IMG/VR virus record: IMGVR_UViG_3300034104_005543
Span: 1 to 64,000 of that record
Source: a virus
DNA length: 64,000 bases
Reading direction: 5' to 3' (one strand)
In this document: in pieces, positions 1 through 64,000 of the stretch
Position numbering within the stretch: position 1 is the first letter of the stretch
Layout: each line of letters starts with the position of its first letter
Notes under the pieces: generated by a model
The model's database searches: none
Seen by the model: the letters and a program-made list of their open reading frames with translations, nothing else
What the model was told of the DNA's origin: nothing
Made by a program: the position numbers and the translations under genes

Positions 1-113
1 GCAGACAATACGACATCCTGAGTTTTTGGATTAATTAATACTTGACGGCAATTGCCATCATCGAACTTTCCAATAATTACTATGTGCTTTAATTTTGGTT
101 CTTTCTTTGCCAT
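1..113 (-). CDS. Partial hypothetical protein, cut by left window edge
   Basis: The frame opens at ATG 113 (MAKKEPKLKH...) and is still open when the window ends, after 37 codons. It is Lys-rich at the start, followed by a hydrophobic beta-like stretch (HIVIIGKFDDG). No family recognised. The 50 bases before it share a pattern (CTAAC, ATATACGC, CCCGTATAAA, ATGG) with the stretch before the mini-ORF at 996-1049, so it appears to be the next member of the cassette-like array. Confidence 0.6.
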   Translation of the reverse strand, partial: MAKKEPKLKHIVIIGKFDDGNCRQVLINPKTQDVVLS

Positions 114-178
114 GATAGTTTATACGGGTTTAAGGGTGAATTGTTGCGGGTTGCGTATATTTATTGTTAGGTGAAATG
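114..178 (-). repeat. Cassette-boundary half-site (attC-like left half)
   Basis: Immediately after the stop of the 76-aa gene the minus strand reads CACCTAAC, matching the integron R'' core RYYYAAC. It then has ATATACGC ... CCCGTATAAA, a short inverted pair. The same arrangement follows the YopX-like gene (1040-1103). No matching GTTRRRY partner is visible before the next ATG, so only half of a site is supported. Confidence 0.4.
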
Positions 179-409
179 CTATGAAAGCAACTCGTTGATA
201 ACATTATTAGCCCTATCTACCACAAATTGCGGTGGATAACATTCACCAGCATTTATGTAATCTCTTTGTGAATTGACAGACACATCTTTTAGCAATTCAC
301 GTTCTTGTTCAATCAATCGTTTTTCATTTTTATTTAGCCAAGTAACAAGGCTTCTAATGTTATCAACTGATTTAACTCTTTCAATTAGTTCTTGTGTTGA
401 AGTTTTCAT
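179..409 (-). CDS. Small hypothetical protein in cassette array (76 aa)
   Basis: Start chosen at ATG 409 (MKTSTQELIERVK); the longer frame from 445 would begin with TTG inside the attC-like site. The protein is mostly charged and helical, with a heptad-like stretch IRSLVTWLNKNEKRLIEQE around residues 20-38, and ends NVINELLS. No family recognised. Its stop codon abuts an R''-like CACCTAAC, and its start lies about 30 bases after the GTTAGGTGCA core of the upstream site, the geometry of a one-gene cassette. Confidence 0.65.
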   Translation of the reverse strand: MKTSTQELIERVKSVDNIRSLVTWLNKNEKRLIEQERELLKDVSVNSQRDYINAGECYPPQFVVDRANNVINELLS

Positions 410-432
410 ATTTTCAAAATTTGTGAGAAGCA

Positions 433-572
433 CTGCACCTAACAAGGTATTGCCAAAAGCAGGGCGTTCTCGGTTAATTAATCGTTTTTAATTCTATTGG
501 GTATTTGTGCAAGGTTGAAACTTTTGTCTTTCAAATCCCTGCCTTCGGCAATACCCGAACCGTTAGGTGCAA
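433..572 (-). repeat. attC-like recombination site (best copy)
   Basis: On the minus strand the ends are TGCACCTAAC (561-570) and GTTAGGTGCA (435-444), perfectly complementary and matching the integron cores RYYYAAC and GTTRRRY. Just inside are GGTATTGCC-GAA-GGCAGGG and CCCTGC-TTTT-GGCAATACC, complementary apart from G-T pairs. Unequal spacers (CGGTTCGG versus TT) separate the two stems, and a variable central loop of roughly 75 bases follows. Total about 140 bp, within the known range for attC sites. It lies between two small genes of the same strand. Confidence 0.7.
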
Positions 573-616
573 CCGTAAGACCGCTCCGAAGAACAGTCCT
601 ACGAACACACAAATTA

Positions 617-955
617 CTACTCGAAAGAGCGTACAACTGAAATAAACAAAGCGTCTTTTGTTTGTTGGTCTTTCGGCAATTGCTCGTAAGCAACAATACA
701 AGGGTGTTCTTTTGTTTCTGGATTTTTCACGTCTCCAAATTTCCAACCATCTTTTAATTTCTCAGCCATCCAATTGTTATGGCTGTCACACGGTTTTGAA
801 TTTGGGTTTGATAAATGGAAGTTTACGCCATTAACAGCACTCTCTTTTTGCCATTGTGGAGCATTTTCCCAACTTGGTTGTGATAAATCTCCAATGCTTT
901 CACAAAATGCCTTGTTTACTTCGTGGCACGTTTTTGCAATTTGTTCTATATTCAT
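617..955 (-). CDS. RyR-domain-like small protein
   Basis: 112 aa starting at ATG 955 (MNIEQIAKTCHEVNKAFC). The segment NWMAEKLKDGWKFGDVKN followed by HPCIVAYEQLPKDQQ and KDALFISVV is the pattern of the RyR domain (named from the ryanodine receptor) found in many phage and mobile-element proteins, where it is a small putative ligand-binding module. The exact role is unknown. It lies between two attC-like sites; the stop is about 45 bases before the R'' core of the 433-572 site. Confidence 0.7.
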   Translation of the reverse strand: MNIEQIAKTCHEVNKAFCESIGDLSQPSWENAPQWQKESAVNGVNFHLSNPNSKPCDSHNNWMAEKLKDGWKFGDVKNPETKEHPCIVAYEQLPKDQQTKDALFISVVRSFE

Positions 956-995
956 AATATTTATGGATTTTACAAAGCCCGTCCAAGGCTATATT

Positions 996-1049
996 TTAAA
1001 GAACGGCAGGTAACACAGGTTTTGCGCCAGTTTGTTTTTCTTTTTCCAT
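996..1049 (-). CDS. Mini-ORF (17 codons), doubtful
   Basis: ATG 1049 opens a short frame (MEKEKQTGAKPVLPAVL) ending in TAA at 996-998. Its leader resembles that of the partial gene at the left edge. The GTTACC core of a weak attC-like boundary falls inside it, so this may be non-coding site sequence and not a peptide. Confidence 0.25.
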   Translation of the reverse strand: MEKEKQTGAKPVLPAVL

Positions 1050-1104
1050 TTTACTTTATACGGGTTGAAAGGTTACAGTTGCGTATATTCTTTTGTTAGC
1101 GGCA
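1004..1104 (-). repeat. Weak attC-like boundary
   Basis: The minus strand has GCCGCTAAC (1095-1103) right after the YopX-like stop and GTGTTACCTGCCG near 1003-1016 before the RyR-like gene. The outer cores pair only partly and the inner stems are poor. It is listed because it sits exactly at a gene boundary in line with the two better sites. Confidence 0.35.
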
Positions 1105-1107
1105 ACC

Positions 1108-1446
1108 CTAAAAGACATTCCCGATAACAACAGTATCTTTACCAATTGCATCTAATATAGGTATTGTTTCGCTATCTTCGGGGTGTTTATAAACTGAAAC
1201 AAACATACCATCTTGAAATTGCACTGTAGAAGAATAACCAGGACAAATATGTAATTGGTCTCCTTCAAAAATTTCAGTTCCGTTTTTGTCCTTATATCCA
1301 GTTGATTGCCTTACGTATTTTATTGGTAAAACATTCCATACATCACATTTCTGATGGATGTTAGGTATTTCGTGCAAGTGATAAACCTTTTTAATAGTTC
1401 CGTTTACACTTTCAAATCCGTATTCAAATTTTATTTCTCTTTTCAT
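1108..1446 (-). CDS. YopX family protein
   Basis: 112 aa with start at ATG 1446 (MKREIKFEYGFESVNG). The diagnostic YopX segment YVRQSTGYKDKNGTEIFEGD is complete at about residues 43-62, followed by the usual beta-rich C-terminal half. YopX proteins are common small phage proteins of unknown biochemical function. The longer frame from 1488 would start inside the flanking repeat. The stop codon TAG abuts a CGCTAAC core. Confidence 0.8.
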   Translation of the reverse strand: MKREIKFEYGFESVNGTIKKVYHLHEIPNIHQKCDVWNVLPIKYVRQSTGYKDKNGTEIFEGDQLHICPGYSSTVQFQDGMFVSVYKHPEDSETIPILDAIGKDTVVIGNVF

Positions 1447-1471
1447 TTTTATTTGATTTGTGAAGAAGGGC

Positions 1472-1552
1472 AGCCGATAACAGCACATACACGCTATTTT
1501 TCCGCCCTCAACCCAACGCTCACAGCGTGTATCTGCAAAACGTTATGTGCAA
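1472..1552 (-). repeat. attC-like recombination site
   Basis: The minus strand carries GCACATAACG (1541-1550) and GTTATCGGC (1473-1481) as outer cores. Inner arms are GCAGATACACGCT and AGCGTGTATGTGC, 12 of 13 positions complementary. Asymmetric spacers (GTTTT versus T) separate the stems and the loop is 28 bases. Length about 80 bp. It starts within a few bases of the stop codon of the Zn-ribbon gene, as attC sites do. Confidence 0.65.
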
Positions 1553-1554
1553 GG

Positions 1555-1893
1555 CTACAATACATTTTCAAAATAAACCATATTGGTACAATTAGGACAT
1601 TCTAATTGATTAATCCCCAGTGGTCTTACAGCGAACCACTTTCTATTACACAAGTCGCATTTTACTTCTGATGCTTCATGTGGGTCGTAATCAGGTATAA
1701 ATATTCTGGCAATGTCCATTATTTTTTCATCGCTTGAATAATCTTCATTGCAAATATCAATTATCACCCGTTTGTAATGGTCGTTAATGTGCTTTGAAAT
1801 AGCATTATACATTTCAGGTGCTATTGAAACTCCTCCACGCTTGTAGTCTTGTTGTTGGAATTTTTTAAGGGTATCAATTATTTGTTCTTCCAT
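1555..1893 (-). CDS. Small protein with C-terminal zinc ribbon
   Basis: 112 aa from ATG 1893. The N-terminal two thirds are helical; the C-terminus has CDLC (about residues 79-82) and CPNC (about 98-101), a four-Cys zinc ribbon. No family recognised beyond that. It is the first cassette of the array next to the phage backbone. A GTTACCAGCTGG core lies at about 1930-1940, upstream of its start. Confidence 0.65.
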   Translation of the reverse strand: MEEQIIDTLKKFQQQDYKRGGVSIAPEMYNAISKHINDHYKRVIIDICNEDYSSDEKIMDIARIFIPDYDPHEASEVKCDLCNRKWFAVRPLGINQLECPNCTNMVYFENVL

Positions 1894-1927
1894 TTCGTTT
1901 CAAATTAAATTTAGTGCTGATAAACCG

Positions 1928-1942
1928 CCCAGCTGGTAACAT
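1928..1942 (-). repeat. Array/backbone junction core
   Basis: The minus strand reads ATGTTACCAGCTGGG, aligning with GTTATCGGCTG (1473-1481) and GTTACCTGCCG (about 1003-1014) at the other cassette starts. No R'' partner is visible upstream. It is therefore a plausible insertion point of the array next to the 205-aa phage gene. Confidence 0.35.
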
Positions 1943-1975
1943 AGTGGTGTTGAAAGGTGTCATATTGGTTTATAA

Positions 1976-2593
1976 TCAATAAAATTGTTTGTCTGTATTT
2001 TCTGAAGCCCATTTATCTTTACTCTCACAATGAAACTTAGTTGTGTTCAGTTTGTAATCAGGTATTGTAGCAAATGGTTTTTCTACTCCTGATGGTTCTG
2101 CCCATAGAATTCTATTATTAGGGTAAGCACAATAGTAACCGTCAAACAGTTCTATTATATGTGCTACCTTATGTTCCTGGGTGATTTCAGCGTAGGAAGT
2201 AGATATTACATCTGATGAATCGCTGTTCCAATCTATGGTAAATCTATAAATACCCTCTTTGATTTGCTTGTTTTTTAAATAAACAGAACACCGTTTACCT
2301 TTAAGAAACATAAACTCTATTGCTTCAGCTTTGTATGAAAAACAATCCCACAACTGCAATACATCAAAAGATAAGTGTTCTGACACAGGTCTATATCGAG
2401 GTATTATAGCACTAATAGGAATTTTATCATACACAGCGCCAATGTCTGTCATTACATAAAATAACAAAGCATTTGACTGCAGTGATTTAACTGCAAACGC
2501 AGTTGCTTCAATAAGTTCATCGTGTTTTTCTTTAAAGTCGTACAAATACTCTGCTCTGACAAAGCATTCTAAAGGAGGAATATTAACGTTCAT
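1976..2593 (-). CDS. Hypothetical phage protein (205 aa)
   Basis: The frame starts at ATG 2593 (MNVNIPPLECFVRAEYLYDF). It is a mixed alpha/beta, acidic, soluble protein without visible signal or membrane segment; a central stretch reads YRFTIDWNSDSSDVIST and it ends ENTDKQFY. No family recognised. It is the first ordinary-looking phage gene next to the cassette array and follows the radical-SAM gene by 22 bases, so both are probably one transcript. Confidence 0.7.
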   Translation of the reverse strand: MNVNIPPLECFVRAEYLYDFKEKHDELIEATAFAVKSLQSNALLFYVMTDIGAVYDKIPISAIIPRYRPVSEHLSFDVLQLWDCFSYKAEAIEFMFLKGKRCSVYLKNKQIKEGIYRFTIDWNSDSSDVISTSYAEITQEHKVAHIIELFDGYYCAYPNNRILWAEPSGVEKPFATIPDYKLNTTKFHCESKDKWASENTDKQFY

Positions 2594-2615
2594 AATTTAA
2601 TTTTTATGAAAATTA

Positions 2616-3467
2616 CTAAAAAATGTAACGTATAGATTCTAACGGAAAGTAGGTACCATACAACTCCTTAAATTGTCTAACTAAGTTCTTTTTAACATCA
2701 GATTTGTATCTAATATTTTCATCAGAATAATAAGAATTCTTAAGTTCTTGAATATGAGGTTTATAACATAGCTCGTTTACTTCATCACTATTTCTTTCTA
2801 CCTGTTTGTCGTTATATGTAAGAAATATACATTCTGACTTAAACTCTACACCAAGATTATGAACTTGTTTAAATAATTTTTCGTATTCCTGTAACCAACC
2901 TTTGTGATAAATAATAGGACTAAAATTTAAATGAACTTCCATGTGTTCTTGTAGATATGGAATTCTTTCTATTCTAGTTTTTATCAAATCAGTTTTAGGT
3001 TCAAGTATGGTAGAATATTCCTGCGGCATCAAACTTACCCTTATTCTATTCTTACTAGGGTCAATATTGTATTTAGTAGGAATAAATAACGACGGGTACT
3101 TTGTAGCAAAGGTAGATTTAAGACGCGGATGATCATTAAAGAATTCAAATACTTTATTCCAATCATAATATTTACTCTTAAGTGGTATATCAGTAGAACA
3201 ACCTATATCAATTACATAATATGTATCGTCACATTGATTAGGTGTTTTAGGAAAATAATGCTGACTAACCCAGTTGTCTATTGACTGTAATATATCGTCC
3301 ATATTTTCATTGACATAAATACAATCATCGTTAAATCTACCTACATAGCAGTAGCTTTTCATACAACCACCTAAACAACCGTAAATAAAATTAGGACTTA
3401 CAGCATCAGAACTACGACCATTATCTCTTGTGACAAGAGTCTTTGTTGTTTGCTTTATAATCTTCAT
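2616..3467 (-). CDS. Radical-SAM protein, spore-photoproduct-lyase-like, atypical cluster motif
   Basis: 283 aa. Near residue 30 it has YGCLGGCMKSYCYVG, with the three cysteines spaced C-x3-C-x4-C and the aromatic residue that usually follows the last Cys. Standard radical-SAM enzymes use C-x3-C-x2-C. DIGCSTDIPLK after residue 85 and RVSLMPQEYSTILEPKT after residue 140 fit the SPL/DUF-type TIM barrel (strand with an SLMP turn). The expected role is 4Fe-4S/SAM chemistry, possibly nucleic-acid repair, but the substrate cannot be read from sequence. The gene ends with the 205-aa gene downstream. Confidence 0.6.
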   Translation of the reverse strand: MKIIKQTTKTLVTRDNGRSSDAVSPNFIYGCLGGCMKSYCYVGRFNDDCIYVNENMDDILQSIDNWVSQHYFPKTPNQCDDTYYVIDIGCSTDIPLKSKYYDWNKVFEFFNDHPRLKSTFATKYPSLFIPTKYNIDPSKNRIRVSLMPQEYSTILEPKTDLIKTRIERIPYLQEHMEVHLNFSPIIYHKGWLQEYEKLFKQVHNLGVEFKSECIFLTYNDKQVERNSDEVNELCYKPHIQELKNSYYSDENIRYKSDVKKNLVRQFKELYGTYFPLESIRYIF

Positions 3468-3482
3468 AAAATTTGCATAAAA

Positions 3483-3506
3483 AAGGGAGATTACTCCCCC
3501 TTTTTA
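3483..3506 (-). terminator. Rho-independent terminator
   Basis: The minus strand reads GGGGGAGTAATCTCCC followed by TTTTTT, ending the 55-aa gene and separating it from the radical-SAM gene. Confidence 0.75.
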
Positions 3507-3537
3507 TTCTACGCACATTATCCTGAGATAAATGTTT

Positions 3538-3705
3538 TTAGTAAACTCTTACTAATAAGGTTTCAGAACCTTCGTAAGATTTACCTTCAGCATCCTTTTT
3601 GATAACCATAAACCTCATTCTTCTTGTTTCTAGAGGTTTACCGTAAGCTTCTTTAAAAGGTTTGCTTCTTTTCTTTAATGATTTTTTTGAGGGCAAAGTG
3701 TTCAT
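3538..3705 (-). CDS. Small basic protein (55 aa)
   Basis: A complete frame from ATG 3705 to TAA 3538. It starts MNTLPSKKSLKKRSKPFKEA, very basic, then has a beta-like tail RMRFMVIKK and ETLLVRVY. It is bracketed by terminators at 3743-3772 (upstream) and 3483-3506 (downstream), which supports it as a separate expressed unit. The composition suggests a nucleic-acid-binding peptide. No family recognised. Confidence 0.6.
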   Translation of the reverse strand: MNTLPSKKSLKKRSKPFKEAYGKPLETRRMRFMVIKKDAEGKSYEGSETLLVRVY

Positions 3706-3742
3706 ACTAAATAAAAATTAAAATTAAACAAATAAAACAATA

Positions 3743-3772
3743 TAAAAAGGGAGTTATTAGCTCCCTTTTTAC
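3743..3772 (-). terminator. Rho-independent terminator
   Basis: The minus strand has AAAAAGGGAGCTAATAACTC followed by CCTTTTTATA, a GGGAG/CTCCC hairpin with a T tract, directly after the 99-aa gene. Confidence 0.75.
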
Positions 3773-3791
3773 GACATCAACAACCCTACTC

Positions 3792-4091
3792 TCAATAGGT
3801 TCTTTTGTGCGCAGAACGAAACAGAATATATTTTCTACCAGCAAGTCCTCTAGATTCGAGGAAACGATCTGTAGAAATTTCATCTGTAATATGTTGAGGT
3901 AGAGTAATAATTTCATCATCTTGTTCTTCTGTGTTAGCAAGAACTAGAATCTGATTTTTTACTTTAGGTTTTTTCTCTACAATTTCATAACCAAACGGTT
4001 CAATTAAATCGTTAAGTGTTGAAAATGTAGGGTTTGATTCATTAAGAAGTACCTGAGCAATACCCAGTAGTACTACCTTTTCTTTTGTCAT
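3792..4091 (-). CDS. Hypothetical protein (99 aa)
   Basis: Starts MTKEKVVLLGIAQVLLNESN and has a central segment GYEIVEKKPKVKNQILVLAN, then an acidic stretch and a basic C-terminus (GRKYILFRSAHKRTY). No family recognised; the N-terminal helix could be a small DNA-binding fold. It follows the Myb-like gene by 47 bases and is closed by the hairpin at 3743-3772. Confidence 0.65.
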   Translation of the reverse strand: MTKEKVVLLGIAQVLLNESNPTFSTLNDLIEPFGYEIVEKKPKVKNQILVLANTEEQDDEIITLPQHITDEISTDRFLESRGLAGRKYILFRSAHKRTY

Positions 4092-4138
4092 GATTTTATT
4101 GTTTACTGTTTAGAGTTATTCAAGGTTAACTCTGAGAC

Positions 4139-4489
4139 CTATAGTTTTTGCAGAAGTTTAAATACATCTGAAAGTATTTTGTTTTTCTTGCGTTCTGAGT
4201 AAGCAGACTTTTTAGTCTTTTTAATTACAGAATCTTTGTTGATTAGATTTCTAACAACTTTTTTGTTCTTAATAGCAGTGTTCTTACTTAACAAATGAAA
4301 AGAACCTTCTTTAGAGTTAATCAACTTGGAGTAATACTGCACAGAACAACTTACTTGTGTTCTTTCCAGATTAATACCTGCAAGATAAAATGCAGTCTGT
4401 AAATTTTCTGGATAGTAGGACACATACTCTTTCAATAATTCATTTTCAGAGGTTGTCCATTTCTTACGTTTGATTTTTGGTTTTTGCAT
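4139..4489 (-). CDS. SANT/Myb-like DNA-binding protein
   Basis: 116 aa, strongly basic. Residues 8-50 (KRKKWTTSENELLKEYVS ... TQVSCSVQYYSKL) follow the SANT/Myb plan W-T-x-x-E-x-x-L-L ... Y-Y, here with the third aromatic in QYYSKL. The C-terminal half is a Lys-rich tail. Such proteins occur in phages as small DNA-binding factors; a regulatory target is not visible. TTTCACTTTTAATC, also seen before other early genes, precedes the start. Confidence 0.6.
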   Translation of the reverse strand: MQKPKIKRKKWTTSENELLKEYVSYYPENLQTAFYLAGINLERTQVSCSVQYYSKLINSKEGSFHLLSKNTAIKNKKVVRNLINKDSVIKKTKKSAYSERKKNKILSDVFKLLQKL

Positions 4490-4512
4490 GATTGCATGAT
4501 TAAAAGTGAAAC

Positions 4513-5514
4513 TTATTTATTAAATCGGTCAAAAGATTTGTCACTAATTATATTAAAAACACTATTGTTTCTAAATTCCCCAAGGTTACGAGAACCTGTG
4601 TAACTCATCGCTGTTCTTAAATAATCTCTGAAATTATCTAACCAGGTGTAGAAAGAATATTCTACTCTACGTTTAGTTACGATACCTTCTGAAGTTCTTA
4701 ATCTTTTTTTATTCCATTTCTTTTGTACTTCTTTGGTACTCATACCTCTAAACTTTTTATAGATAGGTAATTTGTATTTAAAAAGTAATTCAGCAACAGA
4801 TTGAGAAACAGGTATAAAACCAAAAAGATAGTTGTCACCGCAGGATTGTATTGTTTTGTTAAATATACTACCCAACATAACATAGTCTGCTCCTAAAGCT
4901 ATAGCTTTGATAACATCGCTGTATTTTTTCATACCACCATCTGCTACAATATAAGCAGGGTTTTTTAATTCTTTTTTAGCTGTATAACATTCTCTTATTA
5001 ATGAAGCCATTGGGTAACCAACACCTGTTTGTACTGTAGTAAGACAAGCATTACCATTACCTATTCCTACTCTAATATAATCAGCACCTGCATCAGATAA
5101 TCTTTTGTATGTTTCAGGGTTAGCAATATTACCTACCATTAAAATTATAGAAGGAAATTGTTCTTTAACAGCTCCAACTAAACATTCTAATTTATGCATA
5201 TGACCGTTTGCTATATCTACAAGGTAAGATTTACCGGGTAGAAATAAAGAATGCATATACATAAACTCAAAATCATCTAATGAAATAGATTCAAACTCGT
5301 CATTAAATTTAGATTTTACATTTCTCGGTAAACAGACACCTACATCGCAATGTCTGAACATATCTTTGTTATTAGAATCAATAACAGTATCCATAGGTGC
5401 TGTCATAATAGGAAGATCACCGCGCTGGTATATATCAATGTCTTTCCTACTATATATATCACTAACAGGAACAGGTTCAATCAAAAGATTGTCAAAATCA
5501 AATACTAGTTTCAT
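4513..5514 (-). CDS. IMP dehydrogenase / GMP reductase family enzyme
   Basis: 333 aa, a complete TIM-barrel enzyme of the GuaB/GuaC family without CBS domains. MTAPMDTVID (about residue 38), the active-site loop GIGNGNACLTTVQTGVGYP with the catalytic Cys (about 156), the phosphate-binding VADGGMKK and YVMLGSIF, and the flap-like KFRGMSTKEVQKKW are all present. The usual C-T-T after the catalytic Cys is C-L-T. Length and absence of CBS domains favour GMP reductase (GMP to IMP), but IMP dehydrogenase cannot be excluded. It overlaps the DnaA-like gene by 4 bases (ATGA). In a phage it would shift the host guanine/adenine nucleotide balance. Confidence 0.8.
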   Translation of the reverse strand: MKLVFDFDNLLIEPVPVSDIYSRKDIDIYQRGDLPIMTAPMDTVIDSNNKDMFRHCDVGVCLPRNVKSKFNDEFESISLDDFEFMYMHSLFLPGKSYLVDIANGHMHKLECLVGAVKEQFPSIILMVGNIANPETYKRLSDAGADYIRVGIGNGNACLTTVQTGVGYPMASLIRECYTAKKELKNPAYIVADGGMKKYSDVIKAIALGADYVMLGSIFNKTIQSCGDNYLFGFIPVSQSVAELLFKYKLPIYKKFRGMSTKEVQKKWNKKRLRTSEGIVTKRRVEYSFYTWLDNFRDYLRTAMSYTGSRNLGEFRNNSVFNIISDKSFDRFNK

Positions 5515-5990
5515 ATTGTTTTCTTATTTTTCTTTTTCTTTTTTGATAAACATGCTGCTATAATATCTTTGTATAATATAGTTTCAGAATTAAGCAGTTG
5601 TTTGTGTTCAATGCATTCGTAAAGCAAATCTAAACATTTTCTACATTCTTTATCTTTGATATCAATAAAGTTTTCTATTTTCTTTATAGCGTGTAGAATA
5701 GTTGTATGGTCCTTAAGTTTAAAAGCATCTGCTAAATCTTTAGTTGCTATACATCCACTAAAATTACTATAAAGAATATAAATTATAGAATGTTTTAGTA
5801 AGATAAGTTCTGAACATCTGCTTTTTGAATACAAGTCGTCGATTGTACACTTACGATCAAATAATTTATCATAATATTTTGTGTAGCAATCGTATTGATA
5901 AGATGGTTTAAATAAATCCCAGTTTGCAATAACAGGTTCTAGTTCTGTTACAAACTGTCGTAATTTAATAATAAGTTCTTGATTATTCAT
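5511..5990 (-). CDS. DnaA domain-IV-like DNA-binding protein
   Basis: 159 aa. Residues about 65-108 resemble the C-terminal helix-turn-helix of DnaA; the signature DHTTILHAIKKI (94-105) corresponds to the DnaA DHTTVxxAxxxI motif that contacts the DnaA box. No AAA+ ATPase domain is present. Likely binds DnaA-box-like sequences to act in phage replication or to interfere with the host initiator. It begins one base overlapping the upstream 32-aa frame, after AAGGAGATTA, one of the few real Shine-Dalgarno sequences here. Confidence 0.75.
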   Translation of the reverse strand: MNNQELIIKLRQFVTELEPVIANWDLFKPSYQYDCYTKYYDKLFDRKCTIDDLYSKSRCSELILLKHSIIYILYSNFSGCIATKDLADAFKLKDHTTILHAIKKIENFIDIKDKECRKCLDLLYECIEHKQLLNSETILYKDIIAACLSKKKKKNKKTI

Positions 5991-6088
5991 TAATCTCCTT
6001 CTTCGTTATTTACTCTAATTATATTAAGTTTTCTATTCTTTCTTTTAGAAATTAAACCTAATAGAAATAAATTTTGAGCAGTTTTCAT
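5990..6088 (-). CDS. Short basic peptide (32 aa), coupled to DnaA-like gene
   Basis: ATG 6088 opens MKTAQNLFLLGLISKRKNRK, ending NNEEGD and TAA that overlaps the next ATG by one base. The tight overlap and the Shine-Dalgarno encoded in its last codons suggest translational coupling, so it may act as a leader peptide. No homology is recognised. Confidence 0.4.
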   Translation of the reverse strand: MKTAQNLFLLGLISKRKNRKLNIIRVNNEEGD

Positions 6089-6133
6089 TTTTACTTTTTA
6101 AATGGTTAAATTAAATTAGTAGTCAGGACAGAA

Positions 6134-6547
6134 TTATTTATTTTTTAATCCTTCCCTATATCTTTTAACCATCATGTTATTGATAGCTTTACATTCATCA
6201 CATCTACATCCTCTTAGATAAGCACCTCTACTTGGATGTTTTTTTAATTTCTCTGTATCTATTCCTCCTAATGGTTTAATTCTTTGTTTATCAAATCCAT
6301 CTTGCCAATTATTTTTAGGAGAACCTAAAAATAAATGATTAGGGTTTACACATTTTCTATTATCACAAGTGTGACAAACATACATTCCATTAGGAATTAC
6401 ACCATTATGTAATTCATAAGATATACGATGTGCATCTATAACTTTGCTATTAAGTTTAAATGCACCATATCCTGTTTTCCCTCTAATAGCTGCTGTCCAC
6501 AACCAGCAAGTATCAGTCTTTTCTACTTTGTCAAAAAATCTTTTCAT
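6134..6547 (-). CDS. HNH endonuclease (HNH_3 type)
   Basis: 137 aa from ATG 6547 (MKRFFDKVEKTDTCWLW); the longer frame to 6598 has a less likely start. CWLWTAAIRGKTGYGAFKLN, then AHRISYELHNGVIPNGMYVC, HTCDNRKCVNPNHLFLGSP and NNWQD form the classic phage HNH_3 domain with the H-N-H residues and zinc cysteines. A C-terminal RGCRCDECKA is a second Cys cluster. Probably a free-standing homing endonuclease: it lies next to the odd tRNA-like genes, a common homing target. Confidence 0.85.
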   Translation of the reverse strand: MKRFFDKVEKTDTCWLWTAAIRGKTGYGAFKLNSKVIDAHRISYELHNGVIPNGMYVCHTCDNRKCVNPNHLFLGSPKNNWQDGFDKQRIKPLGGIDTEKLKKHPSRGAYLRGCRCDECKAINNMMVKRYREGLKNK

Positions 6548-6639
6548 ATACTTATATTTTGTAGTCACAAATATACGAACCTTCTTGTTAAGAAACAAGA
6601 GATGTAGGAGATATTTCTACCTCCCACATACAACTTGTC

Positions 6640-6769
6640 TAGCCGAGGACAGGATTCGAACCTGTATAAAAGACAAGCAGTTAGCCCTCACGATTGTAAG
6701 AGGGTTAGGGATTATGTCTATTCCCACATTTAACATACCACTGCGTATACCAATTCCGCCACCTGACTA
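6640..6769 (-). tRNA. tRNA-Leu-like gene, abnormal structure (copy B)
   Basis: The minus strand starts TAGTCAGGTGGCGGAATTGG TATACGC, the 5' acceptor and D-arm of a class II leucine tRNA, and ends with a perfect T-arm (ACAGG TTCGAAT CCTGT, 6649-6665) followed by CCTCGGCTA. The acceptor halves do not pair properly. The 3' end instead carries AGACAAG, complementary to CTTGTCT before the T-arm. The central part is too long and holds hairpins CCCTC/GAGGG and GGGA/TCCC; no anticodon arm could be assigned. Could be a decayed, chimeric or intron-bearing tRNA, or a tRNA mimic. Confidence 0.45.
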
Positions 6770-6772
6770 GGT

Positions 6773-6907
6773 TTAGTTCTTAAATATCGAAATTAGCAAA
6801 GAGATTATCTCTAGCCATCCAATTACGCCAAAGAATATGTAAGGCAATCTGAAATCATCCCATGCTGGTTTCTTGAATAAAAAAATAACTTTTAGAGCTT
6901 CTGCCAT
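6773..6907 (-). CDS. Small membrane protein between the tRNA-like genes (44 aa)
   Basis: ATG 6907 to TAA 6773: MAEALKVIFLFKKPAWDDFR then LPYIFFGVIGWLEIISLLIS and IFKN. The second half is one clear transmembrane segment with an amphipathic N-terminal part. It fills almost all of the space between the two tRNA-like genes. No family recognised. Confidence 0.5.
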   Translation of the reverse strand: MAEALKVIFLFKKPAWDDFRLPYIFFGVIGWLEIISLLISIFKN

Positions 6908-6920
6908 AATTTGTTTTTAG

Positions 6921-7042
6921 TAGTCAGGACAGGATTCGAGCCTGTAATGTAGGGAGTGGAGACCTTCCAACTTTATTATTATAACCTCCACATTCTGTTT
7001 TTTCGTTGCCCCGTAGCGTCTACCAATTCCGCCACCTGACTA
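6921..7042 (-). tRNA. tRNA-Leu-like gene, abnormal structure (copy A)
   Basis: The minus strand starts TAGTCAGGTGGCGGAATTGG TAGACGC and ends with T-arm ACAGG CTCGAAT CCTGT (6929-6945) and CCTGACTA, which pairs perfectly with the 5' end. Acceptor, D-arm and T-arm are thus those of a class II tRNA, best matching Leu. About 70 bases lie between D-arm and T-arm, some 30 more than usual. They can form GTGGAG/CTCCAC, but give no standard 5-bp, 7-base anticodon arm, so the anticodon is unassigned. CCA is not encoded. Confidence 0.55.
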
Positions 7043-7067
7043 ATTAATAATGTATTAAGACAATATT

Positions 7068-7331
7068 TTACAATACAAAAGAAGTATCGGTATCTAGATA
7101 AATACGATTGTTAATCCATTTCATTTCTATTGTTGCTTCTCCTGTATCGTACTTTACAAATATATTATCTTCATCGGGTAGTTTGAGTTTAAAGTTAGAT
7201 TCAAACTTGTATCCTGTTATATATAATAGATCTGTTATCTCTTGCTTTAATTGAGATAGATTATTGTAGGAAAAAGCGTGGTTTTTTTCTTTATCTTCTG
7301 GATTTTTATAAACTACAGAGACATTAATCAT
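7068..7331 (-). CDS. Hypothetical protein (87 aa)
   Basis: MINVSVVYKNPEDKEKNHAF then a helical LKQEITDLLYITG and beta strands (ATIEMKWINNRIYLD). Soluble, small alpha/beta protein with no family recognised. First gene upstream of the tRNA-like pair on the leftward transcript. Confidence 0.6.
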   Translation of the reverse strand: MINVSVVYKNPEDKEKNHAFSYNNLSQLKQEITDLLYITGYKFESNFKLKLPDEDNIFVKYDTGEATIEMKWINNRIYLDTDTSFVL

Positions 7332-7379
7332 AAACGTAATATAAAGATGTATAAATTTTATGCAATATATACTATAAAA

Positions 7380-7583
7380 CTAAAAATTCCAATCTTTTCT
7401 GTTGAGATATATACTTGCTAATATAACCACAATAGCAAAAGCAATCTTACTAGGAGCATCAAAAAATACTTCTTTAAATGGTATGTTCAAAATAAGACTA
7501 ATACCATAATCGATAAATATACAAGTTGATATTGCTGCTATGTAATAAATACAAAAACTAATTAAGCGCTGAAATCTGGTCAT
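7380..7583 (-). CDS. Small two-helix membrane protein (67 aa)
   Basis: Residues 8-32 (ISFCIYYIAAISTCIFIDYG) and 46-60 (KIAFAIVVILASIYL) are hydrophobic, with basic residues at both ends, so it should span the inner membrane twice. The linker LNIPFKEVFFDAPSKIAF is laid out like that of the paralogues at 7659-7871 and 15268-15462, though sequence identity is low. Function unknown. Confidence 0.6.
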   Translation of the reverse strand: MTRFQRLISFCIYYIAAISTCIFIDYGISLILNIPFKEVFFDAPSKIAFAIVVILASIYLNRKDWNF

Positions 7584-7616
7584 AATAAAATAAAATTGTA
7601 AATTAAATATTGAAAT

Positions 7617-7651
7617 AGGAATAGGATATTATAAAATAATACCCTATTCCT
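7617..7651 (-). terminator. Terminator-like hairpin
   Basis: GGAATAGG and CCTATTCC, extended by TATTAT and ATAATA, form a long hairpin directly after the 70-aa membrane gene. The following T tract is short (ATTTC). Confidence 0.55.
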
Positions 7652-7658
7652 ACTAAAA

Positions 7659-7871
7659 TCACTGACTATCTACATATGCGATAGTTATACCGGCACCTAT
7701 AGCAAAGTATAACAACCAAATCGGTGAATCTTGTAAAGTCATAAACTCACAAGAAAACAAGAAGGCAAAAAAGTAATTTAATAATGAGCCAATACCAAAA
7801 AACACTGCAACTGCTGCAAAAACTAAAGCAATGTAAAAACAAATTCTGAGCAAATGGTTAAATAAATTCAT
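7659..7871 (-). CDS. Small two-helix membrane protein, paralogue 1 (70 aa)
   Basis: Two hydrophobic segments (about 8-38 and 47-66) flank the loop FLFSCEFMTLQDSPIWLLY. The 64-aa protein at 15268-15462 has the same loop (LFAGEFIALQTSPIWVIY), so the two are clearly paralogous. Predicted inner-membrane protein. The conserved loop (EF-x2-LQ-x-SPIW) is its most distinctive part. Function unknown; membrane alteration or superinfection exclusion is possible but unproven. Confidence 0.65.
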   Translation of the reverse strand: MNLFNHLLRICFYIALVFAAVAVFFGIGSLLNYFFAFLFSCEFMTLQDSPIWLLYFAIGAGITIAYVDSQ

Positions 7872-7924
7872 TGTCTAAACAAAAGAAAGTTATTTTGGAA
7901 GCTTCAAGGTTTACCAACCTAGTA

Positions 7925-8218
7925 TTAGTGATTAGTCCAATCAATATGTTGCACAACAGTGAAAGGTATTTCTTTAAAACCTACATTGTCTACAAAATAA
8001 TGAATTTCTTCACTATCATCGACGATTATATCTCCTACTGAAGTAGAACGAGCTTTGAGTTCTCTATACTCCGGTGATAAATCATTTTGAGATAATTTAA
8101 AAGCGTCTTCTAGCGATTCTGCTTTAACAGTACACACTAGTTCATACTCATAAACACCACGCTCTTTCTTTGTGTTTAATGCACCACCTACAGGGTGGAA
8201 AATTCTGTAATCTTTCAT
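7925..8218 (-). CDS. YodL-like phage accessory protein
   Basis: 97 aa. The C-terminal half STSVGDIIVDDSEEIHYFVD followed by NVGFKEIPF matches the SVGDxI...yyVDxxGFxxI pattern of YodL-like domains common in plasmid and phage proteins of Firmicutes and Bacteroidota. The N-terminal half (YEYELVCTVKAESLEDAFKL) looks like a small beta-alpha unit. Function unknown. It has a leader of nearly 200 bases holding the structured element 8282-8405 and the 28-bp repeat. Confidence 0.55.
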   Translation of the reverse strand: MKDYRIFHPVGGALNTKKERGVYEYELVCTVKAESLEDAFKLSQNDLSPEYRELKARSTSVGDIIVDDSEEIHYFVDNVGFKEIPFTVVQHIDWTNH

Positions 8219-8241
8219 GAGAGTAGAAAAATTGTTGTTTA

Positions 8242-8269
8242 CTTACACTTAATGGTAGTAAGATTCACC
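8242..8269 (-). repeat. 28-bp direct repeat, copy 1
   Basis: Identical to 8920-8947. On the minus strand it contains CTTAC ... GTAAG, a 5-bp hairpin around TACCATTAAGT. It lies between the structured element and the start of the YodL-like gene, i.e. in the leader. Confidence 0.75.
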
Positions 8270-8281
8270 TTTATTTATCCC

Positions 8282-8405
8282 TTTGCACTCAGTTGTAATA
8301 CCATAACCATTTGTTTCACTGGCTGCTTTTACATGTTTTAACCCCAAACCTTATAGGCAAATTTACTGGGAGTTTATTACAACTGCTCCTAAGAGTTAGT
8401 GCAAA
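8282..8405 (-). ncRNA. Structured RNA element, copy 1 (leader or ncRNA)
   Basis: On the minus strand TTTGCACT pairs with AGTGCAAA, and 11-bp CAGTTGTAATA pairs with TATTACAACTG. Between the two 5' arms is a small side hairpin (CTC TTAG GAG). The apical part contains AACTCC ... GGGGTT enclosing CCTATAA. The copy at 10073-10233 keeps the same stems while the side and apical hairpins change sequence but remain paired, which argues for a conserved RNA fold. It lies in the long leader of the YodL-like gene. Confidence 0.55.
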
Positions 8406-8414
8406 GAGAATGTT

Positions 8415-8666
8415 TTATTCCTCAAATCTATCATCATCTTCATCAGATAAATAAGATTCATGAAACTCATTAGCCATATCACCATTAAGTTTAATTTCTT
8501 CAAATGATTTTTCTGGTGATATTTCCATAAGTTTACGAGTAGCTTGTACTTTTTGATTATTTCTAATAATCATTTTAAGTACATTACGCAGGTGGTTAAT
8601 ATCCATCTCATCGACAGATATCAACTCACCATTACGCATTTTCCAGAATACAGTATTATCCTTCAT
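8415..8666 (-). CDS. Hypothetical protein (83 aa)
   Basis: Start taken at ATG 8666 (MKDNTVFWKMRNGELISVDE), which overlaps the end of the upstream gene by 11 bases; ATG 8675 or 8720 would lengthen it. FWKMRNGELISVDEMDINHL and LRNVLKMIIRNN are a pattern often seen in small phage proteins without assigned function. It ends in a strongly acidic tail (SDEDDDRFEE). Confidence 0.65.
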   Translation of the reverse strand: MKDNTVFWKMRNGELISVDEMDINHLRNVLKMIIRNNQKVQATRKLMEISPEKSFEEIKLNGDMANEFHESYLSDEDDDRFEE

Positions 8667-8874
8667 TGTAGACATAAGGTTGAATTGAGAAAACATTTGT
8701 GTATGTTTTATACTCACCATTAATCAACAATTTAATCTCATCTTTGCCTGATGGAATAATATGGTTATTATCTACATCTACAACAATACAAGATTTTCCA
8801 AACATACTTGCTTCAGGGTACAAATTCTCATCTATTTCATTAGTAAGAAAATTAATTTGATACGTATCTTTCAT
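8656..8874 (-). CDS. Hypothetical protein (72 aa)
   Basis: MKDTYQINFLTNEIDENLYP and then beta-like strands SCIVVDVDNNHIIPSGKDE and IKLLINGEYKTYTNVF. Compact beta-rich protein, no family recognised. Its leader carries the second 28-bp repeat; its end overlaps the next gene, suggesting coupled translation. Confidence 0.6.
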   Translation of the reverse strand: MKDTYQINFLTNEIDENLYPEASMFGKSCIVVDVDNNHIIPSGKDEIKLLINGEYKTYTNVFSIQPYVYNEG

Positions 8875-8919
8875 TTTATTTGCATATTATTACAACTTGC
8901 CAGTTGCTTGTTAATTATT

Positions 8920-8947
8920 CTTACACTTAATGGTAGTAAGATTCACC
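8920..8947 (-). repeat. 28-bp direct repeat, copy 2
   Basis: Identical to 8242-8269. Followed on the minus strand by AACTGGCAAGTTGTAATAAT, which recalls part of the structured elements at 8282-8405 and 10073-10233. A 12-bp sequence GTGTTTTACACC at 8949-8960 recurs at 9291-9302. Confidence 0.75.
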
Positions 8948-8967
8948 CGTGTTTTACACCAAAAAAT

Positions 8968-9264
8968 TTACGGATTTCTTAATTTCTTAGGTAAATTTTC
9001 CCAAGATTTAATTGGCTTTTTTTCTCTAGATAATTTATGATATAAAGTACAAATTCCTAAAGCACAGGAATCCATACCTGTGAAAATTGATATTTTATCC
9101 AAATCTATATTCATTAAATCAGGATAATCTAAATTTTTAATTCTACCTCCATTGTTAATGAGTATTACAATTAATTGAAGTTTATAAAACTCTAATTGTT
9201 GCTTTAGTTTTTTATTTTCTTCAATCAATTGATTCAATTCCTGTGCAAATTCATTAATTTTCAT
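8968..9264 (-). CDS. Hypothetical coiled-coil protein (98 aa)
   Basis: The first 35 residues (MKINEFAQELNQLIEENKKL ...) form a heptad-patterned helix. A hydrophobic LQLIVILINNGG follows, then a polar tail ending KKLRNP. The start region resembles short phage dimerisation modules. No family recognised. Confidence 0.6.
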   Translation of the reverse strand: MKINEFAQELNQLIEENKKLKQQLEFYKLQLIVILINNGGRIKNLDYPDLMNIDLDKISIFTGMDSCALGICTLYHKLSREKKPIKSWENLPKKLRNP

Positions 9265-9414
9265 AGTTTTAAATGTTTAAAAGTTTAATTGTGTTTTACA
9301 CCTAAAACTTTGATAATATTATAAAGGGTAAGAAAGCTATTCTTACATTCTTTCAATTATAATTGGGTTTAGTCCGTTTATATCAAAGAAACTGGTGTCC
9401 TCAGCATAGAGGAT
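9265..9414. other. Intergenic stretch with small palindromes
   Basis: Holds GTGTTTTACACC (9291-9302, repeated at 8949) and the hairpin GTAAGAA/TTCTTAC near 9326-9345, which may be a weak terminator of the HNH gene. No gene seen. Confidence 0.4.
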
Positions 9415-9954
9415 TTATATAGTTTTATTATTTTGAGGATAGTGTATTTCTCTGTGGCAATTAGCACATACAAGAATACATTTCTCCAATTCTTTTCTTA
9501 TTTTATCAATATTAGTAGTTTTTGTACTACCAAAATGAAAGTCTTTATGTTCAGGTTCTAAATGATGAAATTCTAATGCTGATGTGTTTTTATTGTATCC
9601 ACAATTAGAACAACAATTACCTAATTCATTTAATATTGTGAGTTTATGCTGTTTAATAATAGAATACCTATTATCATTACAACATTTTCTACAATAAGAT
9701 TGAACATTACCATTAGGTCTTTTATCAAAATTATTTAGTTCTTTAATTTCAGAACATTTAGGACATTGTTTATGTGTATCAGTTATATAACAAGTTTTAT
9801 CTTGTATTGAGGCATGAATAGACGATAATAACCATTTTTTCATGTAATATCTTATACCAACGCCACTATAGCCTAATTGTTTACCAATTTGATTACTACT
9901 AAAACCTTGCTCAAGTAGGTTTTCTAATATTTCCTTTGTAATTACAGTTTTCAT
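9415..9954 (-). CDS. HNH endonuclease with N-terminal HTH (homing type)
   Basis: 179 aa. Residues 14-37 (GFSSNQIGKQLGYSGVGIRY) are a helix-turn-helix. CPKC and CRKCC (about 63-66 and 88-92) form a zinc finger. CSNCGYNKNTSALEFHHLEP and CANCHREIHYP carry the HNH catalytic histidines and zinc cysteines. This architecture is typical of free-standing homing endonucleases in phages. It sits directly after the structured element 10073-10233, which could be part of its mobile unit. Confidence 0.85.
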   Translation of the reverse strand: MKTVITKEILENLLEQGFSSNQIGKQLGYSGVGIRYYMKKWLLSSIHASIQDKTCYITDTHKQCPKCSEIKELNNFDKRPNGNVQSYCRKCCNDNRYSIIKQHKLTILNELGNCCSNCGYNKNTSALEFHHLEPEHKDFHFGSTKTTNIDKIRKELEKCILVCANCHREIHYPQNNKTI

Positions 9955-10072
9955 ACTGCATATATACTAAGAATTTATTAGAAAACCAAATCTTGAGAAG
10001 TAAAACTCAACAACTTGAGAAGTTATTAAGTTTTTTATTAGCGACATCCTTTTAGAAATAGAACATCATTTT

Positions 10073-10233
10073 TTTGCACTCAGTTGTAATAGCGCCACTC
10101 CTTCATGTTATTCTTCAAGGAATAACTGATTTTGGTCATCTACTTGTGCACAGTAATCATCTCTAATAACTTATTATTTATAGGAGCTGAGATGAATATT
10201 ACAACTGCTCACCCTAGAGTGAATTAGTGCAAA
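10073..10233 (-). ncRNA. Structured RNA element, copy 2
   Basis: Same scaffold as 8282-8405: TTTGCACT/AGTGCAAA outer stem, CAGTTGTAATA/TATTACAACTG inner stem, with a side hairpin (TCAC TCTAGG GTGA) between the 5' arms. The larger apical region contains CATCTC/GAGATG enclosing CCTATAA, and GTTATTC CTTGAA GAATAAC (7-bp stem). It precedes the HNH gene by about 120 bases. Too short for a group I intron with its own core. A mobile RNA, leader regulator or processed ncRNA are all possible. Confidence 0.55.
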
Positions 10234-10247
10234 GGTAATAAAAACTA

Positions 10248-10481
10248 CTATTCGTAATAATCTACTAGTAAACTATCAATGTTACCTGATAGCTGGGTAG
10301 ATCCGATGTAGTTATCCTCTTCATCATATAGTACCATCGACGAATCTATAATAGTAAAATGATAAAAAGTTTTTTTGTTGCGTTCTCTGTATTCCATTTC
10401 TGTATTGTAGACAGAATATGTCATAAAGGCTACAACAATACTGCAAAAGAACAAAAGTAAATCTGACTTAGTAATTTTCAT
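10248..10481 (-). CDS. Membrane-anchored small protein (77 aa)
   Basis: Residues 7-24 (DLLLFFCSIVVAFMTYSVY) are a single N-terminal membrane anchor with a short basic start. The rest (FYHFTIIDSSMVLYDEEDNY and an acidic tail) is periplasmic or cytoplasmic beta-rich sequence. No lipobox. No family recognised. Confidence 0.6.
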   Translation of the reverse strand: MKITKSDLLLFFCSIVVAFMTYSVYNTEMEYRERNKKTFYHFTIIDSSMVLYDEEDNYIGSTQLSGNIDSLLVDYYE

Positions 10482-10508
10482 AAAACAAAGTTAAGTAGTT
10501 AATGTTAT

Positions 10509-10967
10509 TTAAGGTGTAACTTGTTCTAATATGGTAATAATAATTTGTATAATTTCTGGAGTTACCTCTGTAAAGTTAAGAGATTCAGAATACTCAGAGA
10601 TAATATAATTTTCTATAAGTTTTATTATTCTACTCCATTGGTGGGGTTTACTATATGCACTTGTTATATCAACCCAAAGTTTAACAAGTTCTAATTCCGT
10701 ATAAAGAATATACATGCGGTTTACATCATCCCAAAAGGAATCATATACTATATCACCTTTACGATAGGTATGATAGTCATAATCTATATGATCGGGTTCT
10801 ATAAACGGTATATCGGGATTATTCTTTTCCCATATAGTACGGTATTCCGCTATTGTAGCATCCCAATCAATAGTATTTTCTATAGTTTTTCTATCGTCAG
10901 TTACATTAAAGTATATCTGAGCAGGTGCTTGATGAGGTACTGCAATTATTGCAAAGTATGTATTCAT
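10509..10967 (-). CDS. Hypothetical protein (152 aa)
   Basis: Soluble protein: MNTYFAIIAVPHQAPAQIYF, then aromatic and acidic segments, with a helical C-terminus (EVTPEIIQIIITILEQ). An AAATATCACCCGG sequence about 16 bases before ATG 10967 resembles the early motif found at 11864. No family recognised. Confidence 0.65.
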   Translation of the reverse strand: MNTYFAIIAVPHQAPAQIYFNVTDDRKTIENTIDWDATIAEYRTIWEKNNPDIPFIEPDHIDYDYHTYRKGDIVYDSFWDDVNRMYILYTELELVKLWVDITSAYSKPHQWSRIIKLIENYIISEYSESLNFTEVTPEIIQIIITILEQVTP

Positions 10968-11233
10968 AATAAAAAATAAAACCGGGTGATATTTTTTCCT
11001 ACTAAAGAATATATATATATAAACAAAACAAAAAGTATATAGATATATATATATATATAATATAAAGCAAAATATATACAGATAGATTTACGATATATAG
11101 TAGGTTGCTTGGCAAAATAAACTGTAAAAAGAAAACGCTATGCTAGTACGGAAAAATAAGCACCTAACCTTGCGCAGCATAAAGCCACGCAAGATTAAGT
11201 ACTTAAGTTCAGATTGCGACTAACAGTTTGTTG
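10968..11233. other. AT-rich intergenic region with TA runs
   Basis: About 265 bases without a gene. It contains long TA-dinucleotide runs (around 11011-11021 and 11042-11060), a leftward hairpin terminator at 11152-11206, and an early-motif variant at 10984-10996. The TA runs would melt easily, so the region could host an origin, but no iterons are seen here. Confidence 0.45.
11152..11206 (-). terminator. Long terminator hairpin
   Basis: The minus strand has AAGTACTTAATCTTGCG and CGCAAGGTTAGGTGCTT, a 17-bp stem with G-U pairs, followed by ATTTTT. It ends the SSB-like 197-aa gene. Confidence 0.7.
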
Positions 11234-11827
11234 TTAGAAGGAGGGTTCGTCACCGTTAGCATCCTTAACACCTTCAGGTTCAGGAGTTTGCGCGTTCACA
11301 GGAGCACTCGCATTGCTACGATTTTTGAGGTTACGAAGCGCAGTATCGAACGCATTTTCGGCAACTTGTGCGACTTTTTGCTTGTAAACGTCAAGCATTG
11401 CTTCGTCATTACCTAGCGATTCGCGAACTTTTTTGAGTTCTTCGAGCGCTTCCTCGTTGCTGTTACGCCCTGCTACGAGTTTAATGCCACGCTTAGTAAC
11501 ACCGCTATTATCGGTACTACTCCACGCTTCGAGTTCCATGTTTTCGTAAACAGTTTTACCGTTAGCATCGCGACCTTTAACATTAGGTGCGCTCAGACTG
11601 TAGTAGATAGTGTCACCGTTATCTGGTTGACGCACAGGGTTTCCACTACGATCTACGTAATGTTTGAGAAACTCTTCTTTACCGCTAATAACGATACCGC
11701 GATAATAGCCACGCTTCTTTACGACTTCGCCAGTTTCAGGGTTAACAACTTGGTTTCCGTCCTGGTCGAGGGACACTTTTGGGCGAACATAACAGTCCGC
11801 AGGGAATTGAACGATGATTTTACTCAT
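11234..11827 (-). CDS. Putative single-stranded-DNA-binding-type protein with acidic tip
   Basis: 197 aa. The N-terminal 100 residues are beta-rich (KIIVQFPADCYVRPKVSLDQ, GYYRGIVISGKEEFLKHYVD, ENMELEAWSSTDN). A helical segment follows (EEALEELKKVRESLGNDEAM), then a disordered Pro/Ala linker and the acidic tip GDEPSF, the layout of SSB proteins. No conserved OB-fold signature is certain. Codon use is clearly more GC-rich than its neighbours, as expected for a very highly expressed gene or a recent acquisition. Confidence 0.45.
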   Translation of the reverse strand: MSKIIVQFPADCYVRPKVSLDQDGNQVVNPETGEVVKKRGYYRGIVISGKEEFLKHYVDRSGNPVRQPDNGDTIYYSLSAPNVKGRDANGKTVYENMELEAWSSTDNSGVTKRGIKLVAGRNSNEEALEELKKVRESLGNDEAMLDVYKQKVAQVAENAFDTALRNLKNRSNASAPVNAQTPEPEGVKDANGDEPSF

Positions 11828-11863
11828 AATTGTGAAAGATTAAATTGTGAAAAGATAATTAGC

Positions 11864-11886
11864 ATTCAGGTGATATTTAAATTATA
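11864..11886 (-). promoter_or_regulatory. Early promoter-like motif (SSB-like gene)
   Basis: The minus strand has TAATTTAAATATCACCTGAA, a variant of the shared motif, about 37 bases before ATG 11827. Confidence 0.6.
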
Positions 11887-11887
11887 A

Positions 11888-12059
11888 GATTCTATAATAA
11901 ATATTTGAGGTTCGATACAATAAATGCTCTACTCCTTATATATATAGGACAGAGACACTTTGTTTGCGATATGTATATACTCCTATATATATAGGTATAA
12001 CACACCACGTATGTCTTCTTTCTACTATATATATACGAAAATGAGACTCCCTTATACAG
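11888..12059. other. AT-rich intergenic stretch with palindromes
   Basis: Contains two TATATATA palindromes (CCTATATATATAGG near 11982-11996 and a second imperfect copy near 11934-11948). The two open frames here (61-66 codons) overlap each other and run into the RNA element upstream, so neither is called as a gene. Confidence 0.4.
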
Positions 12060-12190
12060 AAAAAAAATACTGTAGTAACTGTTATGCCCCACACCTTTGG
12101 CGATGTTTTCATGGCTGTCATCTATGTGACAGTAGGACTATTCAATACAACCTTCTAGAAAGGATGTATTGTACATAACAATTACTACAA
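12060..12190 (-). ncRNA. Structured small RNA candidate with own promoter and terminator
   Basis: On the minus strand 12189-12174 (TGTAGTAATTGTTATG) pairs with 12086-12071 (CATAACAGTTACTACA) over 16 bp with one G-U, immediately followed by GTATTTTTTTT (terminator). Inside the closed loop are the hairpin CAATACA-t-CCTT/AAGG-t-TGTATTG and the perfect CTGTCA CATAGA TGACAG. The shared early motif lies at 12199-12223, just upstream. No credible reading frame fits. It therefore looks like a compact multi-helix RNA of about 130 nt. Confidence 0.65.
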
Positions 12191-12198
12191 TATCTAGC

Positions 12199-12223
12199 AT
12201 TCATATGATATTTACATTATTAA
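12199..12223 (-). promoter_or_regulatory. Early promoter-like motif (RNA unit at 12.1 kb)
   Basis: The minus strand has TTAATAATGTAAATATCATA followed by TGAAT. It lies directly after the terminator of the 95-aa gene and about 10 bases before the RNA closing stem. Confidence 0.65.
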
Positions 12224-12230
12224 ATACTAT

Positions 12231-12263
12231 AAAAAACAACACTCTCTCCGAAGAGAGAGCATT
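12231..12263 (-). terminator. Rho-independent terminator
   Basis: The minus strand has CTCTCT TCGG AGAGAG with flanking pairs and a TTTTTT tail, closing the 95-aa gene. Confidence 0.85.
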
Positions 12264-12274
12264 GTCGCCTGTTA

Positions 12275-12562
12275 TCACCCTAACATAAGTTCGAGGTAGT
12301 GCCTTTCTTCTACTATTTCGATGTCTCTTTTGCAACGAACTTTTTCGTTATATACACCGGTGTAGAAAGAAACCACCGCAATTATTTCTAGTGTCGGTTG
12401 GGTGTTTTCCGACAAATCAGTTAGTACTTCGTTTATGATAGCACTAAAACTTGAATCTTTTTCCATTAGTTTTCTAAGAATAGATAATCTAATGGACATT
12501 CCTTGAGATTGCGTTAAACTTAACGCTTCTGCGAAATTCTCACTGTCTTTAATTCTTAACAT
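12275..12562 (-). CDS. Hypothetical helical protein (95 aa)
   Basis: MLRIKDSENFAEALSLTQSQ with repeated amphipathic helices (RLSILRKLMEKDSSFSAIIN, TLEIIAVVSFYTGV, then KRDIEIVEERHYLELMLG). All-alpha, soluble. No family recognised. A single-gene unit between the motif at 12599-12622 and the terminator at 12231-12263. Confidence 0.65.
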   Translation of the reverse strand: MLRIKDSENFAEALSLTQSQGMSIRLSILRKLMEKDSSFSAIINEVLTDLSENTQPTLEIIAVVSFYTGVYNEKVRCKRDIEIVEERHYLELMLG

Positions 12563-12598
12563 TGTTTTGTGATTAAGGGTGAAACTTTTATTTAGCAG

Positions 12599-12622
12599 TC
12601 ATATGATATTTAAATTAATATA
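12599..12622 (-). promoter_or_regulatory. Early promoter-like motif (95-aa gene)
   Basis: The minus strand has TATATTAATTTAAATATCAT followed by ATGA, about 37 bases before ATG 12562. TTTCACCCTT, seen before several early genes, lies between. Confidence 0.7.
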
Positions 12623-12630
12623 AACTACTT

Positions 12631-12668
12631 AAAAAAATAATCCTCGCAATCTTTCGATTTTGAGGATT
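12631..12668 (-). terminator. Rho-independent terminator
   Basis: The minus strand has AATCCTC ... GAGGATT with an inner AATCGAAAGATT hairpin and TTTTTTT tail, after the 151-aa gene. Confidence 0.8.
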
Positions 12669-12675
12669 AGTTTTG

Positions 12676-13131
12676 TTAACGCTCTTCAGTGTTTTCGGGG
12701 TACAGATGCTGGTCGATGTTGTGATAACGAACCCAACGCGTTTCTAGTGCCATGCTACCATCTTTTTGCGGTACACCATATCTAATACACACTGGATCAT
12801 CAGAATATGGGTTAACTGCAATAACAGTTGCTGTTTCAACATTACCATATACCGTATCGTTCTTTTCGATACTTTCAGGTGTCCAGTAACCATAAACTCT
12901 CAAGTTCTTTATTGTGTAGATATCGTCTACAAATAACTTGCTTTCTTGTTTATGACCGAAAATTGCATCAAGGTAAAAACCTAGCGCTCTTTGGTCATAT
13001 GCAATAGCACGACCGATGATTGCTTCAACAATCATCTCAGATTGTGCTGAATCTTGCATGTGAGATAACAGTTGTGTTGCGATAGCATCTACTTCTACTA
13101 GGATGCTTACTGTTTGATTAAACTTTTTCAT
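12676..13131 (-). CDS. Hypothetical early protein (151 aa)
   Basis: The N-terminal half is helical (TVSILVEVDAIATQLLSHMQ, MIVEAIIGRAIAYDQRALGF); the C-terminal half is beta-rich with aromatic residues (LRVYGYWTPESIEKNDTVYG, WVRYHNIDQHLYPENTEE). No family recognised. Single-gene unit preceded by the early motif at 13166-13190. Confidence 0.7.
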   Translation of the reverse strand: MKKFNQTVSILVEVDAIATQLLSHMQDSAQSEMIVEAIIGRAIAYDQRALGFYLDAIFGHKQESKLFVDDIYTIKNLRVYGYWTPESIEKNDTVYGNVETATVIAVNPYSDDPVCIRYGVPQKDGSMALETRWVRYHNIDQHLYPENTEER

Positions 13132-13165
13132 AAAACTTTTTTAAAGAGTGAAACATTAATTTAAG

Positions 13166-13190
13166 ATTCATATGATATTTAAATTAATAT
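13166..13190 (-). promoter_or_regulatory. Early promoter-like motif (151-aa gene)
   Basis: The minus strand has ATATTAATTTAAATATCATA followed by TGAAT, 35 bases before ATG 13131, with TTTCACTCTT between. Confidence 0.7.
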
Positions 13191-13198
13191 AGAGTAGG

Positions 13199-13229
13199 AA
13201 AAAACAGCAGGTTATTACACCCGCTGTTA
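13199..13229 (-). terminator. Rho-independent terminator
   Basis: The minus strand has AACAGC GGGTGTAATAACCT GCTGTT followed by TTTT, after the 105-aa gene. Confidence 0.75.
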
Positions 13230-13233
13230 TTCT

Positions 13234-13551
13234 TTACCCGAAAGGATGGTTGTCATCAGGATAAGTATCTACTCCAGAACAAGTATCAGAATCATCTGAA
13301 ACTACCTCATCTACTACAGGACGCATTCTTGCTTCATGAATTTTGTCTTCGATGATGCGTTGAACACGATAAAGTGCATCTAACTCATCTTTTCCTACTT
13401 CCTTTAACATTAGTTCTATTACACTAACTACATTACCTGTAGGTTCATGCACGTAATTTGTGCATAAATAGCAATAATCTTCCTCGGTCACATATGTACC
13501 GTAGTTAGCTTTATAATCGCTACTTGTCATTACTTCATGGGGTTTTAACAT
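13234..13551 (-). CDS. Hypothetical early protein (105 aa)
   Basis: Start set at ATG 13551 (MLKPHEVMTSSDYKANYGTY): the frame extends to ATG 13587, but that start would overlap the promoter-like motif at 13583-13600, and 13551 gives the same spacing as the neighbouring genes. The middle is helical (VVSVIELMLKEVGKDELDAL, YRVQRIIEDKIHEARM); the tail is acidic. No family recognised. It is divergent from the RepL-like gene. Confidence 0.65.
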   Translation of the reverse strand: MLKPHEVMTSSDYKANYGTYVTEEDYCYLCTNYVHEPTGNVVSVIELMLKEVGKDELDALYRVQRIIEDKIHEARMRPVVDEVVSDDSDTCSGVDTYPDDNHPFG

Positions 13552-13582
13552 AACTTTTGTTTTTAGAGTGAATTGATCGGAA

Positions 13583-13600
13583 ATCAAATGATATTAATAT
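13583..13600 (-). promoter_or_regulatory. Early promoter-like motif (105-aa gene)
   Basis: The minus strand has ATATTAATATCATTTGAT, about 32 bases before ATG 13551. It decides the start choice for that gene. Confidence 0.7.
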
Positions 13601-13675
13601 AAAATTCTTGTATGATAAATAGAGGGAATTTACCTACCTTTTTTGTTCATTATCAGTGAGTTAAGTCTTTTTTCT

Positions 13676-13831
13676 TACGCTTAAAAGTGTATTGGTCTAC
13701 GCTTAAAAGTGTATCGTCACACACTATATAGCGTAAGCATTGTAGATTTACGCTTAAAACTGTATTACTACACACAATAAAAACGTATGATTTGCTTGCA
13801 TATACGATTATTTTACGCTAAATTTGTGTAT
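13676..13831 (+). repeat. Iteron-like repeats before RepL-like gene
   Basis: TACGCTTAAAAGTGTAT occurs at 13676-13692 and 13698-13714, TACGCTTAAAACTGTAT at 13749-13765, and TACGCTAAATTTGTGTAT at 13814-13831 overlapping the start codon. An inverted relative TTACGCTATATAGTGTGT lies on the minus strand near 13720-13737. Such arrays typically bind a replication initiator, as origin and/or as operator of its own gene. Confidence 0.75.
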
Positions 13832-14279
13832 GAAAAAATCGTTTTTAAAGACAGCAAGCACTAATACTACCACTATAGTAGATAGTGAAACAGGTGAAGT
13901 AATAGGAAGTTCAGTGAATAAGGTAACTTATATTGCAAATGATAAGGATGAATTTTACCTTATGTATGCTTCTATGGTTTTAATACTCAAATCAAGTTCT
14001 GATGTGAAGATGAAACTATTTGCAGCACTGTTGGACAGGTATTCTCAAGGTCAAGAGTTTGCAATGAGTAAGTCCTTGAAGGATATAATAGCACAGGAAA
14101 CCGATTGTAAACCTCGTTCTTTTGATAGTGCTTTTACTTTTCTTCTTAAAGAAAAGATTGTATTTCGTGTTGCTACTAATCTATATAAGATTAATCCTAG
14201 ACACGTATTTCAAGGATCTACTGCAGAAAGGAATAAAGCACTAAAAGCAACTTTAGAATTGCATTGTCCAGATTGTTAA
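13830..14279 (+). CDS. RepL-like replication initiator / winged-helix protein
   Basis: 149 aa from ATG 13830; the frame can be extended to a TTG at 13824 but that is less likely. TTIVDSETGEVIGSSVNKV, a helical middle (DRYSQGQEFAMSKSLKDIIA), the recognition-helix region KPRSFDSAFTFLLKEKIVFR and the C-terminal NLYKINPRHVFQGSTAERNK follow the RepL pattern (wHTH then YxINPxxxxxG). It is the only rightward gene in the block. Iteron-like repeats precede it and the last one covers its start, suggesting autoregulation. RepL in crAss-like phages is linked to plasmid-like maintenance. Confidence 0.65.
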   Translation: MKKSFLKTASTNTTTIVDSETGEVIGSSVNKVTYIANDKDEFYLMYASMVLILKSSSDVKMKLFAALLDRYSQGQEFAMSKSLKDIIAQETDCKPRSFDSAFTFLLKEKIVFRVATNLYKINPRHVFQGSTAERNKALKATLELHCPDC

Positions 14280-14318
14280 GTAATAACCCCCACAATTAAG
14301 CGAGGGTTATTACTTTTT
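14280..14318 (+). terminator. Bidirectional terminator
   Basis: GTAATAACCC and GGGTTATTAC form a 10-bp stem with TTTTT on the right, between the convergent RepL-like and lipoprotein genes. Confidence 0.8.
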
Positions 14319-14321
14319 CTA

Positions 14322-14558
14322 CTATGGAATATACAGATAATCATTATCGTACAACTCATAGTTCATCATGCACCCTTTTCTAGGTACATAAGTAACGAAG
14401 TTAGAATCAGGGTATAGGAAGAATCCGTATCTGTGGTTTTTATTCTTCCATAACGGATGAGCAATTTTCCACATTTCTTCCTGGGAATAGTATAGTTTAG
14501 GTGTGGTACCACAACCTACAACCAATACAGCGAGCAATAATAACAGTACTTTTTTCAT
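14322..14558 (-). CDS. Small lipoprotein (78 aa)
   Basis: Start set at ATG 14558 (MKKVLLLLLAVLVVGCGTTP); the longer frame to 14615 covers the promoter-like motif and a terminator. The first 15 residues are a signal peptide and VVGC is a lipobox, so residue 16 Cys would be lipidated. The mature part is aromatic-rich (HRYGFFLYPDSNFVTYVP). Small phage lipoproteins can mask receptors and block superinfection; that role is only a suggestion here. Confidence 0.7.
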   Translation of the reverse strand: MKKVLLLLLAVLVVGCGTTPKLYYSQEEMWKIAHPLWKNKNHRYGFFLYPDSNFVTYVPRKGCMMNYELYDNDYLYIP

Positions 14559-14578
14559 GATGATAACAGTTAATTGGT

Positions 14579-14596
14579 TTTCAAATGATATTAATA
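14579..14596 (-). promoter_or_regulatory. Early promoter-like motif (lipoprotein gene)
   Basis: The minus strand has TATTAATATCATTTGAAA, about 21 bases before ATG 14558, directly after the terminator of the RNA unit upstream. Confidence 0.7.
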
Positions 14597-14629
14597 AAAA
14601 AAGAATAACACCCATATAGAGTGTTATTC
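14596..14629 (-). terminator. Rho-independent terminator
   Basis: The minus strand has GAATAACAC TCTATATGG GTGTTATTC followed by TTTTTTT. It ends the small RNA unit. Confidence 0.85.
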
Positions 14630-14757
14630 ATGTGTAAGACATTATTGTTTAGTCTTACTGGTTTGACAAGGATTTCTGCCTTGTACAGCATGAAAATTAC
14701 ATAGTGTGTATTAAACTCGTTCTATCGTTTGTTCAAGAAATACTGTTTAATACTAAT
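14603..14757 (-). ncRNA. Structured small RNA candidate, four hairpins
   Basis: Starting just after the motif at 14758-14775, the minus strand forms, in order: GTATTAAAC/GTTTAATAC (9 bp; 14745-14753 with 14708-14716), ACAAGG/CCTTGT (14679-14684 with 14666-14671), GTAAGAC/GTCTTAC (14652-14658 with 14634-14640) and the terminator hairpin. The only open frame (36 codons from MLYKAEILVK) runs through the last two hairpins and into the next promoter motif, which is unlikely for a gene. The unit therefore looks like a dedicated sRNA of about 150 nt. Confidence 0.65.
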
Positions 14758-14775
14758 ATTCAAATGATATTAATA
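14758..14775 (-). promoter_or_regulatory. Early promoter-like motif (RNA unit at 14.7 kb)
   Basis: The minus strand has TATTAATATCATTTGAAT, immediately upstream of the four-hairpin RNA candidate. Confidence 0.7.
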
Positions 14776-14785
14776 AAAACTTCTT

Positions 14786-14817
14786 AAAAAACAACACCCC
14801 CAATTAAGGGAGTGTTG
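14786..14817 (-). terminator. Rho-independent terminator
   Basis: The minus strand has CAACACTCCC TTAATT GGGGGTGTTG followed by TTTTTT, after the OB-fold gene. Confidence 0.85.
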
Positions 14818-14823
14818 TGTGCA

Positions 14824-15189
14824 TCAGAATGGCAGGTCGTCTACTTCAGTGACAGTTGCCTTTTGTGCGGGTGCAGATACTTGTGCGGGTGACACAGCGT
14901 GTTGTTGTGCAATTCCAACAATTTGCACTTTCCAGGCAACTTTGCTCTCAATGAGAATTTCTTTGCCTTCGGAATTAGTCCATTTACGACCACGCAAGTC
15001 GAATTTAATGGAAATCATAGATTTAAGTGGAAGACCGTCGTAGTCAGCACACTTATCATTATGAACCTCAAATTTGATTAATTGAGGATACTGTCCTAAT
15101 GTCTCGACGACTATCTCACGTTTTGCAAGTTTGTCGGAAACCTTGGTGATAGGACTCACCCATTTGAGAATAACATTTGTTAGTTCCAT
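14824..15189 (-). CDS. OB-fold ssDNA-binding protein (DUF3127-like)
   Basis: 121 aa from ATG 15189 (MELTNVILKWVSPITKVSDK); the extension to 15216 lies across the motif at 15193-15210. Strand pattern KREIVVETLGQYPQLIKFEV, SMISIKFDLRGRKWTNSEGK and ESKVAWKVQIV with the ...GRKW turn is the DUF3127/SSB-like OB fold. A short linker ends in the SSB-type acidic tip EVDDLPF, which recruits partner proteins. More GC-rich codon use than neighbours, as for the 197-aa gene. Probably the phage ssDNA-binding protein. Confidence 0.7.
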   Translation of the reverse strand: MELTNVILKWVSPITKVSDKLAKREIVVETLGQYPQLIKFEVHNDKCADYDGLPLKSMISIKFDLRGRKWTNSEGKEILIESKVAWKVQIVGIAQQHAVSPAQVSAPAQKATVTEVDDLPF

Positions 15190-15192
15190 AGA

Positions 15193-15210
15193 GTTCGTAT
15201 GATATTTATA
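15193..15210 (-). promoter_or_regulatory. Early promoter-like motif (OB-fold gene, proximal)
   Basis: The minus strand has TATAAATATCATACGAAC, ending 4 bases before ATG 15189. A second copy lies just upstream at 15218-15233, so this gene has the motif twice. Confidence 0.55.
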
Positions 15211-15217
15211 AACCATA

Positions 15218-15233
15218 GTAAATGATATTGATA
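15218..15233 (-). promoter_or_regulatory. Early promoter-like motif (OB-fold gene, distal)
   Basis: The minus strand has TATCAATATCATTTAC, about 29 bases before ATG 15189, directly following the terminator tail of the membrane gene. Confidence 0.65.
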
Positions 15234-15260
15234 AAAAAAAGAGGGAGACTAATCTCCCTC
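15233..15260 (-). terminator. Rho-independent terminator
   Basis: The minus strand has GAGGGAGA TTAG TCTCCCTC followed by TTTTTTTT, after the 64-aa membrane gene. Confidence 0.9.
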
Positions 15261-15267
15261 TGTTTTC

Positions 15268-15462
15268 CTATTCATCGATTAATATGTACATTATGGATAA
15301 AAATCCTAATATACAATAGATAACCCAAATAGGACTTGTTTGCAATGCAATAAATTCGCCTGCAAACAACGTACTAAATAGTAGGTTTAATAGGGTACCT
15401 ACTATAAAAACCCCGGCTGATAATCCTATGATCATCAGAATTCTAAAAAGTTTCTCTTTCAT
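15268..15462 (-). CDS. Small two-helix membrane protein, paralogue 2 (64 aa)
   Basis: Two hydrophobic segments (about 7-28 and 43-61) around the loop LFAGEFIALQTSPIWVIY, shared with the 70-aa protein at 7659-7871. Basic N-terminus, acidic C-terminus (LIDE). Predicted inner-membrane protein. Single-gene unit with its own motif (15477-15493) and terminator, so strongly expressed early. Function unknown. Confidence 0.7.
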   Translation of the reverse strand: MKEKLFRILMIIGLSAGVFIVGTLLNLLFSTLFAGEFIALQTSPIWVIYCILGFLSIMYILIDE

Positions 15463-15476
15463 AAGTTATTTTAGTT

Positions 15477-15493
15477 TTCAAATGATATTGATA
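15477..15493 (-). promoter_or_regulatory. Early promoter-like motif (membrane gene)
   Basis: The minus strand has TATCAATATCATTTGAA, 15 bases before ATG 15462, right after the upstream terminator. Confidence 0.7.
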
Positions 15494-15500
15494 GACATAG

Positions 15501-15530
15501 AAAAAAAAAGAATAACCCGAAGGTTATTCT
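15501..15530 (-). terminator. Rho-independent terminator
   Basis: The minus strand has AGAATAACC TTC GGGTTATTCT followed by TTTTTTTT, after the 60-aa gene. Confidence 0.9.
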
Positions 15531-15706
15531 TTCCTCCTCGCAATTGTGAAGAGGATTTGAGTTCCCATTGGTTGGGACTCGAACTTAACCAGCGTTCCCG
15601 CTGTTAACCACTGGTTAAGTTTGGTCTGTATTACCCGCAGACCGTCGGGTGTCGCATCAACCAATTCCAGGTCAATGCGAATAGGTTTTTTTTCTATATT
15701 TTCCAT
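15524..15706 (-). CDS. Small early protein (60 aa)
   Basis: Start at ATG 15706 (MENIEKKPIRIDLELVDATP); the frame to 15715 would begin with TTG. Alternating strands and one helix (GLRVIQTKLNQWLTAGTLVK) suggest a compact alpha/beta fold. No family recognised. First leftward gene from the divergent region; the terminator stem overlaps its last codons. Confidence 0.6.
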   Translation of the reverse strand: MENIEKKPIRIDLELVDATPDGLRVIQTKLNQWLTAGTLVKFESQPMGTQILFTIARRKE

Positions 15707-15710
15707 AGTG

Positions 15711-15727
15711 TTCAAATGATATTGATA
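15711..15727 (-). promoter_or_regulatory. Early promoter-like motif (60-aa gene)
   Basis: The minus strand has TATCAATATCATTTGAA, ending only 4 bases before ATG 15706. It is the rightmost copy of the motif. Confidence 0.7.
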
Positions 15728-16019
15728 GACATTGGTTGTTGTGTTGCGTGTGTTCTCTTCCTACTCCAACAACAATAGAACAATAGATACAACACATAGA
15801 CACCACACACCACACACCACCCATCTTCTTTGTTCTTCCCACAGAAAATAAATTTAAGAAACAATTCTAGAAATACTTTTTACTCCACAGAATGACGGGG
15901 GGTACCCGAAAGATAGATTTGACAGGGGGAGCGTTTCATATACACCCCATCAAACACAAGTCTTATACCAAAACTTATAGCCGTATTGGGTTGTTAAATT
16001 AATTTCATAGATTTGTAAT
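15728..16019. promoter_or_regulatory. Divergent intergenic region between early and late blocks
   Basis: About 290 bases without a gene. The left part is rich in CACAC/ACAACA repeats (15770-15825), the middle holds a G run (ACGGGGGGTACCC near 15893). At the right edge TTGGG (15987) and TAGATTTG (16008-16015), 19-20 bases apart, form a Bacteroidota-type -33/-7 promoter whose -7 box ends 4 bases before ATG 16020. Confidence 0.6.
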
Positions 16020-16250
16020 ATGTTATTGTTTGAAGAAGTAGAGTTTATTGAGGGGGTACTTACTGCTAAGATTGCTATAGTAGACAATGAGTTTGACTAT
16101 AGGTATGTTATTAGTAAATTTGTCTCCGGGGTTTTACAAGCTAAAGTTCCTGCTGAAATTATAGTTCCCTTAGATAGCGGTTCTACTTATAGGATGATTG
16201 TAGTTTCGGAAAACGATACAGCTTCTATTATTTTATCTAAAGAAAAATGA
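16020..16250 (+). CDS. Hypothetical small beta protein (76 aa)
   Basis: MLLFEEVEFIEGVLTAKIAI and later strands (RYVISKFVSGVLQAKVPAEI, YRMIVVSENDTASIILSKEK) suggest an all-beta fold. No family recognised. First gene of the rightward half; it overlaps the glycosyltransferase-like gene by 4 bases. Its mRNA may be almost leaderless given the promoter position. Confidence 0.65.
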   Translation: MLLFEEVEFIEGVLTAKIAIVDNEFDYRYVISKFVSGVLQAKVPAEIIVPLDSGSTYRMIVVSENDTASIILSKEK

Positions 16251-16900
16251 TATTATTTAAGTTAACTAGCAGATCTCGTCCTGAGAAATTGATACGGACG
16301 ATTGAGAACATTAAGAGTATGGTAGAATCGGATGATTATGTTATACTATGCACCCTCGATGAGGATGATGAATCTCTTATTTCTATTAAGGAAAAACTAA
16401 GTTCGTATGATAAGGTAGTTTGTTACTACGGTTTGTCTAGAACAAAAATAGATGCTGTTAATAGGGATATGAATCTAGCACCCGCGTGGGATATTCTTGT
16501 TAATGTATCTGATGATCAGGTATTTTTGATCAAAGGATTTGATAAGATTATAAAGGATCATGTTGCTGCAGTAGGAGGTGATTGTTTTTTACATTACCCT
16601 GATGAGAATGCTAAACATCATCTTGCTACTATGAGTATAATGGATAGGAAGTATTATGATAGGGATGGTTATATATATCACCCGGATTATACTTCTCTAT
16701 GGGCTGATAATGAAGCAATGGAAGTAGCTAAAAAAAGAAATAGATATTTTTATTTTAGCAATAAAATATTTGATCATTATCATCCTGTTTATAAAAAAGC
16801 AGCGTGGGATGCTCAATATCATAAGACAGAAAGCTTTTTTGAAGCTGATAGACAGGTGTTTAAGCGAAGAGAAGCAGAGAATTTTGGATTAAATGCTTGA
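16247..16900 (+). CDS. Glycosyltransferase-like protein (GT-A fold)
   Basis: 217 aa. The start MILFKLTSRSRPEKLIRTIE and YVILCTLDEDDESL resemble the nucleotide-sugar-binding half of GT-A enzymes. ILVNVSDDQVFLIKGFDKII supplies a D-D metal/UDP motif. The C-terminal half is rich in His/Tyr (IYHPDYTSLWADNEAMEVAK). Likely transfers a sugar to a virion protein or host surface glycan. Overlaps the next gene by 8 bases. Confidence 0.6.
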   Translation: MILFKLTSRSRPEKLIRTIENIKSMVESDDYVILCTLDEDDESLISIKEKLSSYDKVVCYYGLSRTKIDAVNRDMNLAPAWDILVNVSDDQVFLIKGFDKIIKDHVAAVGGDCFLHYPDENAKHHLATMSIMDRKYYDRDGYIYHPDYTSLWADNEAMEVAKKRNRYFYFSNKIFDHYHPVYKKAAWDAQYHKTESFFEADRQVFKRREAENFGLNA

Positions 16901-17465
16901 GGAAAAAGAAATTCTTAACTCAATATTAGGTAATACTGTTGGATTTTTCCTAGAAATAGGGGCGGGGGATGGTAAAACAAATTCACTAACCGGGGATCTT
17001 GCAGCGAAAGGTTGGTATGCTACACTAGTAGAGCCATCTTGTTATAAGGTAGAGAAATTACAGGAGATTTACGGTAATGAAAAGCACCAGGTGTTTAATT
17101 TTGCATTATCTCCTACTTCAGAATCATACTTTAGGGACACTAGTAATGAAGGATTACCTGATAAAGTGCTAGAATTGTTTGAGTTAAAAAAAGCTAAGGA
17201 AGAATTTATTCCTCTTTTTCTTTATTATAATACACCTACTTTATTAAGTCGTATAAGTGTTATTCATACCTTTGATTTGATTGTAATAAACATCAAAAAT
17301 CCGGGGTTTATACTTAAGGGATTAATAAGTATGGTAAATAAAGCTAAATTTGTGTGCCTTAAAAAACCAGATGATTTTTATAGTCTTAAGGAAATAGGTA
17401 ATATTTTAGAAGAACACACTTTAGTAGACGAAACGATTGAATATTTATATTACATAAAAAAATAA
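16893..17465 (+). CDS. FkbM-like methyltransferase, divergent
   Basis: 190 aa. GFFLEIGAGDGKTNSLT (about residue 17) is a SAM-binding motif I, WYATLVEPS is motif II; the layout matches the FkbM neighbour (GTFLDIGANDGITLSNT). The later FDFIxIDCEG motif is replaced by FDLIVINIKNPGF, losing the acidic residues. It may be catalytically weakened or act on a different substrate. Alternatively a diverged duplicate of the next gene. Confidence 0.6.
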   Translation: MLEEKEILNSILGNTVGFFLEIGAGDGKTNSLTGDLAAKGWYATLVEPSCYKVEKLQEIYGNEKHQVFNFALSPTSESYFRDTSNEGLPDKVLELFELKKAKEEFIPLFLYYNTPTLLSRISVIHTFDLIVINIKNPGFILKGLISMVNKAKFVCLKKPDDFYSLKEIGNILEEHTLVDETIEYLYYIKK

Positions 17466-17469
17466 AGGT

Positions 17470-18081
17470 ATGTATAGTCAAAACAATGAAGAACAAGTAA
17501 TTTTAGATTACTTTAAAAAGCAACCTCAAGGTACTTTTTTAGATATAGGTGCTAATGATGGGATTACGTTATCTAATACAAGGGCTCTTTTTGAAAAAGG
17601 CTGGTCTGGTGTTTTAGTTGAACCTAGTCCTACAGCTTTTCCTAAATTAGAAAAACTATATAAAGGCACATTAAATGAATTATTTAATGTAGCCGTAGTT
17701 GATTTAGATATTGAAGAAATAGAATTGCTTGATAGCAATGAGCATTTAGGTAGGGGAGATACTTCTCTTTTATCTACTGTAGTACCTAGCGAAATTGAAA
17801 GATGGGGTAAAACACAAACTTTTACTCCTATTACAGTTAAAGCTTCTACTATAAATAAAATTGTAGAAAGGTCTTCAATAAAAACCTTTGATTTTATTTC
17901 TATCGATTGTGAAGGATTAGATCTTGTTATTCTTAAAGAATTATTACCGTATATTCAGGATACAAAGTTAATATGCATTGAGTTTAACAATAAACCCTCT
18001 GTAAAGAATGAGATATTATCATTATTACCTGGATTTAAGTTAATTCATCAGAACTACGAAAATTTAATCTTAGCAAAATGA
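17470..18081 (+). CDS. FkbM family methyltransferase
   Basis: 203 aa. Motif I TFLDIGANDGITLSNT, motif II GVLVEPSPTAFPKLE and FDFISIDCEGLDLVILKEL are the full FkbM signature (SAM-dependent O-methyltransferase on sugars). In a phage glycan cluster it would methylate a sugar on a surface or virion glycan. Overlaps the next gene by 4 bases. Confidence 0.8.
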   Translation: MYSQNNEEQVILDYFKKQPQGTFLDIGANDGITLSNTRALFEKGWSGVLVEPSPTAFPKLEKLYKGTLNELFNVAVVDLDIEEIELLDSNEHLGRGDTSLLSTVVPSEIERWGKTQTFTPITVKASTINKIVERSSIKTFDFISIDCEGLDLVILKELLPYIQDTKLICIEFNNKPSVKNEILSLLPGFKLIHQNYENLILAK

Positions 18082-18644
18082 AACTATCAATTCTTATCCC
18101 TACTGTAGTAGGAAGAGAACATCTTTTAGAAAGACTACGTTCTGTTTTAAACCCTCAATTAACAGAAGACGTTGAGGTTATAGAGCAAAAAGATAATAAA
18201 GAAATTTCTATTGGTAGAAAAAGACAGACTCTTTTAGAAAAAGCAGCAGGAGAATATGTTGTATTTATAGATGATGATGACATGATTTCTGAGGATTATG
18301 TAGAGTCTATACTAAAAGCTCTTGAATCGAATCCTGATTCTGTAGGTTTTGAAATAGAATGTCATGGTACCACAGGAAAAACAGCATCTGCTAGTAATAA
18401 ATGGAGTACATGGAAAGATAATCACGGAGGTTTTGATTATGTTAGAACTCCTTACCATAAAACCCCTATAAAAAGAAACATTGCTGTTATAATAGGATAT
18501 AGAGATATGCGATATGGTGAAGACTATGATTATTCTAAAAGGCTTAAAGAAGCAGGTTTTATAAAAACAGAAGTTTATATTAACAAAGTTTTGTATTACT
18601 ATATGTATGTTAAAGAAGATTTTAATAAAAAATACGGGATATGA
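18078..18644 (+). CDS. Family 2 glycosyltransferase
   Basis: 188 aa. MKLSILIPTVVGREHLLERL is the GT2 start; IGRKRQTLLEKAAGEYVVFI then DDDDMISEDYVESI contains the DxD-type metal site. Short for GT2 and without membrane helices, so a soluble transferase domain. Overlaps its neighbours by 4 bases on both sides, hence the same operon. Confidence 0.8.
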   Translation: MKLSILIPTVVGREHLLERLRSVLNPQLTEDVEVIEQKDNKEISIGRKRQTLLEKAAGEYVVFIDDDDMISEDYVESILKALESNPDSVGFEIECHGTTGKTASASNKWSTWKDNHGGFDYVRTPYHKTPIKRNIAVIIGYRDMRYGEDYDYSKRLKEAGFIKTEVYINKVLYYYMYVKEDFNKKYGI

Positions 18645-19420
18645 TACTTAAAGTTACTACAGGTGGTGGTTTAACATCTTGTTTATCAGTAAGATTACAT
18701 GATTTCTGCCAGCAAAAAAACTGGAAAGAAATTACAGACATAGATTCAACCAAGCAGTTTTCTTTCTACACAGATTGGTTACTACACACAAAAGGAGTAG
18801 CATTTGATAAACCATTTTGTGATAATGTTTATGCTCCTTTTGATTCCACAAAAGTTCAAGATTTGGTTTTACCTAATTATGATCATGGATTACAATTTGC
18901 CTGGTATGATGAAATAGATTTAAAAAACATTCATCTTTTAGCAAATGAAGTATGTAAATTAAATTCTAATATTTATAATCGTTCTGAAGAAATATCTTCT
19001 TTTTATGATCTTAAAGATCGGTGCTCTGTTATTTATAGAGGTAATGATAAAGTAAAAGAAATAGAAAGAACTCCTTACGATGCTATTATAGATATTGCTT
19101 TTCAATCAGGTTACAATAAGTTTTTTTTGCAGACGGACGAGGTTGAGTTTTATGAATATTTTATACAAATATTTCCTGATACATTATCAAATGAAAACAT
19201 ACCTAGAATAAAAACAAACTATGACTCTTATGTTATATCAGAAAACCTAACTTTCTTTGCTCAGGAGTTTTTAGCAACACTGCATGCATTATCTACAACA
19301 TCTTCTGCTATAATTACTAATACTGGTAACATAGGACTTTGGTCTGCTATTTTTAGAGGAAACCTAGAAAACTTTTATCAATACCACAGTATTGAAAAAA
19401 GATATAGGAAACTTGCATAG
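18641..19420 (+). CDS. Putative fucosyltransferase-like glycosyltransferase
   Basis: 259 aa. CSVIYRGNDKVKE (about residue 127), FFLQTDEVEF and the C-terminal AIITNTGNIGLWSAIFRGN follow the layout of GT-B enzymes of the alpha-1,2/1,6-fucosyltransferase kind, where the R-G-D/N-D motif binds GDP-sugar. Assignment to a CAZy family is not certain. Last gene of the glycan block. Confidence 0.5.
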   Translation: MILKVTTGGGLTSCLSVRLHDFCQQKNWKEITDIDSTKQFSFYTDWLLHTKGVAFDKPFCDNVYAPFDSTKVQDLVLPNYDHGLQFAWYDEIDLKNIHLLANEVCKLNSNIYNRSEEISSFYDLKDRCSVIYRGNDKVKEIERTPYDAIIDIAFQSGYNKFFLQTDEVEFYEYFIQIFPDTLSNENIPRIKTNYDSYVISENLTFFAQEFLATLHALSTTSSAIITNTGNIGLWSAIFRGNLENFYQYHSIEKRYRKLA

Positions 19421-19435
19421 TTTAAACTTTTAATG

Positions 19436-19443
19436 TATATTTG
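19436..19443 (+). promoter_or_regulatory. Bacteroidota -7 element TATATTTG
   Basis: TAnnTTTG consensus match, 4 bases before ATG 19448, the same spacing as at 16008-16015 and 32481-32488. Confidence 0.5.
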
Positions 19444-19447
19444 TTGC

Positions 19448-19741
19448 ATGGAAAATCAAAATGCAACCTCTGCTGCGGAACAAGGTTCTAGCACAGAAAA
19501 CAATGTATCAGCTAAAATACAAGAAGCTCAAGAACGTGCAATGGCTCAGTACTACAAGAGCAAAACTCCTAATTTAAAAGCGCAACGTATTTATTATGAA
19601 GAACTTGCTATGATTTGGAAAGCTCGTTTAGAGGAGTTAAAAAATCGTATGGAGTTTATTCAACTTAGCGTTCAATTAGAAAAAGGTTTTGAAGAAGCTA
19701 AAGTAGAAGAAGAATCAAAAGAAGCTAACGAAACTAATTAA
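19448..19741 (+). CDS. Hypothetical coiled-coil protein (97 aa)
   Basis: Start at ATG 19448 (MENQNATSAAEQGSSTENNV), because the -7 box lies between it and the earlier in-frame ATG 19433. Long helix from residue 25 (KIQEAQERAMAQYYKSKTP, then RIYYEELAMIWKARLEELKN) and an acidic tail. It precedes the endolysin by 22 bases; a structural or chaperone role is possible. No family recognised. Confidence 0.65.
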   Translation: MENQNATSAAEQGSSTENNVSAKIQEAQERAMAQYYKSKTPNLKAQRIYYEELAMIWKARLEELKNRMEFIQLSVQLEKGFEEAKVEEESKEANETN

Positions 19742-19763
19742 GTTAACTTTTAAAATTTATACC

Positions 19764-20450
19764 ATGTTAAAAAACATTATAAATTTCTTTACTCCTTCTT
19801 CTGGTGACAAGATTGAGATTAAGGTTAAAAATCCTAAGTGGACTTTTCTCTTAGATCCAGGACATGGAGGTATGGCAAATGGTCAGTATGTTACACCAGG
19901 AAAAAGATCTCCTGCTTTTCCAAACGGAGAGGTATTATTTGAAGGTGTAAATAACCGTTTAAATGTAAATGCTGTATTTAGACTAGCTAATAACTTAGGT
20001 TTTAAGGTAGCGAATCTTGTTCCTACTAATGAAGATGTAAGTTTGCTTAAACGTGTAACATTAGCTAATAAATATGGTAAAAAATCTGTTTATATTTCTT
20101 TTCATAGTGACGCTGCAGGAGATGGTATTAACTGGCACCCTGCTTCTGGTATTACAGTATTTACGTCTAAAGGGCAAACTCTTTCTGATAAATTTGCGGA
20201 TATTGTTTTTAAAAATCTTAGGTCTCAGTTCCCCGAAATAAACATGCGTCAGGATATGACTGACAAAGACCCTGATAAAGAAGAAAACTTCTTTGTATTA
20301 CAAAAAACAATAATGCCTGCAGTTTTATTAGAGTTAGGATTTCACACTAATTTTAAGGAAGCTCAATACATTCAGACAGAAGAGTTTAGACTAAAGCTAG
20401 CTAAAGCTATGGTAGATTCTATGTATGAATGGGAAACAACTAATTTATGA
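19764..20450 (+). CDS. N-acetylmuramoyl-L-alanine amidase (endolysin)
   Basis: 228 aa, Amidase_3 fold. The zinc ligands are visible: LLDPGHGGM (His, about 34), FEGVNNRLN (Glu, about 58), YISFHSDAAG (His, about 113), and the catalytic Glu in VLLELGFHTN (about 190). It cleaves the amide bond between muramic acid and the stem peptide. No signal peptide, so release needs a holin (none identified) or virion delivery. Overlaps the next gene by 4 bases. Confidence 0.9.
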   Translation: MLKNIINFFTPSSGDKIEIKVKNPKWTFLLDPGHGGMANGQYVTPGKRSPAFPNGEVLFEGVNNRLNVNAVFRLANNLGFKVANLVPTNEDVSLLKRVTLANKYGKKSVYISFHSDAAGDGINWHPASGITVFTSKGQTLSDKFADIVFKNLRSQFPEINMRQDMTDKDPDKEENFFVLQKTIMPAVLLELGFHTNFKEAQYIQTEEFRLKLAKAMVDSMYEWETTNL

Positions 20451-20815
20451 TAGTAACGCGCGTACATAAAAAAACAAGGCTGACTTTAAGAGAGGGGTTG
20501 GAGTTCCAACTCCTCACTTATTGTTTTATAAAAGATTTGAATATAAGTCTTGCAGACAGAAAAGCTTTAGTAGAGTTGATTATATATGGTCCTACTCCAT
20601 TAAAGGATTTTTGTACTCATGTCACAAATATTTCAATATTTAAGTCATCTCAATCTACTAGAAATGCTTTATCTAAACTTGAAAAAATGGGTTTTATATA
20701 TAAGACCGGCAAGAGTAGAAAAGAGATTGTGATACACCCTGATTGCGAAATAATAAACAAACCTGCTGTTTTATTGCAGTTTGAATTTTTAGCTCATGGT
20801 ACCAACAGATCCTAA
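20447..20815 (+). CDS. Winged-helix DNA-binding protein
   Basis: 122 aa. FQLLTYCFIKDLNISLADRK, then SSQSTRNALSKLEKMGFIYK and TGKSRKEIVIHPDCEI form a helix-turn-helix with a beta wing. This type of gene recurs just upstream of the packaging module in crAss-like phages. Possibly a late regulator. Overlaps the IHF-like gene by 20 bases. Confidence 0.65.
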   Translation: MIVTRVHKKTRLTLREGLEFQLLTYCFIKDLNISLADRKALVELIIYGPTPLKDFCTHVTNISIFKSSQSTRNALSKLEKMGFIYKTGKSRKEIVIHPDCEIINKPAVLLQFEFLAHGTNRS

Positions 20816-21230
20816 TACATTAATCAAAAACGTAGCTATCAAAACAGGATTTCCTGAGAAAGTATGTAGTGAAATAATACATCTTTACTGGAATCGTGTA
20901 CGTCAAGGTATGGTAAAAGGTAATGCACCTTATGTTAAAATTAGGAACTTTGGTTTGTTAAAAGCATCTACTAAAGTTATTGATAGAAAAATTGAACACT
21001 ACGACAAAGTATTACATAACATAGATAACTCAAAAAAACCTGTGTTTATGATACGCTATGCTAGTTGGAGAATATCTATTTTAAGAAAACTACAGTTTAT
21101 TTATTTATATGAAAACTTTATTAAAAGAAAAATTAGGAAAGTTCGCGTCAGTATTTTTAGAAATCTTGAAGAATCGCAAAAAAATACAGCAGGGGCTCAT
21201 AAATTTATTACTCAGGAAACAGGAGATTGA
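20796..21230 (+). CDS. HU/IHF-like DNA-binding protein
   Basis: 144 aa. TLIKNVAIKTGFPEKVCSEI (N-terminal helices) and YVKIRNFGLLKASTKVIDRK (the F-G-x-L beta turn) match the HU/IHF fold, as in the IHF-like proteins conserved in crAss-like phages. The last 40 residues are basic and are read in another frame by the Zn-ribbon gene. Role: bending packaged or replicating DNA. Confidence 0.7.
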   Translation: MVPTDPNTLIKNVAIKTGFPEKVCSEIIHLYWNRVRQGMVKGNAPYVKIRNFGLLKASTKVIDRKIEHYDKVLHNIDNSKKPVFMIRYASWRISILRKLQFIYLYENFIKRKIRKVRVSIFRNLEESQKNTAGAHKFITQETGD

Positions 21231-21471
21231 AGCTATTGCGGCTTATAGAATGAGCAAGTGCGAAACCTGTGTATTTATGGATCGCAAAGGTTCTGATTGT
21301 GCTGTACCAGGAACGCAACCTTGTTGTAGTATTTGCGGGTGTTGTTTAAGTTTACTTACAAGATCTCTTTCTACAGAGTGTTCTAATGATGATAATAAAC
21401 TATGGCATGCTGTTATAACCCAAGAACAAGAAGATAAACTATATGAAAAAATCAACTACAAAGCGGAGTAA
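21109..21471 (+). CDS. Zinc-ribbon protein (120 aa)
   Basis: The N-terminal 45 residues are a basic amphipathic helix (MKTLLKEKLGKFASVFLEIL). Then CETCVFM ... CAVPGTQPCCSICGCCLSLL and STECSND give a Cys-rich treble-clef-like cluster. The same helix-plus-Cys-cluster layout is common in crAss-like phages upstream of terminase. It overlaps the IHF-like gene by 122 bases; both frames look coding. An internal start at 21250 is an alternative. Confidence 0.65.
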   Translation: MKTLLKEKLGKFASVFLEILKNRKKIQQGLINLLLRKQEIEAIAAYRMSKCETCVFMDRKGSDCAVPGTQPCCSICGCCLSLLTRSLSTECSNDDNKLWHAVITQEQEDKLYEKINYKAE

Positions 21472-21796
21472 ATACTTTACAATAGTAGGTAATAGAGTTT
21501 GTTTACCTTTGATATTGACCTTAAAACATATTAAGAATACTAATGTGTATGATGAAAATAATAATCTTATAGGTCAAACTCAAACGGTTAAAAAAACCAA
21601 AGAAAAAATTGTACAGTTTTGGATTCCAAGAGCTAATATAAATTGTGTTCAGTCTTATATAAATAGTAGGAATGAGATTTCACCGGTAAGATGTTACATT
21701 ACTGATTCTATAACTAATGATAGCTATTTGATAGCATCTTCACCAGAGTCAATTATTAATTTAGATTTACGTAAAAATTCAGGATATGGTTCTTAA
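21443..21796 (+). CDS. Hypothetical protein (117 aa)
   Basis: Basic start (MKKSTTKRSKYFTIVGNRVC) then beta-rich sequence with RANINCVQSYINSRNEISPV. No family recognised. Overlaps both neighbours (29 and 11 bases), part of the pre-packaging operon. Confidence 0.6.
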   Translation: MKKSTTKRSKYFTIVGNRVCLPLILTLKHIKNTNVYDENNNLIGQTQTVKKTKEKIVQFWIPRANINCVQSYINSRNEISPVRCYITDSITNDSYLIASSPESIINLDLRKNSGYGS

Positions 21797-22589
21797 GTTT
21801 GACGAAAAAGATCATAAATACACTTCTATAGATGGCGATAACATTGAATGGGAAAGTGTTACGCGAATAGTGTCTTCTTACAAGAATAAGTTTGACCCCA
21901 ATCAACACTTTAAATCTGTAAAGAATCCTAAGAGTAAGTGGTATGGTAAAGATCCTTTAGAAGTAAAAGCAATATGGGAAGCAGAAACACAACGTTCTGT
22001 TGAGTGTGGTGATTGGTACCATAAAAAACAAGAAAAAGAACTATGGTCTGCAGGTAGTATAAAGCACGAAGATTCTACACTTCCTGTGCACAAAGCATTA
22101 GAAATAGAAGGTTCTAGAGTAGCAGAAAACCTTAAGTTGCAACCAGGTTGTTACCCTGAATTAATTGTATATCTTAAGTCAGCAAAAATTTGCGGTCAAT
22201 CTGATAAGGTTATTGTTTCTAATAAAGGTGTGGTAGACATAGAGGATTACAAAAGCAACAAAGAAATTGAAAGAGAATCATTTAAAAATTGGGAGGGTAA
22301 ACACAAGATGATGTTACCTCCTGTAGATAATTTACAAGATTGTAATTTTTATCATTATGCATTGCAGTTAAGTTTCTATATGTATATGATTCTTAAACAC
22401 AATCCTAAGTTAAAAGCAGGAAACTTAACTATTCATCATATAAAGTTTGAGTTAGAATCTACTGACGCTAACGGTTATCCTATTTATAAAAGAGATAAAG
22501 ATGGTAGTTTTATAGTAAAAGGAGTAGAAAAGATAAAATTACCTTATCTTAAGAGTGAAGTTATTTCAATAATAAAACATCGCGGATGA
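21786..22589 (+). CDS. PD-(D/E)XK nuclease (RecB/Cas4-like)
   Basis: 267 aa. GQSDKVIV (about residue 136) and VVDIEDYKSNK (about 147-157) supply the catalytic D ... D-x-K, with Glu in the strand PELIVYL before, and LQLSFYMYM (about 194) as the Q-x-x-x-Y helix. An N-terminal part begins FDEKDHKYTSIDGDNIEWES. Likely an exonuclease in phage DNA processing or packaging. Overlaps the next gene by 4 bases. Confidence 0.8.
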   Translation: MVLKFDEKDHKYTSIDGDNIEWESVTRIVSSYKNKFDPNQHFKSVKNPKSKWYGKDPLEVKAIWEAETQRSVECGDWYHKKQEKELWSAGSIKHEDSTLPVHKALEIEGSRVAENLKLQPGCYPELIVYLKSAKICGQSDKVIVSNKGVVDIEDYKSNKEIERESFKNWEGKHKMMLPPVDNLQDCNFYHYALQLSFYMYMILKHNPKLKAGNLTIHHIKFELESTDANGYPIYKRDKDGSFIVKGVEKIKLPYLKSEVISIIKHRG

Positions 22590-23098
22590 AACTATTTGAC
22601 GTAAAAAATAAAGTACTTATTCCTACAGAGCATTGTTATGCTTTAGATTTTCTTAAAGAAATAATGGAAGAATACCCTGATTGTTATATAGAAGTATATA
22701 AGTATATCTTTTATATGGGTTCTATAAGTGCTGACGAAAATCCTTTTTTTAATGTGCCTGAAGATGACAAAGAAGAAATAATTTTATCGGAAATAGATAG
22801 TTCTTGTTTTTCTACAGAGGAGTTAACTATACAAAATGCTCTAGAAAAATACAGACAGCTAGAACAAACTCCTACTCTACGCGCGTACATAGGTATTAAA
22901 TCTATGTTAGATAGACTATCTGATTATATGTCTAATACAGCAATTTCTCACGGAAGAGATGGTAATATTACAGCATTGCTTTCTGCAGCTGAAAAATTTC
23001 ATAAAATAAGAGAGTCATATAAAGGAGTTTATAGAGATCTTATGGATGAACAAAAATCTCGTGTACGAGGTGATAGAGCAAGAGGTTACGATCAATGA
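22586..23098 (+). CDS. Candidate small terminase subunit (crAss-like conserved protein)
   Basis: 170 aa, all-alpha. YIEVYKYIFYMGSISADENP with FFNVPEDDKEEIILSEI, the core LEQTPTLRAYIGIKSMLDRL and SHGRDGNITALLSAAEKFHK match from memory a conserved protein placed directly before the large terminase in crAss-like phages. It overlaps the terminase by 4 bases. The role as small terminase is inferred from position and helical content; no HTH is obvious. Confidence 0.6.
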   Translation: MKLFDVKNKVLIPTEHCYALDFLKEIMEEYPDCYIEVYKYIFYMGSISADENPFFNVPEDDKEEIILSEIDSSCFSTEELTIQNALEKYRQLEQTPTLRAYIGIKSMLDRLSDYMSNTAISHGRDGNITALLSAAEKFHKIRESYKGVYRDLMDEQKSRVRGDRARGYDQ

Positions 23099-25284
23099 TA
23101 CAAAACTTTTATTTTACAGATATTCCTACTTGGGACAATGGTACTTGGACAAAAACTACTTTTGAAAACAAAGTAGATTTTATAGAATTTTGCGATTCCT
23201 TGTTTAAGCAACCTGGTGAATATAATTTTAATGAAACTACTGCTCGTCTTTTTAATGAACAAGGTTCTTTCTTTGAAAAGAATCAATTTTACACAGATGC
23301 TCCTTACAAGAGTGCTGATTATATTAAATACTGGGACTTTGAAAAAGCTAAATGCAGAAAGGGTCTTATTATTAAACTGGGAAAAGATACTTGGTATTTA
23401 ACAAGAGCCTACTACATGTGGCTTAATTTTTTACCAATCTTTGATAAAATAGATAATAAGTACGCTTTCCCTAAAATTTGGGATACTCAGTACCATATGA
23501 GACTTTATGATTTTAGAGCTGAATTAAAAGGTCTAAATTCAGTCTGTATGAAGAAGCGTCAGATTGCTTACTCCTACCAAATGTGTGCGGAGATGATTAC
23601 TGAGTTTTGGTTTGAAGAAGGTTCTATTCTTAAAATAGGTGCTTCTGATAAAGGTTACATTAGTGACGAGGGTACTTGGAAATACTTAAACGAGTATAGA
23701 GATTTCTTAAATCAACATACTGCTTGGTATCGTCCTACTAATCCAGGTGGAGTTTTGCACTGGGAACAAAAAGAAGAAGAAACTATAGGAGGTAAAAAAC
23801 AAACCTTTGGTAACAAGTCTATGATTCTGGGACGAAGTTTTGAAAAATCTCCAACAAAAGGTGTGGGTGGTAGATGTCGTAAATTCTGGTATGAAGAGGG
23901 TGGTATTGCTCCTACTGCAGATAAAACCTTCAAGTACTTAGAACCTGCTCAAAGACAAGGACAAATTAAAACCGGTATTTTTTATCTAGGAGGTTCTGTA
24001 GGGGAACTTGACAAATGTGAACCTCTGAAAAAATATTTACTACGTCCTATTGAAAATAAGTTTTTGGGTGTAGAGCATAAGTTGATGGACTCAAAAGGTA
24101 CAGTTGCTGTTACAGGTTTGTTTATTCCTGAGCAATGGTCTATGCCTCCTTTTATAGATGCTTATGGTAATTCATTAGTACAAGAAGCATTAGAAGCTTT
24201 AGATAAAGATTACGAAAAACTTAAAGAAAATCTAGACCCTGCAGAATATCAACTTGAAATTTCTCAGCGTCCTAGAAACATAGAAGAAGCGCTAGCTAGT
24301 AGAAAAGAATCTAAATTTCCTTTACATATATTGCAAGCGCAGGAAATGCGTATTGCTAACAAAGAGTATAGTGTAGAATATTTAGATCTTGATCATAACG
24401 AAAAAGGTGAGCTTGAAGCTAAAAGAAGTATGCGTTATCCTATTATGGACTTTCCTGTAAAGAAAGAACAAAAAGATAAACGAGCTTGCATTTCTGTATG
24501 GGAAAGACCTTGTAAAGATCCTTCCTTTGGTCAGTATTACGCTTCTATTGACCCTGTTTCTGAAGGTGCTACTACTACCTCAGATTCTCTTTGTTCTATT
24601 ATAGTCTACAAAGCACCCACAGAAGTTACTGTGTATGAGGAAGATGGTACATCTAGAACTGAAATAGAAGGTGATAAAATTGTTGCTACTTGGTGCGGTC
24701 GATACGATGATATTAACGAGACACATCAGCAGTTGTTAAATATTATTACCTGGTACAATGCGTGGACTATTATAGAAAACAACGTACCTATTTTTATTAC
24801 ATACATGATTCTTAAAAAGAAACAGCACTTTTTGGTACCTAAAGATAAGATGCTGTTTTTGAAAGAGTTAACCGCTAATTCTACAGTAAGATCTGAATAT
24901 GGATGGAAAAACGTAGGTGTTATTTTTAAAACTCACCTTTTAAGTCACGCTATTGAATATGTAAAAGAAGTCATAAACGAGGAGCATGCTACTACAGGTA
25001 AAGTAGTAAAACGTGTTTACGGAGTAGAAAGAATACCTGACCCTATGCTTATTAAGGAAATGAAAGCGTATGTGGATGGTTTAAACGTGGATAGACTTGT
25101 AAGTTTTTGCGCTCTTGTAGCTTTTATAAAAGTTCAGACTGCAAATAAGGGTTTTGCTAAAAGAGTTATTAATAAAGATTTGGATAAGAATAAAGATTTG
25201 TATAAATTGAAAAAGAGTCCTTTTAAGCATTTTGGAGGGATGAAACAATCTATTAGGAAATCTCCTTTTAAAAATATAAGATGA
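23095..25284 (+). CDS. terL: Terminase large subunit
   Basis: 729 aa. ATPase domain: a deviant Walker A-like segment VCMKKRQIAYSYQ (about 150-162) and Walker B FWYEEGGIAP (about 264). Nuclease domain: YASIDPVSEG (about 482), AWTIIENN (about 558) and DGLNVDRLVSF (about 661) supply the acidic metal ligands of the RNase H fold. Length fits crAss-like terminases. Powers DNA packaging through the portal and cuts concatemers. Tight overlaps with both neighbours. Confidence 0.9.
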   Translation: MIQNFYFTDIPTWDNGTWTKTTFENKVDFIEFCDSLFKQPGEYNFNETTARLFNEQGSFFEKNQFYTDAPYKSADYIKYWDFEKAKCRKGLIIKLGKDTWYLTRAYYMWLNFLPIFDKIDNKYAFPKIWDTQYHMRLYDFRAELKGLNSVCMKKRQIAYSYQMCAEMITEFWFEEGSILKIGASDKGYISDEGTWKYLNEYRDFLNQHTAWYRPTNPGGVLHWEQKEEETIGGKKQTFGNKSMILGRSFEKSPTKGVGGRCRKFWYEEGGIAPTADKTFKYLEPAQRQGQIKTGIFYLGGSVGELDKCEPLKKYLLRPIENKFLGVEHKLMDSKGTVAVTGLFIPEQWSMPPFIDAYGNSLVQEALEALDKDYEKLKENLDPAEYQLEISQRPRNIEEALASRKESKFPLHILQAQEMRIANKEYSVEYLDLDHNEKGELEAKRSMRYPIMDFPVKKEQKDKRACISVWERPCKDPSFGQYYASIDPVSEGATTTSDSLCSIIVYKAPTEVTVYEEDGTSRTEIEGDKIVATWCGRYDDINETHQQLLNIITWYNAWTIIENNVPIFITYMILKKKQHFLVPKDKMLFLKELTANSTVRSEYGWKNVGVIFKTHLLSHAIEYVKEVINEEHATTGKVVKRVYGVERIPDPMLIKEMKAYVDGLNVDRLVSFCALVAFIKVQTANKGFAKRVINKDLDKNKDLYKLKKSPFKHFGGMKQSIRKSPFKNIR

Positions 25285-28052
25285 GAGTAGTTAACGCACT
25301 GCAAATAAAACAGGGAGCCAAAGTTGAAAGAAATAATAGACTTGGTCTTATAGTACAACCTTTACAATTTCTCCCAGAGAAGGAAAAAGATGACGTTTGG
25401 TTAGCGTCTTGTGTAGATTATTTTGAATGGCAGGGTATTAAACAAATATCTAGAAATGCTAAAAGATTACTCAAAAACTATAAGTTAGCTAGAGGTATTA
25501 TTGATAGAAACGACTATATCGTAGATGAAACATCGGATACTGCAGAATTGGTAGATACCCTAAACTTTCAATACGACGGTGCTAATGAATTAAAATTCTA
25601 TCCTATTATTCCTAATGTAGTTAATGTATTATGTGCTGAATTTGCTAAAAGAAACAATACAGTTTCATATAGAGCAGTAGATGATACTTCCTACAACGAG
25701 CAGTTAGAAGTTAAAAAAGAAATGGTAGAGGAAGCTCTTTTTGTTAAAGCTCAACAAAAAATAGCTGCTGCTATGGTAGAACAGGGGGTAGATCCTAATG
25801 ACCCTGAAGTTCAAGAAGCTCTTAGTCCAGAAAAAATTCAATCAATGCCTGAAATAGAAAGTGCAATGACTAAAAGTTATCGCTCTATGTGTGAATTATG
25901 GGCACAGCATCAGCATAATGTAGATGTTGAACGGTTTAAAATGGATGAATTAGAAGAGAGAGCATTTAGAGATAAGTTGATTACAGATCGTGAATTCTGG
26001 CATTTTGAAATGCAAGAAAACGATTATAAAGTAGATATATGGAATCCTATTACTACTTTTTATCATAAGTCACCTTCTGTCCGTTATACTTCAGAAGGTA
26101 ATTATGTAGGAAAGATTGATGTGATGACTGCTTCTGATGTTATTGATAAATACGGTTATTTGATGACTGAAGAAGAATTAAGAAGTATAGAACTTAATTA
26201 TCCTGTAAAAGGAGCTACTTATGCTATGCAGGGTGTTCAAAATGATGGTTCTTTTTATGATCCTACCAGAACACACGAATGGAATACTTCAATGCCATCT
26301 TTAGGGTACCGTCAGTTCTTGTCGGTGCACGATGATTTTATTTATGGTGGTGACCCAATATGGGCAGTCTATGCAGAATCAGAAGATCTTATTAATACAG
26401 GTAATGCTTATTTTGTAAGGGTTACTACAGTATATTGGAAGACACAAAGAAAAGTTGGTCATCTTACTAAGATTACAGAAGAAGGAGAAGTAATAGAAAA
26501 AGTTGTAACGGAGTCATATAAAGTAACAGATAAACCTCTTTATGACGCTACCTTAAAAAAAGAAAAAACTTCTGAGACTTTAATTTTTGGTGAACACATA
26601 GAATGGTTATGGATTAATGAAGTTTATGGTGCTACCAAAATAGGACCTAATAGACCTTCATTGTGGGGTATGAATAATCCAGGTGGTTTTAATCCTATTT
26701 ATTTAGGAGTAGGAAAAGATAAACCTGGTAGATTAAAATTCCAGTTTAAAGGTAATAATAACTTATATGGGTGTAAACTTCCGGTAGAAGGCTCTGTATT
26801 TAATGATAGAAATACAAGATCTGTTTCTATGGTTGATATTATGAAACCATATCAAGTAGGTTACAATATTGTCAATAATCAGATTCAAGATATTCTTATT
26901 GATGAATTAGGTACTGTAGTTCTTTTAGATCAGAATGCATTACCTCAACATAGTTTGGGTGAAGACTGGGGTAAAGGTAACTATGCTAAAGCGTATGTAG
27001 CAATGCGTGATTTTAGTATTCTTCCTTTAGATACTACATTAATGAATACAGAAAATAATGTTGGGTTTAATCACTATCAAGTTCTTAACCTTGAACAAAC
27101 TCAGCGTTTAATGTCTCGTATTCAATTAGCTCAGTATTTTAAAACCCAAGCATTTGATGTTATAGGAGTTAATCCGCAAAGAATGGGACAGCAGATAGGA
27201 CAAACACAGTCTGCTACAGAAGTAGAACAAGCAGTTACAGGTTCATATGCTCAAACCGAAATGATGTTTGTAGAGCATAGTGATTACTTGATGCCGCGCG
27301 TACATCAGATGAGAACAGACCTTGCACAGTTTTATCATTCTACTAATCCTTCTACTAGATTAACATATGTTACAAGTTTAGATGAAAAAGTAAACTTTGA
27401 AATAAATGGTACTGATTTATTGCTGCGCGATCTTAATGTTTTTGTCACTACTAAAGCAAATCACCGTGCTTTATTAGAACAACTTAAGAGTTTAGCAATG
27501 AGTAATAATACAGCAAACGCTAGTATATATGACCTTGCTAATATTATTAAATCTACCAGTATAGCAGAAACAGATAATATTCTTGCTAAGATTGAGAAAC
27601 AAGCTCAACAAAATGCTCAAGCTGCACAAGAAGCTGAAATGCAAAAACAACAACAGTTGTTACAAGCACAAGAAGCAGAAGCTGAAAAAGAAAGACAATT
27701 TAAGCTTGAAATGGCTCAGATGGATAATGAAAACAATATCATGGTTGCTCAAATTAGAGCAGCCGGGTATGGTTCTATGCAAGATATCAATGAAAATAAA
27801 ATGAGCGATTATCAAGATTATATGGATCGTCTTACTTCTACTCAACAATATCAAGACCAGATGAACTTTAATAGGGAAAAAGAAAATAACAGATCTTTAA
27901 CTGAACGAGAAAAATTAAATCTGTCGCGAGAAAAATTAAATGTTGAAAGAGAGAAAGCTAGAGTTGCACTTGAAATAGCAAGAGAGAATAAAACTAAAAG
28001 TGAGCTTGAAGCAAACAGAAAAAATAAAGAAAAAGAGAATAAATCTAAATAA
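25281..28052 (+). CDS. Portal protein
   Basis: 923 aa, large as in crAss-like phages. The core includes EFWHFEMQENDYKVDIWNP and TTFYHKSPSVRYTSEGNYVG (about 235-280), EQTQRLMSRIQLAQYFKTQA (about 612), and a long helical, Gln-rich barrel/C-terminal coiled coil (residues about 760-920). Forms the dodecameric ring for DNA passage and tail attachment. Overlaps terL by 4 bases. The Gln/Glu/Lys-rich C-terminus may be a crown or a scaffold-contacting tail. Confidence 0.85.
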   Translation: MRVVNALQIKQGAKVERNNRLGLIVQPLQFLPEKEKDDVWLASCVDYFEWQGIKQISRNAKRLLKNYKLARGIIDRNDYIVDETSDTAELVDTLNFQYDGANELKFYPIIPNVVNVLCAEFAKRNNTVSYRAVDDTSYNEQLEVKKEMVEEALFVKAQQKIAAAMVEQGVDPNDPEVQEALSPEKIQSMPEIESAMTKSYRSMCELWAQHQHNVDVERFKMDELEERAFRDKLITDREFWHFEMQENDYKVDIWNPITTFYHKSPSVRYTSEGNYVGKIDVMTASDVIDKYGYLMTEEELRSIELNYPVKGATYAMQGVQNDGSFYDPTRTHEWNTSMPSLGYRQFLSVHDDFIYGGDPIWAVYAESEDLINTGNAYFVRVTTVYWKTQRKVGHLTKITEEGEVIEKVVTESYKVTDKPLYDATLKKEKTSETLIFGEHIEWLWINEVYGATKIGPNRPSLWGMNNPGGFNPIYLGVGKDKPGRLKFQFKGNNNLYGCKLPVEGSVFNDRNTRSVSMVDIMKPYQVGYNIVNNQIQDILIDELGTVVLLDQNALPQHSLGEDWGKGNYAKAYVAMRDFSILPLDTTLMNTENNVGFNHYQVLNLEQTQRLMSRIQLAQYFKTQAFDVIGVNPQRMGQQIGQTQSATEVEQAVTGSYAQTEMMFVEHSDYLMPRVHQMRTDLAQFYHSTNPSTRLTYVTSLDEKVNFEINGTDLLLRDLNVFVTTKANHRALLEQLKSLAMSNNTANASIYDLANIIKSTSIAETDNILAKIEKQAQQNAQAAQEAEMQKQQQLLQAQEAEAEKERQFKLEMAQMDNENNIMVAQIRAAGYGSMQDINENKMSDYQDYMDRLTSTQQYQDQMNFNREKENNRSLTEREKLNLSREKLNVEREKARVALEIARENKTKSELEANRKNKEKENKSK

Positions 28053-28101
28053 TTTGGATTTGATAAAATAAACTTAGTAACTTTATTGAAAATTATATTT
28101 T

Positions 28102-29310
28102 ATGCAGACTAACGTAGATGAGTTTGAATTGGACAACCTGGATGATTTTGGTGCAGGTTCCGCAAGTATGGAGACAGATGATAATACACCTTCAGATTTG
28201 TCTCAAGAAAAAACAGATAAACCAGATGATGTTAAAAAATCATCTGTTTTTGAAAAAGTAGAGGATAATATTCCTGATCCTACAGAATTAGAAGAAGAAG
28301 ACGATGCTGATGATGACGAAGAAGAAGATGATGATGACAAAGGAAATGCTTTTACTAAAGAAAACAGTAAAGCAAAAAACCCTTATACAGGAAAAGCTGT
28401 AGCATCATTAATTAAAAAAGGTGTTATTAAACCTTTTGTTAAAGATGATGGTACTGAAGAAAAAATAGAAGATTACTCTGATAAAGATATTGAAGAGTTA
28501 ATTAAAGCTAATATTGAACAAGTAGAAGATAATGTTAGAGCAGAACTTCAACAAAATTTCTTTGAGGAAATGCCTGAAGAATTTGCTATCGCATATAGTT
28601 ATTTTCAAAAAGGTGGTACTGATTTGAAAGGTCTTTTTAAAATGTTTGCTGAAAACGCTGAAATGTTTGATGCAAATGTAGAAAACGAAGACGATGCTGA
28701 ATCAATAGCTAGAAATTATTTACATCTTACTAGGTTTGGTAGTGAAGAAGAAATTGAAGAACAAATTCAAGAATGGAAAGATCTTAATACTCTTAGTAAG
28801 AAAGCTGATAATTTTAAACCTAAGTTGCAAGAAGTAAAACAAAAAGAGATTACTAGAAAACTTGCAGAACAAGAATCACAGCGTCAAAAAAGAATTCAAG
28901 CTGTAAATAAATTCCAAAACGATGTAGTAGGCGCTTTAAAAGCAGGTGAATTGAATGGAATTAAGATTGATAGAAAGACTCAAAGCAATCTTTATTCTGG
29001 TTTGGTAAACTTAGATTATGACTCTTTGACCGGTAGAAAAGTTAATTTGCTAGGTCATTTGTTAGAAAAATATCAGTTTGTTGAGCCTAGATTAGATTTA
29101 ATTTCAGAAGCATTATGGTTGCTTCAAGACCCTAGTGGTTACAAAGAAAAAATCAAAAATATTGGTGGTAAAGAAGCTGTAACTGAGACAGTTAGGAAAC
29201 TCAAAATTGCAGAAAAAGAAAAGATTCCTACTGCTATTATAGATGATGAATCCGAAGATAAATCGAGGAAACCGAAAAAAAATTTTAAGCCTCGTAGTAT
29301 TTTTGGTTAA
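28102..29310 (+). CDS. Acidic scaffold-like protein
   Basis: 402 aa. Residues 1-90 are very acidic (LEEEDDADDDEEEDDDDKG); the rest is mostly helical with basic segments (VKQKEITRKLAEQESQRQKR) and a basic end (SRKPKKNFKPRSIFG). Position between portal and capsid, acidity and helicity fit a capsid scaffolding protein. No protease domain is visible. About 50 bases separate it from the portal. Confidence 0.7.
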   Translation: MQTNVDEFELDNLDDFGAGSASMETDDNTPSDLSQEKTDKPDDVKKSSVFEKVEDNIPDPTELEEEDDADDDEEEDDDDKGNAFTKENSKAKNPYTGKAVASLIKKGVIKPFVKDDGTEEKIEDYSDKDIEELIKANIEQVEDNVRAELQQNFFEEMPEEFAIAYSYFQKGGTDLKGLFKMFAENAEMFDANVENEDDAESIARNYLHLTRFGSEEEIEEQIQEWKDLNTLSKKADNFKPKLQEVKQKEITRKLAEQESQRQKRIQAVNKFQNDVVGALKAGELNGIKIDRKTQSNLYSGLVNLDYDSLTGRKVNLLGHLLEKYQFVEPRLDLISEALWLLQDPSGYKEKIKNIGGKEAVTETVRKLKIAEKEKIPTAIIDDESEDKSRKPKKNFKPRSIFG

Positions 29311-29354
29311 AAACTTATTATATTATATAGAACACATTATTAATTATAAGTATT

Positions 29355-30962
29355 ATGTCGACTCCAGTTTTAAACAATGGTATTTTTGTAAGGGACACTG
29401 CTTACAAAGTATCTAGCCACATCGACTCGTACCATTTGCTCCAACAGATGAAAGACCAGGAGCCGATGAATATGGGTCCTATCGATCTCTGGGCAATGGC
29501 GCAGAAGGTTGAAATGCCACTCTACATGATGTCTAATTTTGGTGGTAAGAATACCATTGAAGTAGACAATGCTCGTGGTGAGTACAAATTCCAAATTCCT
29601 ATTGTAGAAGATCTTCCTTACATTGTAGAGAATATCGAAACAGCACCTGATCTTGGTATTGATGGTACTTACTTCAAAATTAAGTTAAACAAGCGTTCTT
29701 TTGGTCACGGTGATATTATCACTTATGACAAAATGAATGGTTTGGAACTTTATGTTTCTCCTGAACACGATGTTCTTCCTCAGGGTGATAGTTTTATTTA
29801 CACTGTACAGTTGGTAAATAATAACTCTAACCAGAGTTTAGATCCTAAATATCTTGCTCCAGGTACTAAATTCTTCCGTATTGGTTCTGCTCGTGGTGAA
29901 TACGGTGAGCGTTTTTCAGACATGGAAGTTAGTAATGGGTATCGTGAGTTCTATAACTTCGTAGGAGGTGCTGAAGCTCATACTCATTATTCTTTCTCTT
30001 CTCGCGCTGCGATGATGCAGAAAGGTGCTATGATGGCAGACGGTTCTATTCCAGTTCAAGAACTTTGGAGATCTTTCGACCCTAGTCTTGATCTTTCTGT
30101 ACCCAACATGCTTAATAAAATGGGTAAAGATGGAATTAAAGGTGCTATGAAATCTGGTGCTATCACTCGTTCCTTCGTTACTAAAACAGAAGCTGCTCAC
30201 CTTGCTAAAATCGGTCAAGATATTGAATCTTACCTGATGTGGGGTAAAGGCGGTCGTTTGAAGCAAGACGGTCCTGATGATATTCGTTTGTCTGTAGGTC
30301 TTTGGAAACAATTAGATAACTCTTACAAGCGTGTTTACAACAAAGTAAACTTTAATCTTGATCTGTTTAAATCTGAACTTTACAATTACTTCGCAGGTAA
30401 AGTTGAGTTTAAAGGTCCAGATCCTAAGCGTGAGATTGTTGTACAAACAGGTCTTGCAGGTATGCGTTTGGTTAACGAGGCTATTAAGCGTGAAGCTGTT
30501 CAGTCTGGTTTGATTATCAACGCTTCTGAAGTAGGAGCTATTACTAACAAAGGTATGGATCTTCACTTTGGATATGCATACACTAGTTATGTAATTCCAT
30601 TCTTGGCAAATGTTAAGTTTGTTATCAACCCTGCATTTGATAATTACAATACCAACGATATCGAGAACCCAATCATTGACGGTTATCCTCTTTCTTCTTA
30701 CTCATTTATTATCTTTGATATCACTGATAATACTAATGACAACATCTTCTTGTTGAAGAAAAAATGGGATTCTGAATTACGTTGGTGGTATCAAAACGGT
30801 ACTATGGATTACTTGGGTCGTACTCAAGGTTTCCAATCTAGCGGTAATTTCAACGGTTTCCGTGTTTATATGACACAAACCTACCCCGCAATTTGGGTAA
30901 AAGACCCAACCAGAGTGTTGAAGATTGTTATGCGGAACCCTATTACAGGCGGAAGTTTCTAA
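29355..30962 (+). CDS. Major capsid protein
   Basis: 535 aa following the scaffold-like gene, ending at a strong terminator. MGPIDLWAMAQKVEMPLYMM, a beta-rich middle (RGEYKFQIPIVEDLPYIVEN), LWRSFDPSLDLSVPNMLNKM and LRWWYQNGTMDYLGR. The gene uses more favoured (C/G-ending) codons than neighbours, typical of the most abundant virion protein. HK97 fold is assumed from position and size. Forms the icosahedral shell. Confidence 0.8.
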   Translation: MSTPVLNNGIFVRDTAYKVSSHIDSYHLLQQMKDQEPMNMGPIDLWAMAQKVEMPLYMMSNFGGKNTIEVDNARGEYKFQIPIVEDLPYIVENIETAPDLGIDGTYFKIKLNKRSFGHGDIITYDKMNGLELYVSPEHDVLPQGDSFIYTVQLVNNNSNQSLDPKYLAPGTKFFRIGSARGEYGERFSDMEVSNGYREFYNFVGGAEAHTHYSFSSRAAMMQKGAMMADGSIPVQELWRSFDPSLDLSVPNMLNKMGKDGIKGAMKSGAITRSFVTKTEAAHLAKIGQDIESYLMWGKGGRLKQDGPDDIRLSVGLWKQLDNSYKRVYNKVNFNLDLFKSELYNYFAGKVEFKGPDPKREIVVQTGLAGMRLVNEAIKREAVQSGLIINASEVGAITNKGMDLHFGYAYTSYVIPFLANVKFVINPAFDNYNTNDIENPIIDGYPLSSYSFIIFDITDNTNDNIFLLKKKWDSELRWWYQNGTMDYLGRTQGFQSSGNFNGFRVYMTQTYPAIWVKDPTRVLKIVMRNPITGGSF

Positions 30963-30984
30963 CAATACTTACTCGACAAGGAAA

Positions 30985-31019
30985 AATAACCCCGGAATTA
31001 TCTGGGGTTATTTTTTTTG
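30985..31019 (+). terminator. Strong Rho-independent terminator after capsid gene
   Basis: AAATAACCCC GGAATTATCT GGGGTTATTT followed by a run of T. It lies 23 bases after the capsid stop and would cap the abundant capsid mRNA. Confidence 0.9.
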
Positions 31020-31041
31020 TGTATATTATAAGAAAAAGACT

Positions 31042-32049
31042 ATGGCTAAAAGACCTGAATTTGTTTTAGAGTTTTTTTATAAACGAATAGAGGAGACAAA
31101 TGATAAAATACTTACGCGAAAACTTGCCTCTGAATTAATTGCAGCATTTCCTGAAAGTTTTACAAATTATGAGAATGCTAGAAGTTTTGTACGCTACAAA
31201 AGAAATCAGCATCATCAGAATAAAAGAAGAGAATACTACGTTCCTAACGAACCTTATGTACATGATGTAAATAAATATGGAATTCCTAATAGTATGGCAG
31301 ACACTATTTCTCATTTTATAATACAAAGAAAGAAAGCGCTTATTATTTCAGATTTACATTTTCCTTTTCATAGTGTAGAAAGTATTGAATTAGCATTAGA
31401 CTATGCTGCTAATAAAGGAGCAGAAGCTATTGTAATAAACGGAGATTTGTTAGATTTTACAATGATTAGTAGACACGATCAAGACTGGAGAAGTCGTGAT
31501 GTTTATACTGAATTTGAACAAGTAAGAAGTTTCTTGGAAAATCTGCGTAAATCTTTTCCTTCTACTACAATAATATTTAAAGAAGGTAATCATGATGAAC
31601 GATGGGAAAAATGGTTATACAATAAAGCTCCTGAAATATTTAAAGATCCTGAATTTAAGTTAGATGCCAGGTTAAGATTAGGAGAACTAAATATACAGTA
31701 TGTAGCAGATAGACAACTTATGAAGTTTGGTAATTTGTTTATTGCACATGGTCATGAATTTATTGGAGGTGGAGGAGGAGGTAAAAACCCTGCTAATAGT
31801 TTAGGTAATAAGTTTAATGGAGATATGCTTACGGGTCATTTTCATAAAACTAGTCATAGAATTGACACAGATAGCATTACACGACACAACCGAAATATTT
31901 ACACTACAGGTTGTCTTTCTACTCTGAATCCATACTACGCTAGAATAAACCAGTGGAATAATGGTTTTGCGTACGGAGAATGCGATTTAGTTACCGGTGA
32001 ATATGAAATAGAAAATCTTAGAATAATAAACAAGAAAGTCAAAAAATGA
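31042..32049 (+). CDS. Calcineurin-like metallophosphoesterase
   Basis: 335 aa from ATG 31042 (MAKRPEFVLEFFYKRIEETN); the longer frame from 30925 would read through the terminator. All motifs are present: IISDLHFPF (D-x-H), VINGDLLDF (GD), EGNHDERW (GNHD), IAHGHEF and TGHFHKTSH. The N-terminal 90 residues may be a small HTH-like domain. Dimetal phosphoesterase, possibly acting on nucleic-acid ends or cyclic nucleotide signals. Overlaps the next gene by 4 bases. Confidence 0.85.
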   Translation: MAKRPEFVLEFFYKRIEETNDKILTRKLASELIAAFPESFTNYENARSFVRYKRNQHHQNKRREYYVPNEPYVHDVNKYGIPNSMADTISHFIIQRKKALIISDLHFPFHSVESIELALDYAANKGAEAIVINGDLLDFTMISRHDQDWRSRDVYTEFEQVRSFLENLRKSFPSTTIIFKEGNHDERWEKWLYNKAPEIFKDPEFKLDARLRLGELNIQYVADRQLMKFGNLFIAHGHEFIGGGGGGKNPANSLGNKFNGDMLTGHFHKTSHRIDTDSITRHNRNIYTTGCLSTLNPYYARINQWNNGFAYGECDLVTGEYEIENLRIINKKVKK

Positions 32050-32483
32050 AAGTAACAGATAAGCAGTTTACAAAAGATTACAAAATTTTAGAAGCTGTTT
32101 GTAAAGAACTTTCTGTTGAGTTAAAGAGAGAAGGTAAATCGTACTTTTATTATCCTGATAGTAAAGTTATTGCTTTACCAAAGTGTGTAAAAAGTAAAGC
32201 TAGCCTTATTGTAGGTCTGTTACATGAAATAGGACATGTTATTCACCGCGATAGTATTTTTGGAGGTCTTTCTAAAACTGAAAACCACAATCGTGTTATC
32301 ATAGTAGAAGGTGAATACAAAGCTTGGGAGCACGGGTACTATCTTTTACAAAAATTAAATTTAGAACATTATAATAATTTCTATATTAAAGAATGGGCTA
32401 AATCTTGGAATCTTTATATTAAACACGTAAAAGATTGTCACAAACTTGAGTTATTGAATATGCGTGTCTCAATTATTGATTAA
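32046..32483 (+). CDS. Putative zinc metallopeptidase-like protein (HEIGH)
   Basis: 145 aa. VGLLHEIGHVIHRDS (about residue 55) is an H-E-x-x-H zinc site with a following VIIVEGEYKAWEHGYYLL (a Glu as possible third ligand, about 85-90). The size resembles the ImmA/IrrE-like or SprT-like small peptidases. Sitting among capsid genes, it could act in virion protein processing or against a host regulator. Single-domain, no signal peptide. Confidence 0.65.
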   Translation: MKVTDKQFTKDYKILEAVCKELSVELKREGKSYFYYPDSKVIALPKCVKSKASLIVGLLHEIGHVIHRDSIFGGLSKTENHNRVIIVEGEYKAWEHGYYLLQKLNLEHYNNFYIKEWAKSWNLYIKHVKDCHKLELLNMRVSIID

Positions 32484-32488
32484 ATTTG
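32481..32488 (+). promoter_or_regulatory. Bacteroidota -7 element TAAATTTG
   Basis: TAnnTTTG match overlapping the end of the peptidase gene and ending 4 bases before ATG 32493. Confidence 0.45.
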
Positions 32489-32492
32489 TGAC

Positions 32493-32810
32493 ATGAACAA
32501 TCAAGAATTTTCCAAAAGTGTAGAGACAGCTCTAGAGATAGTCAGGAGTAGACTCGTAGTTAAAAATCAAGAGTACGCCCACAATTCTGATGTATTTCGG
32601 AATTTTCGTACTGGTATTTCTATGCAAAAAACACCACAGGGTATTGCGTGGGAATATATGACCAAACATTTGCAGTGGTTAAAAGATACTATTGCAGATA
32701 ATAAACTTCCTGATATGGACCAGGTAGATGAAAAAATTATTGACATTGTAAATTACTTGCTTATTATTAGAGCAATGTATGATGACCAGAATAACAATAA
32801 TTTGCTCTAG
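32493..32810 (+). CDS. DUF1599 / nucleotide-modification-associated (MazG-like) protein
   Basis: 105 aa. VVKNQEYAHNSDVFRNFRTG, EYMTKHLQWLKD and DEKIIDIVNYLLIIRAMY match the all-alpha DUF1599/Nmad-type NTP-pyrophosphohydrolase relatives, with Glu/Asp for metal binding (K-x-x-E-Y, E-K-I-x-D). Such proteins accompany phage nucleotide metabolism or modified DNA. Complete domain length. Confidence 0.7.
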   Translation: MNNQEFSKSVETALEIVRSRLVVKNQEYAHNSDVFRNFRTGISMQKTPQGIAWEYMTKHLQWLKDTIADNKLPDMDQVDEKIIDIVNYLLIIRAMYDDQNNNNLL

Positions 32811-32851
32811 TAATATTTATTTATTATATTTGTATATAAAATTTTGAAATC

Positions 32852-33094
32852 ATGGAAAAATTTGTACCACAATCACCCGATCCCTTTTTGAATAAAGATG
32901 AAGACATGAGTCTTGCAAAGTTTGGTCACATTAACGCTATTGTTGATGCATTAAATGCTCCTACTAGTTTTAATAGTTTTGTAAATCAAATTACTACTAA
33001 TGTTTATTCTAATAATAGTCAAGCGCTAGCAGGAGGATTAACTGCAGGAGATTTTTATAGAACTTCAGGCGGAGTAATTCATATTGTAGTTTAA
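32852..33094 (+). CDS. Small virion-type protein with AGDFYRT tail (80 aa)
   Basis: MEKFVPQSPDPFLNKDEDMS and the C-terminal YSNNSQALAGGLTAGDFYRT SGGVIHIVV. This last module (N-x-A-x-A-x-x-G-L-x-x-G-x-x-Y-R-T) recurs at the ends of many phage structural and fibre proteins. Likely a capsid decoration or tail subunit. TATATTTG lies 19 bases before the start. Confidence 0.6.
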   Translation: MEKFVPQSPDPFLNKDEDMSLAKFGHINAIVDALNAPTSFNSFVNQITTNVYSNNSQALAGGLTAGDFYRTSGGVIHIVV

Positions 33095-33124
33095 ACGAAA
33101 ATAAAATAAAACAACCAATATATT

Positions 33125-34135
33125 ATGATTAAAGTAGAAGTAGCTACACCGAACAAAAGGTCGGATATAAGTATCCGTCCGTTCACAGGTATTGAAGATG
33201 AAATGGGTCTTCACAAATACGAACTTGTTGTGTTTGATGGAGTAGTTCATGAAGAATGGATTGCTTGTCTTGAACAAAATGGAGTTCGTAGATATGTAAC
33301 AGGACTTAATGAATTTGCTCCTGAAGTTCAAAGATTAGAAGGTGAGATGAAAGAAGCGACTATTAAAGATATTCGCAAGACTGTAGCTCACCTGGAAAAA
33401 GCGTTAATTACTAATGTAATTGATGAAAACGATCCTGATTTTTGGGGCAAAGTAAAGATTCTAAAACCTGATAATGATGAGTTTTGGAGTAAGGTTAGTA
33501 TTCGTTGTGGTAATGACCCTGTATTTTTAGATCAAAAAGATCCTTACGATTTGATTAAATTCTATGCTATTAAAGCAGGAGGATTTTCTTCAATTGCTCC
33601 AGATTACAATGCTGCAAAAGATAGTAATATGCGTGGTGTCCGTAAACGTTTCTTTTTAGATCGTTTTGAGGATACTCTGTCTGTTAAAGTAGAAGTAAGT
33701 AAATTCCGTAACAAAGCGTTAGGTGAATTGCATAAACTCTATGAAAAAAATACAGATAAAATGTTACTTATTACTAAGATTTTGGACCCTAATTCTTTAT
33801 CCTACAGAAGTAACACTCCTCCTGATGTATTGTATCAGCAACTTGATAGATACATTCAAGGTGTTGGAGTAGATAAAGATAAGTTAAAAGCACCTCAGAA
33901 GTTCTTAAAACTTATTGAAACTCCTGTAGAAGAACTGAAAGTACGGGCTATTATTAAAGATGCAGCTGGTCTTAACATCTTGCGTTCTAAAAGCGATGGT
34001 ATGATTTACTACGAAAAAACACAAACTCCGGTAGGTAGAACACCACAAGATGTTTTTGTTTTCTTAAAAAATCCTCTACACCAGGATATCTTAGTAGATT
34101 TACAAAAAGAAGTTGAATCTAACTGGTCTAAATAA
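33125..34135 (+). CDS. Hypothetical virion protein (336 aa)
   Basis: Soluble alpha/beta protein: MIKVEVATPNKRSDISIRPF, EEWIACLEQNGVRRYVTGLN, helical LYEKNTDKMLLITKILDPNS. A position between capsid and ring-protein genes matches the conserved unknowns of crAss-like phages. Two bases separate it from the next gene. No domain recognised. Confidence 0.65.
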   Translation: MIKVEVATPNKRSDISIRPFTGIEDEMGLHKYELVVFDGVVHEEWIACLEQNGVRRYVTGLNEFAPEVQRLEGEMKEATIKDIRKTVAHLEKALITNVIDENDPDFWGKVKILKPDNDEFWSKVSIRCGNDPVFLDQKDPYDLIKFYAIKAGGFSSIAPDYNAAKDSNMRGVRKRFFLDRFEDTLSVKVEVSKFRNKALGELHKLYEKNTDKMLLITKILDPNSLSYRSNTPPDVLYQQLDRYIQGVGVDKDKLKAPQKFLKLIETPVEELKVRAIIKDAAGLNILRSKSDGMIYYEKTQTPVGRTPQDVFVFLKNPLHQDILVDLQKEVESNWSK

Positions 34136-34137
34136 TC

Positions 34138-34839
34138 ATGAATAATACTCTTCTAAAACTTAAAATTGAGCAAAGATTAAACAAAATATCTAGTCAGGAT
34201 TATAGTAATATAAAACCCTGGATGGTTATTGAAGCTTTTAATAAAGCTCAAATTGAATGGATTAGAAGAAATTTACATGGTAATAATTTATTTAAAGAAG
34301 GAGACGAGCAGAGTGTTAGAAGAATTGATGATCTTCAAATTCTACTAACCTCTGCTTTTATCCCTACTACAAACAATAACTTCTATGTAATAGCACCAAT
34401 GCCAAGTAACTATTTGGCATTTAAGCGTTTAGATGTAGAAGCTAAAAAAGATTGTTGTAAAGATGTTAGAAACATGCGTTCTAATCTAATAGAAGAAGCA
34501 ATGGTTAATCAATATCTTAATAACGAAAACTCAAAACCTAGTTTTGAGTGGGGTGAAACCTTTTTTACAATGATAGGTAATAACTTACATATCTATCATA
34601 ACAAAGACTTTGATGTCAATAAAGTCAACTTAGTCTATTATAGATTTCCTAGAAAGATTGAAATCGCAGGTGTTGAAAATCCTGAAAACGGTCAGATATC
34701 TCCTATAAACGTTGAATCAGAACTTAAAGATGATTTACTAGAATTGATAGTAGACGATGCTGCTGCTATATTAGCAGCTGATATTGAATCATTTAATCAA
34801 TATCAAAGAGAAACACAAAACGCAGAAAGAAATAATTAA
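34138..34839 (+). CDS. Ring/head-tail connector protein
   Basis: 233 aa. MNNTLLKLKIEQRLNKISSQ with WMVIEAFNKAQIEWIRRN, a beta middle and a helical end (ELKDDLLELIVDDAAAILAA). This pattern resembles the first ring (adaptor) protein of crAss-like tails below the portal. Inference from layout and memory of the family; no unique motif. Confidence 0.6.
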   Translation: MNNTLLKLKIEQRLNKISSQDYSNIKPWMVIEAFNKAQIEWIRRNLHGNNLFKEGDEQSVRRIDDLQILLTSAFIPTTNNNFYVIAPMPSNYLAFKRLDVEAKKDCCKDVRNMRSNLIEEAMVNQYLNNENSKPSFEWGETFFTMIGNNLHIYHNKDFDVNKVNLVYYRFPRKIEIAGVENPENGQISPINVESELKDDLLELIVDDAAAILAADIESFNQYQRETQNAERNN

Positions 34840-34844
34840 CCTTT

Positions 34845-35252
34845 ATGTTAAAGAGACCTTCTAATTTATCGCATATACAGATTTCAGAATTAGTTGTTGA
34901 ACTGTTAGCACTTGCTCCTAGAGCTCATTCTTTACATTTACTTGTAACAGGAGAAGGTTCTTTTGCAGCACACAAAGCACTTAATGAATTTTATGATGCT
35001 TTACCGGGTCTTGTAGATACAGTAGCAGAAGGATGGCAGGGTTATAATGAAAAGTTATTAGACACTGTTGATCCTAAAGTACCTGTAATTAAAAATACTA
35101 AAGATATGCTTGCTGTTATTAGAAAAATGCATTCTAAGATTACAGAAATACAAGCTGACTTACCTTCAGATGCTTCTGAAATAATAAATGATTTAGACAA
35201 TATTAAGTCAGAAATGAATTCTTTAAAATATAAATTGCTTTTTCTACAGTAA
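34845..35252 (+). CDS. Hypothetical helical protein (135 aa)
   Basis: Almost entirely helical: LSHIQISELVVELLALAPRA, and a C-terminal coiled coil (ASEIINDLDNIKSEMNSLKY). Likely a small structural or assembly factor. No family recognised; start ATG 34845 is 5 bases after the previous stop. Confidence 0.6.
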   Translation: MLKRPSNLSHIQISELVVELLALAPRAHSLHLLVTGEGSFAAHKALNEFYDALPGLVDTVAEGWQGYNEKLLDTVDPKVPVIKNTKDMLAVIRKMHSKITEIQADLPSDASEIINDLDNIKSEMNSLKYKLLFLQ

Positions 35253-35289
35253 TTTATTATATTGATTTAAACATTTTATCTATATAATT

Positions 35290-36552
35290 ATGTATTTTAA
35301 TCACGCGTTTCGACAAACACACATTGGAACCAAAGTTGGTGGTTCACCTGTGTTTTCTGGAATTTCTTCAGTATCAGGTTTTATTGAAGATGCTTCCTCA
35401 ATCAAATCTTCTGATTTGAAAGATCGTACTATTGGTCTTGGTCCTGGTACTTTTGGATTTTTTGATGAAAGTTTTAATGGTATTGATACCAATAACTTTA
35501 CAAACTGTTGTCCATTGTACTTAGCAAGTGCTTCTATCTTCCAAAAAGATAAAATCGGTCAATTTCATGGTGGGTATTTAGAGTCAGTAAAATCTAAACT
35601 GATTAATCCTAAGCATGTTAGCAAAGTTTGGTACACTCCTGCTTGTCCTGCAAAAGCTGACGTAGTTCACATTGGACATACTCCTTACACTACTACATTG
35701 TCTCCAGCATGTCCTGCTCGCGAGTTTTTGTGTAATGAAGTTTACAACTTACGTATTGACCTTAAAGGGTCTCCTGTTCTTCGTTTGTTGAACCGTAATA
35801 TGTACCGTAATGTAAGTCGTTGGACAGGTTGTTGCCCTGCAGGTCAACCAGTTGCTCCTGTAGATTCTACATTAGTATTTATTCAGTGGGCAAAAGACCT
35901 TTTGAATTTCCCGTTGACTCAACCTTTCATTCAAATTGAAATTTTTAGAGAAGATACTGGTGCATCTTTAGGTACAGATCCTGCTGTTTGGGATAATTAT
36001 GTTTCTCCTGGTCATACTACTAATAGAATGGCAGGTATGATTATCACAGGAGCTTATGTTGATACTAAGTTTGGTGATTGTACTTTCCAAATCTCTGATT
36101 TCTTTGAAAAAGAACCAGTTCGTGTATATGCTTCTATGGTTGATGAAACCGGTGATGTTTGTGCATTTGAAGGTCTTTGTGTAATTAAAGAGTGTGAAGC
36201 TACTCAGGCTGAAGGTTTTGGTGAGCAAGTAGTTCGTGATTTGATTTTGTTTGAATCTTATCGTCAGAACTTTTTCCATACAGATCTTCGTCTGCGTGAA
36301 GTAACTCAAGGTTATGATTTTACAAATGTAATTGATCGTAATTCTTCTTACCATCGTTACTTTATTGCTCATAATGTACCTCGTAGAAATAATCCTACTA
36401 GTACTTTTGACAATGATCAATATTTGATTGAAATTGTAGTTCCTGCAAAAGATGCTTTATTTGAAGCATTTATTCAATCTTGGTTAGGTGGTTGTGGTGT
36501 TTGTTCTGCTGATATTGACTTCAGCGCTACTTGCTCCGCTGCTTGTCCATAA
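35290..36552 (+). CDS. Cys-rich virion protein (420 aa)
   Basis: A large soluble protein with repeated C-P-A motifs (TPACPAKAD, SPACPAREF, CCPAGQPV) and the end TCSAACP; NLRIDLKGSPVLRLLNRNMY, ISDFFEKEPVRVYASMVDE and LILFESYRQNFFHTDLRLRE are characteristic. It resembles a family I recall as abundant in Bacteroidota phage genomes. Codon choice and the terminator after it suggest high expression. Function (tail or head shell) cannot be fixed; the cysteines may form disulfides in the mature virion. Confidence 0.6.
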   Translation: MYFNHAFRQTHIGTKVGGSPVFSGISSVSGFIEDASSIKSSDLKDRTIGLGPGTFGFFDESFNGIDTNNFTNCCPLYLASASIFQKDKIGQFHGGYLESVKSKLINPKHVSKVWYTPACPAKADVVHIGHTPYTTTLSPACPAREFLCNEVYNLRIDLKGSPVLRLLNRNMYRNVSRWTGCCPAGQPVAPVDSTLVFIQWAKDLLNFPLTQPFIQIEIFREDTGASLGTDPAVWDNYVSPGHTTNRMAGMIITGAYVDTKFGDCTFQISDFFEKEPVRVYASMVDETGDVCAFEGLCVIKECEATQAEGFGEQVVRDLILFESYRQNFFHTDLRLREVTQGYDFTNVIDRNSSYHRYFIAHNVPRRNNPTSTFDNDQYLIEIVVPAKDALFEAFIQSWLGGCGVCSADIDFSATCSAACP

Positions 36553-36576
36553 TTGTTTGGTTGTTTTGATTTGTTG

Positions 36577-36608
36577 AAATAGGGAGAGAAATCTCCCTAT
36601 TTTTTTAT
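36577..36608 (+). terminator. Rho-independent terminator
   Basis: AAATAGGGAGA GAAA TCTCCCTATTT followed by T-rich sequence, after the 420-aa gene. Confidence 0.9.
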
Positions 36609-36628
36609 TAATATTTGACAAAATGTAA

Positions 36629-36636
36629 TAAATTTG
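36629..36636 (+). promoter_or_regulatory. Bacteroidota -7 element TAAATTTG
   Basis: TAnnTTTG match following the terminator, 12 bases before ATG 36649. Confidence 0.5.
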
Positions 36637-36648
36637 TAAATTGTAAGT

Positions 36649-37191
36649 ATGTCACAGTTAGCTTTAGATTTTATTCAAACAATGAACCCTTCTGTAATGA
36701 GAATTGCAGATGCTAGTAATTACTCAGGTCCTCCAGTAACTAATCCTATTTTAACTGTGTTGGGTCCGGGATATACTACACCAGGAGTTATTTATCCTAC
36801 TACGTTTCCTTTTATAGAAAATCTTTCTGCTTACGATGCAGGTTTATTACCTGCACCTACCCCTATTACAGATTACCCTGAATTTCCAGATGGTGTATAT
36901 GTAGTTAAATATAGTATAGCTCCTAATACTCAAGTGTTTGTAGAATACAATCATCTTAGAATAACTAAGTTTCTTAATAACTTACAAAAAGCATATTGTA
37001 AGATTGATAATGTAGGTTGTATGCCATCTGCAGAATTAGAAGAAGATTTAGCAAAATTGAGACTTATTGAAAATATGATGAAAGCTGCTGTAGCAAAAGT
37101 TGAAATTTGTCATAAACGCGAAGCTGGAAGTATGATGTTTCAGTATGCAAATAAATTATTAGATCGTTTTACTTGTAAATCTTGTAAATAA
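36649..37191 (+). CDS. Hypothetical structural protein (180 aa)
   Basis: The N-terminal half is Pro/Gly/Thr-rich (ILTVLGPGYTTPGVIYPTTF); then GVYVVKYSIAPNTQVFVEYN HLRITKF and a helical C-terminus ending FTCKSCK. This YxIAPN-type protein is frequent in Bacteroidota phage tail/head modules. Function not established. Two Cys at the end could join the Cys-rich set around it. Confidence 0.6.
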   Translation: MSQLALDFIQTMNPSVMRIADASNYSGPPVTNPILTVLGPGYTTPGVIYPTTFPFIENLSAYDAGLLPAPTPITDYPEFPDGVYVVKYSIAPNTQVFVEYNHLRITKFLNNLQKAYCKIDNVGCMPSAELEEDLAKLRLIENMMKAAVAKVEICHKREAGSMMFQYANKLLDRFTCKSCK

Positions 37192-37192
37192 T

Positions 37193-37312
37193 ATGAGTAT
37201 GTGTCCTAATTGTAAAGCATCTTTAGGTTGTAGTTGTAAACTTAGAAAGACTCCTAAAGGAACCCAAGTTTGCACAAACTGTCTTTCATTAGCTATATCC
37301 CAAGGAAAATGA
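37193..37312 (+). CDS. Zinc-ribbon microprotein (39 aa)
   Basis: ATG 37193 to TGA 37312: MSMCPNCKASLGCSCKLRKT then PKGTQVCTNCLSLAISQGK. CxxC ... CxC ... CxxC looks like a compact zinc ribbon. Similar tiny Cys proteins sit among structural genes of crAss-like phages. It starts 2 bases after the previous stop and ends overlapping the next ATG (ATGA), so clearly in the operon. Confidence 0.65.
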   Translation: MSMCPNCKASLGCSCKLRKTPKGTQVCTNCLSLAISQGK

Positions 37313-37548
37313 GTTGTACTTTATGTGAAATAGAAGAAATAAAATGTGACTTTGCAGATTACATGTATAACAAATTTAAAGAAATGAAATTTGGTATAGA
37401 GACTTGCTGTAAAGAAAACTTTAACAAACTTGATGTAAGACATAAGCTTGCAGAGTTTAGTCTTATTCAAGATGTTGATACCGAATTGATTTTAACTAAC
37501 GACACTGTTACTATATTTCCAGTTTCATTTGGAGAATGTTGTAAATAA
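37309..37548 (+). CDS. Small Cys-containing protein (79 aa)
   Basis: Start at ATG 37309 (MSCTLCEIEEIKCDFADYMY), overlapping the microprotein stop; the longer frame from 37270 runs through that gene. Helical, with ETCCKENFN in the middle and GECCK at the end. No family recognised. Confidence 0.6.
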   Translation: MSCTLCEIEEIKCDFADYMYNKFKEMKFGIETCCKENFNKLDVRHKLAEFSLIQDVDTELILTNDTVTIFPVSFGECCK

Positions 37549-37563
37549 TATTATATTAAGTAT

Positions 37564-38994
37564 ATGGCAAGACCTACTAACTCCTCTAATAAAAGTTTAA
37601 GTTGCAATCCAGTTTCTTCGGAGTGTGTTATCTACAATAATCAGAACTTAGATTGTTTTGAAATTTGTGTAGGTAATAGTGTAGGTGATGTTATATTTGG
37701 TTTAGGTAGTTTATTATGCGAGTTTACTCAAAAGGAATATTCTTTGTGTATTAATGAACCTCACACTTTAAATTTAGAAGATGCTCTTACAGAATTAGCA
37801 AATGCTGTTTGCGAATTGCAAAATGCAACTCCTCCTGAACCAGGTCCTACTTTTACTTGTACTGATGTTAAAGCATGTGAAATGCCTGCTACAGCCATTA
37901 CAGAAGAAGGAACCTCTTTAGAAGATGTTATTGCTGCTATTGCAACTAACAGTGATGGTTCTGCAACTGTAATAGAAGATGAGATTAATCCTACTTTAGC
38001 AAATCACGAAGACAGGATTACAGAACTAGAAGATGCTCCAGCACCTATTTTTGTTGAACCTGAAATAATTCCTGTATGCGTACTTCCTGCAGTTGCTACA
38101 CCTATTAGTGAAGTATTATCTGCATTAGAAGAAGATTTTTGTAGCATGCAACAGTTATTAGGTTCTAATAACGAAATTGTTACTGCTATTTCGCGACAGT
38201 GTTTAAATCTAAATACAGATACCTCCCTTTCTACAAATGGTACTATGAGTGCTATTCCAGGATGGCAAACCAGTCCTAATACCTTATCAGAATCAATTAA
38301 CAATTTATGGTTGACTCTTTGTGATATGAGATCAGCTATTAAAGACATTAAACTTAACTGCTGTAATACAGAATGTTCTGACTTTGTTTGGGCAATTAGT
38401 TCTACTATTAATGCTGCAGGTACACAAATTGAGTTTTACTTTGATTCTGTAGTAATACCATCAGGATTTACAGCATGTGATCCTCTAGGTGCAACCTTTA
38501 CTATTTCTGATAGTTTAGGTAATAGCATGAATGTAAAAATACCTATTCAATCATACGCAGGTACTTTAACTCCATATGTTATTCTTTTAGGTGGAACACC
38601 TTTGTCTGCATCATCTAATTATAATGTTAATGCTAACACTTGTTTTACAAATGCGGCAAAAGGAATTACTTGTGAAAAATCACTTTGTTTAGGTATTCAA
38701 AACCCAGCGGTTTGTCCTGAAGTAGTTTACACAGCAGGAGTTGATAATATAGGATATTCATTTACAGGTTCTGCAGGAATGACTTATGTAATTTCTGTAT
38801 ATACTACAGGTAGTCCTTCTGTATTAATAACTTCTGTAACACATTCTAATGTAGCAGGAGGAGTTATTACAGGTAGTATTACAGGATTATCTTCTGAAAT
38901 ATCCTACGATCTGATAATGAATATTGTAAATGTATCAGCAGGAATTAATACAAATTGTCCTACTGTAGTAGTAGAAACATTACCCGGAACTTGA
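37564..38994 (+). CDS. Fibre-like protein with Ig/FN3-type C-terminus (476 aa)
   Basis: The N-terminal part is Cys-containing and helical (LEDALTELANAVCELQNATP); a spacer with PAPIFVEPEIIP follows. The C-terminal third is beta-rich with FN3/Ig-like strand pattern (AGMTYVISVYTTGSPSVLIT, GSITGLSSEISYDLIMNIVN). Likely a head or tail fibre that contacts the host surface or glycans. Two bases separate it from the FN3 gene. Confidence 0.6.
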   Translation: MARPTNSSNKSLSCNPVSSECVIYNNQNLDCFEICVGNSVGDVIFGLGSLLCEFTQKEYSLCINEPHTLNLEDALTELANAVCELQNATPPEPGPTFTCTDVKACEMPATAITEEGTSLEDVIAAIATNSDGSATVIEDEINPTLANHEDRITELEDAPAPIFVEPEIIPVCVLPAVATPISEVLSALEEDFCSMQQLLGSNNEIVTAISRQCLNLNTDTSLSTNGTMSAIPGWQTSPNTLSESINNLWLTLCDMRSAIKDIKLNCCNTECSDFVWAISSTINAAGTQIEFYFDSVVIPSGFTACDPLGATFTISDSLGNSMNVKIPIQSYAGTLTPYVILLGGTPLSASSNYNVNANTCFTNAAKGITCEKSLCLGIQNPAVCPEVVYTAGVDNIGYSFTGSAGMTYVISVYTTGSPSVLITSVTHSNVAGGVITGSITGLSSEISYDLIMNIVNVSAGINTNCPTVVVETLPGT

Positions 38995-38995
38995 T

Positions 38996-39547
38996 ATGGC
39001 TTGTAAGTGTAATAATAAACCTTGTAATTGTAATGATGTACCTGGAGTAACTCCTGAGGGTTATCATGAATTATCTGCAGCAAACGGAGGTATAGCACCT
39101 TCTCAATACTATCCTGCTAACGGTGTTGTCTATCCTACAACTACTGTTGTTCCTTACCAAAGTTTGTTAGAAACACCTATAAACACAGGGTCTAGTGCTG
39201 TAGAAGCGTATCAAGCGCTTGTATTATTGCAAACAAATCCTACTTGTGTACAGAATGCTCCTAATTGTCAAAGTCCTTTGGGAGTTGTAGTATCTGATGC
39301 TACACAAACTAGTTTGACTGTAGTTTGGGTTGATAATCCAACAGCAACAGGTTACCGTGTTAAAGCTACTACTGGGGGAGCTCCTGTATTTCAACAAGAT
39401 TTCTCTTCTTCTACTACAGTAGCAATGATAACAGGACTAGCTCCTTCTACAGATTATGAAGTTTCAGTAGGATCAATATGTGATTCTTCACCTGTAACTA
39501 CTTGTGATTCTGTTACTATTCTTGTTACTACCCCAGGACTTTTGTAA
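38996..39547 (+). CDS. FN3-domain virion protein (183 aa)
   Basis: A Cys-rich start (MACKCNNKPCNCNDVPG) and a Pro/Tyr-rich linker, then a fibronectin type III domain over residues about 95-183: SDATQTSLTVVWVDNPTATG, YRVKATTGG and TGLAPSTDYEVSVGSICDSS. Such domains decorate phage capsids and tails and bind carbohydrates weakly. Probably a decoration or fibre partner of the 476-aa protein. Confidence 0.75.
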   Translation: MACKCNNKPCNCNDVPGVTPEGYHELSAANGGIAPSQYYPANGVVYPTTTVVPYQSLLETPINTGSSAVEAYQALVLLQTNPTCVQNAPNCQSPLGVVVSDATQTSLTVVWVDNPTATGYRVKATTGGAPVFQQDFSSSTTVAMITGLAPSTDYEVSVGSICDSSPVTTCDSVTILVTTPGLL

Positions 39548-39550
39548 ATT

Positions 39551-39570
39551 AGTAGCTCTTTTGAGCTATG
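39551..39570 (+). promoter_or_regulatory. Hairpin covering a start codon
   Basis: TAGCTC TTTT GAGCTA (39553-39568) forms a 6-bp stem whose last base is the A of ATG 39568. It could limit translation of the 189-aa gene or act as a weak terminator. Confidence 0.4.
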
Positions 39571-40137
39571 AAAAAAACAAAAATTGTCACTGCGCTATTA
39601 ACAGCCCCTAGATACAATCCCAATTATTATTACCCTAGAGGTAAACAGTTTAGTACAACTAAACTCTGGTTGCACTATAAAAAACAAATACCTACATTTC
39701 GAAAAAGAGATGTAGGTATTATTATTGACACCTTTCACGATGAAATTTTTAACGAACTTCTAAATAATAGAAACGGTGTCTATTTACCTAAAAACATAGG
39801 TAAGCTATACATAATAACTAAAGACCAACCCAAAGAAGGATTTAAGTATCTAAATTATATACTTAGTATTGGTGAAAAAATAGGAGTAATTGCGTTTGAT
39901 CATAACTTAGACAAAGCCGGTATTATTGATTCTTCTATCTGGCAGTTTTCTTTTATCAGACCTAAAATGAATATAATAAAAGAAAAGTATAAAGAAGATT
40001 TTATGTTTTATATGAATTTTTTTAAAAGAAATAAAATGAATGATAAAATCTTTGATATTGACAGTAAAAAACCGTATATTTCTATTATAGAGAATGTAGA
40101 AGATCCTCTTAAAAATTACAACGAATTTGAAATGTAA
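39568..40137 (+). CDS. Second HU/IHF-like protein, divergent
   Basis: 189 aa. KRDVGIIIDTFHDEIFNELL followed by NNRNGVYLPKNIGKLYIITK mimics the HU/IHF pattern (helix pair, then V-x-L-P-x-x-x-G-x-L). The C-terminal half is basic and aromatic (FYMNFFKRNKMNDK). crAss-like phages often have two IHF-type genes in their virion block. Could bind DNA at the portal vertex. Overlaps the next gene by one base. Confidence 0.5.
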   Translation: MKKTKIVTALLTAPRYNPNYYYPRGKQFSTTKLWLHYKKQIPTFRKRDVGIIIDTFHDEIFNELLNNRNGVYLPKNIGKLYIITKDQPKEGFKYLNYILSIGEKIGVIAFDHNLDKAGIIDSSIWQFSFIRPKMNIIKEKYKEDFMFYMNFFKRNKMNDKIFDIDSKKPYISIIENVEDPLKNYNEFEM

Positions 40138-40796
40138 TGGATACAATTGGAGTAATAGTAGCACGTCTTAGAAAAATAGCAAAAGCAATAAGTCCTGATA
40201 GTTTTTTAACTGACAGAGATTTGTATTCTATTTTTCTAAAATACGCATATCTGTATATAAGAAGACAGGATAATCTAAACCGTATTATGAAATACCAAAC
40301 GGTGTTTCAGGTACTTCCTTGTGTAGAACTTATAGAAGTTGATAAAGTAGAAGCATGTTGTGTTGGAATACAATCTGGTTGTACAATAAGAAGAACTAAA
40401 GATAAACTACCAAAAGTAATAGATGGTGCATACGGTCCTTTGTTTAGAAATGTTACATCAATAGATAGAGGTACTTCTTTTACTTTTACAGCACCTTCTA
40501 TTTATGTAGAAATGACTAAAAGCAAAAGCTTTAAGTTTAATACAAACAAATATGCTTGGTATATAGATGGGTATCTTTATTTTCCTAATATCGATTGGGA
40601 TGCAATACTTATTGAAGCTTTGTTTGAAATAGATTTAGGTGTCCAAGATGGTTGTAGAAATATGCAACAAACTATTTCCCGTGTACCACCCTATTTGTAT
40701 TCAGAAATTGAAAACGGATTTAAGCAAGATCTTGCTGTTATGGAACAGTTACCTGCAGATCCTATGATTGATAAACAAGATAATACAAGACAATGA
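40137..40796 (+). CDS. Ring/tail connector protein (219 aa)
   Basis: MDTIGVIVARLRKIAKAISP, LYSIFLKYAYLYIRRQDN, a beta middle and WDAILIEALFEIDLGVQDGC near the end. Layout (helical start, YLYIRRQ, C-terminal helices) fits a crAss-like ring protein below the portal. Overlaps both neighbours by 1-4 bases. Confidence 0.6.
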   Translation: MDTIGVIVARLRKIAKAISPDSFLTDRDLYSIFLKYAYLYIRRQDNLNRIMKYQTVFQVLPCVELIEVDKVEACCVGIQSGCTIRRTKDKLPKVIDGAYGPLFRNVTSIDRGTSFTFTAPSIYVEMTKSKSFKFNTNKYAWYIDGYLYFPNIDWDAILIEALFEIDLGVQDGCRNMQQTISRVPPYLYSEIENGFKQDLAVMEQLPADPMIDKQDNTRQ

Positions 40797-42019
40797 AAAC
40801 AGTAGAACTACAGTATAAAACTTTTGATGAGTTAATGGCGGATGTAAATGTTGATTTTCAACAATACAACCTTGAAAATATGATTGACCCTCAACAACTT
40901 ATTAGAGTTGCAGGTAGGGTTAATTATGATTTAGGAATTCAAATAACAAGAGAAAAAGAAGCAGTTATTGATATTTGTAATTACAAGGGTAGATTACCTT
41001 CTGATTTTCAAATATTAAACTACGCATACTTATGTGGTAAATATACTGTAGAAGAAATGGTACCTTCTGGTACTCATATTGAAGATGTTGTTCTTACTCC
41101 GCCTGAATGTAAACAACCTAAAATTTATTATTATTATATAGACTATGGTCCTGATTCAGCTTCTTTATGTGCTACAGATTGTTTTGGTACAAGTCTAGGA
41201 AGAGATTATGGATTTGGTTTAATTAGTTATGTGCCATTAACTCCAAATGATACTGTTTATATTCAATATGACACTAATAGAGGTATGTGTATAGAATTAG
41301 GATGTTGTGGTTTTCAATCAATTCCTAGTGCTGCACCACCTCAATTTTTTTCAGGAAATTGGCACACTTATCCAGTTTTACAAAAACATTCGGATTGTGC
41401 TGCATGTAAACAAAGACATAATCAATACAATAATACAGCACCTAATTGTGGAGACCCTATACAAAATGTAACTCCTGTAGAAAAAGAACCTAATGATTCT
41501 CCTTTTTGTATGCCACAAGATGCGTGTATGAATAAATGTGGTGATTATTATCAGTTAATTCAAAAGGTAAAATACACTACTAGAACTTACACCGAGTTTA
41601 TGCCTATATATCTTAAACCGGGTAGACAAATAGATTGCGATTGTCCTAATACTAGAATTAGGTCAGGAGCTCATGCTGAAATTAAAGATGGTTTTATAAA
41701 CGCTGGTTTTGAAAACGGTACTATTTACATTAACTATCAAGCGCTTATGCAAGATGATAATGGTAACTTACTAGTTTTAGACCATCCTATGATTACAGAA
41801 TACTACGAATATGCTCTTAAAGAAAGAATTCTTGAGAACCTTTTAATGAATGGTGAAACAGGATTAGAAGGAAAGATTCAACTTATTGTAGCAAAACTTA
41901 GAATATCAAGAATTAATGCGTTAAGTATTGTAAGGACTCCTAATTTCTCTGAAATGAAAAGAGTTTGGAAACAAGCGCGTGATATTATGTATAGAAGATT
42001 TTACGATATAATTAACTAA
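40793..42019 (+). CDS. Tail/ring virion protein (408 aa)
   Basis: MKTVELQYKTFDELMADVNV, then a Cys-rich central part (HSDCAACKQRHNQYNN, MPQDACMNKCGDYYQLI, QIDCDCPNTRIR) that may bind metal or form disulfides, and helical C-terminus (RVWKQARDIMYRRFYDIIN-like). Placed just before the muzzle gene, as are large ring proteins in crAss-like phages. Stop overlaps the next ATG. Confidence 0.6.
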   Translation: MKTVELQYKTFDELMADVNVDFQQYNLENMIDPQQLIRVAGRVNYDLGIQITREKEAVIDICNYKGRLPSDFQILNYAYLCGKYTVEEMVPSGTHIEDVVLTPPECKQPKIYYYYIDYGPDSASLCATDCFGTSLGRDYGFGLISYVPLTPNDTVYIQYDTNRGMCIELGCCGFQSIPSAAPPQFFSGNWHTYPVLQKHSDCAACKQRHNQYNNTAPNCGDPIQNVTPVEKEPNDSPFCMPQDACMNKCGDYYQLIQKVKYTTRTYTEFMPIYLKPGRQIDCDCPNTRIRSGAHAEIKDGFINAGFENGTIYINYQALMQDDNGNLLVLDHPMITEYYEYALKERILENLLMNGETGLEGKIQLIVAKLRISRINALSIVRTPNFSEMKRVWKQARDIMYRRFYDIIN

Positions 42020-45000
42020 TGGCAGAGAACTTTCAAAATTTAAAACAAGGTGAGAGCAATACTTTTGTAAAAGGTATGATGAAAGACCTTAATGATTCTT
42101 TCTTACCAGAAGGTGCTTGGTCACATGCTAGAAATGCTGCTGTAAATACATTACAGGGTGATATGGCTACTATATCTAATGAATCTTCTACTTTATTTTG
42201 TACAAGTGCTCCTTTTCCTGTAATAGGTTATTTATTTTTTAATGACGACGAGTGGATTATCTTTTCTACTGATGATTCTAATAACCATGAAATAGGACTA
42301 TATACGGAATCTACTTGCACTTATACTAAAATAGTAAACGATCCTTGTTTAAATTTTTCTTCTTCTAATCCTATTAGGTCAGGTGGTGTTAAAGATTCAT
42401 TTGATTGTCATAGATTTTTTTATTGGGACGATGGTAGAAATCCTACTAGATATCTATCTCCTACTAGTATTCCATACAAACAAATATGTACTCCTAGTCC
42501 TACAGGTTGTAGTATATGCACTAACATTCTACCCTTACAATTAGATTGTGATCAAATAAGACTTACCCCAAAAATCAAAATACCTAAAGTAGATATTAGA
42601 AAAGCTACATATGGAGGTGAGTTAATAAACGGTTCTTATCAAGCATGCGTAGCATACACTATTAATCAACAAAGATTTGGTGATTATTATGCTATTACTA
42701 ATCCTCAACCTATATTTAATCATGTAGGAATAGGTGGTGCTATAGAAGTAAGTGTAACTAATCTTGATACTGAGTACTTCAGTGAGTTTGAATTAGTCAT
42801 TGTTTACACTATTGCAGGAAATACAATAGCTAAAAGTTTTGGTTTTTATGCTACTAGCAACGGTGCTGCTCCTAGTCAAGAAGCTACAATAGGAATAAGT
42901 ATTATACCTGATTCTTTGCTTACGGTACCACTTTCTAATCTTCCTGTTCGCAGACCTGTTTATGAAAAATCAGATGCTACTTATACGGTAGGTGATTATA
43001 TGCTTAGAGTAGGTCCTAGAACTAGATATAGTTTTAACTATCAACCTACAGCTAATAATATTAGATCTAAATATGTAATATGGGAAGTAGAATCTAATTT
43101 TTACAAAAACGGGGGAGCTGTAACTGGTTACATGTCAGATGAAGTCTATCCATTTTTTATTAGATTTTTATATGATACAGGAGAAAGAAGTGAGTCATAT
43201 CATATTCCAGGTAGAGCTCCTGTTCAAACAGATTTAGGTATTATTCCTCCAGGTACAGGTAATAACTTTGATTTTGCTTTTAATTGGCAAGGTGAAGATA
43301 CATCTATTGTTACTACTAACACTTCTTATCAACATATAGATACCGCTTCTAAATATGAAGGTCAAATAATTGAAGAAGGTGAAATGTCGTATTGGCAATC
43401 TTCTGAACGATATCCAAACGACTCTGTCAGATACGGTAGTTTATGTAATGATTATATCAGACATCATAAATTTCCATCTAGACGAACTGGAAACTCGTGG
43501 CATCATAGTAATGACGGAAGACAAATTAGAATAATGGGTGTTAGGTTTTATAATATTGCAAAACCTCAAATGCCCAACCCTACTAATCCTTCTGTTCTAA
43601 TAGATGTACCAGGTATTGTAGGTTATGAAATATTAAGAGGATCGCGTGAAGGAAATAAAACTATTGTAGCAAAAGGTATATTTAATAATCTTTTGGTTCA
43701 AGGTAACGATGCTATACAGAACTTTCCTTATAATCAAGTAGGTCCTACAGAAAAATTATTACAACCTGCTAATCAACCTCCTAATCCAGCTTATAAAAAA
43801 GGCAACTGTGATGCAGAAGGGAAAACAGATCGTGCTACATTTACTAGAACAGAACATTATAGTTTCCACTCTCCTGATACACAATTTAAAGAACCGTATC
43901 TAGCTCCATATGAAGCAAAAAAATATGGTATTGTAAGAGGTGAATTAGATAGAGCTATATTTAGTCCTGTTGAAAATCATCCCAGACATAAACTACCATC
44001 AGATTTAAGTTTCTTTTTATCTATGATAGCAGGTTTAGTTTTAGGTGTCAAAAAAGCATCTAGTGAACCTACTATATCTACTATGACTTTACCTAAAACT
44101 AAAGGTCCTGAATTATTAAATGGTGGTACTACTTTTCCTACAGGACCTTTAACAGCTGCTCAAGCAACACAGTTGACTACATATTTCACTGATATATTAA
44201 ACAATGATATCCAAAATACAATTGCTCCTGAAATATTTAGAATATTAGCTAATTTTACAGCTAGTATTAATACTTCTTCTGCTACATATGTACAACCTAC
44301 TATAGTTCCGCCTCCTGTAGCACTTACATCAAGCGGTACTTTAAGAAATTTTATAAATAGAACATTAGGGCTAGCTACTACAACTAATGCTTTTGAACTA
44401 CCTACAACTACTGTAACATTTAATGACAGTCGTTATGAAGGAATGCCTTTTCCACTTAAAGCTTTTTATCAATTGCCAATACTATTAAACTCATGGTCTG
44501 AAGCTACTGATGAATTCTTAGAACTATTACTTAAACTGGTACCATATAGACAATTTGCATATCAACAAAGGTCTCATTGTTTATATAAAGATTATGATAA
44601 TCTTTTTATAAGCAGAAGAAAGGTATTTAATAGTGGTTATATAGGTTCTGGTGTATTTAATGCTGGTAATCTTAGAATAGATAATACTTTAAGAAACAAA
44701 TTTGTATTTGTAGAAACGCAATCGTTATCGTTTGATCATACAGGATTACTTTCACCTTCTGATGATACTAGCAGATTTACGTTAGGTGATGCAAATACAC
44801 CTTACGGAAAAGATCATATTAACGGATTGCCTGTTACTGGAAAAAACTCTGCTACTATTTACGGAGCTTTAGTGAACAGAATAGTAAACCAATATGGTCA
44901 GTTAGATACTATAAATCAAATACCTATTAGTTCACATTATATTGATTCTCCCAACACAAACAATACTTGGGTTTCTAGTACAGGTCCGTTATTTGGTGGT

Positions 45001-47046
45001 GATATTTATATAGGAAGACACACAGAAAAAAATCCTTTCTTCTTTTTTAGAAATTGGTTACAGAATAGACCTGACGGGTATGAAATAGATTATAGAAAAT
45101 ATAACGCTACTGTTTTTAGACCTAGATTCTGGATGAATACTGAAAGTTACGATTTAAACGATTTTTTTAAAGGTTTAATGAGTAGTTTAGGAGGCTTGGC
45201 TTCATCTGTATTTACTTCTAATCCAGCAGGACCTACAATACCAATACAACCAGATCAAGAGGGTGTAGTACCTTCTGATTTTAGTAACCTAGATCAAGAT
45301 GGTCAAAACTGTACATTTAACCCTCTTAATTTTAGAAAATTACGATTAGGAGTAAAGAATGCTTTTATGTATCTCTTCTACTCTGGTGTTCGTGATTTTT
45401 TTGTAGAAAGTGAAATAAACGTTGACTTACGCGATTGGTTAGATGAAGATAGATATAGACACTATCACCCATACAATTACACAGACCTTGATAAATTATT
45501 TAACCCTGATGTAATAACTGAAAGAGAACAATACAGATATGATTTCTCACTAAGTCATAGTAAAATATTTTTTGATAAAATTTCTTGGGGTAATATTCAA
45601 CCTAGAACATATGATCCTATTACATACCTAGATTGTTTTACATACGATCCTAGTATGGTAGTGTATTCACTTCCTGACAACGGTTCTGTATCAGATCCTT
45701 GGAGAGTTTATCTTCCTGATAACTTTAAAATACTTTCAGGTGGTATTGTTAATATTAAAAACATTAACAAAAACGGTTCTATGATTGTTTTTAATGATAG
45801 ATCACCTGTAATGATTCAAGGTTCTGATTCTTTACAAACAGATCTTGGTACTAAAGTTACTTTAGGAGATGGTGGTTTGTTTGAACAAGCTCTACAAAAT
45901 ATATCATCTAGCGATCGTTCTTTTATGGAAGGTGCTTGTATAGATACTTTTGGTGTTATAAACTGTCCTGCTGGAGTATTCTTAATGTCTAATTCTCTGA
46001 AAAAAATATATAGAGTAGCAGGACAGGGTGCTTTAGAAGATATAACAGCAAAAGGATTAAAGTGGTGGTTTAATAACTACATGGGTTATAAAATACTAGA
46101 AGATTTTCCTAACTTTCCTGATACTAATAATCTTGCAGTAGGAATAGGATCTTTTATTAGTTATGACCACGAATCTTCTATTCTGTATTTTACAAAACGT
46201 GATTATGTAATTAATCCTCAATACAAGACTCTATGGGATTATTTCTATACAGGTAGAGGTAAGTTTACATTAGTAAGCAAGCAATTACCTGGTAGAAAAT
46301 TAAGAAACATTTCTTTAAATTCTCCTTACTTTATAGATGTATCATGGACTGTTAGTTATGACCCTAAACAGAATTTCTGGGTTTCTTTCCACGACTGGCA
46401 TCCTAATTACACTTTATCTTCCCGCACTAAATTTACTGCTATCAATGGTAAAGACTTCTGGAAGCATAATGTAAGATTTGATAGTTTCTGTAACTTCTAT
46501 GGTACTGATTATCCTTTTGAAGTAGAAGTACCTATAAATACTAAACAAGTTTCTATTATAGATTCTTTTGAATATTACTTAGACGCGGTTGTCTATACGG
46601 ATTCACCAGATGTTAGTTACACTCAACTAGATGGAAATTTTGATCAAGCGGTTGTATCCAATAAAGAGCAATGTTCGGGTTTATTAAATCTAGTACCTTA
46701 CCCTAGACAAAATCCTTATTTAGCAGCGTCTTATCCTACTACAGCAGGTAGCTCTATAAACATCTTAGTATCTAAAGAAGAAAACAAATACAGGTTTAAT
46801 CAATTCTACGACATAATAAACAATAGAGGAGAGAATACAGGTATTACTTCTCCTATATGGTTAGTAGGAAAAGACGGTTATAAAAAACAACTAAACCCTG
46901 CAGCAATAAATTACAATAAACCAGAGTTTCAGCAAAAAAGATTAAGAAATTACTTTCAGAAAGTATTTTTACGTAAAACTATCTCAGGAGCTGTTAACTT
47001 TGTATTTAAGATATTCAATACCAAATCTACTATTTCACCGCGATGA
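42019..47046 (+). CDS. Tail muzzle protein (crAss-like), 1,675 aa
   Basis: The N-terminus SNTFVKGMMKDLNDSFLPEG and AWSHARNAAVNTLQGDMATI is a recognisable start of the large crAss-like tail protein that forms the muzzle. The protein is beta-rich throughout, propeller-like (repeated W/Y strands), with cysteines (TPSPTGCSICTN). No enzymatic motif. It should form the tail end from which DNA and cargo leave. Ends overlap the cargo gene by 4 bases. Confidence 0.75.
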   Translation: MAENFQNLKQGESNTFVKGMMKDLNDSFLPEGAWSHARNAAVNTLQGDMATISNESSTLFCTSAPFPVIGYLFFNDDEWIIFSTDDSNNHEIGLYTESTCTYTKIVNDPCLNFSSSNPIRSGGVKDSFDCHRFFYWDDGRNPTRYLSPTSIPYKQICTPSPTGCSICTNILPLQLDCDQIRLTPKIKIPKVDIRKATYGGELINGSYQACVAYTINQQRFGDYYAITNPQPIFNHVGIGGAIEVSVTNLDTEYFSEFELVIVYTIAGNTIAKSFGFYATSNGAAPSQEATIGISIIPDSLLTVPLSNLPVRRPVYEKSDATYTVGDYMLRVGPRTRYSFNYQPTANNIRSKYVIWEVESNFYKNGGAVTGYMSDEVYPFFIRFLYDTGERSESYHIPGRAPVQTDLGIIPPGTGNNFDFAFNWQGEDTSIVTTNTSYQHIDTASKYEGQIIEEGEMSYWQSSERYPNDSVRYGSLCNDYIRHHKFPSRRTGNSWHHSNDGRQIRIMGVRFYNIAKPQMPNPTNPSVLIDVPGIVGYEILRGSREGNKTIVAKGIFNNLLVQGNDAIQNFPYNQVGPTEKLLQPANQPPNPAYKKGNCDAEGKTDRATFTRTEHYSFHSPDTQFKEPYLAPYEAKKYGIVRGELDRAIFSPVENHPRHKLPSDLSFFLSMIAGLVLGVKKASSEPTISTMTLPKTKGPELLNGGTTFPTGPLTAAQATQLTTYFTDILNNDIQNTIAPEIFRILANFTASINTSSATYVQPTIVPPPVALTSSGTLRNFINRTLGLATTTNAFELPTTTVTFNDSRYEGMPFPLKAFYQLPILLNSWSEATDEFLELLLKLVPYRQFAYQQRSHCLYKDYDNLFISRRKVFNSGYIGSGVFNAGNLRIDNTLRNKFVFVETQSLSFDHTGLLSPSDDTSRFTLGDANTPYGKDHINGLPVTGKNSATIYGALVNRIVNQYGQLDTINQIPISSHYIDSPNTNNTWVSSTGPLFGGDIYIGRHTEKNPFFFFRNWLQNRPDGYEIDYRKYNATVFRPRFWMNTESYDLNDFFKGLMSSLGGLASSVFTSNPAGPTIPIQPDQEGVVPSDFSNLDQDGQNCTFNPLNFRKLRLGVKNAFMYLFYSGVRDFFVESEINVDLRDWLDEDRYRHYHPYNYTDLDKLFNPDVITEREQYRYDFSLSHSKIFFDKISWGNIQPRTYDPITYLDCFTYDPSMVVYSLPDNGSVSDPWRVYLPDNFKILSGGIVNIKNINKNGSMIVFNDRSPVMIQGSDSLQTDLGTKVTLGDGGLFEQALQNISSSDRSFMEGACIDTFGVINCPAGVFLMSNSLKKIYRVAGQGALEDITAKGLKWWFNNYMGYKILEDFPNFPDTNNLAVGIGSFISYDHESSILYFTKRDYVINPQYKTLWDYFYTGRGKFTLVSKQLPGRKLRNISLNSPYFIDVSWTVSYDPKQNFWVSFHDWHPNYTLSSRTKFTAINGKDFWKHNVRFDSFCNFYGTDYPFEVEVPINTKQVSIIDSFEYYLDAVVYTDSPDVSYTQLDGNFDQAVVSNKEQCSGLLNLVPYPRQNPYLAASYPTTAGSSINILVSKEENKYRFNQFYDIINNRGENTGITSPIWLVGKDGYKKQLNPAAINYNKPEFQQKRLRNYFQKVFLRKTISGAVNFVFKIFNTKSTISPR

Positions 47047-50000
47047 AAAAATTACTTAAAGCTCAAAAAGGTACGCAATGGATAGGTCCTAGTGGTTATG
47101 TTGGTAAGTCCAATGTAAATAAACCTGCCGTAACAAAGGTAGAAGCTGCAGGTGTTTATGTAAACACTGTACCTCAAACAGAAGGAATGCAATATATTGA
47201 TAGTAGAACTCCTGAGCAAAAAAAAGCTGATGAAATAGCATACTTGCAAAGAAGAATGAATCCTTGGACTGATCCTTCTGCTTCAGGAGCTATGATATCT
47301 ATAGATCCTATAGGAGATGCTGTAAATCCTTTATTAGTTGCTGAATCTATTGCTTCTATACCAGGTCAGATTTTAGAAGGTGATTATTTTGGAGCAGGAA
47401 TGAATGCATTAGAAGCACTTCCTTTTGCAGGTTCAGCATTTAGAGGATTAAAAAGAACTAGATTCCCACACATAACTAATAGTAATGTTGATGCTAAAGA
47501 ACTATTTGATTTTAGCAGTACTACTTCTAATTCTATAAAAATAGATCCTACAAAATTAGAAGATGCTAAAGGATTTTTAAAAAGAAGACAATTTATTAAA
47601 GGTTTACAAAAAGAAGGCTTAATAGGAAAAGATTTTAATTTAGGTGATGTTAATTATGCTGCTAGAAGTACAGACAAAACAAATAAGCTAACACAGTTTG
47701 CTTTGAACAGAGAAGCAACTAGATTTAGAGGTGTTAAAGGAAGTGTACCTAAAGATGGTAAAGGTATTCAAGACAATACAGGGATTTCGTTTGATATGTC
47801 TAGACCTCATTATTATAATGAAATTTCTGAATTTGAAAACATGAAAAATGCAGGAGTTGATTTTAACGATCCTCTATCCATTGCAAAATATCAAGCTTCT
47901 CATGTTCCTATGGAACAATATGGTTATACATCAGGATTACCAGACAATAGATATTTAGGAGGTTTATATTTATCTTCTACTCCTAATTATTATGGAAACT
48001 ACCAAATAAGAATGACATCACCTAGAGATTATTCTACAGGTAATTATCAAAATTGGTTTAATAAATATTTTCATCCAGAAAATAATTTTGATGATTTATC
48101 TAAAGGATTTCGACGTTTTGATTTTAATCCTGTTCTTTCTTACGAAAGACCTATGGCTATGTATAAAGGAAGTACAAACGTTATGGGTAAAAGAGGTTCT
48201 AAAATGTTTGATGTAGACGAAAGCTTTCCTTTTATGGATTATAAAAATTTAACTCCCGAACAAAATTTGGAGTTTAAAAAATATATAGATGATTTATTAC
48301 AAGATTACAAAATAGGTTGGAGAGGTAAATACAAAAATGGTGGCTCATTACCAAAATATCAAGATAAAGGTTCCTGGAAAGGACCTGCTGGTTATGCAGG
48401 TTCTAATAGAAGTGTAGCAAAATCTACCGCAACTGCTGCTGGTGTTACTACTCAAAAATCACTACCCGTTAAAGTAGAGATAGAAGAAGATTTTGATAAT
48501 ACATATCAAACAGAAAAAGAACGACAACGTATAGTTCAACAACAGTATGAGCAATCTCAAAATCAAGGTTGGAGAGAACCTCAAGGTGGGGGTTTAATAT
48601 CTATAGACCCTATTGGTGACGCGGTTAATCCTCTTCTTACTATAGAAGGATTAGCTAACATACCTAGTGATATTTCAGAAGGTAATTATTTAAGTGCTGG
48701 AATGAATGCTCTTGAAGCAGTACCTTTTTTAGGTGCAGGTTTTAAAGGTGCAAAACAAGCGTCATCCTATTTTAATAAAATAGATAACGCATTATTACAA
48801 ATAGAAAAAGAGGGTTTGCAAAAAGGATTAACTCAGTTTGAAATTGCAAAAGAACAAATGGAAAAATTAGGCATAACAAGTAAACAAAGAAAAGGTTATT
48901 TGCCTATAGTATCCGAATTATTGACTGAGTATGTTGTACCTTATAGTTATGATAATGCTACAAAAAGAATTCTTCAAATACCCCAAAAAATAATTTTAGG
49001 TAAAACAAATTCAAAAATTTTAACAGATGACATAAGCAAAGTTATAATGTCAATAGATACTAAAAATCCATTGGTATCAACTAATAGATATGATGCATGG
49101 CGATTGTATAGTGGACTTCCTCAAAAATATAATACGTTTAGAATTGCTGAAACTGCTCCTATTAATCATCCTGCTTATACTCCCGAACAATTAAAAAATC
49201 TTGAAATATTTTCGATTAATAATGAAAATAGATTGTTAAATGACTTACCTAACATTGCTGATTTAGCTCCTTGGTTTTATTATAATCCTAAATATGCATC
49301 AGTGCAAGATTTAAAATTATTGAAAGAAGAAAAGAAAAAAATAGATGCTTTAGATAACAGTCTTCAAACTAAAGAAAGTGATTTTACCACTACTAATATA
49401 ATGGGTGGTTACAATCAGCGATTTTACAACAATGTAATGGAATATAATGATATATGGGATTTGGTTCCAGGTAACGTAAAACTAGAAAAATTTTTTGGTA
49501 AGCCTTTTATGTCACATGGTGTACTAGAATATAGTCCTAAAGAGTTTTCTGAATTAGTTACTAATTTAATTGCTCAAAGAGAAAATAACATTTTACGTAA
49601 CAATTCTGTACAGTATTTCAATCATTCAAATAATGCTGTTAAACTAAATATACTTAATCCTAGTAACTATACTAAACAGAGTTACCCTATGGGTGATTAT
49701 CTTCGCCATAATGTAAACTCTGCTGTTAAGCAAAAACAAAAAAATGGTGGTATGATAAGAAGAAAAGATGGTAGTTATTCTCGTAGAGGACTTTGGGACA
49801 ACATTCGTGATAATGCAGGTTCTGGTAAAAAACCTACCGCTGAAATGTTAAAACAGGAAAGAAAGATTAGAAATGAGAAGAAAGAAATGGGTGGTTTTTT
49901 TCCTACTTCAACAACAGGAGTACCATATCAAGATAAAGAGTATATGTATCAAGGAGGAGGAGAAACTGAAAACTGGTTAACTAAACTTCTTAATACACCT

Positions 50001-52736
50001 GCCGGAAATATACTTAAACAAACTTTAGCTGACCAAGTTAATGTAGTAGGTCCCGCTTATAATGCAACAACTCAAATACTAGAAAATAATCCTAGCGATT
50101 ATGCAAGAACAGTTAACATTGCTTTAGAAGGATTAAAATCACCAGCACCTTTTTGGGGTGACTTAGCTATAAACGCACTACAAGAAGGAGTATCTTATAT
50201 GGGTAAGAAAAACCCTGTCGGTATAGATAGGTCTTACGAAACTCATTTTAAAAACGAGAAAGGACCTAAATATCGAGAAGGAGGAGAGAATCCTGAAGAC
50301 TGGACTAAGTTTACAGCTTTTAATAAAACGCTTCCTAATAATTTAAGAGATGATAACTTTAAATATGGAGACTACTCATACTATGATTTGTATGGCATGT
50401 GGGAAGCTGCAGGAAAACCTAATTCATTTAAAGAAGTAAAAGACACAGAGTTTTTTCCGTTACAAGATGATGGTTTGTATCATGGATTTAGCGTAGGTAA
50501 AGATGGTATAGTGTTAAAGAGTAAAAACCACCCTTCTGTTGTTTATGAAGCGCTAGCAAGTCAACTTAGTCCCTATACAAAAGATCTATTACTTACACAA
50601 AGAGAAGATGGTAGATTACAGTATGTACCTAAAAAACAAGCTGGTGGTGAGAATCTAATAGACATGTATTACAAAGGTTCTAATTACCCTTATAGAATAA
50701 AAGACGAAACTAAAAGAAACGAGCATATAAAAAATATATTCTTTAGAGATTTAGATGAAATACCCAGAGAATATCTTACAGAGGAAAACATTGAACAAGT
50801 AAAGAATTTTTTTAGAAAGAAATACAGAGGGTATGGAACAGAAAGAGGTTATGACGTAGGAGACAATTACATTGGTTTTGATTACAAAGACTTCGATGAC
50901 AAAATGTTTGCTAAGTTAGTAGAAGAATATTTAGATCAAGTATATTCTGATGAAGCGCCTTTAATTGTAACAAACGGTATTGAATCTATTTTAGCAAAAC
51001 AACGCAAAAATAGAGCAAAAAAACGAGATGGTGGGTCTTCATCAGAGATAGACCCTTGGGTAGAATATCACAAAAAACTAAAATTATATAATCAATATAA
51101 TAATGAAGAACAACCAGAATATGAATTAATTATAGACAAAAATACATTCCCTAATGAATTTGAAGAATATACTCAACACGATGAAGCAGTTAAGAAATAC
51201 ACTCAACAAGCATTTGATAATGAAGATTTATTTGTTAAAGAATTTGCTAAAAAGTATGGTTTAGAAACAGAAAGAAAAACTTCTAAAGACTCTTTAAGAA
51301 TTAAAGGAAGAGTTCCTGAAAGCTTATCTGAAGAGTTTTATAAAGGAAAAGTAAAAGTATTAGAGGATATTATGGAAAGTAAAGATTATAAGGATAGACT
51401 TAATCGAAAATATTATTTAAATAACATGTATGCTAGACCAAATGTTAAATTAAACGAGTATTGGAAAACAAAAAAAGATCCTAACTTTTCAGTAGATGGA
51501 ATAAAACCAACATCTTGGGAAGAAAAAATTATCGAACAAGGAAGAACTATGGTACCAATTGGAAGTAATTCATATGGTACAATATACGGGCAACCTGTAG
51601 GAAATCCAACAACAACTGAAAGTACCACTTATTATAAACCTATTTTTCAAAAACCATTAATGCCAAAGCTTAAAAAAATGCCATTAAGAAATATAACTCA
51701 AATATCTTATGATAAACCAGAAAGAGAATTTGTACCTTTAGATATTCCTATACAAAAACCTGCAAGAAACCCTCCTCAGAAATTTTATTATGGAATGGAT
51801 AAAAAACAAGAAAAAAGAAGATTAGCTGGTAAACCATATACAGCACTTAACTCTTCAGGTAATGAAATATACATAGCTTCTGGTGATACAAGATTAGATA
51901 GCGACCCTGAAAACACAATAGGTTATAATAAAGGTAGAGCTTATGTAGAAGGAGATAGAATGGAGGAGTTTGAACCGACTAGAGATACTCAAAATAATCC
52001 TATTTCTAAAGAACAAATGGGCGGTAATATATACGATAAAGAAACTGATAATCTATTAGCTCAGATAGCTTCCATGATAGCTGATGGGGAAGACCCTGAT
52101 ATGTTAGCAGGTTCTTTAGTAGATACTGGTTATTCAGAAGAGGTAGTAGATTCTTTAGTAGAAGAAGCGATTGATAGATTATCAGAACTAGGTGATTACG
52201 AAGAAGAAGACATCAATCAAATAGAAGATATTAAAGTTCTTAGAGAAGGTGGTATTCCTGATAGATACAAAAACCAAGGTTTTACTAAAGTGGGTGCAAA
52301 ACGCAAATCTAATCGTCCTGGTAAAAAATGGATGGTACTTGCTAAAAAAGGCAACAAATATAAAATAGTGCACGGTGGTTATAAAGGGATGAAAGATTAC
52401 ACCCAGCATGGTTCAGAAGAAAGAAGAGAAAGATTCTGGGACAGAATGGGTGGTAAAAATTCTGCTAAAGCTAAAGATCAGTTTAGTCCTTTGTACTGGC
52501 ATAAAAGATTTGGTACTTGGCAAGACGGAGGTAAAACTCCTATTGAACACCCTGAAGGACAAAGAAAATTTCCTGGTAAAACAACTAGAATTCCTTCTAA
52601 CAGAATTACAATGGAAGGAATTAACTATCCTGTTTTAGCAATTGGAGATAATGGAAAAGCAAATTTAATGCTACCAGGTGAAGAATATTTGTATCTTGGT
52701 GTAAATTATGTAGATGAAGTTCCATTTTCTAAATAA
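47043..52736 (+). CDS. Giant cargo-type virion protein with internal duplication (1,897 aa)
   Basis: Two similar modules begin LLKAQKGTQWIGPSGYVG (residue 4) and LPKYQDKGSWKGPAGYAG (about 434); each continues to ISIDPIGDAVNPLL (about 84 and 518) and a Gly-rich hydrophobic helix. Many [K/R/D/E/M/Y]-GG joints follow (about 961, 1075, 1197, 1326, 1656, 1733, 1828). RRKDGSYSRRGLWDNIRDNA (about 905) and QHGSEERRERFWDRMGGKNS then FSPLYWHKRFGTW (about 1785-1825) are small basic modules I recall from crAss-like phage proteins. Probably ejected with DNA; could be a polyprotein. Confidence 0.65.
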   Translation: MKKLLKAQKGTQWIGPSGYVGKSNVNKPAVTKVEAAGVYVNTVPQTEGMQYIDSRTPEQKKADEIAYLQRRMNPWTDPSASGAMISIDPIGDAVNPLLVAESIASIPGQILEGDYFGAGMNALEALPFAGSAFRGLKRTRFPHITNSNVDAKELFDFSSTTSNSIKIDPTKLEDAKGFLKRRQFIKGLQKEGLIGKDFNLGDVNYAARSTDKTNKLTQFALNREATRFRGVKGSVPKDGKGIQDNTGISFDMSRPHYYNEISEFENMKNAGVDFNDPLSIAKYQASHVPMEQYGYTSGLPDNRYLGGLYLSSTPNYYGNYQIRMTSPRDYSTGNYQNWFNKYFHPENNFDDLSKGFRRFDFNPVLSYERPMAMYKGSTNVMGKRGSKMFDVDESFPFMDYKNLTPEQNLEFKKYIDDLLQDYKIGWRGKYKNGGSLPKYQDKGSWKGPAGYAGSNRSVAKSTATAAGVTTQKSLPVKVEIEEDFDNTYQTEKERQRIVQQQYEQSQNQGWREPQGGGLISIDPIGDAVNPLLTIEGLANIPSDISEGNYLSAGMNALEAVPFLGAGFKGAKQASSYFNKIDNALLQIEKEGLQKGLTQFEIAKEQMEKLGITSKQRKGYLPIVSELLTEYVVPYSYDNATKRILQIPQKIILGKTNSKILTDDISKVIMSIDTKNPLVSTNRYDAWRLYSGLPQKYNTFRIAETAPINHPAYTPEQLKNLEIFSINNENRLLNDLPNIADLAPWFYYNPKYASVQDLKLLKEEKKKIDALDNSLQTKESDFTTTNIMGGYNQRFYNNVMEYNDIWDLVPGNVKLEKFFGKPFMSHGVLEYSPKEFSELVTNLIAQRENNILRNNSVQYFNHSNNAVKLNILNPSNYTKQSYPMGDYLRHNVNSAVKQKQKNGGMIRRKDGSYSRRGLWDNIRDNAGSGKKPTAEMLKQERKIRNEKKEMGGFFPTSTTGVPYQDKEYMYQGGGETENWLTKLLNTPAGNILKQTLADQVNVVGPAYNATTQILENNPSDYARTVNIALEGLKSPAPFWGDLAINALQEGVSYMGKKNPVGIDRSYETHFKNEKGPKYREGGENPEDWTKFTAFNKTLPNNLRDDNFKYGDYSYYDLYGMWEAAGKPNSFKEVKDTEFFPLQDDGLYHGFSVGKDGIVLKSKNHPSVVYEALASQLSPYTKDLLLTQREDGRLQYVPKKQAGGENLIDMYYKGSNYPYRIKDETKRNEHIKNIFFRDLDEIPREYLTEENIEQVKNFFRKKYRGYGTERGYDVGDNYIGFDYKDFDDKMFAKLVEEYLDQVYSDEAPLIVTNGIESILAKQRKNRAKKRDGGSSSEIDPWVEYHKKLKLYNQYNNEEQPEYELIIDKNTFPNEFEEYTQHDEAVKKYTQQAFDNEDLFVKEFAKKYGLETERKTSKDSLRIKGRVPESLSEEFYKGKVKVLEDIMESKDYKDRLNRKYYLNNMYARPNVKLNEYWKTKKDPNFSVDGIKPTSWEEKIIEQGRTMVPIGSNSYGTIYGQPVGNPTTTESTTYYKPIFQKPLMPKLKKMPLRNITQISYDKPEREFVPLDIPIQKPARNPPQKFYYGMDKKQEKRRLAGKPYTALNSSGNEIYIASGDTRLDSDPENTIGYNKGRAYVEGDRMEEFEPTRDTQNNPISKEQMGGNIYDKETDNLLAQIASMIADGEDPDMLAGSLVDTGYSEEVVDSLVEEAIDRLSELGDYEEEDINQIEDIKVLREGGIPDRYKNQGFTKVGAKRKSNRPGKKWMVLAKKGNKYKIVHGGYKGMKDYTQHGSEERRERFWDRMGGKNSAKAKDQFSPLYWHKRFGTWQDGGKTPIEHPEGQRKFPGKTTRIPSNRITMEGINYPVLAIGDNGKANLMLPGEEYLYLGVNYVDEVPFSK

Positions 52737-52765
52737 ATTTCGTAAATTAGATAAACTATAGTTAT

Positions 52766-53578
52766 ATGAAAAAGTCGTCAAAACCCTGTTATAAGTGCGG
52801 TGGTAATGTAAAAATGCAAGAAGGTGGTTCTGCAGAACAAGACCAAATTATGCAAGTAATTCAAATGTTCGCAGACATGCAAGGTGTTGATCCTGAAGAA
52901 ATAATTCAACAACTGCAAGGATTATCTTCAAAAGAACAACAGCAAGCTATTCAGCAGATGATGCAAGTAGTACAGCAAGGTCAAGGGCAACAGATGAGAA
53001 TGGGTGGTAGTAGATATCAAGAAGGTGGGAGTACTGAGCAAGATCAAATAATGCAGATTATTCAAATGTTTGCTGAGATACAAGGTGTAGATCCCCAAGA
53101 AATTATGCAGAGACTTCAGCAATTAAGTCCTGAACAACAGCAACAAGCTATACAACAAATGGCGCAGGTTGTTCAAGAAGCTATGCAACAACAACAGGGT
53201 ATGCCTCAACAAGGTATGCAACAGCAGATGATGCCACCTGAACAACAAGCAATGATGGCGCAAGGTGGTTCTTGGTACTATGGTGGTTATATGAATCACC
53301 CTATGATGGAACCTAATGGTTATCAGCACCCTGTAGCATTATTTGAAATGGGTGGTATGAATCAAATGAAGCAAGGTGGTATTCATATTGACCCTCGTAA
53401 AAAAGGTACATTCAAAGCTCAAGCTACTAAAATGGGTATGAGTGTTCAAGAAGCAGCGCGTCATATTCTTAGAAATAAAGATAAGTATTCTACCGCGATG
53501 GTTCGTAAAGCAAACTTTGCTAGGCAAGCAAGTAAATGGAAAAATGAATTTGGTGGAGATATATACGTAGAAGATTAA
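52766..53578 (+). CDS. Gln/Met-rich duplicated virion protein (270 aa)
   Basis: CYKCGG zinc-knuckle-like start, then two copies of a module: KMQEGGS + AEQDQIMQVIQMFADMQGVD (about 20-65) and RYQEGGS + TEQDQIMQIIQMFAEIQGVD (about 83-135), each ending in Q-rich helices. A C-terminal KKGTFKAQATKMGMSVQEAA and YSTAMVRKANFARQASKWKN is a widespread module of crAss-like phages, followed by tail EFGGDIYVED. Likely cargo or capsid-interior protein. Confidence 0.7.
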   Translation: MKKSSKPCYKCGGNVKMQEGGSAEQDQIMQVIQMFADMQGVDPEEIIQQLQGLSSKEQQQAIQQMMQVVQQGQGQQMRMGGSRYQEGGSTEQDQIMQIIQMFAEIQGVDPQEIMQRLQQLSPEQQQQAIQQMAQVVQEAMQQQQGMPQQGMQQQMMPPEQQAMMAQGGSWYYGGYMNHPMMEPNGYQHPVALFEMGGMNQMKQGGIHIDPRKKGTFKAQATKMGMSVQEAARHILRNKDKYSTAMVRKANFARQASKWKNEFGGDIYVED

Positions 53579-53583
53579 GTATT

Positions 53584-54312
53584 ATGAAAGGAACAACTAC
53601 ATATAAAATATGTCATCAGTGTTCTGTCAATTTGCCAGAAAACAGAAAAAACTATCGTTCTTCTAGAATACATAGCAAAGAGGTTTTTCACATGGTTTGT
53701 AGAACATGCGAAGATTCTATTAAATTAAAACCTGAGTGGTTTGAAGGCAAGTTATTGTGTCATAAATGTGCTGACTACAAAGATGAAGTTGTTTTTACAC
53801 CAAATAACACTTTAAATGCTACAAGAAATTATAGAAGGTATATATGCAATAATTGTAATAAAATACGACAACATAAATTAAATGCTTCTTTTTCTGAAGA
53901 TAAAAAATTAGATAAAATTTTAACTAGTAGATACAGAGGTGCTGTAGATAGATCTTTGAAATCTAATATAGAATTTTCTATAAGTAAAGCATTTCTTCAT
54001 GATTTATATATAAAACAAAAAGGAAAATGTGCCTTATCAAATTTAGATATGACTTTTGAATTAAATGCAGGAAGAACTCCAACTAATTTAAGTGTGGATA
54101 GAATAAATCCAAACGAAGGATATACAGAAAATAATACACAATTAGTATGTATGGCTATAAACCAAATGAAAAGCGATTTTACGAATGATGAGATATATAA
54201 ATTTTGTAAAAATTTTGTTCTCACATATGAGGAAAAAAATAAAAGCGAAGAAAACTTTGCTAAAGAATTTGGTGGTCAATTAGATGATCAAGATTTAATG
54301 GAACTTTATTAA
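53584..54312 (+). CDS. HNH/endonuclease-VII-like protein with virion-type tail (242 aa)
   Basis: Zinc cysteines CHQC, CRTCE, CHKC, CNNC in the first 95 residues; core GKCALSNLDMTFELNAG, then LSVDRINPNEGYTENNTQLV and a helix (FTNDEIYKFCKNFV) is an HNH-type nuclease in the style of phage homing enzymes. The last residues KEFGGQLDDQDLMELY are unlike a nuclease end. They match the FGG-acidic tails of the neighbouring cargo proteins (EFGGDIYVED at 53550-53578; MQFGGEVDMTDDEIYEF in the next). Suggests insertion into, or capture of, the end of a cargo gene. Confidence 0.7.
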   Translation: MKGTTTYKICHQCSVNLPENRKNYRSSRIHSKEVFHMVCRTCEDSIKLKPEWFEGKLLCHKCADYKDEVVFTPNNTLNATRNYRRYICNNCNKIRQHKLNASFSEDKKLDKILTSRYRGAVDRSLKSNIEFSISKAFLHDLYIKQKGKCALSNLDMTFELNAGRTPTNLSVDRINPNEGYTENNTQLVCMAINQMKSDFTNDEIYKFCKNFVLTYEEKNKSEENFAKEFGGQLDDQDLMELY

Positions 54313-54313
54313 C

Positions 54314-56341
54314 ATGAAGAAAAAAGATTTTCCTTATTTGCCTAAAGCTCAAGTAGGTAAAGAACATGACGGACTTACTGTAGCAGAAAGAGCTCTACTA
54401 CTTGCCGATGATTTATTTGAATCTACTACTACATCAAATTTAGTAAAATCTAAAAGCGTTAAATCAGAATCTAATAGCAAAACTTTTACTAAAAAAGATT
54501 CTGTTAAAGAAACAAGAAAGCCTATACTAATAGATGTAGTTAATAGTATATATAGTGAATCTTCTCCTCTAGGAAATACTCAATATATTCCTGTAGGAGA
54601 TCCTAGATATGATAAGGCTAGAAGAAAAAGACCTCCAGGAGACTTTATAACTTACTGGAATGAAGATTCTCAAACATGGTTAAATACTTATAACCCTGAG
54701 AATTATAAAAATGTTTCTGTAATTGGAGTTCCTTCAGACAGAATAGGTGATCAAGGAGAATGGATAAGAAGAGATCAGCTTAAAGAGAAAGTTAGTTATG
54801 CAGGTCGCGGATATAGGAACAATCCTGATTATGAAATCGGAGGTTCTACAGAACCTACAAAAGAATTTTATGATTTTTATGAAAAAGTAAAGAAAAAATA
54901 TCCTAATGCAAGTGAAGAGCAAATTTTAAATGTTTGGGAAAAAAGTTATTTAAAAGGAGAAAGTTATAAAAATCCTTTTTTAGCAGTTACTCCTTTAATA
55001 CCTGGTTCACAGTCTACCTTTGAACAATATGGTATAAGTGAACCTTATATTAATAACGCATCGTATTTTAATGAAACACCGTATCCTCAAAAGGTAAGAG
55101 ATATCGATTATAATGATCCTTTAGTTTATCCTACTGTTGTTGATAATGAAGAAATACCAACTAGATTTACAAATCCTTTTTTACCTGAATCAACTAAAAA
55201 ATTACCGGGATATTTATCACAATTAGATAGAATGCCTACTAGATCTGTTACTCAAATAGGTAGTCCTTCTAGTCTTGTGTATGATCCTAAAAAGGCTAAA
55301 AGTGTAAGTAAAGCAATTAATAAATTAGCTAAAGAAGATGCTGAATACAGAAGAAACCAGCGTGAAGCAGATGAAGTTATTCTTCCTACTGAAGAATCAA
55401 CTAGTTGGAGAGTAAATGAAGAAGCACCTACTTCTAATGCTGATATGTACGCTTCTGAAATTTCAAAAGACTGGGAAACTGTTGTACCTGAATTTAGAGT
55501 AAAAACTAAACCTAAAGTTGATACAAGTCCTGTTGTAGTAGACATAACATCTAATCCCAATTATGATTGGGGGTATGCTATGAATAATAAAGGTAACATT
55601 GAATATAAAACAGAATCCCCTAATTTTATTGAAAGAAACGCTCCTGTATATAAAAAAGGAGGCTATTTACCTAAAGCTTTGTTTGGTAACATGTTCAAAA
55701 AAAATAAACAACCTTATGGTCCTACTGCATTTACAGATCAGTTTTCTCAATGGCAAGATAATAGTCAAACTGCTAAAAATGCACAAAGACAACCTCAAGC
55801 AAATCCTATGTTTATGTCAGGTCAAAACGCACCTATGACATCAAATGTAGATAATATACAAGGTACAGGAACAGAACTTATTTTAAATCTTAATAAACCT
55901 TCTAATACAAATACTAAAGTAGAAGAAGATCCATTAAGTTGGTATGAACAAGATGAAGCATTTGATCCTCTTAAAGTAAATTTTGATAAAAACACAAAAT
56001 CAGAACCTTCTTTTGGTCAAAAAGTAGGGGCTTTTGCTAAAGGTATGTGGAAAGGAGCTAATGCAGATAACATACTACTAGGTACAAAAGCTCTTAATAA
56101 TTTATTAGAAAAAACACCGGACTATGATCAGTTTCAAAGAAACTATAAAGAACCAGGTCAATCTATGAGTAGAGGAGATTGGACTACTAATCAAGGTTTC
56201 TTACAACCTAATCGTTTAGGTTATTTTGATAAGTTTTCAGTAGGAACAGGGAGTATGCAATTTGGTGGTGAGGTAGATATGACCGATGATGAAATTTATG
56301 AGTTTTTGGCAGCGGGTGGAGAATTGGAGTTTATAGATTAA
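54314..56341 (+). CDS. Cargo-type virion protein (675 aa)
   Basis: Starts MKKKDFPYLPKAQVGKEHDG; further joints YEIGGST (about 175) and KKGGYLPKALFGNMF (about 448) divide it. The C-terminus reads MQFGGEVDMTDDEIYEFLAA then GGELEFID. The rest is charged and low in hydrophobicity, largely disordered-looking. Similar LPKAQ and GG-acid motifs mark the neighbouring proteins. Probably packaged cargo delivered at infection. Two bases after the HNH stop. Confidence 0.65.
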   Translation: MKKKDFPYLPKAQVGKEHDGLTVAERALLLADDLFESTTTSNLVKSKSVKSESNSKTFTKKDSVKETRKPILIDVVNSIYSESSPLGNTQYIPVGDPRYDKARRKRPPGDFITYWNEDSQTWLNTYNPENYKNVSVIGVPSDRIGDQGEWIRRDQLKEKVSYAGRGYRNNPDYEIGGSTEPTKEFYDFYEKVKKKYPNASEEQILNVWEKSYLKGESYKNPFLAVTPLIPGSQSTFEQYGISEPYINNASYFNETPYPQKVRDIDYNDPLVYPTVVDNEEIPTRFTNPFLPESTKKLPGYLSQLDRMPTRSVTQIGSPSSLVYDPKKAKSVSKAINKLAKEDAEYRRNQREADEVILPTEESTSWRVNEEAPTSNADMYASEISKDWETVVPEFRVKTKPKVDTSPVVVDITSNPNYDWGYAMNNKGNIEYKTESPNFIERNAPVYKKGGYLPKALFGNMFKKNKQPYGPTAFTDQFSQWQDNSQTAKNAQRQPQANPMFMSGQNAPMTSNVDNIQGTGTELILNLNKPSNTNTKVEEDPLSWYEQDEAFDPLKVNFDKNTKSEPSFGQKVGAFAKGMWKGANADNILLGTKALNNLLEKTPDYDQFQRNYKEPGQSMSRGDWTTNQGFLQPNRLGYFDKFSVGTGSMQFGGEVDMTDDEIYEFLAAGGELEFID

Positions 56342-56346
56342 TTTTG
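56339..56346 (+). promoter_or_regulatory. Bacteroidota -7 element TAATTTTG
   Basis: TAnnTTTG match at the stop of the 675-aa gene, 12 bases before ATG 56359, as at 36629-36636. Confidence 0.4.
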
Positions 56347-56358
56347 TATTTTTAGATT

Positions 56359-58701
56359 ATGATGAGACGTGTAAAAATTACTAAACTTCCTGAAGCTGGT
56401 TATGGTAGACCCATATCAGAAGGGTGGAGTACAAAAAATAAAAATGGTTATACTGCTAGTTTGCTATCAGATAAGACTTCTTCTCCTGTAAGAAAAACAC
56501 TTACTAGTGTTCCTAGAGGAGAAGCTAATGTAGAAGCAGAAGGTGGAGAAACCGTAGTTGGTGATTTTCAAAAAGACGGTCTTGATGAATTTTACAACAT
56601 TCAAGGACCCCGTCACGCAGATGGTCCCGGTGTACCTCTAAACTTACCAGAGTCTTTTATTTTCTCAGACACAAAGAAGATGAGAATCAACAATCCTGAT
56701 TTGTTAAAAATCTTTGGTAAGTCTAAAGGTTCTTATACTCCAGCGGCATTGTCTAAAAAATATCAACTAAACGATTACAACGCTACTCTAACTAATAAAG
56801 ATGCTGATACTTTAGAGAAAGAGACTGCGGAATTAATGATTAATAACAACCGTGATAAATTATCGAAATTATCTATTATACAAGAAGTTTATTTAAAGGG
56901 TGGTAATGTACCTAAATTCGCTTATCCCTACTTAGAAAAGAAAGGTATTAGTACTAGCCAGTTAGCAACTGACCAAGATGACATAAATGAAGAACAGTAT
57001 AGATATGGTGGGTATTTAGATAAATATCAAAATGCAGGTTCAACAAAATCTTCTAAAAAAGGCGCTACTGAACAACCTATATATACATTACCATTAGCAG
57101 ATAATAGTTATATAGATCGAGGTTCAAACACTGAACTAAACAATTCTTTTCCTATGTCAGACAATAACGGAGCTTTTTTTGAACAAGGTAGTAGAATTAT
57201 AAACACATACAATAATGGTTTACCTAACGATACCTCATATATATATATGAAAAATATTGATAAAGGAGGTAATCCTCTTACTGAATCTTTTTATTATAAT
57301 ACAGGGCAAAACATGCCTGATAAAAAACCGGTATCAAACTTTCAAGGTTCAAATCAAAATACTAATCAATATTATTTTGATGCTATAAATAGATTAACAG
57401 GTTTAGATTCATTAAATAAAAAGAAAGTTGGTGGGTATTTACCTAAAGCTCAAGTAGGGGACGATCGTTTTAATCCCGCAGATACTACAAAAGCAAGAAT
57501 TGTAGATAAAATTCCTGAAGGTTTTAAACCATACCAAGAAGATCCTAATTATGCACGGAAAATAACACAAGGTCGACAAATAAATGCTGCTACGCAAGGT
57601 ACTCATACAATCGAAGGTGTTATTAATAATAAAGGAACATATTCTACTTTTCATAAAGCAGCCGTAGAAGCAGGTATTACAGATCCTGAAGAATTAAAAA
57701 AAGCAGCTGCTGACTATTTAGGTCCTAATCCTAGATTACCATCTAAAAAAGAAGTAGTTAGAGTACAACCTGTTGCACCTGCTGCTCCTTCAGAACCATT
57801 AGAAAAAATGGTTCCTAGAAGTGTTACGATTCCACCTCCTTCTGTAGAAAGAACAGGACCTCCTGCTTTTGGTACACCTGAACAAGAAACTACTGATGAT
57901 GAACAAAAACAAACCTACGACTACTCTCAATATCCCAGTCAACCTTTCTTTAAATCAGATGTAGTAGATTTATATGGTTCAGCTTTTTCTTTATTTGATA
58001 ATACTGATGTAGGTCCTACATATCAAAGAGTAGCAGGTCCTAGGACTATTAATCCTGTATTAGAAGACCCTACTCGTGCTATTGCTAATAGACAAGAAGG
58101 TGCTGCTAGAGCTACAGACGCTATAAAAGCATTTGGTAGAAACCCTTCATCTGCAGCATCTTACATGCAAGGTTTAGCAGCAGGTGATACCGCTGATATA
58201 ATAAGTGGTGTAAATCAAAGAAACATAGGTACCTTAAATCAAGCGCAAGGGTTTAATGCTCAAATGTTAGGTAACTATGATAGAAGTCGTCAAATGGCTG
58301 ATAGACAATATGATGTAGATTTAGCTACTTACTTGCAACAAAAAGCTAATACTAGAGCTCAAAAGAGAAATGTATTTACTAACAAGTTATCTCAAGCTTA
58401 TACTAATCAAGGTAATGTAAACTTGTTAAACGCTCAAGATCCAAGTTTTATGTTTAATACTAGAGCAAATAATATTCGGTTTACAGGACAACCTGGTTCT
58501 GGACAATCTTCAACACAACCTGGTTTTGCAGGAAAAAATTACAAAGACATGACTCCTGCAGAAAAAGATGAATATTTAAAAGAATTAGATATACAAGATA
58601 AGGAATCACGTATAGCAAGTCGTAATCAATTTGGTTATGTACCTAGACGAGGAGGTGCTGGTTGGAGACAACAAGCAGGTTTACCTGGTAGTAGACAGTA
58701 G
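56359..58701 (+). CDS. crAss-like cargo/virion protein (780 aa)
   Basis: The N-terminus KLPEAGYGRP then RGEANVEAEGGETVVGDFQK, RHADGPGVPLNLPESFIFSD and TKKMRI match a conserved region I recall from crAss-like phages. LPKAQ-type joints occur at about 214 (YGGYLDKYQNAG) and 356 (VGGYLPKAQVGDD). The C-terminal third is helical with Arg/Gln-rich stretches (RSRQMADRQYDVDLATYLQQ). Likely part of the ejected complex. Its order before the 959-aa and giant genes fits the family. Confidence 0.75.
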   Translation: MMRRVKITKLPEAGYGRPISEGWSTKNKNGYTASLLSDKTSSPVRKTLTSVPRGEANVEAEGGETVVGDFQKDGLDEFYNIQGPRHADGPGVPLNLPESFIFSDTKKMRINNPDLLKIFGKSKGSYTPAALSKKYQLNDYNATLTNKDADTLEKETAELMINNNRDKLSKLSIIQEVYLKGGNVPKFAYPYLEKKGISTSQLATDQDDINEEQYRYGGYLDKYQNAGSTKSSKKGATEQPIYTLPLADNSYIDRGSNTELNNSFPMSDNNGAFFEQGSRIINTYNNGLPNDTSYIYMKNIDKGGNPLTESFYYNTGQNMPDKKPVSNFQGSNQNTNQYYFDAINRLTGLDSLNKKKVGGYLPKAQVGDDRFNPADTTKARIVDKIPEGFKPYQEDPNYARKITQGRQINAATQGTHTIEGVINNKGTYSTFHKAAVEAGITDPEELKKAAADYLGPNPRLPSKKEVVRVQPVAPAAPSEPLEKMVPRSVTIPPPSVERTGPPAFGTPEQETTDDEQKQTYDYSQYPSQPFFKSDVVDLYGSAFSLFDNTDVGPTYQRVAGPRTINPVLEDPTRAIANRQEGAARATDAIKAFGRNPSSAASYMQGLAAGDTADIISGVNQRNIGTLNQAQGFNAQMLGNYDRSRQMADRQYDVDLATYLQQKANTRAQKRNVFTNKLSQAYTNQGNVNLLNAQDPSFMFNTRANNIRFTGQPGSGQSSTQPGFAGKNYKDMTPAEKDEYLKELDIQDKESRIASRNQFGYVPRRGGAGWRQQAGLPGSRQ

Positions 58702-58771
58702 ATAAATTTTAAAAATTTATTAAACTTGTAATGTTAAAATAGCTATATTAGTGTGAAATATTCATACTAAT
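58702..58771 (+). promoter_or_regulatory. Inverted repeat before the 959-aa gene
   Basis: ATATTAGT (58744-58751) and ACTAATAT (58765-58772) are perfect inverted copies around GTGAAATATTCAT. The right arm reaches the start codon. Possible operator or translation-control hairpin. Confidence 0.5.
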
Positions 58772-61651
58772 ATGGCTACTTTTATTCCTGGCGTAACTGA
58801 TTATATACCTCAGTTTCAGAACGATATACCAGATTTAGGGTTAATTCAACAGACTCTTAAAATTAAACAATCACAGTACGATGCTAATTATGCTAAAATA
58901 AAAAGCATACAGGATGGTATATTAAATGCGCAACTTACTAGAGATGATACTAAAGAAACTAGAAAAGCGTTTTTTGAAGCTGCTAATAAAGCAATCAAAC
59001 AAATTTCTACTGTAGATCTTAGTAAAGCTCAAAATGTTTCAGTAGCAGAAAGAATATTTGACCCGCTTATTAACAATCAACTTTTTATAGCAGATGCATC
59101 TAAAACTAAGATAGTAATGGCAGAATTACAAAAGGGTCAAGCTGCAAGAGATTGCACTGACCCTAAAAAGTGTAACGATGGTTATAATCCAGAAAGCGAT
59201 GAAGCACTAAATTATTGGTTAGAGAATTTTAAGAACATGACTCCTGATGAAGCACTTAAAGCAAATCCTAGAAGATATGTATATGATCCTAAGATAAGTA
59301 AAAGACTTACTGACCTTATTAAAGAAATAGAACCTAGCGCTACTATTACTGAAGTTCAAGGACAATGGATTGTAAAAACTAAAATGGGAGACCAAGTTCA
59401 AGCTCATCTAAATAGTATTTTACATAATGCTGTTGCTACAGATCCTCAAGTAGGTGAATACATGAGAAATAAAGCTTATGTTCAAAGAGAAAGGTTTATA
59501 AGAAGTTCAGGTTTACCAAGAGAACAAGCTGACGCAAACTATAATAACGAAATTTTAACAACTGTAGAAAAACAAAACACAGAAGATTTAAATAATATTA
59601 ATAAGTCTATAGAAGAAATACAGTTTAAAGGTAAAAAACTTGTTGAAGCATCTGGTGGTAAAGTACCTACTAATAGTAGCATTCTTCAAAGAATTGAACA
59701 GTTTGGTCAAATAATTCAAATGCTTGAAGCTAATAAAAAAAGTATTGAAGAAAGACAACAAGATTTTGAATTATTTAGACAAAATGCTAATTCTTCTAGA
59801 ATTGACGATCAAGTAGCATCAACATTATTAAGCAATCAAATAGGTTCTTTTGCTAAATCTTATAGTGCTCTTAAAAAAGAAGTTGATATTGAAGCTAATC
59901 CATATGCTGTAAATGAGCAAAAGTTTAATTACGATGTTGCTATAGAAAAAATGCGAGCTGAAAATGATAAAAATAATATTATTCTAAGAGCTCGCATGGA
60001 TATGGCTAAAGAGCAATTTAAATTTAATCTTGAAAATACTGCAAATATACCTGGTGTTACCCCTGAAGGAGGAGTACAGCTTATAAGTCAAGGTGAAAGT
60101 GCTACAAGACCTATAGATAAAATTGGAAAACATAATACGGACCAAGCTTTAGCATATGCAAGTCAGGCTCAAAAAGGACAAAAAGATTATTTGGTAAAAT
60201 TATATAGAAGTTTAAGTGTTGCTGATAGGAATAAACTATTTAAAAAACCAAATGGTGATCCTTATACAGTAGAAGAATTACAAAACTTAGACCCTAAAAC
60301 TTTACAAGAAACATCTAAAGGTAATGTTTCTCAACTAAGTCTTTTATATAGAACTGTAACAGGAGCTATAAGTAAAACACCTCCTACTACACTACCTCAA
60401 ATTCAAGGAGAACTAGCTGCATTACAAACTTCTATTAATTTAAATGAAACAGCATCTAAAGAAGCAATAAATGCTTTTAACAGTAATAAAGAATCAGTTA
60501 ATTTAAATCTAAATAAAAATCCTGATTTTGTAGGGTTAATGCAAACTATAATGAAAGGTAATGATCCTGAATTAAAAAAGTTATTTAGAATAAAAGATGG
60601 AAAAATAGATGTAGACGACTATAAATTATATCAACTTATATTAAAAGAAAGAGATCCTGCTCTTTTTTTAGCAAGTCAAAAAGTAACAATGTCTGGTGTG
60701 AATCCTATGGGAGGTATAGGAGTTGGTTTTGGTGCTGTAAAAGCCTCTGAGCGATTACAACTGTTAGAAAATTTAGAACAAGTTATAAGTAAAGCTAAAG
60801 ATGATACCTATAAATCTAATTCTAGCCAATTAAAAATAGTAGGTGCTAATTTAGATTTAGATCAATTAGGCAACCCTATAATATCATACCCTGCTATAGG
60901 AATTCCTACAACAGTTAGTAGTACGGATAATACAGCTGAGAAAAAAACAGCTCTTTCTATGCTTAACAGTTTAGATTATGTAGCTACTACAGAACCCGAA
61001 AGTAAAATAAAGTTTTATTATCCCGATGGAAATAAATATCAAGAACTTGAAGTTGGTGCCAATGTTATAGCTCAATTAAAAGCAGGGTTTTCAAATCCTC
61101 AAAAAAGTAATGTACTGCAAATCAATAGTATTGAAAGAAGCGAAAATCTTACATACAAAAAAGAATATGATGATTCTAAAGTACTTTATAAAATAAATAT
61201 TGCTCCTACTACAGCAGAAGCTATAGCAAAAACGACAGGAAAAACTGTACAAGAAGTTTCTCAAATTATTGTAGAAGTAGATAAAAATTCAGATAGAAGT
61301 AATTTTGTAAATGCTAGTTCTAATTTTAACGCTGCAAATACTATACTCAAAGGAGGAGGAAAAATAACTCAAACAATTGATGATCCTATTTCAGGAGATA
61401 AATATGAATTAAATATTTTTAGAGCAGAAGATGGTCAGATTTACAGTTATCTTAATTACAATGATGTTTTTAATGGTAATAGTTATTTACCTATAGGTAG
61501 TCTCGACCCTGAAGAATATATATTACAAGGTGTTCAAAGTATTAGTTCAGGTATAGCTACTAAGAATAATAAAGTAGCAAATGAAAATCAAAATTTACAA
61601 ACAAATTTTGTTTCAAAAACAGAGTTGTATAATTTACTAGGAATTAAATAA
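58772..61651 (+). CDS. crAss-like virion protein (959 aa), cargo complex
   Basis: The start MATFIPGVTDYIPQFQNDIP and the helix IQQTLKIKQSQYDANYAKIK resemble the conserved protein preceding the giant virion gene in crAss-like phages. The first 450 residues are helical (coiled coil SIEEIQFKGKKLVEAS), the remainder mixed alpha/beta. Expected inside the capsid/tail with the RNA polymerase-bearing protein. Its stop TAA overlaps the next ATG. Confidence 0.75.
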   Translation: MATFIPGVTDYIPQFQNDIPDLGLIQQTLKIKQSQYDANYAKIKSIQDGILNAQLTRDDTKETRKAFFEAANKAIKQISTVDLSKAQNVSVAERIFDPLINNQLFIADASKTKIVMAELQKGQAARDCTDPKKCNDGYNPESDEALNYWLENFKNMTPDEALKANPRRYVYDPKISKRLTDLIKEIEPSATITEVQGQWIVKTKMGDQVQAHLNSILHNAVATDPQVGEYMRNKAYVQRERFIRSSGLPREQADANYNNEILTTVEKQNTEDLNNINKSIEEIQFKGKKLVEASGGKVPTNSSILQRIEQFGQIIQMLEANKKSIEERQQDFELFRQNANSSRIDDQVASTLLSNQIGSFAKSYSALKKEVDIEANPYAVNEQKFNYDVAIEKMRAENDKNNIILRARMDMAKEQFKFNLENTANIPGVTPEGGVQLISQGESATRPIDKIGKHNTDQALAYASQAQKGQKDYLVKLYRSLSVADRNKLFKKPNGDPYTVEELQNLDPKTLQETSKGNVSQLSLLYRTVTGAISKTPPTTLPQIQGELAALQTSINLNETASKEAINAFNSNKESVNLNLNKNPDFVGLMQTIMKGNDPELKKLFRIKDGKIDVDDYKLYQLILKERDPALFLASQKVTMSGVNPMGGIGVGFGAVKASERLQLLENLEQVISKAKDDTYKSNSSQLKIVGANLDLDQLGNPIISYPAIGIPTTVSSTDNTAEKKTALSMLNSLDYVATTEPESKIKFYYPDGNKYQELEVGANVIAQLKAGFSNPQKSNVLQINSIERSENLTYKKEYDDSKVLYKINIAPTTAEAIAKTTGKTVQEVSQIIVEVDKNSDRSNFVNASSNFNAANTILKGGGKITQTIDDPISGDKYELNIFRAEDGQIYSYLNYNDVFNGNSYLPIGSLDPEEYILQGVQSISSGIATKNNKVANENQNLQTNFVSKTELYNLLGIK

Positions 61652-64000
61652 TGGATAATTTTAGCGATTTACAAAAAGATATAGATTCTGCTATATATAG
61701 CGCTTATCAATTTGGTAATGTAACGGGCGCTCCACAGAATACTACTTTTAATGGAGATGTTGCAGCTCAGATGTTAAAAGAAAACATTAAGACTACACCG
61801 TCTTTAGTTTCTACATCAGGAGGTGTTCCTTCAGTATATGGTGACTCTCAAATGAATCTAACATTTGAAAGGTACTATATGCACCCTAATTTTAGCAGAT
61901 TAGGTTATTCACCTTGGAGAGATAACGATAGACTATATAATGAGAATAGTTCTTGGTTAGATAATACTAGTAGATCTATTAAAGCAATGGGTCATATAGC
62001 AATGGAATCGTTTGGTTCTAATAAACCTTTCATTTCTACTTTAGATTTATTTGATCCTTTAAACTATGACGAAGAATCAGCAGGTTCTATATCCAGAATG
62101 ATGAAATTAGGATATGACACTAGTGGTGGTCTAGGAGCATTTACTAATAACTTTTTATTAAATAGTGGTATTACTCTTGGTATAACAGCAAGTGCTCTTG
62201 TAGAAGAAGCTGTTATAGCAGGTGCTTCAGCTCTTATGGCAAAAACAGGTGTAGGAATTCCTGCAGCTGTAGGTACTTTAGGTGTAGGTACTGCAGCTAC
62301 TATAGGTAAGTTTGCTAGAAACATAGGTAAAGTATTTAATGCTAATGACCTTGTTTTTAAATTAGCACGTAACACAGATGAACTAAAGCAAGTATATGAC
62401 TTCAGTAAAATGGGTCGTGCTTTAGATAATAAAGTAGTTGATTTTTTTAACCCTCTTTCTAATACAGCAAAACTATTAAAAGAATACCCTGAGACTTTTA
62501 AAGGATTAAACGCTCTTGGTAAAACAGCTACTTCTTTTGGTGCTTTTTATGCAGATGCAAGAGCAGCTGCTAGAGTTCTTAATGAAGCTCAAATGGAAGG
62601 AGGACTAGTTCTTAATCAAATGGTTGAGGATGGAATACGAAAAGAGTATGATGCTACAGGACAGTATCCAACAGAAGAAAAGATAGCAGGTATTAAAGAA
62701 GCAGCTCAAAATGCAGCGTTTGCTACTACGATGATAAATCTACCTCTTATTTTCTTTTCTAATAAAGTAGGGTTAGATAATATCATAAAAAATCTACCTA
62801 AAGGTAAAAATCTAATAAGTGCTTTAGATGATGTTAAACAGTTTGGTAGTTTTAGTAAAATAAAAGGTCAAGGTTATAAGTATCTTACTTCACCTTTACA
62901 AAAAATATCAGCCGGTGCTAGACCTGTTGAAATAGCAAAATCATTTCTTAACTACACTCGATACAATTTTTCAGAAGCAATTCAAGAAAATCTACAGGAA
63001 GCAACTAGTGCTGGAGTTATAAACTACTATAAAAAGTTGTTTGAGAATCCTATGATAGACCAACATATGCTTTTAAAAGAATCTGTTGCTTTAGGTATAG
63101 GAGAACAATTTACTGGACAAGGTTTAGAAACTTTCTTTAGTGGATTTTTAACAGGGGGTTTGATGGGAGGCATGGGTAAAATAGCAAATCTGGGTATAAA
63201 TGTAGGTCAAAGAATATACGATCCTGTAGCTTTTAAAGACTATCAAGATGAAAAGAAAAAGTTAAAAGAAGAACTTGAAGAATCAGCTAATTACCTTGAC
63301 AAAAACTTTTTAGACTTAGGTAGAGGTCCTATTGACATGATCAATCCTAATGCTGTCAATGCAGCTCAACAAAGTGCTGCTAGTAAAACAATGAATGCTT
63401 CTAATCAAACAGGAAATGTTAAAGTATCCAAAGATGCTCAACGACTATCTTTGTTTGAACATGTATCTAATGCTATTAAAGGAGGTTTTTATAACAATAT
63501 TATAGATGATTACAAAAGTCAACTTGCTGTAGATGACAAAACATTAGCTGAAGCTTTTGGTAGAGATATTACAGAAGTACCTAAATTAAGATCTGATATT
63601 TCTAATGCAATTGCTGACGCTGAAAATATTAAAAAATTACACGATAAATATAATTTTGGTAATCCTGTAAATCTTAAAAGTGTTTCTAAAGACGATCCTA
63701 AATATAGACAATTATTAGCAAGATATAATGCATTTGAGACTGTACGAAAAATGCTTATAATGTCTGAAGATACTATCAAAGATGGTGCTTACAGAATGAA
63801 TAAAATTACAGAGTCTTTGATGACTTTATTACCAGAGTTTGGAGAACTAGATTCTGATGATATTTTAACACTAGTAGATACATTTAGATTAGAAGCATAT
63901 AAGTTTGATCAGATTAAGCAAGAACTAGAATTAGCAAAAAGCACTCAAAGTTCTCCTAGTACTACTCCTGAAGATAGAGAAAAAGCTAGAATTAAAGAAC
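61651..64000 (+). CDS. Start of giant cargo protein (truncated by window end)
   Basis: The frame from ATG 61651 (MDNFSDLQKDIDSAIYSAYQ) stays open to the window end, 783 codons so far. Hydrophobic Gly/Ala-rich stretches (about 170-225: NSGITLGITASALVEEAVIA; about 490-515: TFFSGFLTGGLMGGMGKIAN) and EAIQENLQEATSAGVINYYK fit the N-terminal part of the very large crAss-like virion protein which, further on, often carries the RNA polymerase domains. No polymerase motif lies within the window. Confidence 0.75.
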   Translation, partial: MDNFSDLQKDIDSAIYSAYQFGNVTGAPQNTTFNGDVAAQMLKENIKTTPSLVSTSGGVPSVYGDSQMNLTFERYYMHPNFSRLGYSPWRDNDRLYNENSSWLDNTSRSIKAMGHIAMESFGSNKPFISTLDLFDPLNYDEESAGSISRMMKLGYDTSGGLGAFTNNFLLNSGITLGITASALVEEAVIAGASALMAKTGVGIPAAVGTLGVGTAATIGKFARNIGKVFNANDLVFKLARNTDELKQVYDFSKMGRALDNKVVDFFNPLSNTAKLLKEYPETFKGLNALGKTATSFGAFYADARAAARVLNEAQMEGGLVLNQMVEDGIRKEYDATGQYPTEEKIAGIKEAAQNAAFATTMINLPLIFFSNKVGLDNIIKNLPKGKNLISALDDVKQFGSFSKIKGQGYKYLTSPLQKISAGARPVEIAKSFLNYTRYNFSEAIQENLQEATSAGVINYYKKLFENPMIDQHMLLKESVALGIGEQFTGQGLETFFSGFLTGGLMGGMGKIANLGINVGQRIYDPVAFKDYQDEKKKLKEELEESANYLDKNFLDLGRGPIDMINPNAVNAAQQSAASKTMNASNQTGNVKVSKDAQRLSLFEHVSNAIKGGFYNNIIDDYKSQLAVDDKTLAEAFGRDITEVPKLRSDISNAIADAENIKKLHDKYNFGNPVNLKSVSKDDPKYRQLLARYNAFETVRKMLIMSEDTIKDGAYRMNKITESLMTLLPEFGELDSDDILTLVDTFRLEAYKFDQIKQELELAKSTQSSPSTTPEDREKARIKE

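What the first reader, a model, noticed from the sequence alone, without database searches (positions are those of the whole stretch)
1..1975. Integron-like gene cassette array inside a crAss-like phage genome
Four complete small genes and one edge gene, all leftward, are separated by sequences with attC layout: R'' core near the stop, inner complementary arms with unequal spacers, R' core 25-55 bases before the next start. Two sites (433-572 and 1472-1552) are strong, two are weak. The gene contents (RyR-like, YopX-like, Zn-ribbon) are typical mobile accessory genes. The sites are visibly richer in G+C than the adjoining phage DNA. Cassette arrays are a bacterial integron hallmark and I know of few cases in lytic-type phages.
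Basis: partly seen in the sequence, partly recalled or inferred. Interest (0 to 1): 0.8.

Follow-up and report, generated by a model that had tools for sequence, protein, structure and literature searches.

The report
Swappable gene cassettes in crAss-like phage
A crAss-like bacterial virus carries a small array of exchangeable genes joined by integron-type recombination sites, of an unusual bulge-free kind that seems to belong to an undescribed integron-like system of Bacteroidota bacteria and their phages.

Summary
The array is real. Two of the four proposed sites (570-435 and 1550-1473, minus strand) are the only significant hits of an attC covariance model in the whole 115 kb phage record; the two weak sites are not detected and hold pieces of phage gene leaders. 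A sister phage, about 97% identical beside the array, shares three cassettes at 100% identity but has two other genes where this phage has YopX: gain and loss bounded by the sites. The phage is Crassvirales and encodes no tyrosine recombinase. Integron cassettes in virulent phages were already reported (Qi et al. 2023), so carriage alone is not new. What appears new is the kind of site: no extrahelical bases and a 5/1-nt spacer. The same architecture occurs in Bacteroidota beside a tyrosine-recombinase family that lacks the IntI-specific insertion; canonical IntI loci in the same phylum sample show only two-bulge sites. Relative to the site, genes lie on one strand in phages (47:3) and on the other in bacteria (51:6). 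I propose phage cassettes exchanged in trans by this recombinase family. All evidence is computational; no recombination was shown.

The parts
1..113 (-). Edge gene (MAKKEPKLKH...), 5' part; the sister phage has the full 62-aa gene (L017 9971-10159)
   Evidence: Sequence; 90% identity to L017; same gene with the AAACCCGTATAAA leader in phages L057-L067
116..170 (-). Proposed weak site: YAAC core followed by a phage gene leader; not an attC by model
   Evidence: No R1 hit; leader shared with intact phage genes
179..409 (-). Cassette gene, 76 aa, unknown function
   Evidence: ORF; 100% identical in sister phage
435..570 (-). attC-type site 1, bulge-free class, 5/1-nt spacers, helix of 20 bp
   Evidence: 46.3 bits, E 3.5e-9; z -6.0; structure; topology scan; with its leader 93.5% identical to five other viral contigs that carry other genes there
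617..955 (-). Cassette gene, RyR domain
   Evidence: PF02026 E 3e-10; up to 59% identical in 274 phage records
991..1098 (-). Proposed weak site: R''-like core, phage gene leader and truncated start MEKEKQTG, then GTTACC core; cassette border in the sister phage
   Evidence: No R1 hit; alignment with the sister phage
1108..1446 (-). Cassette gene, YopX; replaced by a 72-aa gene plus DUF3307 in the sister phage
   Evidence: PF09643 E 1e-10
1473..1550 (-). attC-type site 2, bulge-free class, 5/1-nt spacers, shorter helix
   Evidence: 33.1 bits, E 8e-6; structure; below the threshold of the topology scan
1555..1893 (-). Cassette gene, Zn-ribbon-like (CDLC...CPNC)
   Evidence: ORF; no Pfam or PHROG match
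1894..1940 (-). Left border: GTTACC core and conserved cassette leader GGCGGTTTATCAGCACTAAATTTAATTTGAAA
   Evidence: Exact 21-mer in 47 viral stretches, nearly all after an attC-like palindrome
1941..1974 (-). 34-bp repeat of the start of a phage gene (MTPFNTT); second copy on the far side of the array in the sister phage
   Evidence: L017 7686-7719 and 10179-10212
1976..2593 (-). Flanking phage gene (205 aa), first gene outside the array
   Evidence: 97.3% identical flank in the sister phage

Best explanation
Positions 1-1940 hold a recombinase-less (CALIN-like) cassette array in a Crassvirales phage. Its sites are a bulge-free class of attC: outer cores with G|TT, a helix of about 15-20 bp, 5/1-nt spacer asymmetry, no extrahelical bases. 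The phage gains, loses and swaps small accessory genes (RyR, YopX, DUF3307, Zn-ribbon) by site-specific recombination at these sites, catalysed in trans. The likely enzyme is a host- or co-infecting-phage-encoded tyrosine recombinase of the family found beside the same class of site in Bacteroidota; it is IntI/XerA-like and lacks the IntI-specific insertion. The moving unit in phages is inferred to be site + leader + gene, so each gene brings its own leader, with exchange at the outer R'' core. Shown: sites, array, gene gain and loss between sister phages, shared leader pool, linkage of the site body to its downstream side, association of site class with recombinase class. Inferred: catalysis, supply in trans, cut position, strand used.
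For: Two model hits only, both in the array. Cassette swap between sister phages with array parts 100% identical against 97.3% in the flank (0/1360 against 110/4160 mismatches, p 3e-14). Leader in 47 viral stretches after varied attC-like sites. No PF00589 recombinase in either phage. Bulge-free sites: 42 in 14/21 loci of the recombinase family, 59 in 33/47 viral loci, 0 in 20 canonical IntI loci; two-bulge sites 0, 0 and 16. R1 hits 42 against 0. Enzyme lacks about 31+10 residues of canonical IntI. Sites point toward the recombinase in 18 of 19 loci. Body linked to the 1-nt side, never to the 5-nt side.
Against: No recombination was observed. R1 was trained on the same site class, so its zero in canonical loci shows specificity, not absence of cassettes there (canonical sites are present). 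Several members of the recombinase family have no sites nearby. The sister-phage differences could also arise by homologous recombination between phages; breakpoints are within about 15 nt of cores, not exactly on G|TT. The weak sites and the 34-bp repeat are not explained. The viral linkage figure is inflated by choosing sites through their leader (2 against 0 of 9 pairs without them).
Confidence: 0.72

Rival explanations
1. Ordinary CALIN: cassettes captured with a canonical host IntI (TIGR02249 kind), as reported for other phages; the sites are just A+T-rich attC variants.
For: Phage attC sites tested in PMC9892861 worked with IntI1. Canonical integron integrases are common in the phylum sample (105 of 396 genomes over cut-off). 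R''/R' cores match.
Against: No two-bulge site in 47 viral loci, and no bulge-free site in 20 canonical IntI loci or 2 class 1 plasmids. The bulge-free class sits beside another recombinase family.
Confidence: 0.15
2. Passive inheritance: the array was taken once from a bacterial or phage array by homologous or illegitimate recombination, and the sites are inert. Differences between sister phages come from phage-to-phage homologous recombination using sites, leaders and flanks as homology.
For: Truncated gene starts and half sites at some phage/cassette borders, the 34-bp repeat around the array, breakpoints a few bases off G|TT, and array parts 100% identical between phages with diverged flanks, which is what recent horizontal exchange of either kind gives.
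Against: Many different site bodies with the same leader and different genes; no upstream linkage in any similar pair; conserved core and spacer geometry over diverged sequence implies selection on the sites.
Confidence: 0.1
3. Transcription terminators or RNA hairpins between genes that only resemble attC.
For: They lie between small co-directional genes and form long hairpins.
Against: Fixed YAAC/GTTR cores and 5/1 spacers; only two such sites in 115 kb, both in the array; no Rfam match; gene content changes at them; same class beside a recombinase family.
Confidence: 0.03

Closest known systems
Integron cassette arrays and CALINs in phages (Qi et al. 2023, PMC9892861)
   Same: Tandem small genes separated by attC-type sites in phages, virulent ones included, usually without an integrase; methyltransferase cassettes occur there and in the huge phage L002.
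   Different: They reported 17 CALINs with standard models, some active with IntI1. Here the sites lack extrahelical bases, genes are flipped relative to the sites, and the pool is wide in Bacteroidota phages. The site class of the 21 phages was not re-examined here.
Canonical integrons (class 1; Bacteroidota TIGR02249 loci)
   Same: R''/R' cores with G|TT, imperfect palindrome, unequal spacers, tandem cassettes; bacterial arrays of the new class have genes reading away from the recombinase, as do canonical ones by site orientation.
   Different: Two extrahelical bases present there and absent here; IntI additional domain present there and absent in the associated recombinase; no enzyme in this phage.
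XerA / XerC / XerD tyrosine recombinases
   Same: The recombinase L074 aligns end to end with XerA and XerC-like cores without an IntI insertion.
   Different: It is below the NCBIfam cut-offs of XerA, XerC and XerD, often has an extra N-terminal region of about 75 aa without a convincing Pfam match, and sits beside attC-like arrays.

Membership tests
Integron / CALIN | At least two attC-type sites within a few kb (R''/R' cores, palindromic arms) | tested here: met
   570-435 and 1550-1473, 0.9 kb apart, own covariance model; IntegronFinder and HattCI models were not available
Integron / CALIN | Tandem co-directional cassettes, one gene per site | tested here: met
   the two middle borders are degenerate
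Canonical attC | Extrahelical bases in one arm | tested here: not met
   No bulge in either window site; topology scan
Canonical integron | intI gene with the IntI additional domain | tested here: not met
   No PF00589 in the phage; the bacterial enzyme beside this site class lacks the insertion
Canonical integron | attI site beside the integrase | not tested
Integron / CALIN | Cassette gain and loss at the sites | tested here: met
   Sister phage G001; breakpoints within about 15 nt of cores, one comparison only
Integron / CALIN | Site-specific recombination by an integrase | not testable with these tools
   Needs an assay
Crassvirales | Crassvirus-type major capsid protein | tested here: met
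   PF23898, 115 bits, cut-off 27
Crassvirales | Terminase related to crAss-like phages | tested here: met
   Best tblastn hits are crAss-like 'uncultured phage cr...' records, 24-26% identity

The most novel reading that the evidence does not exclude
Bacteroidota and their phages share a second integron lineage: bulge-free attC sites served by a tyrosine recombinase without the IntI additional domain. Phages run it with genes in the opposite orientation to the sites and with a built-in leader, so that each unit is site + leader + gene and can be expressed wherever it lands.
Probability: 0.5. Interest if true: 0.92.

Novelty: new variant of a known kind. Interest (0 to 1): 0.78.

Why it matters
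Integron searches look for IntI with its special domain and for attC models built on known sites. Bacteroidetes had shown only integrases without cassettes in the first IntegronFinder survey and one complete integron (Salinibacter) in the second (PMC9024848). A bulge-free site class paired with an enzyme lacking that domain could explain part of this gap, suggests that the IntI additional domain and the extrahelical bases go together, and makes testable how cassettes are recognised without them. For phages it offers a mechanism for rapid modular swapping of accessory genes, in crAss-like and huge phages included.

Tried and rejected
Rfam scan of the window: nothing. I first read the bacterial arrays as transcribed toward the recombinase; checking ORFs showed that the sites point toward it while the genes read away from it, so that claim was dropped. 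An SSB gene next to the recombinase in L074 and L104 looked meaningful but is absent from the other loci. A covariance model of canonical attC was abandoned because the automatic alignment misplaced the arms; a topology scan replaced it. AlphaFold of the recombinase from one sequence was useless (mean pLDDT 38) and is not used. The element AACAATAAATATACGCAAC at the weak borders, tested as a possible general attachment site, occurs in only three viral stretches. Two of the four genome hits of the leader (Poribacteria, Oscillospiraceae) have no site in front and are taken as chance 19-mers. R1 zero hits in canonical IntI loci was first read as absence of cassettes there; a closer look found canonical sites that R1 cannot see.

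Full report
1. What is there. The window is the first 64 kb of a 115,486-base virus record. Its major capsid protein matches the Crassvirus family (PF23898) and its terminase is nearest to crAss-like records at 24-26% identity. At the left end, on the minus strand, lie an edge gene, a 76-aa gene, an RyR gene, a YopX gene and a Zn-ribbon-like gene. These are small accessory genes; RyR is common in phages generally (274 records).

2. Are the sites attC? I built a covariance model (R1) from 14 sites of other contigs, leaving out this phage and its sister. Over the whole record it finds two significant hits: 570-435 (46.3 bits, E 3.5e-9) and 1550-1473 (33.1 bits, E 8e-6); the next best is E 0.48. 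E-values from this model are rough. The other two proposed sites are not found. They hold a core followed by the leader AAACCCGTATAAA and a start codon. The same leader precedes intact genes in other phages, and in the sister phage one such gene start is cut off next to a cassette border.

3. Gene gain and loss. A sister phage (G001, IMGVR_UViG_3300035126_000842, 122 kb) is 97.3% identical over the 4.2 kb next to the array. Within the array, the Zn-ribbon, RyR and 76-aa units are 100% identical (0 mismatches in 1,360 nt against 110 in 4,160; p 3e-14). Where this phage has YopX, G001 has a 72-aa gene and a DUF3307 gene. Breakpoints lie within about 15 nt of site cores. Neither phage encodes a PF00589 recombinase.

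4. A shared pool. A 21-base piece of the Zn-ribbon cassette leader occurs exactly in 47 stretches of IMG/VR contigs, nearly all directly after an attC-like palindrome, with varied palindrome bodies and different genes. Of 43 records searched, most of them chosen through this leader or a neighbouring gene, 35 have sites at E <= 0.001 and 17 have a terminase over cut-off. Two huge phages (634 and 642 kb) have such sites too; in one, the neighbouring cassettes encode DNA methyltransferases. In 84,980 genomes a 19-mer of the leader gave four hits: one real cassette in a Bacteroidetes MAG, one CRISPR spacer in a Paludibacter MAG, and two matches taken as chance. Some short IMG/VR contigs may be bacterial; this phage and the terminase-bearing records are not in doubt.

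5. An unusual site class. In one search the sites from viral and bacterial loci nearly all share a 5-nt spacer inside one core and 1 nt inside the other, then a helix of about 15-20 bp, mostly without any extrahelical base, often with a mismatch at position 5 and wobbles at positions 11 and 14. Canonical attC sites (class 1 integrons and TIGR02249 loci of the same phylum sample) nearly all show bulged bases 6-7 bp apart in one arm. A scan that uses topology only separates them: bulge-free sites 42 (14 of 21 loci of the new recombinase family), 59 (33 of 47 viral loci), 0 (20 canonical loci); two-bulge sites 0, 0 and 16 (11 of 20 loci); shuffled controls 0-2 per set. The topologies were defined after looking at examples from these same sets, so this is a consistency test. 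The shorter window site, 1550-1473, lies below the threshold of this scan.

6. The enzyme on the bacterial side. The cassette of the Bacteroidetes MAG lies within 1 kb of a 352-aa tyrosine recombinase. Its best NCBIfam match is integron integrase, below cut-off (204 against 265 bits), and it lacks profile positions of about 182-237. By sequence its top solved structure is VchIntIA, again without that part, closely followed by XerA-like proteins. Aligned with canonical integrases it lacks about 31+10 residues before HxxR. In 20 loci of relatives R1 finds 42 sites; in 20 canonical IntI loci it finds none, though canonical sites exist there. Among loci of the form with an N-terminal region, sites point toward the recombinase in 18 of 19. 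A site also lies close to such a recombinase on a complete plasmid of the isolate Chryseobacterium sp. SNU WT5 (39.9 bits). Canonical enzymes form a separate clade (100/100; XerC and XerD were not included). Some members have no sites nearby, so the family is not dedicated to arrays. Viral contigs L009, L033 and L040/L049 carry a shorter relative beside their arrays.

7. Orientation. Taking the 5-nt-spacer side as the left end of a site, the longest adjacent ORF lies on the same strand in phages (47:3) and on the opposite strand in bacteria (51:6). In bacteria genes therefore read away from the recombinase, with a 1/5 asymmetry that resembles canonical attC (about 2/5). Phage sites are flipped relative to their genes. 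The strand that folds better is the 5-nt-first strand in both sets (43 of 52 and 45 of 57), with no such bias in canonical sites. That strand is the gene-complement strand in bacteria, as expected from integron biology, and the gene strand in phages. Pairs of sites with similar bodies often share sequence on the 1-nt side (bacterial 17 of 47, viral 56 of 60) and never on the 5-nt side, so exchange seems to occur at the 5-nt-side core. The viral figure is inflated because most sites were chosen by a shared leader; without those it is 2 against 0 of 9 pairs.

8. Mechanism. The most likely reading is a cassette array whose units (site + leader + gene) are exchanged in trans by a recombinase of this family from the host or a co-infecting phage. 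Catalysis, cut position, strand and direction of transfer are inferred. That IntI's additional domain contacts the extrahelical bases is my own knowledge of work on VchIntIA, not tested here; the joint absence of both is the most suggestive point.

9. Novelty. Phage CALINs, some functional with IntI1, are published (PMC9892861). I found no report of a bulge-free attC class, or of this recombinase family with arrays, in the papers I could search. Subscription papers and preprints are mostly not held, so this is a limited check.

Noticed in passing
L075 (JAAFGX010000017.1, Paludibacter MAG), positions about 1-1950: A CRISPR array with 47-nt repeats and mostly 30-nt spacers; one spacer equals the phage cassette leader (TGCTGGGCGGTTTATCAGCACTAAATTAAA), so a Bacteroidota host has met DNA with these cassettes.
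   Followed up: partly
window 1941-1974; L017 7686-7719 and 10179-10212: A 34-bp direct repeat, the start of a phage gene (MTPFNTT...), flanks the array in the sister phage; how it arose is unexplained.
   Followed up: partly
L017 8500-8550 and 9022-9071; window 1065-1015: Truncated gene starts with the AAACCCGTATAAA leader sit at cassette borders; one (MNEQTKLEIL) is intact in phages L057, L060 and L062.
   Followed up: partly
L009 7686-6886, L033 10250-9459, L040 4735-5532: Viral contigs with short XerA/IntI-like recombinases of the same family next to attC-type arrays; L009's contig also has a terminase.
   Followed up: partly
L042 5160-5320 and other leader-bearing loci: The shared leader forms an inverted repeat just after the core (GTGCTG-GGCGGTTTAT-CAGCAC); its role is unknown.
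   Followed up: no
L074 680-1015; L153 3939-4265: An SSB-like gene next to the recombinase in two related bacterial loci, not in the others.
   Followed up: yes
window 1 and record position 115486: The contig ends lie on either side of an accessory region that is about 5.7 kb long in the sister phage, so part of the accessory region may be missing from this record.
   Followed up: partly
window about 6640-6770, minus strand: Sequence that looks like a tRNA T-arm (GGTTCGAATCC), but ARAGORN calls no tRNA; possibly a degenerate or interrupted tRNA next to the HNH gene at 6134-6598.
   Followed up: no
L195 5997-6136 (Emticicia oligotrophica plasmid pEMTOL03): A site of this class (34.1 bits, E 1.5e-6) in a plasmid of a culture-collection strain, useful for bench work.
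   Followed up: partly
Bacteroidota genome sample, loci L173-L192: Canonical integron integrases over cut-off in 105 of 396 genomes, with two-bulge attC nearby in about half of 20 loci examined, more than the published surveys suggest; GTDB's Bacteroidota may include deep branches.
   Followed up: partly

Follow-up and report, generated by a model that had tools for sequence, protein, structure and literature searches.

The minus strand of the window carries RNA1, a segment of ~135 nt (12195 down to 12060) that sequence comparison shows to be a genuine structured RNA, non-coding and conserved among phages related to the crAss-like group. The window is the whole stretch of 64,000 nt that was analysed, and is part of a virus record of 115,486 bases. 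We regard it as close to certain that RNA1 is a real conserved RNA. Its contexts place it within a modular set of RNA cassettes, since it is found inside frames that elsewhere hold varied payloads, framed RNAs are present in the window, and a second RNA (RNA2) has relatives of its own. There is about an even chance that RNA1 acts in trans, early in infection, by decoying or inhibiting a host component. The features discussed are collected in Table 1.

Table 1. Features of RNA1 and of the other RNA cassettes in the window
Feature	Position	Strand	Basis
Promoter-like motif ATATCATATGAA, immediately 5' of RNA1	12200..12211	-	motif scan
RNA1, structured RNA, ~135 nt	12060..12195	-	fold z -6.95; covarying relatives; no Rfam match
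RNA1 closing stem, 5' strand, 22 pairs	12173..12194	-	fold
RNA1 hairpin H1	12143..12171	-	fold; both sides changed in 8/11 pairs
RNA1 hairpin H2, most conserved element, CUGUC..GACAG, behind conserved flank CCUA	12115..12132	-	fold, relatives
RNA1 hairpin H3, ACAUC-GCCAAA-GGUGU	12091..12106	-	fold; both sides changed in 5/5 pairs
24-nt stretch AAAACATCGCCAAAGGTGTGGGGC	12086..12109	-	identical in window, L004, L087
RNA1 closing stem, 3' strand	12066..12087	-	fold
T8 tail, probable terminator	12060..12067	-	sequence
Frame-1 RNA, TTTGCAC..CAGTTGTA-payload-TACAACTG..GTGCAAA	8278..8405	-	payload vs L139/L234 95% identical over 80 nt
Second frame-1 RNA	10073..10233	-	matches L186 at 96% over 135 nt; present in L004 too
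RNA2, behind same promoter-like motif	14640..14757	-	relatives L217, L232, L128

Fold, conservation and distribution of RNA1

The minus strand of RNA1 has a predicted folding energy of -50.2 kcal/mol compared with -27.3 in shuffled sequences (z -6.95), a value equalled by none of 200 shuffles; the plus strand of the region gives a fold z of -3.65. The fold has a 22-pair closing helix (12173-12194 with 12066-12087) with three hairpins within, H1, H2 and H3, and a T8 run immediately 3', the first T residues of which are recruited by the outermost pairs. An earlier note on this DNA, which named no strand, had described a 16-bp closing stem around two internal hairpins; the stem stands, but in the minus-strand fold it has 22 pairs and encloses three hairpins. 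The T8 straight after the stem and the upstream motif that it reported are both present, the motif, ATATCATATGAA, ending 5 nt ahead of the closing stem. T8 is also seen in the relative L004, and the other relatives compared have no such run right after the stem; the combination of a promoter-like motif and a T-run after the stem, which marks a small RNA with an intrinsic terminator, is thus found in the window and L004.

Besides the window, 22 IMG/VR records hold a relative of RNA1; the resulting 23 records carry 15 distinct sequences. The figure of 23 is a lower bound, because most of the records are fragmentary and scanning relied on exact patterns. A pattern of stem plus T-run retrieves L004, a 122-kb contig and close relative whose structural proteins are near-identical to those of the window and whose early region is different. 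The core pattern retrieves a third contig, L087, and a pattern omitting half of the core six further records. A model search of 117 loci bearing the frame described below yields L203 and the distant L150, and a final H2 pattern gives 12 further model-confirmed records and one chance hit. L150 was accepted for its match to the exact H2 pattern and for the letters it has in common with L273 (49.6 bits); L158 (29.4 bits, H3 missing), which lies only 1.5 bits below it, was rejected. Also not accepted were the model matches L157, L277, L276:10733, W01, W04, W06, G026, G043 and L244, and the opposite-strand matches at RNA1 sites.

Structural conservation among related phages, one of the checks proposed in the earlier note, is borne out by these relatives. 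In a model-free MAFFT alignment of five sequences 12 of 31 pairs show double changes, a number reached in none of 500 shuffles and set against 0-3 in slid versions of the structure; with 15 sequences aligned to the model it is 24 of 31 (0/500 shuffles; slid versions 6-9), and 95.6% of cells pair. As the latter alignment was fitted to the structure, each sequence was also folded alone. The closing stem, H1 and H2 are present in all 15 separate folds, and the standard H3 is missing from the lowest-energy fold in three (L273, L274, L280); L150 has CGGC-AAGG-GCCG in its place. Independent predictions for L004, L087, L088 and L090 return this fold as well.

The conservation is unevenly spread. The sequences of the closing stem, H1 and H3 are almost wholly replaced with pairing retained, and both sides have changed in eight of nine modelled inner pairs of the closing stem (15 relatives). 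Near-constant parts are H2 with its flanks (CCUA-CUGUC..GACAG-C.UG), inside which L004 and L203 deviate, and the G-rich stretch after H3; the exact 24-nt core is confined to three sequences (Table 1). A constant junction on free stems would be the pattern of an RNA junction that is recognised by something. Ten of the 15 distinct sequences have, by eye, a 6-nt palindrome in the H1 loop (UCUAGA in seven, ACUAGU in one, UUGCAA in two), which is absent from L275, L282 (UCUAGG) and L274/L279/L280; a kissing-loop dimer through this palindrome is kept as a possibility. Palindromes in the loops of the framed payloads described below show no clear enrichment (11/105 loops, 117/1779 in shuffles). H1 also contains CCUUUCUAGA, presumably a resemblance to the 3' end of 16S rRNA; mimicry of that end was rejected because the stretch is not kept among relatives, being replaced by CCAUUCUAGAA, CCUUACUAGUU and CGGUUGCAAACGG.

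The earlier note saw no credible gene here, and we concur. Open reading frames overlapping RNA1 in the window are of 61-72 aa, and a spanning ORF is absent in 11 of 11 relatives checked. A short peptide gene within RNA1, in a frame starting MKTSPKVWGITVTTVFF, has practically no chance of being the explanation: the frame is found in both close relatives, the window and L004, but their DNA is identical there and its presence therefore tests nothing, the ATG is absent in L087 and L088, and core changes elsewhere ignore codons, so that the relatives refute it. Rfam 15 (4227 families, gathering thresholds) has no match in the window, and in the loci of eight relatives, at E up to 1, nothing over RNA1; those loci give one tRNA with a long insertion and three sub-threshold matches. 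RNA1 is not a tRNA or tmRNA, having no ARAGORN or Rfam hit. The tRNA (L091 4155-4258, minus strand; L093 7963-8066, plus strand; 40.3 bits in Rfam and missed by ARAGORN) has its insertion in the anticodon arm region, which suggests an intron or a tRNA-like RNA. At a modest level, RNA1 constitutes a well-supported structured RNA family lacking an Rfam entry, for which a covariance model can be built from the relatives.

The distribution of RNA1 is patchy. Among 16 RNA1 records, 11 match the terminase of the window, nine at 52-57% identity and two at 25-29%; four of the five lacking a match are shorter than 40 kb. G052 (29%) and G063 (55%) match the terminase as well. Model R2 finds no RNA1 in any of 49 IMG/VR records, many of them fragments, that were selected because their major head protein resembles that of the window, from which we take RNA1 to be dispensable; six named phages beside Fpv3, including crAss001 and phi14:2, likewise lack it. 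An exact-core scan of genome_contigs for bacterial homologues gave no hits, and of 12 bacterial stretches found with a relaxed pattern the best scored 18.5 bits with R2 and none was accepted. The 'phages' collection holds no credible match for the region in the window, for RNA1 as found in the window, L087 or L284, or for two framed stretches, the weak matches being 51 nt at E 0.2 (match H86) and 29 nt at E 5 (match H2); plasmids hold none for L087, and the neighbour protein used as bait returned no relatives. The palindrome TGTTYCACGTGRAACA, which we take to resemble a ParB site (parS), lies on both sides of RNA1 in L282 (257 and 382) and L285 (8210 and 8344), and is also found in L156 and L014. 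L087 additionally has ~600 noncoding bases (1980-2570) with many inverted repeats by eye and no Rfam match, possibly a larger structured RNA.

Constant frames and exchangeable payloads

About 400 bases past RNA1 in L093, the same letters that flank RNA1 in L092 enclose a different insert. A scan for this arrangement, frame 1, yields at least 120 stretches. Among the matches listed there are 129 copies, 123 with both ends, which reduce to 105 distinct framed copies with 52 different frames and 100 different payloads (13-239 nt), the payloads falling into 88 clusters. Three helical elements make up the frame: P0 (UGCAC/GUGCA) on the outside, the small hairpin H0, whose loop is UUCCCAAGG, and P1 (CAGUUGUA/UACAACUG) as the closing helix. 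Since the search pattern fixed the H0 loop and the P1 5' strand, neither is usable as evidence; of the H0 stem the pattern prescribed only the last base. Among the matches listed, the H0 stem is paired in 104-105 of 105 copies and draws on as many as five pair types; for P0, pairing is seen in 100-102 of 103 copies and includes double changes. The loop CCC could pair with the 3' GGG of the frame, a pairing with no covariation.

RNA1 is itself a payload in four of its 15 distinct sequences (L088/L092, L089-L093, L284, and L275 with a variant frame) and is free in the other 11. The two framed RNAs of the window surfaced in a comparison of payloads with the window; their H0 loops differ from the pattern, which misses such frames and so finds none in the window's record (G000). 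No 3' frame end other than these two turned up anywhere in that record (reversed control 0). Of nine noncoding gaps examined in the early region, seven match loci besides L004. Among the matches listed, frames sit in ORF-free stretches (median ~700 bases), the next ORF is on the same strand for 92 of the 98 copies that have one, and it lies a median 240 nt behind the matched frame start. The folding advantage of payloads over shuffles is slight (mean z -1.08; 23% of 98 payloads below -2). Of the frame-bearing records among the matches listed, 27 of 30 have a terminase match to the window, 17 of them at 52-57%.

Identical payloads recur amid different flanks, and this, with the terminal inverted repeats and patchy occurrence, could be read as marking the frames as termini of small mobile DNA elements, either MITE-like or of the single-strand transposon kind, with payloads as passengers. 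We consider this very unlikely, as the short separate helices H0 and P0 covary, the frames have a strand bias, the payloads are mostly unrelated (88 clusters for 100, among the matches listed) unlike the products of recent transposition, and RNA1 also occurs frame-free.

A second frame, frame 2 (ACUCUCAUCCAA..GCAGG-payload-CAAGG.UUGCAACCUUGUGAGAGU), is represented by 33 distinct copies, with the next ORF on the same strand in 27 of the 28 that have one; in this frame a 5' UUGCA or UUGUA possibly forms pairs with the 3' hairpin loop. Tandem arrays of varied structured-looking elements, frame 2 included, occupy L232 1700-3320 and L093 3512-4320. RNA2 has relatives at L217 7570-7692, L232 1960-2075 and L128 5265-5120, in which, by eye, the loops are kept (UUGAACAAAYGAUAG, GCAGAAAUC, ACUAAMCAAUAAUG) and the stems vary; the window copy folds little better than shuffles (z -1.0). 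The earlier note held RNA1 and RNA2 to be independent, which is so in sequence, but both lie in one cassette-rich region.

By design, the nearest known systems to RNA1 and the frames are the vrRNAs of VIPR and the Racrs. The vrRNAs, as described in the available portion of PMC13142463, are likewise ~100-nt phage RNAs in arrays with a variable and a structurally conserved part, but they carry 9-16 YNNGG repeats before the 3' tail, which have no counterpart here, and their variable part is not enclosed by two frame strands as it is in frame 1. RNA1 was accordingly rejected as a vrRNA: there is no tandem YNNGG, and the longest GGY run at 5-nt spacing is two among 100 payloads and one in RNA1. A VIPR- or CRISPR-like arrangement, in which a protein is loaded with the payload as its guide, would suit a variable part with a structured constant cap, the vrRNA design according to the same part of PMC13142463, but we rate it highly improbable given the lack of a GGY tract and an RNA1 core that is kept rather than varied. 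Moreover, among the 30 of 51 hits listed, payload matches outside masked frames fall mainly on further copies of the same RNAs; control searches gave 2 hits with shuffled and 6 with reversed payloads.

Promoter-like motif and presumed early region

The window contains 11 matches to the promoter-like motif at no more than one mismatch, compared with 2.83 expected, and none of 100 shuffles reaches 11. A motif of the same kind, ATATCATTTGAA, lies at 14759-14770 before RNA2, in keeping with the earlier proposal that RNA1 and the 14.7-kb RNA share a promoter. At most neighbouring minus-strand genes the motif is 4-37 nt ahead of the ATG. Two cases in the window and three in L004 have a gap of only 4 nt, from which we take it that transcription probably begins immediately beyond the motif; RNA1 would then probably start at the foot of its closing stem. 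A separate copy of the motif, at 11876 in the window and 11054 in L004, belongs to the gene next after RNA1.

The terminase and major head protein of the window match phrog_6681 and phrog_11589, and the terminase is less than 60% identical to those of records annotated as Crassvirales or other phages of Bacteroidota. Structural genes are on the plus strand from ~16 kb and small genes on the minus strand below ~15.7 kb. The corresponding module of crAss001 is expressed first, according to the part of PMC8375218 available, and by this analogy the minus-strand part of the window is presumably the early region, which lends positional support to the earlier description of RNA1 as early. RNA1 is on the same strand as its neighbour genes in this presumed early region. 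In L274, L279, L282 and L285 it follows the ORF that comes immediately after the strand switch, as expected at the start of an early region.

Two readings of RNA1 draw on this setting. In the first, RNA1 and the frames are cis elements of early mRNAs (processing, stabilising or insulating) and there is no free trans RNA. RNA1 is 40-52 nt ahead of the next ORF in L274, L280, L284 and L087, the frames have a strong same-strand bias, and the median 240-nt gap from frame to ORF fits a cis role also, which counts against action in trans. We nonetheless think this reading unlikely: in the window and L004 RNA1 has its own motif and T8 and the next gene its own motif, a mere insulator would not need a near-constant H2 and junction, and the downstream ORFs vary by locus, as seen by eye. 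A riboswitch or attenuator was rejected because the nearest downstream ORFs are short and apparently unrelated between relatives with flanking sequence (by eye).

In the second, RNA1 is a regulatory RNA, either a 6S-like ligand of phage or host RNA polymerase or a base-pairing small RNA. The early position, a single-strand DNA-binding-like gene in the same operon region of the window and the conserved unpaired stretches agree with this, but neither the window nor the eight relatives' loci have a 6S match in Rfam, 6S RNA being a single bulged rod unlike the three-hairpin junction of RNA1, and RNA1 has no further copy in its own 115-kb record, promoter similarity aside. We judge it decidedly unlikely.

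An ORF of 151 aa on the plus strand (13600-14279), amid the minus-strand early region and with repeats of ACGCTTAAAAGTGTAT ahead, looks by eye like an inserted replication-type gene with iterons; a PHROG comparison of it was without match.

A proposed host-directed role

The reading we prefer, action in trans on a host component, draws on the promoter-like motif and T-run of RNA1, the conserved junction on free stems, the lack of a conserved downstream gene, its reuse with and without frame, its patchy spread, and the hypervariable sister RNAs nearby. On this view a phage promoter would drive early transcription of RNA1, yielding a free, stable RNA of ~135 nt. Frames would serve as handles for folding, processing and stability, with the payloads performing the work. 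The conserved junction would bind a host protein or complex, a small ligand being less likely, and the bound factor would be blocked or diverted, so that RNA1 acts as decoy or inhibitor in host take-over or counter-defence. A modular, exchangeable and patchy distribution fits what an accessory host-directed element would show, and an anti-defence role is possible. The earlier note had proposed a likely early regulatory, decoy or anti-defence RNA, an interpretation that is supported in part: for the RNA as such and, by position, for its being early, whereas the functions it named may hold. Searches for a host or phage target of RNA1 found none.

More tentatively, and with a chance somewhat below even, these phages may carry an early-region arsenal of exchangeable RNA cassettes in which constant frames display hypervariable payloads, RNA1 being a payload useful enough for distant phages to retain, one that recurs both with and without a frame and that in this phage has its own promoter and terminator. 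Such an arsenal would be an RNA counterpart of protein anti-defence islands, shuffled between phages, and widespread phages would fight or reprogram their hosts by RNA modules invisible to protein-based annotation. A constant frame with a variable payload would also be a natural display scaffold and could reveal host factors that phages must bind.

ROOL and GOLLD are structured RNAs of several hundred nt, partly in phages and of unknown function, and differ from RNA1 in that they are Rfam families and RNA1 has no Rfam match. Phage T4 RNAs C and D are stable small RNAs, also of unknown function, within a tRNA cluster beside small RNA genes. The 6S RNA and phi29 pRNA are compact RNAs that bind large protein machines, with an architecture unlike that of RNA1, which has no Rfam match to either. 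A small phage RNA is a known kind, but a constant frame with exchangeable hypervariable payloads is something that we could assign to none. Racrs (RNA anti-CRISPRs) are, in the portion of PMC10651486 available, small non-coding phage RNAs that are solitary and disarm a host system by decoy. RNA1 is like them in being a small non-coding RNA encoded alone in a viral genome; compared by description, it differs in that Racrs mimic CRISPR repeats, whereas the outer stem of RNA1 is free in sequence and its multi-helix junction conserved (same part of PMC10651486). Searches of the open PMC literature, outside which most preprints and subscription papers lie, turned up no report of RNA1 or of framed RNA arrays in such phages, and as this coverage is partial it is not proof that there is no earlier report; in its available part, PMC8040213, on structured RNAs in human microbiomes, does not name crAss-like phages.

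A Y RNA with a TROVE-domain partner was rejected. Such a protein is encoded in one of 35 records searched, several of them fragments, namely crAss001 (MH675552 97428-97706), itself without RNA1; it is absent from the other 34, including the window's record (G000). The crAss001 gene sits in the early module according to the available part of PMC8375218.

RNA cassettes, if this reading holds, account for long 'empty' stretches of the early region, several of them in the window. A further stretch of 1.3 kb in the early region (6599-7924) is without genes of listed size; pieces of it match 15 other loci, and it possibly holds further RNA cassettes.
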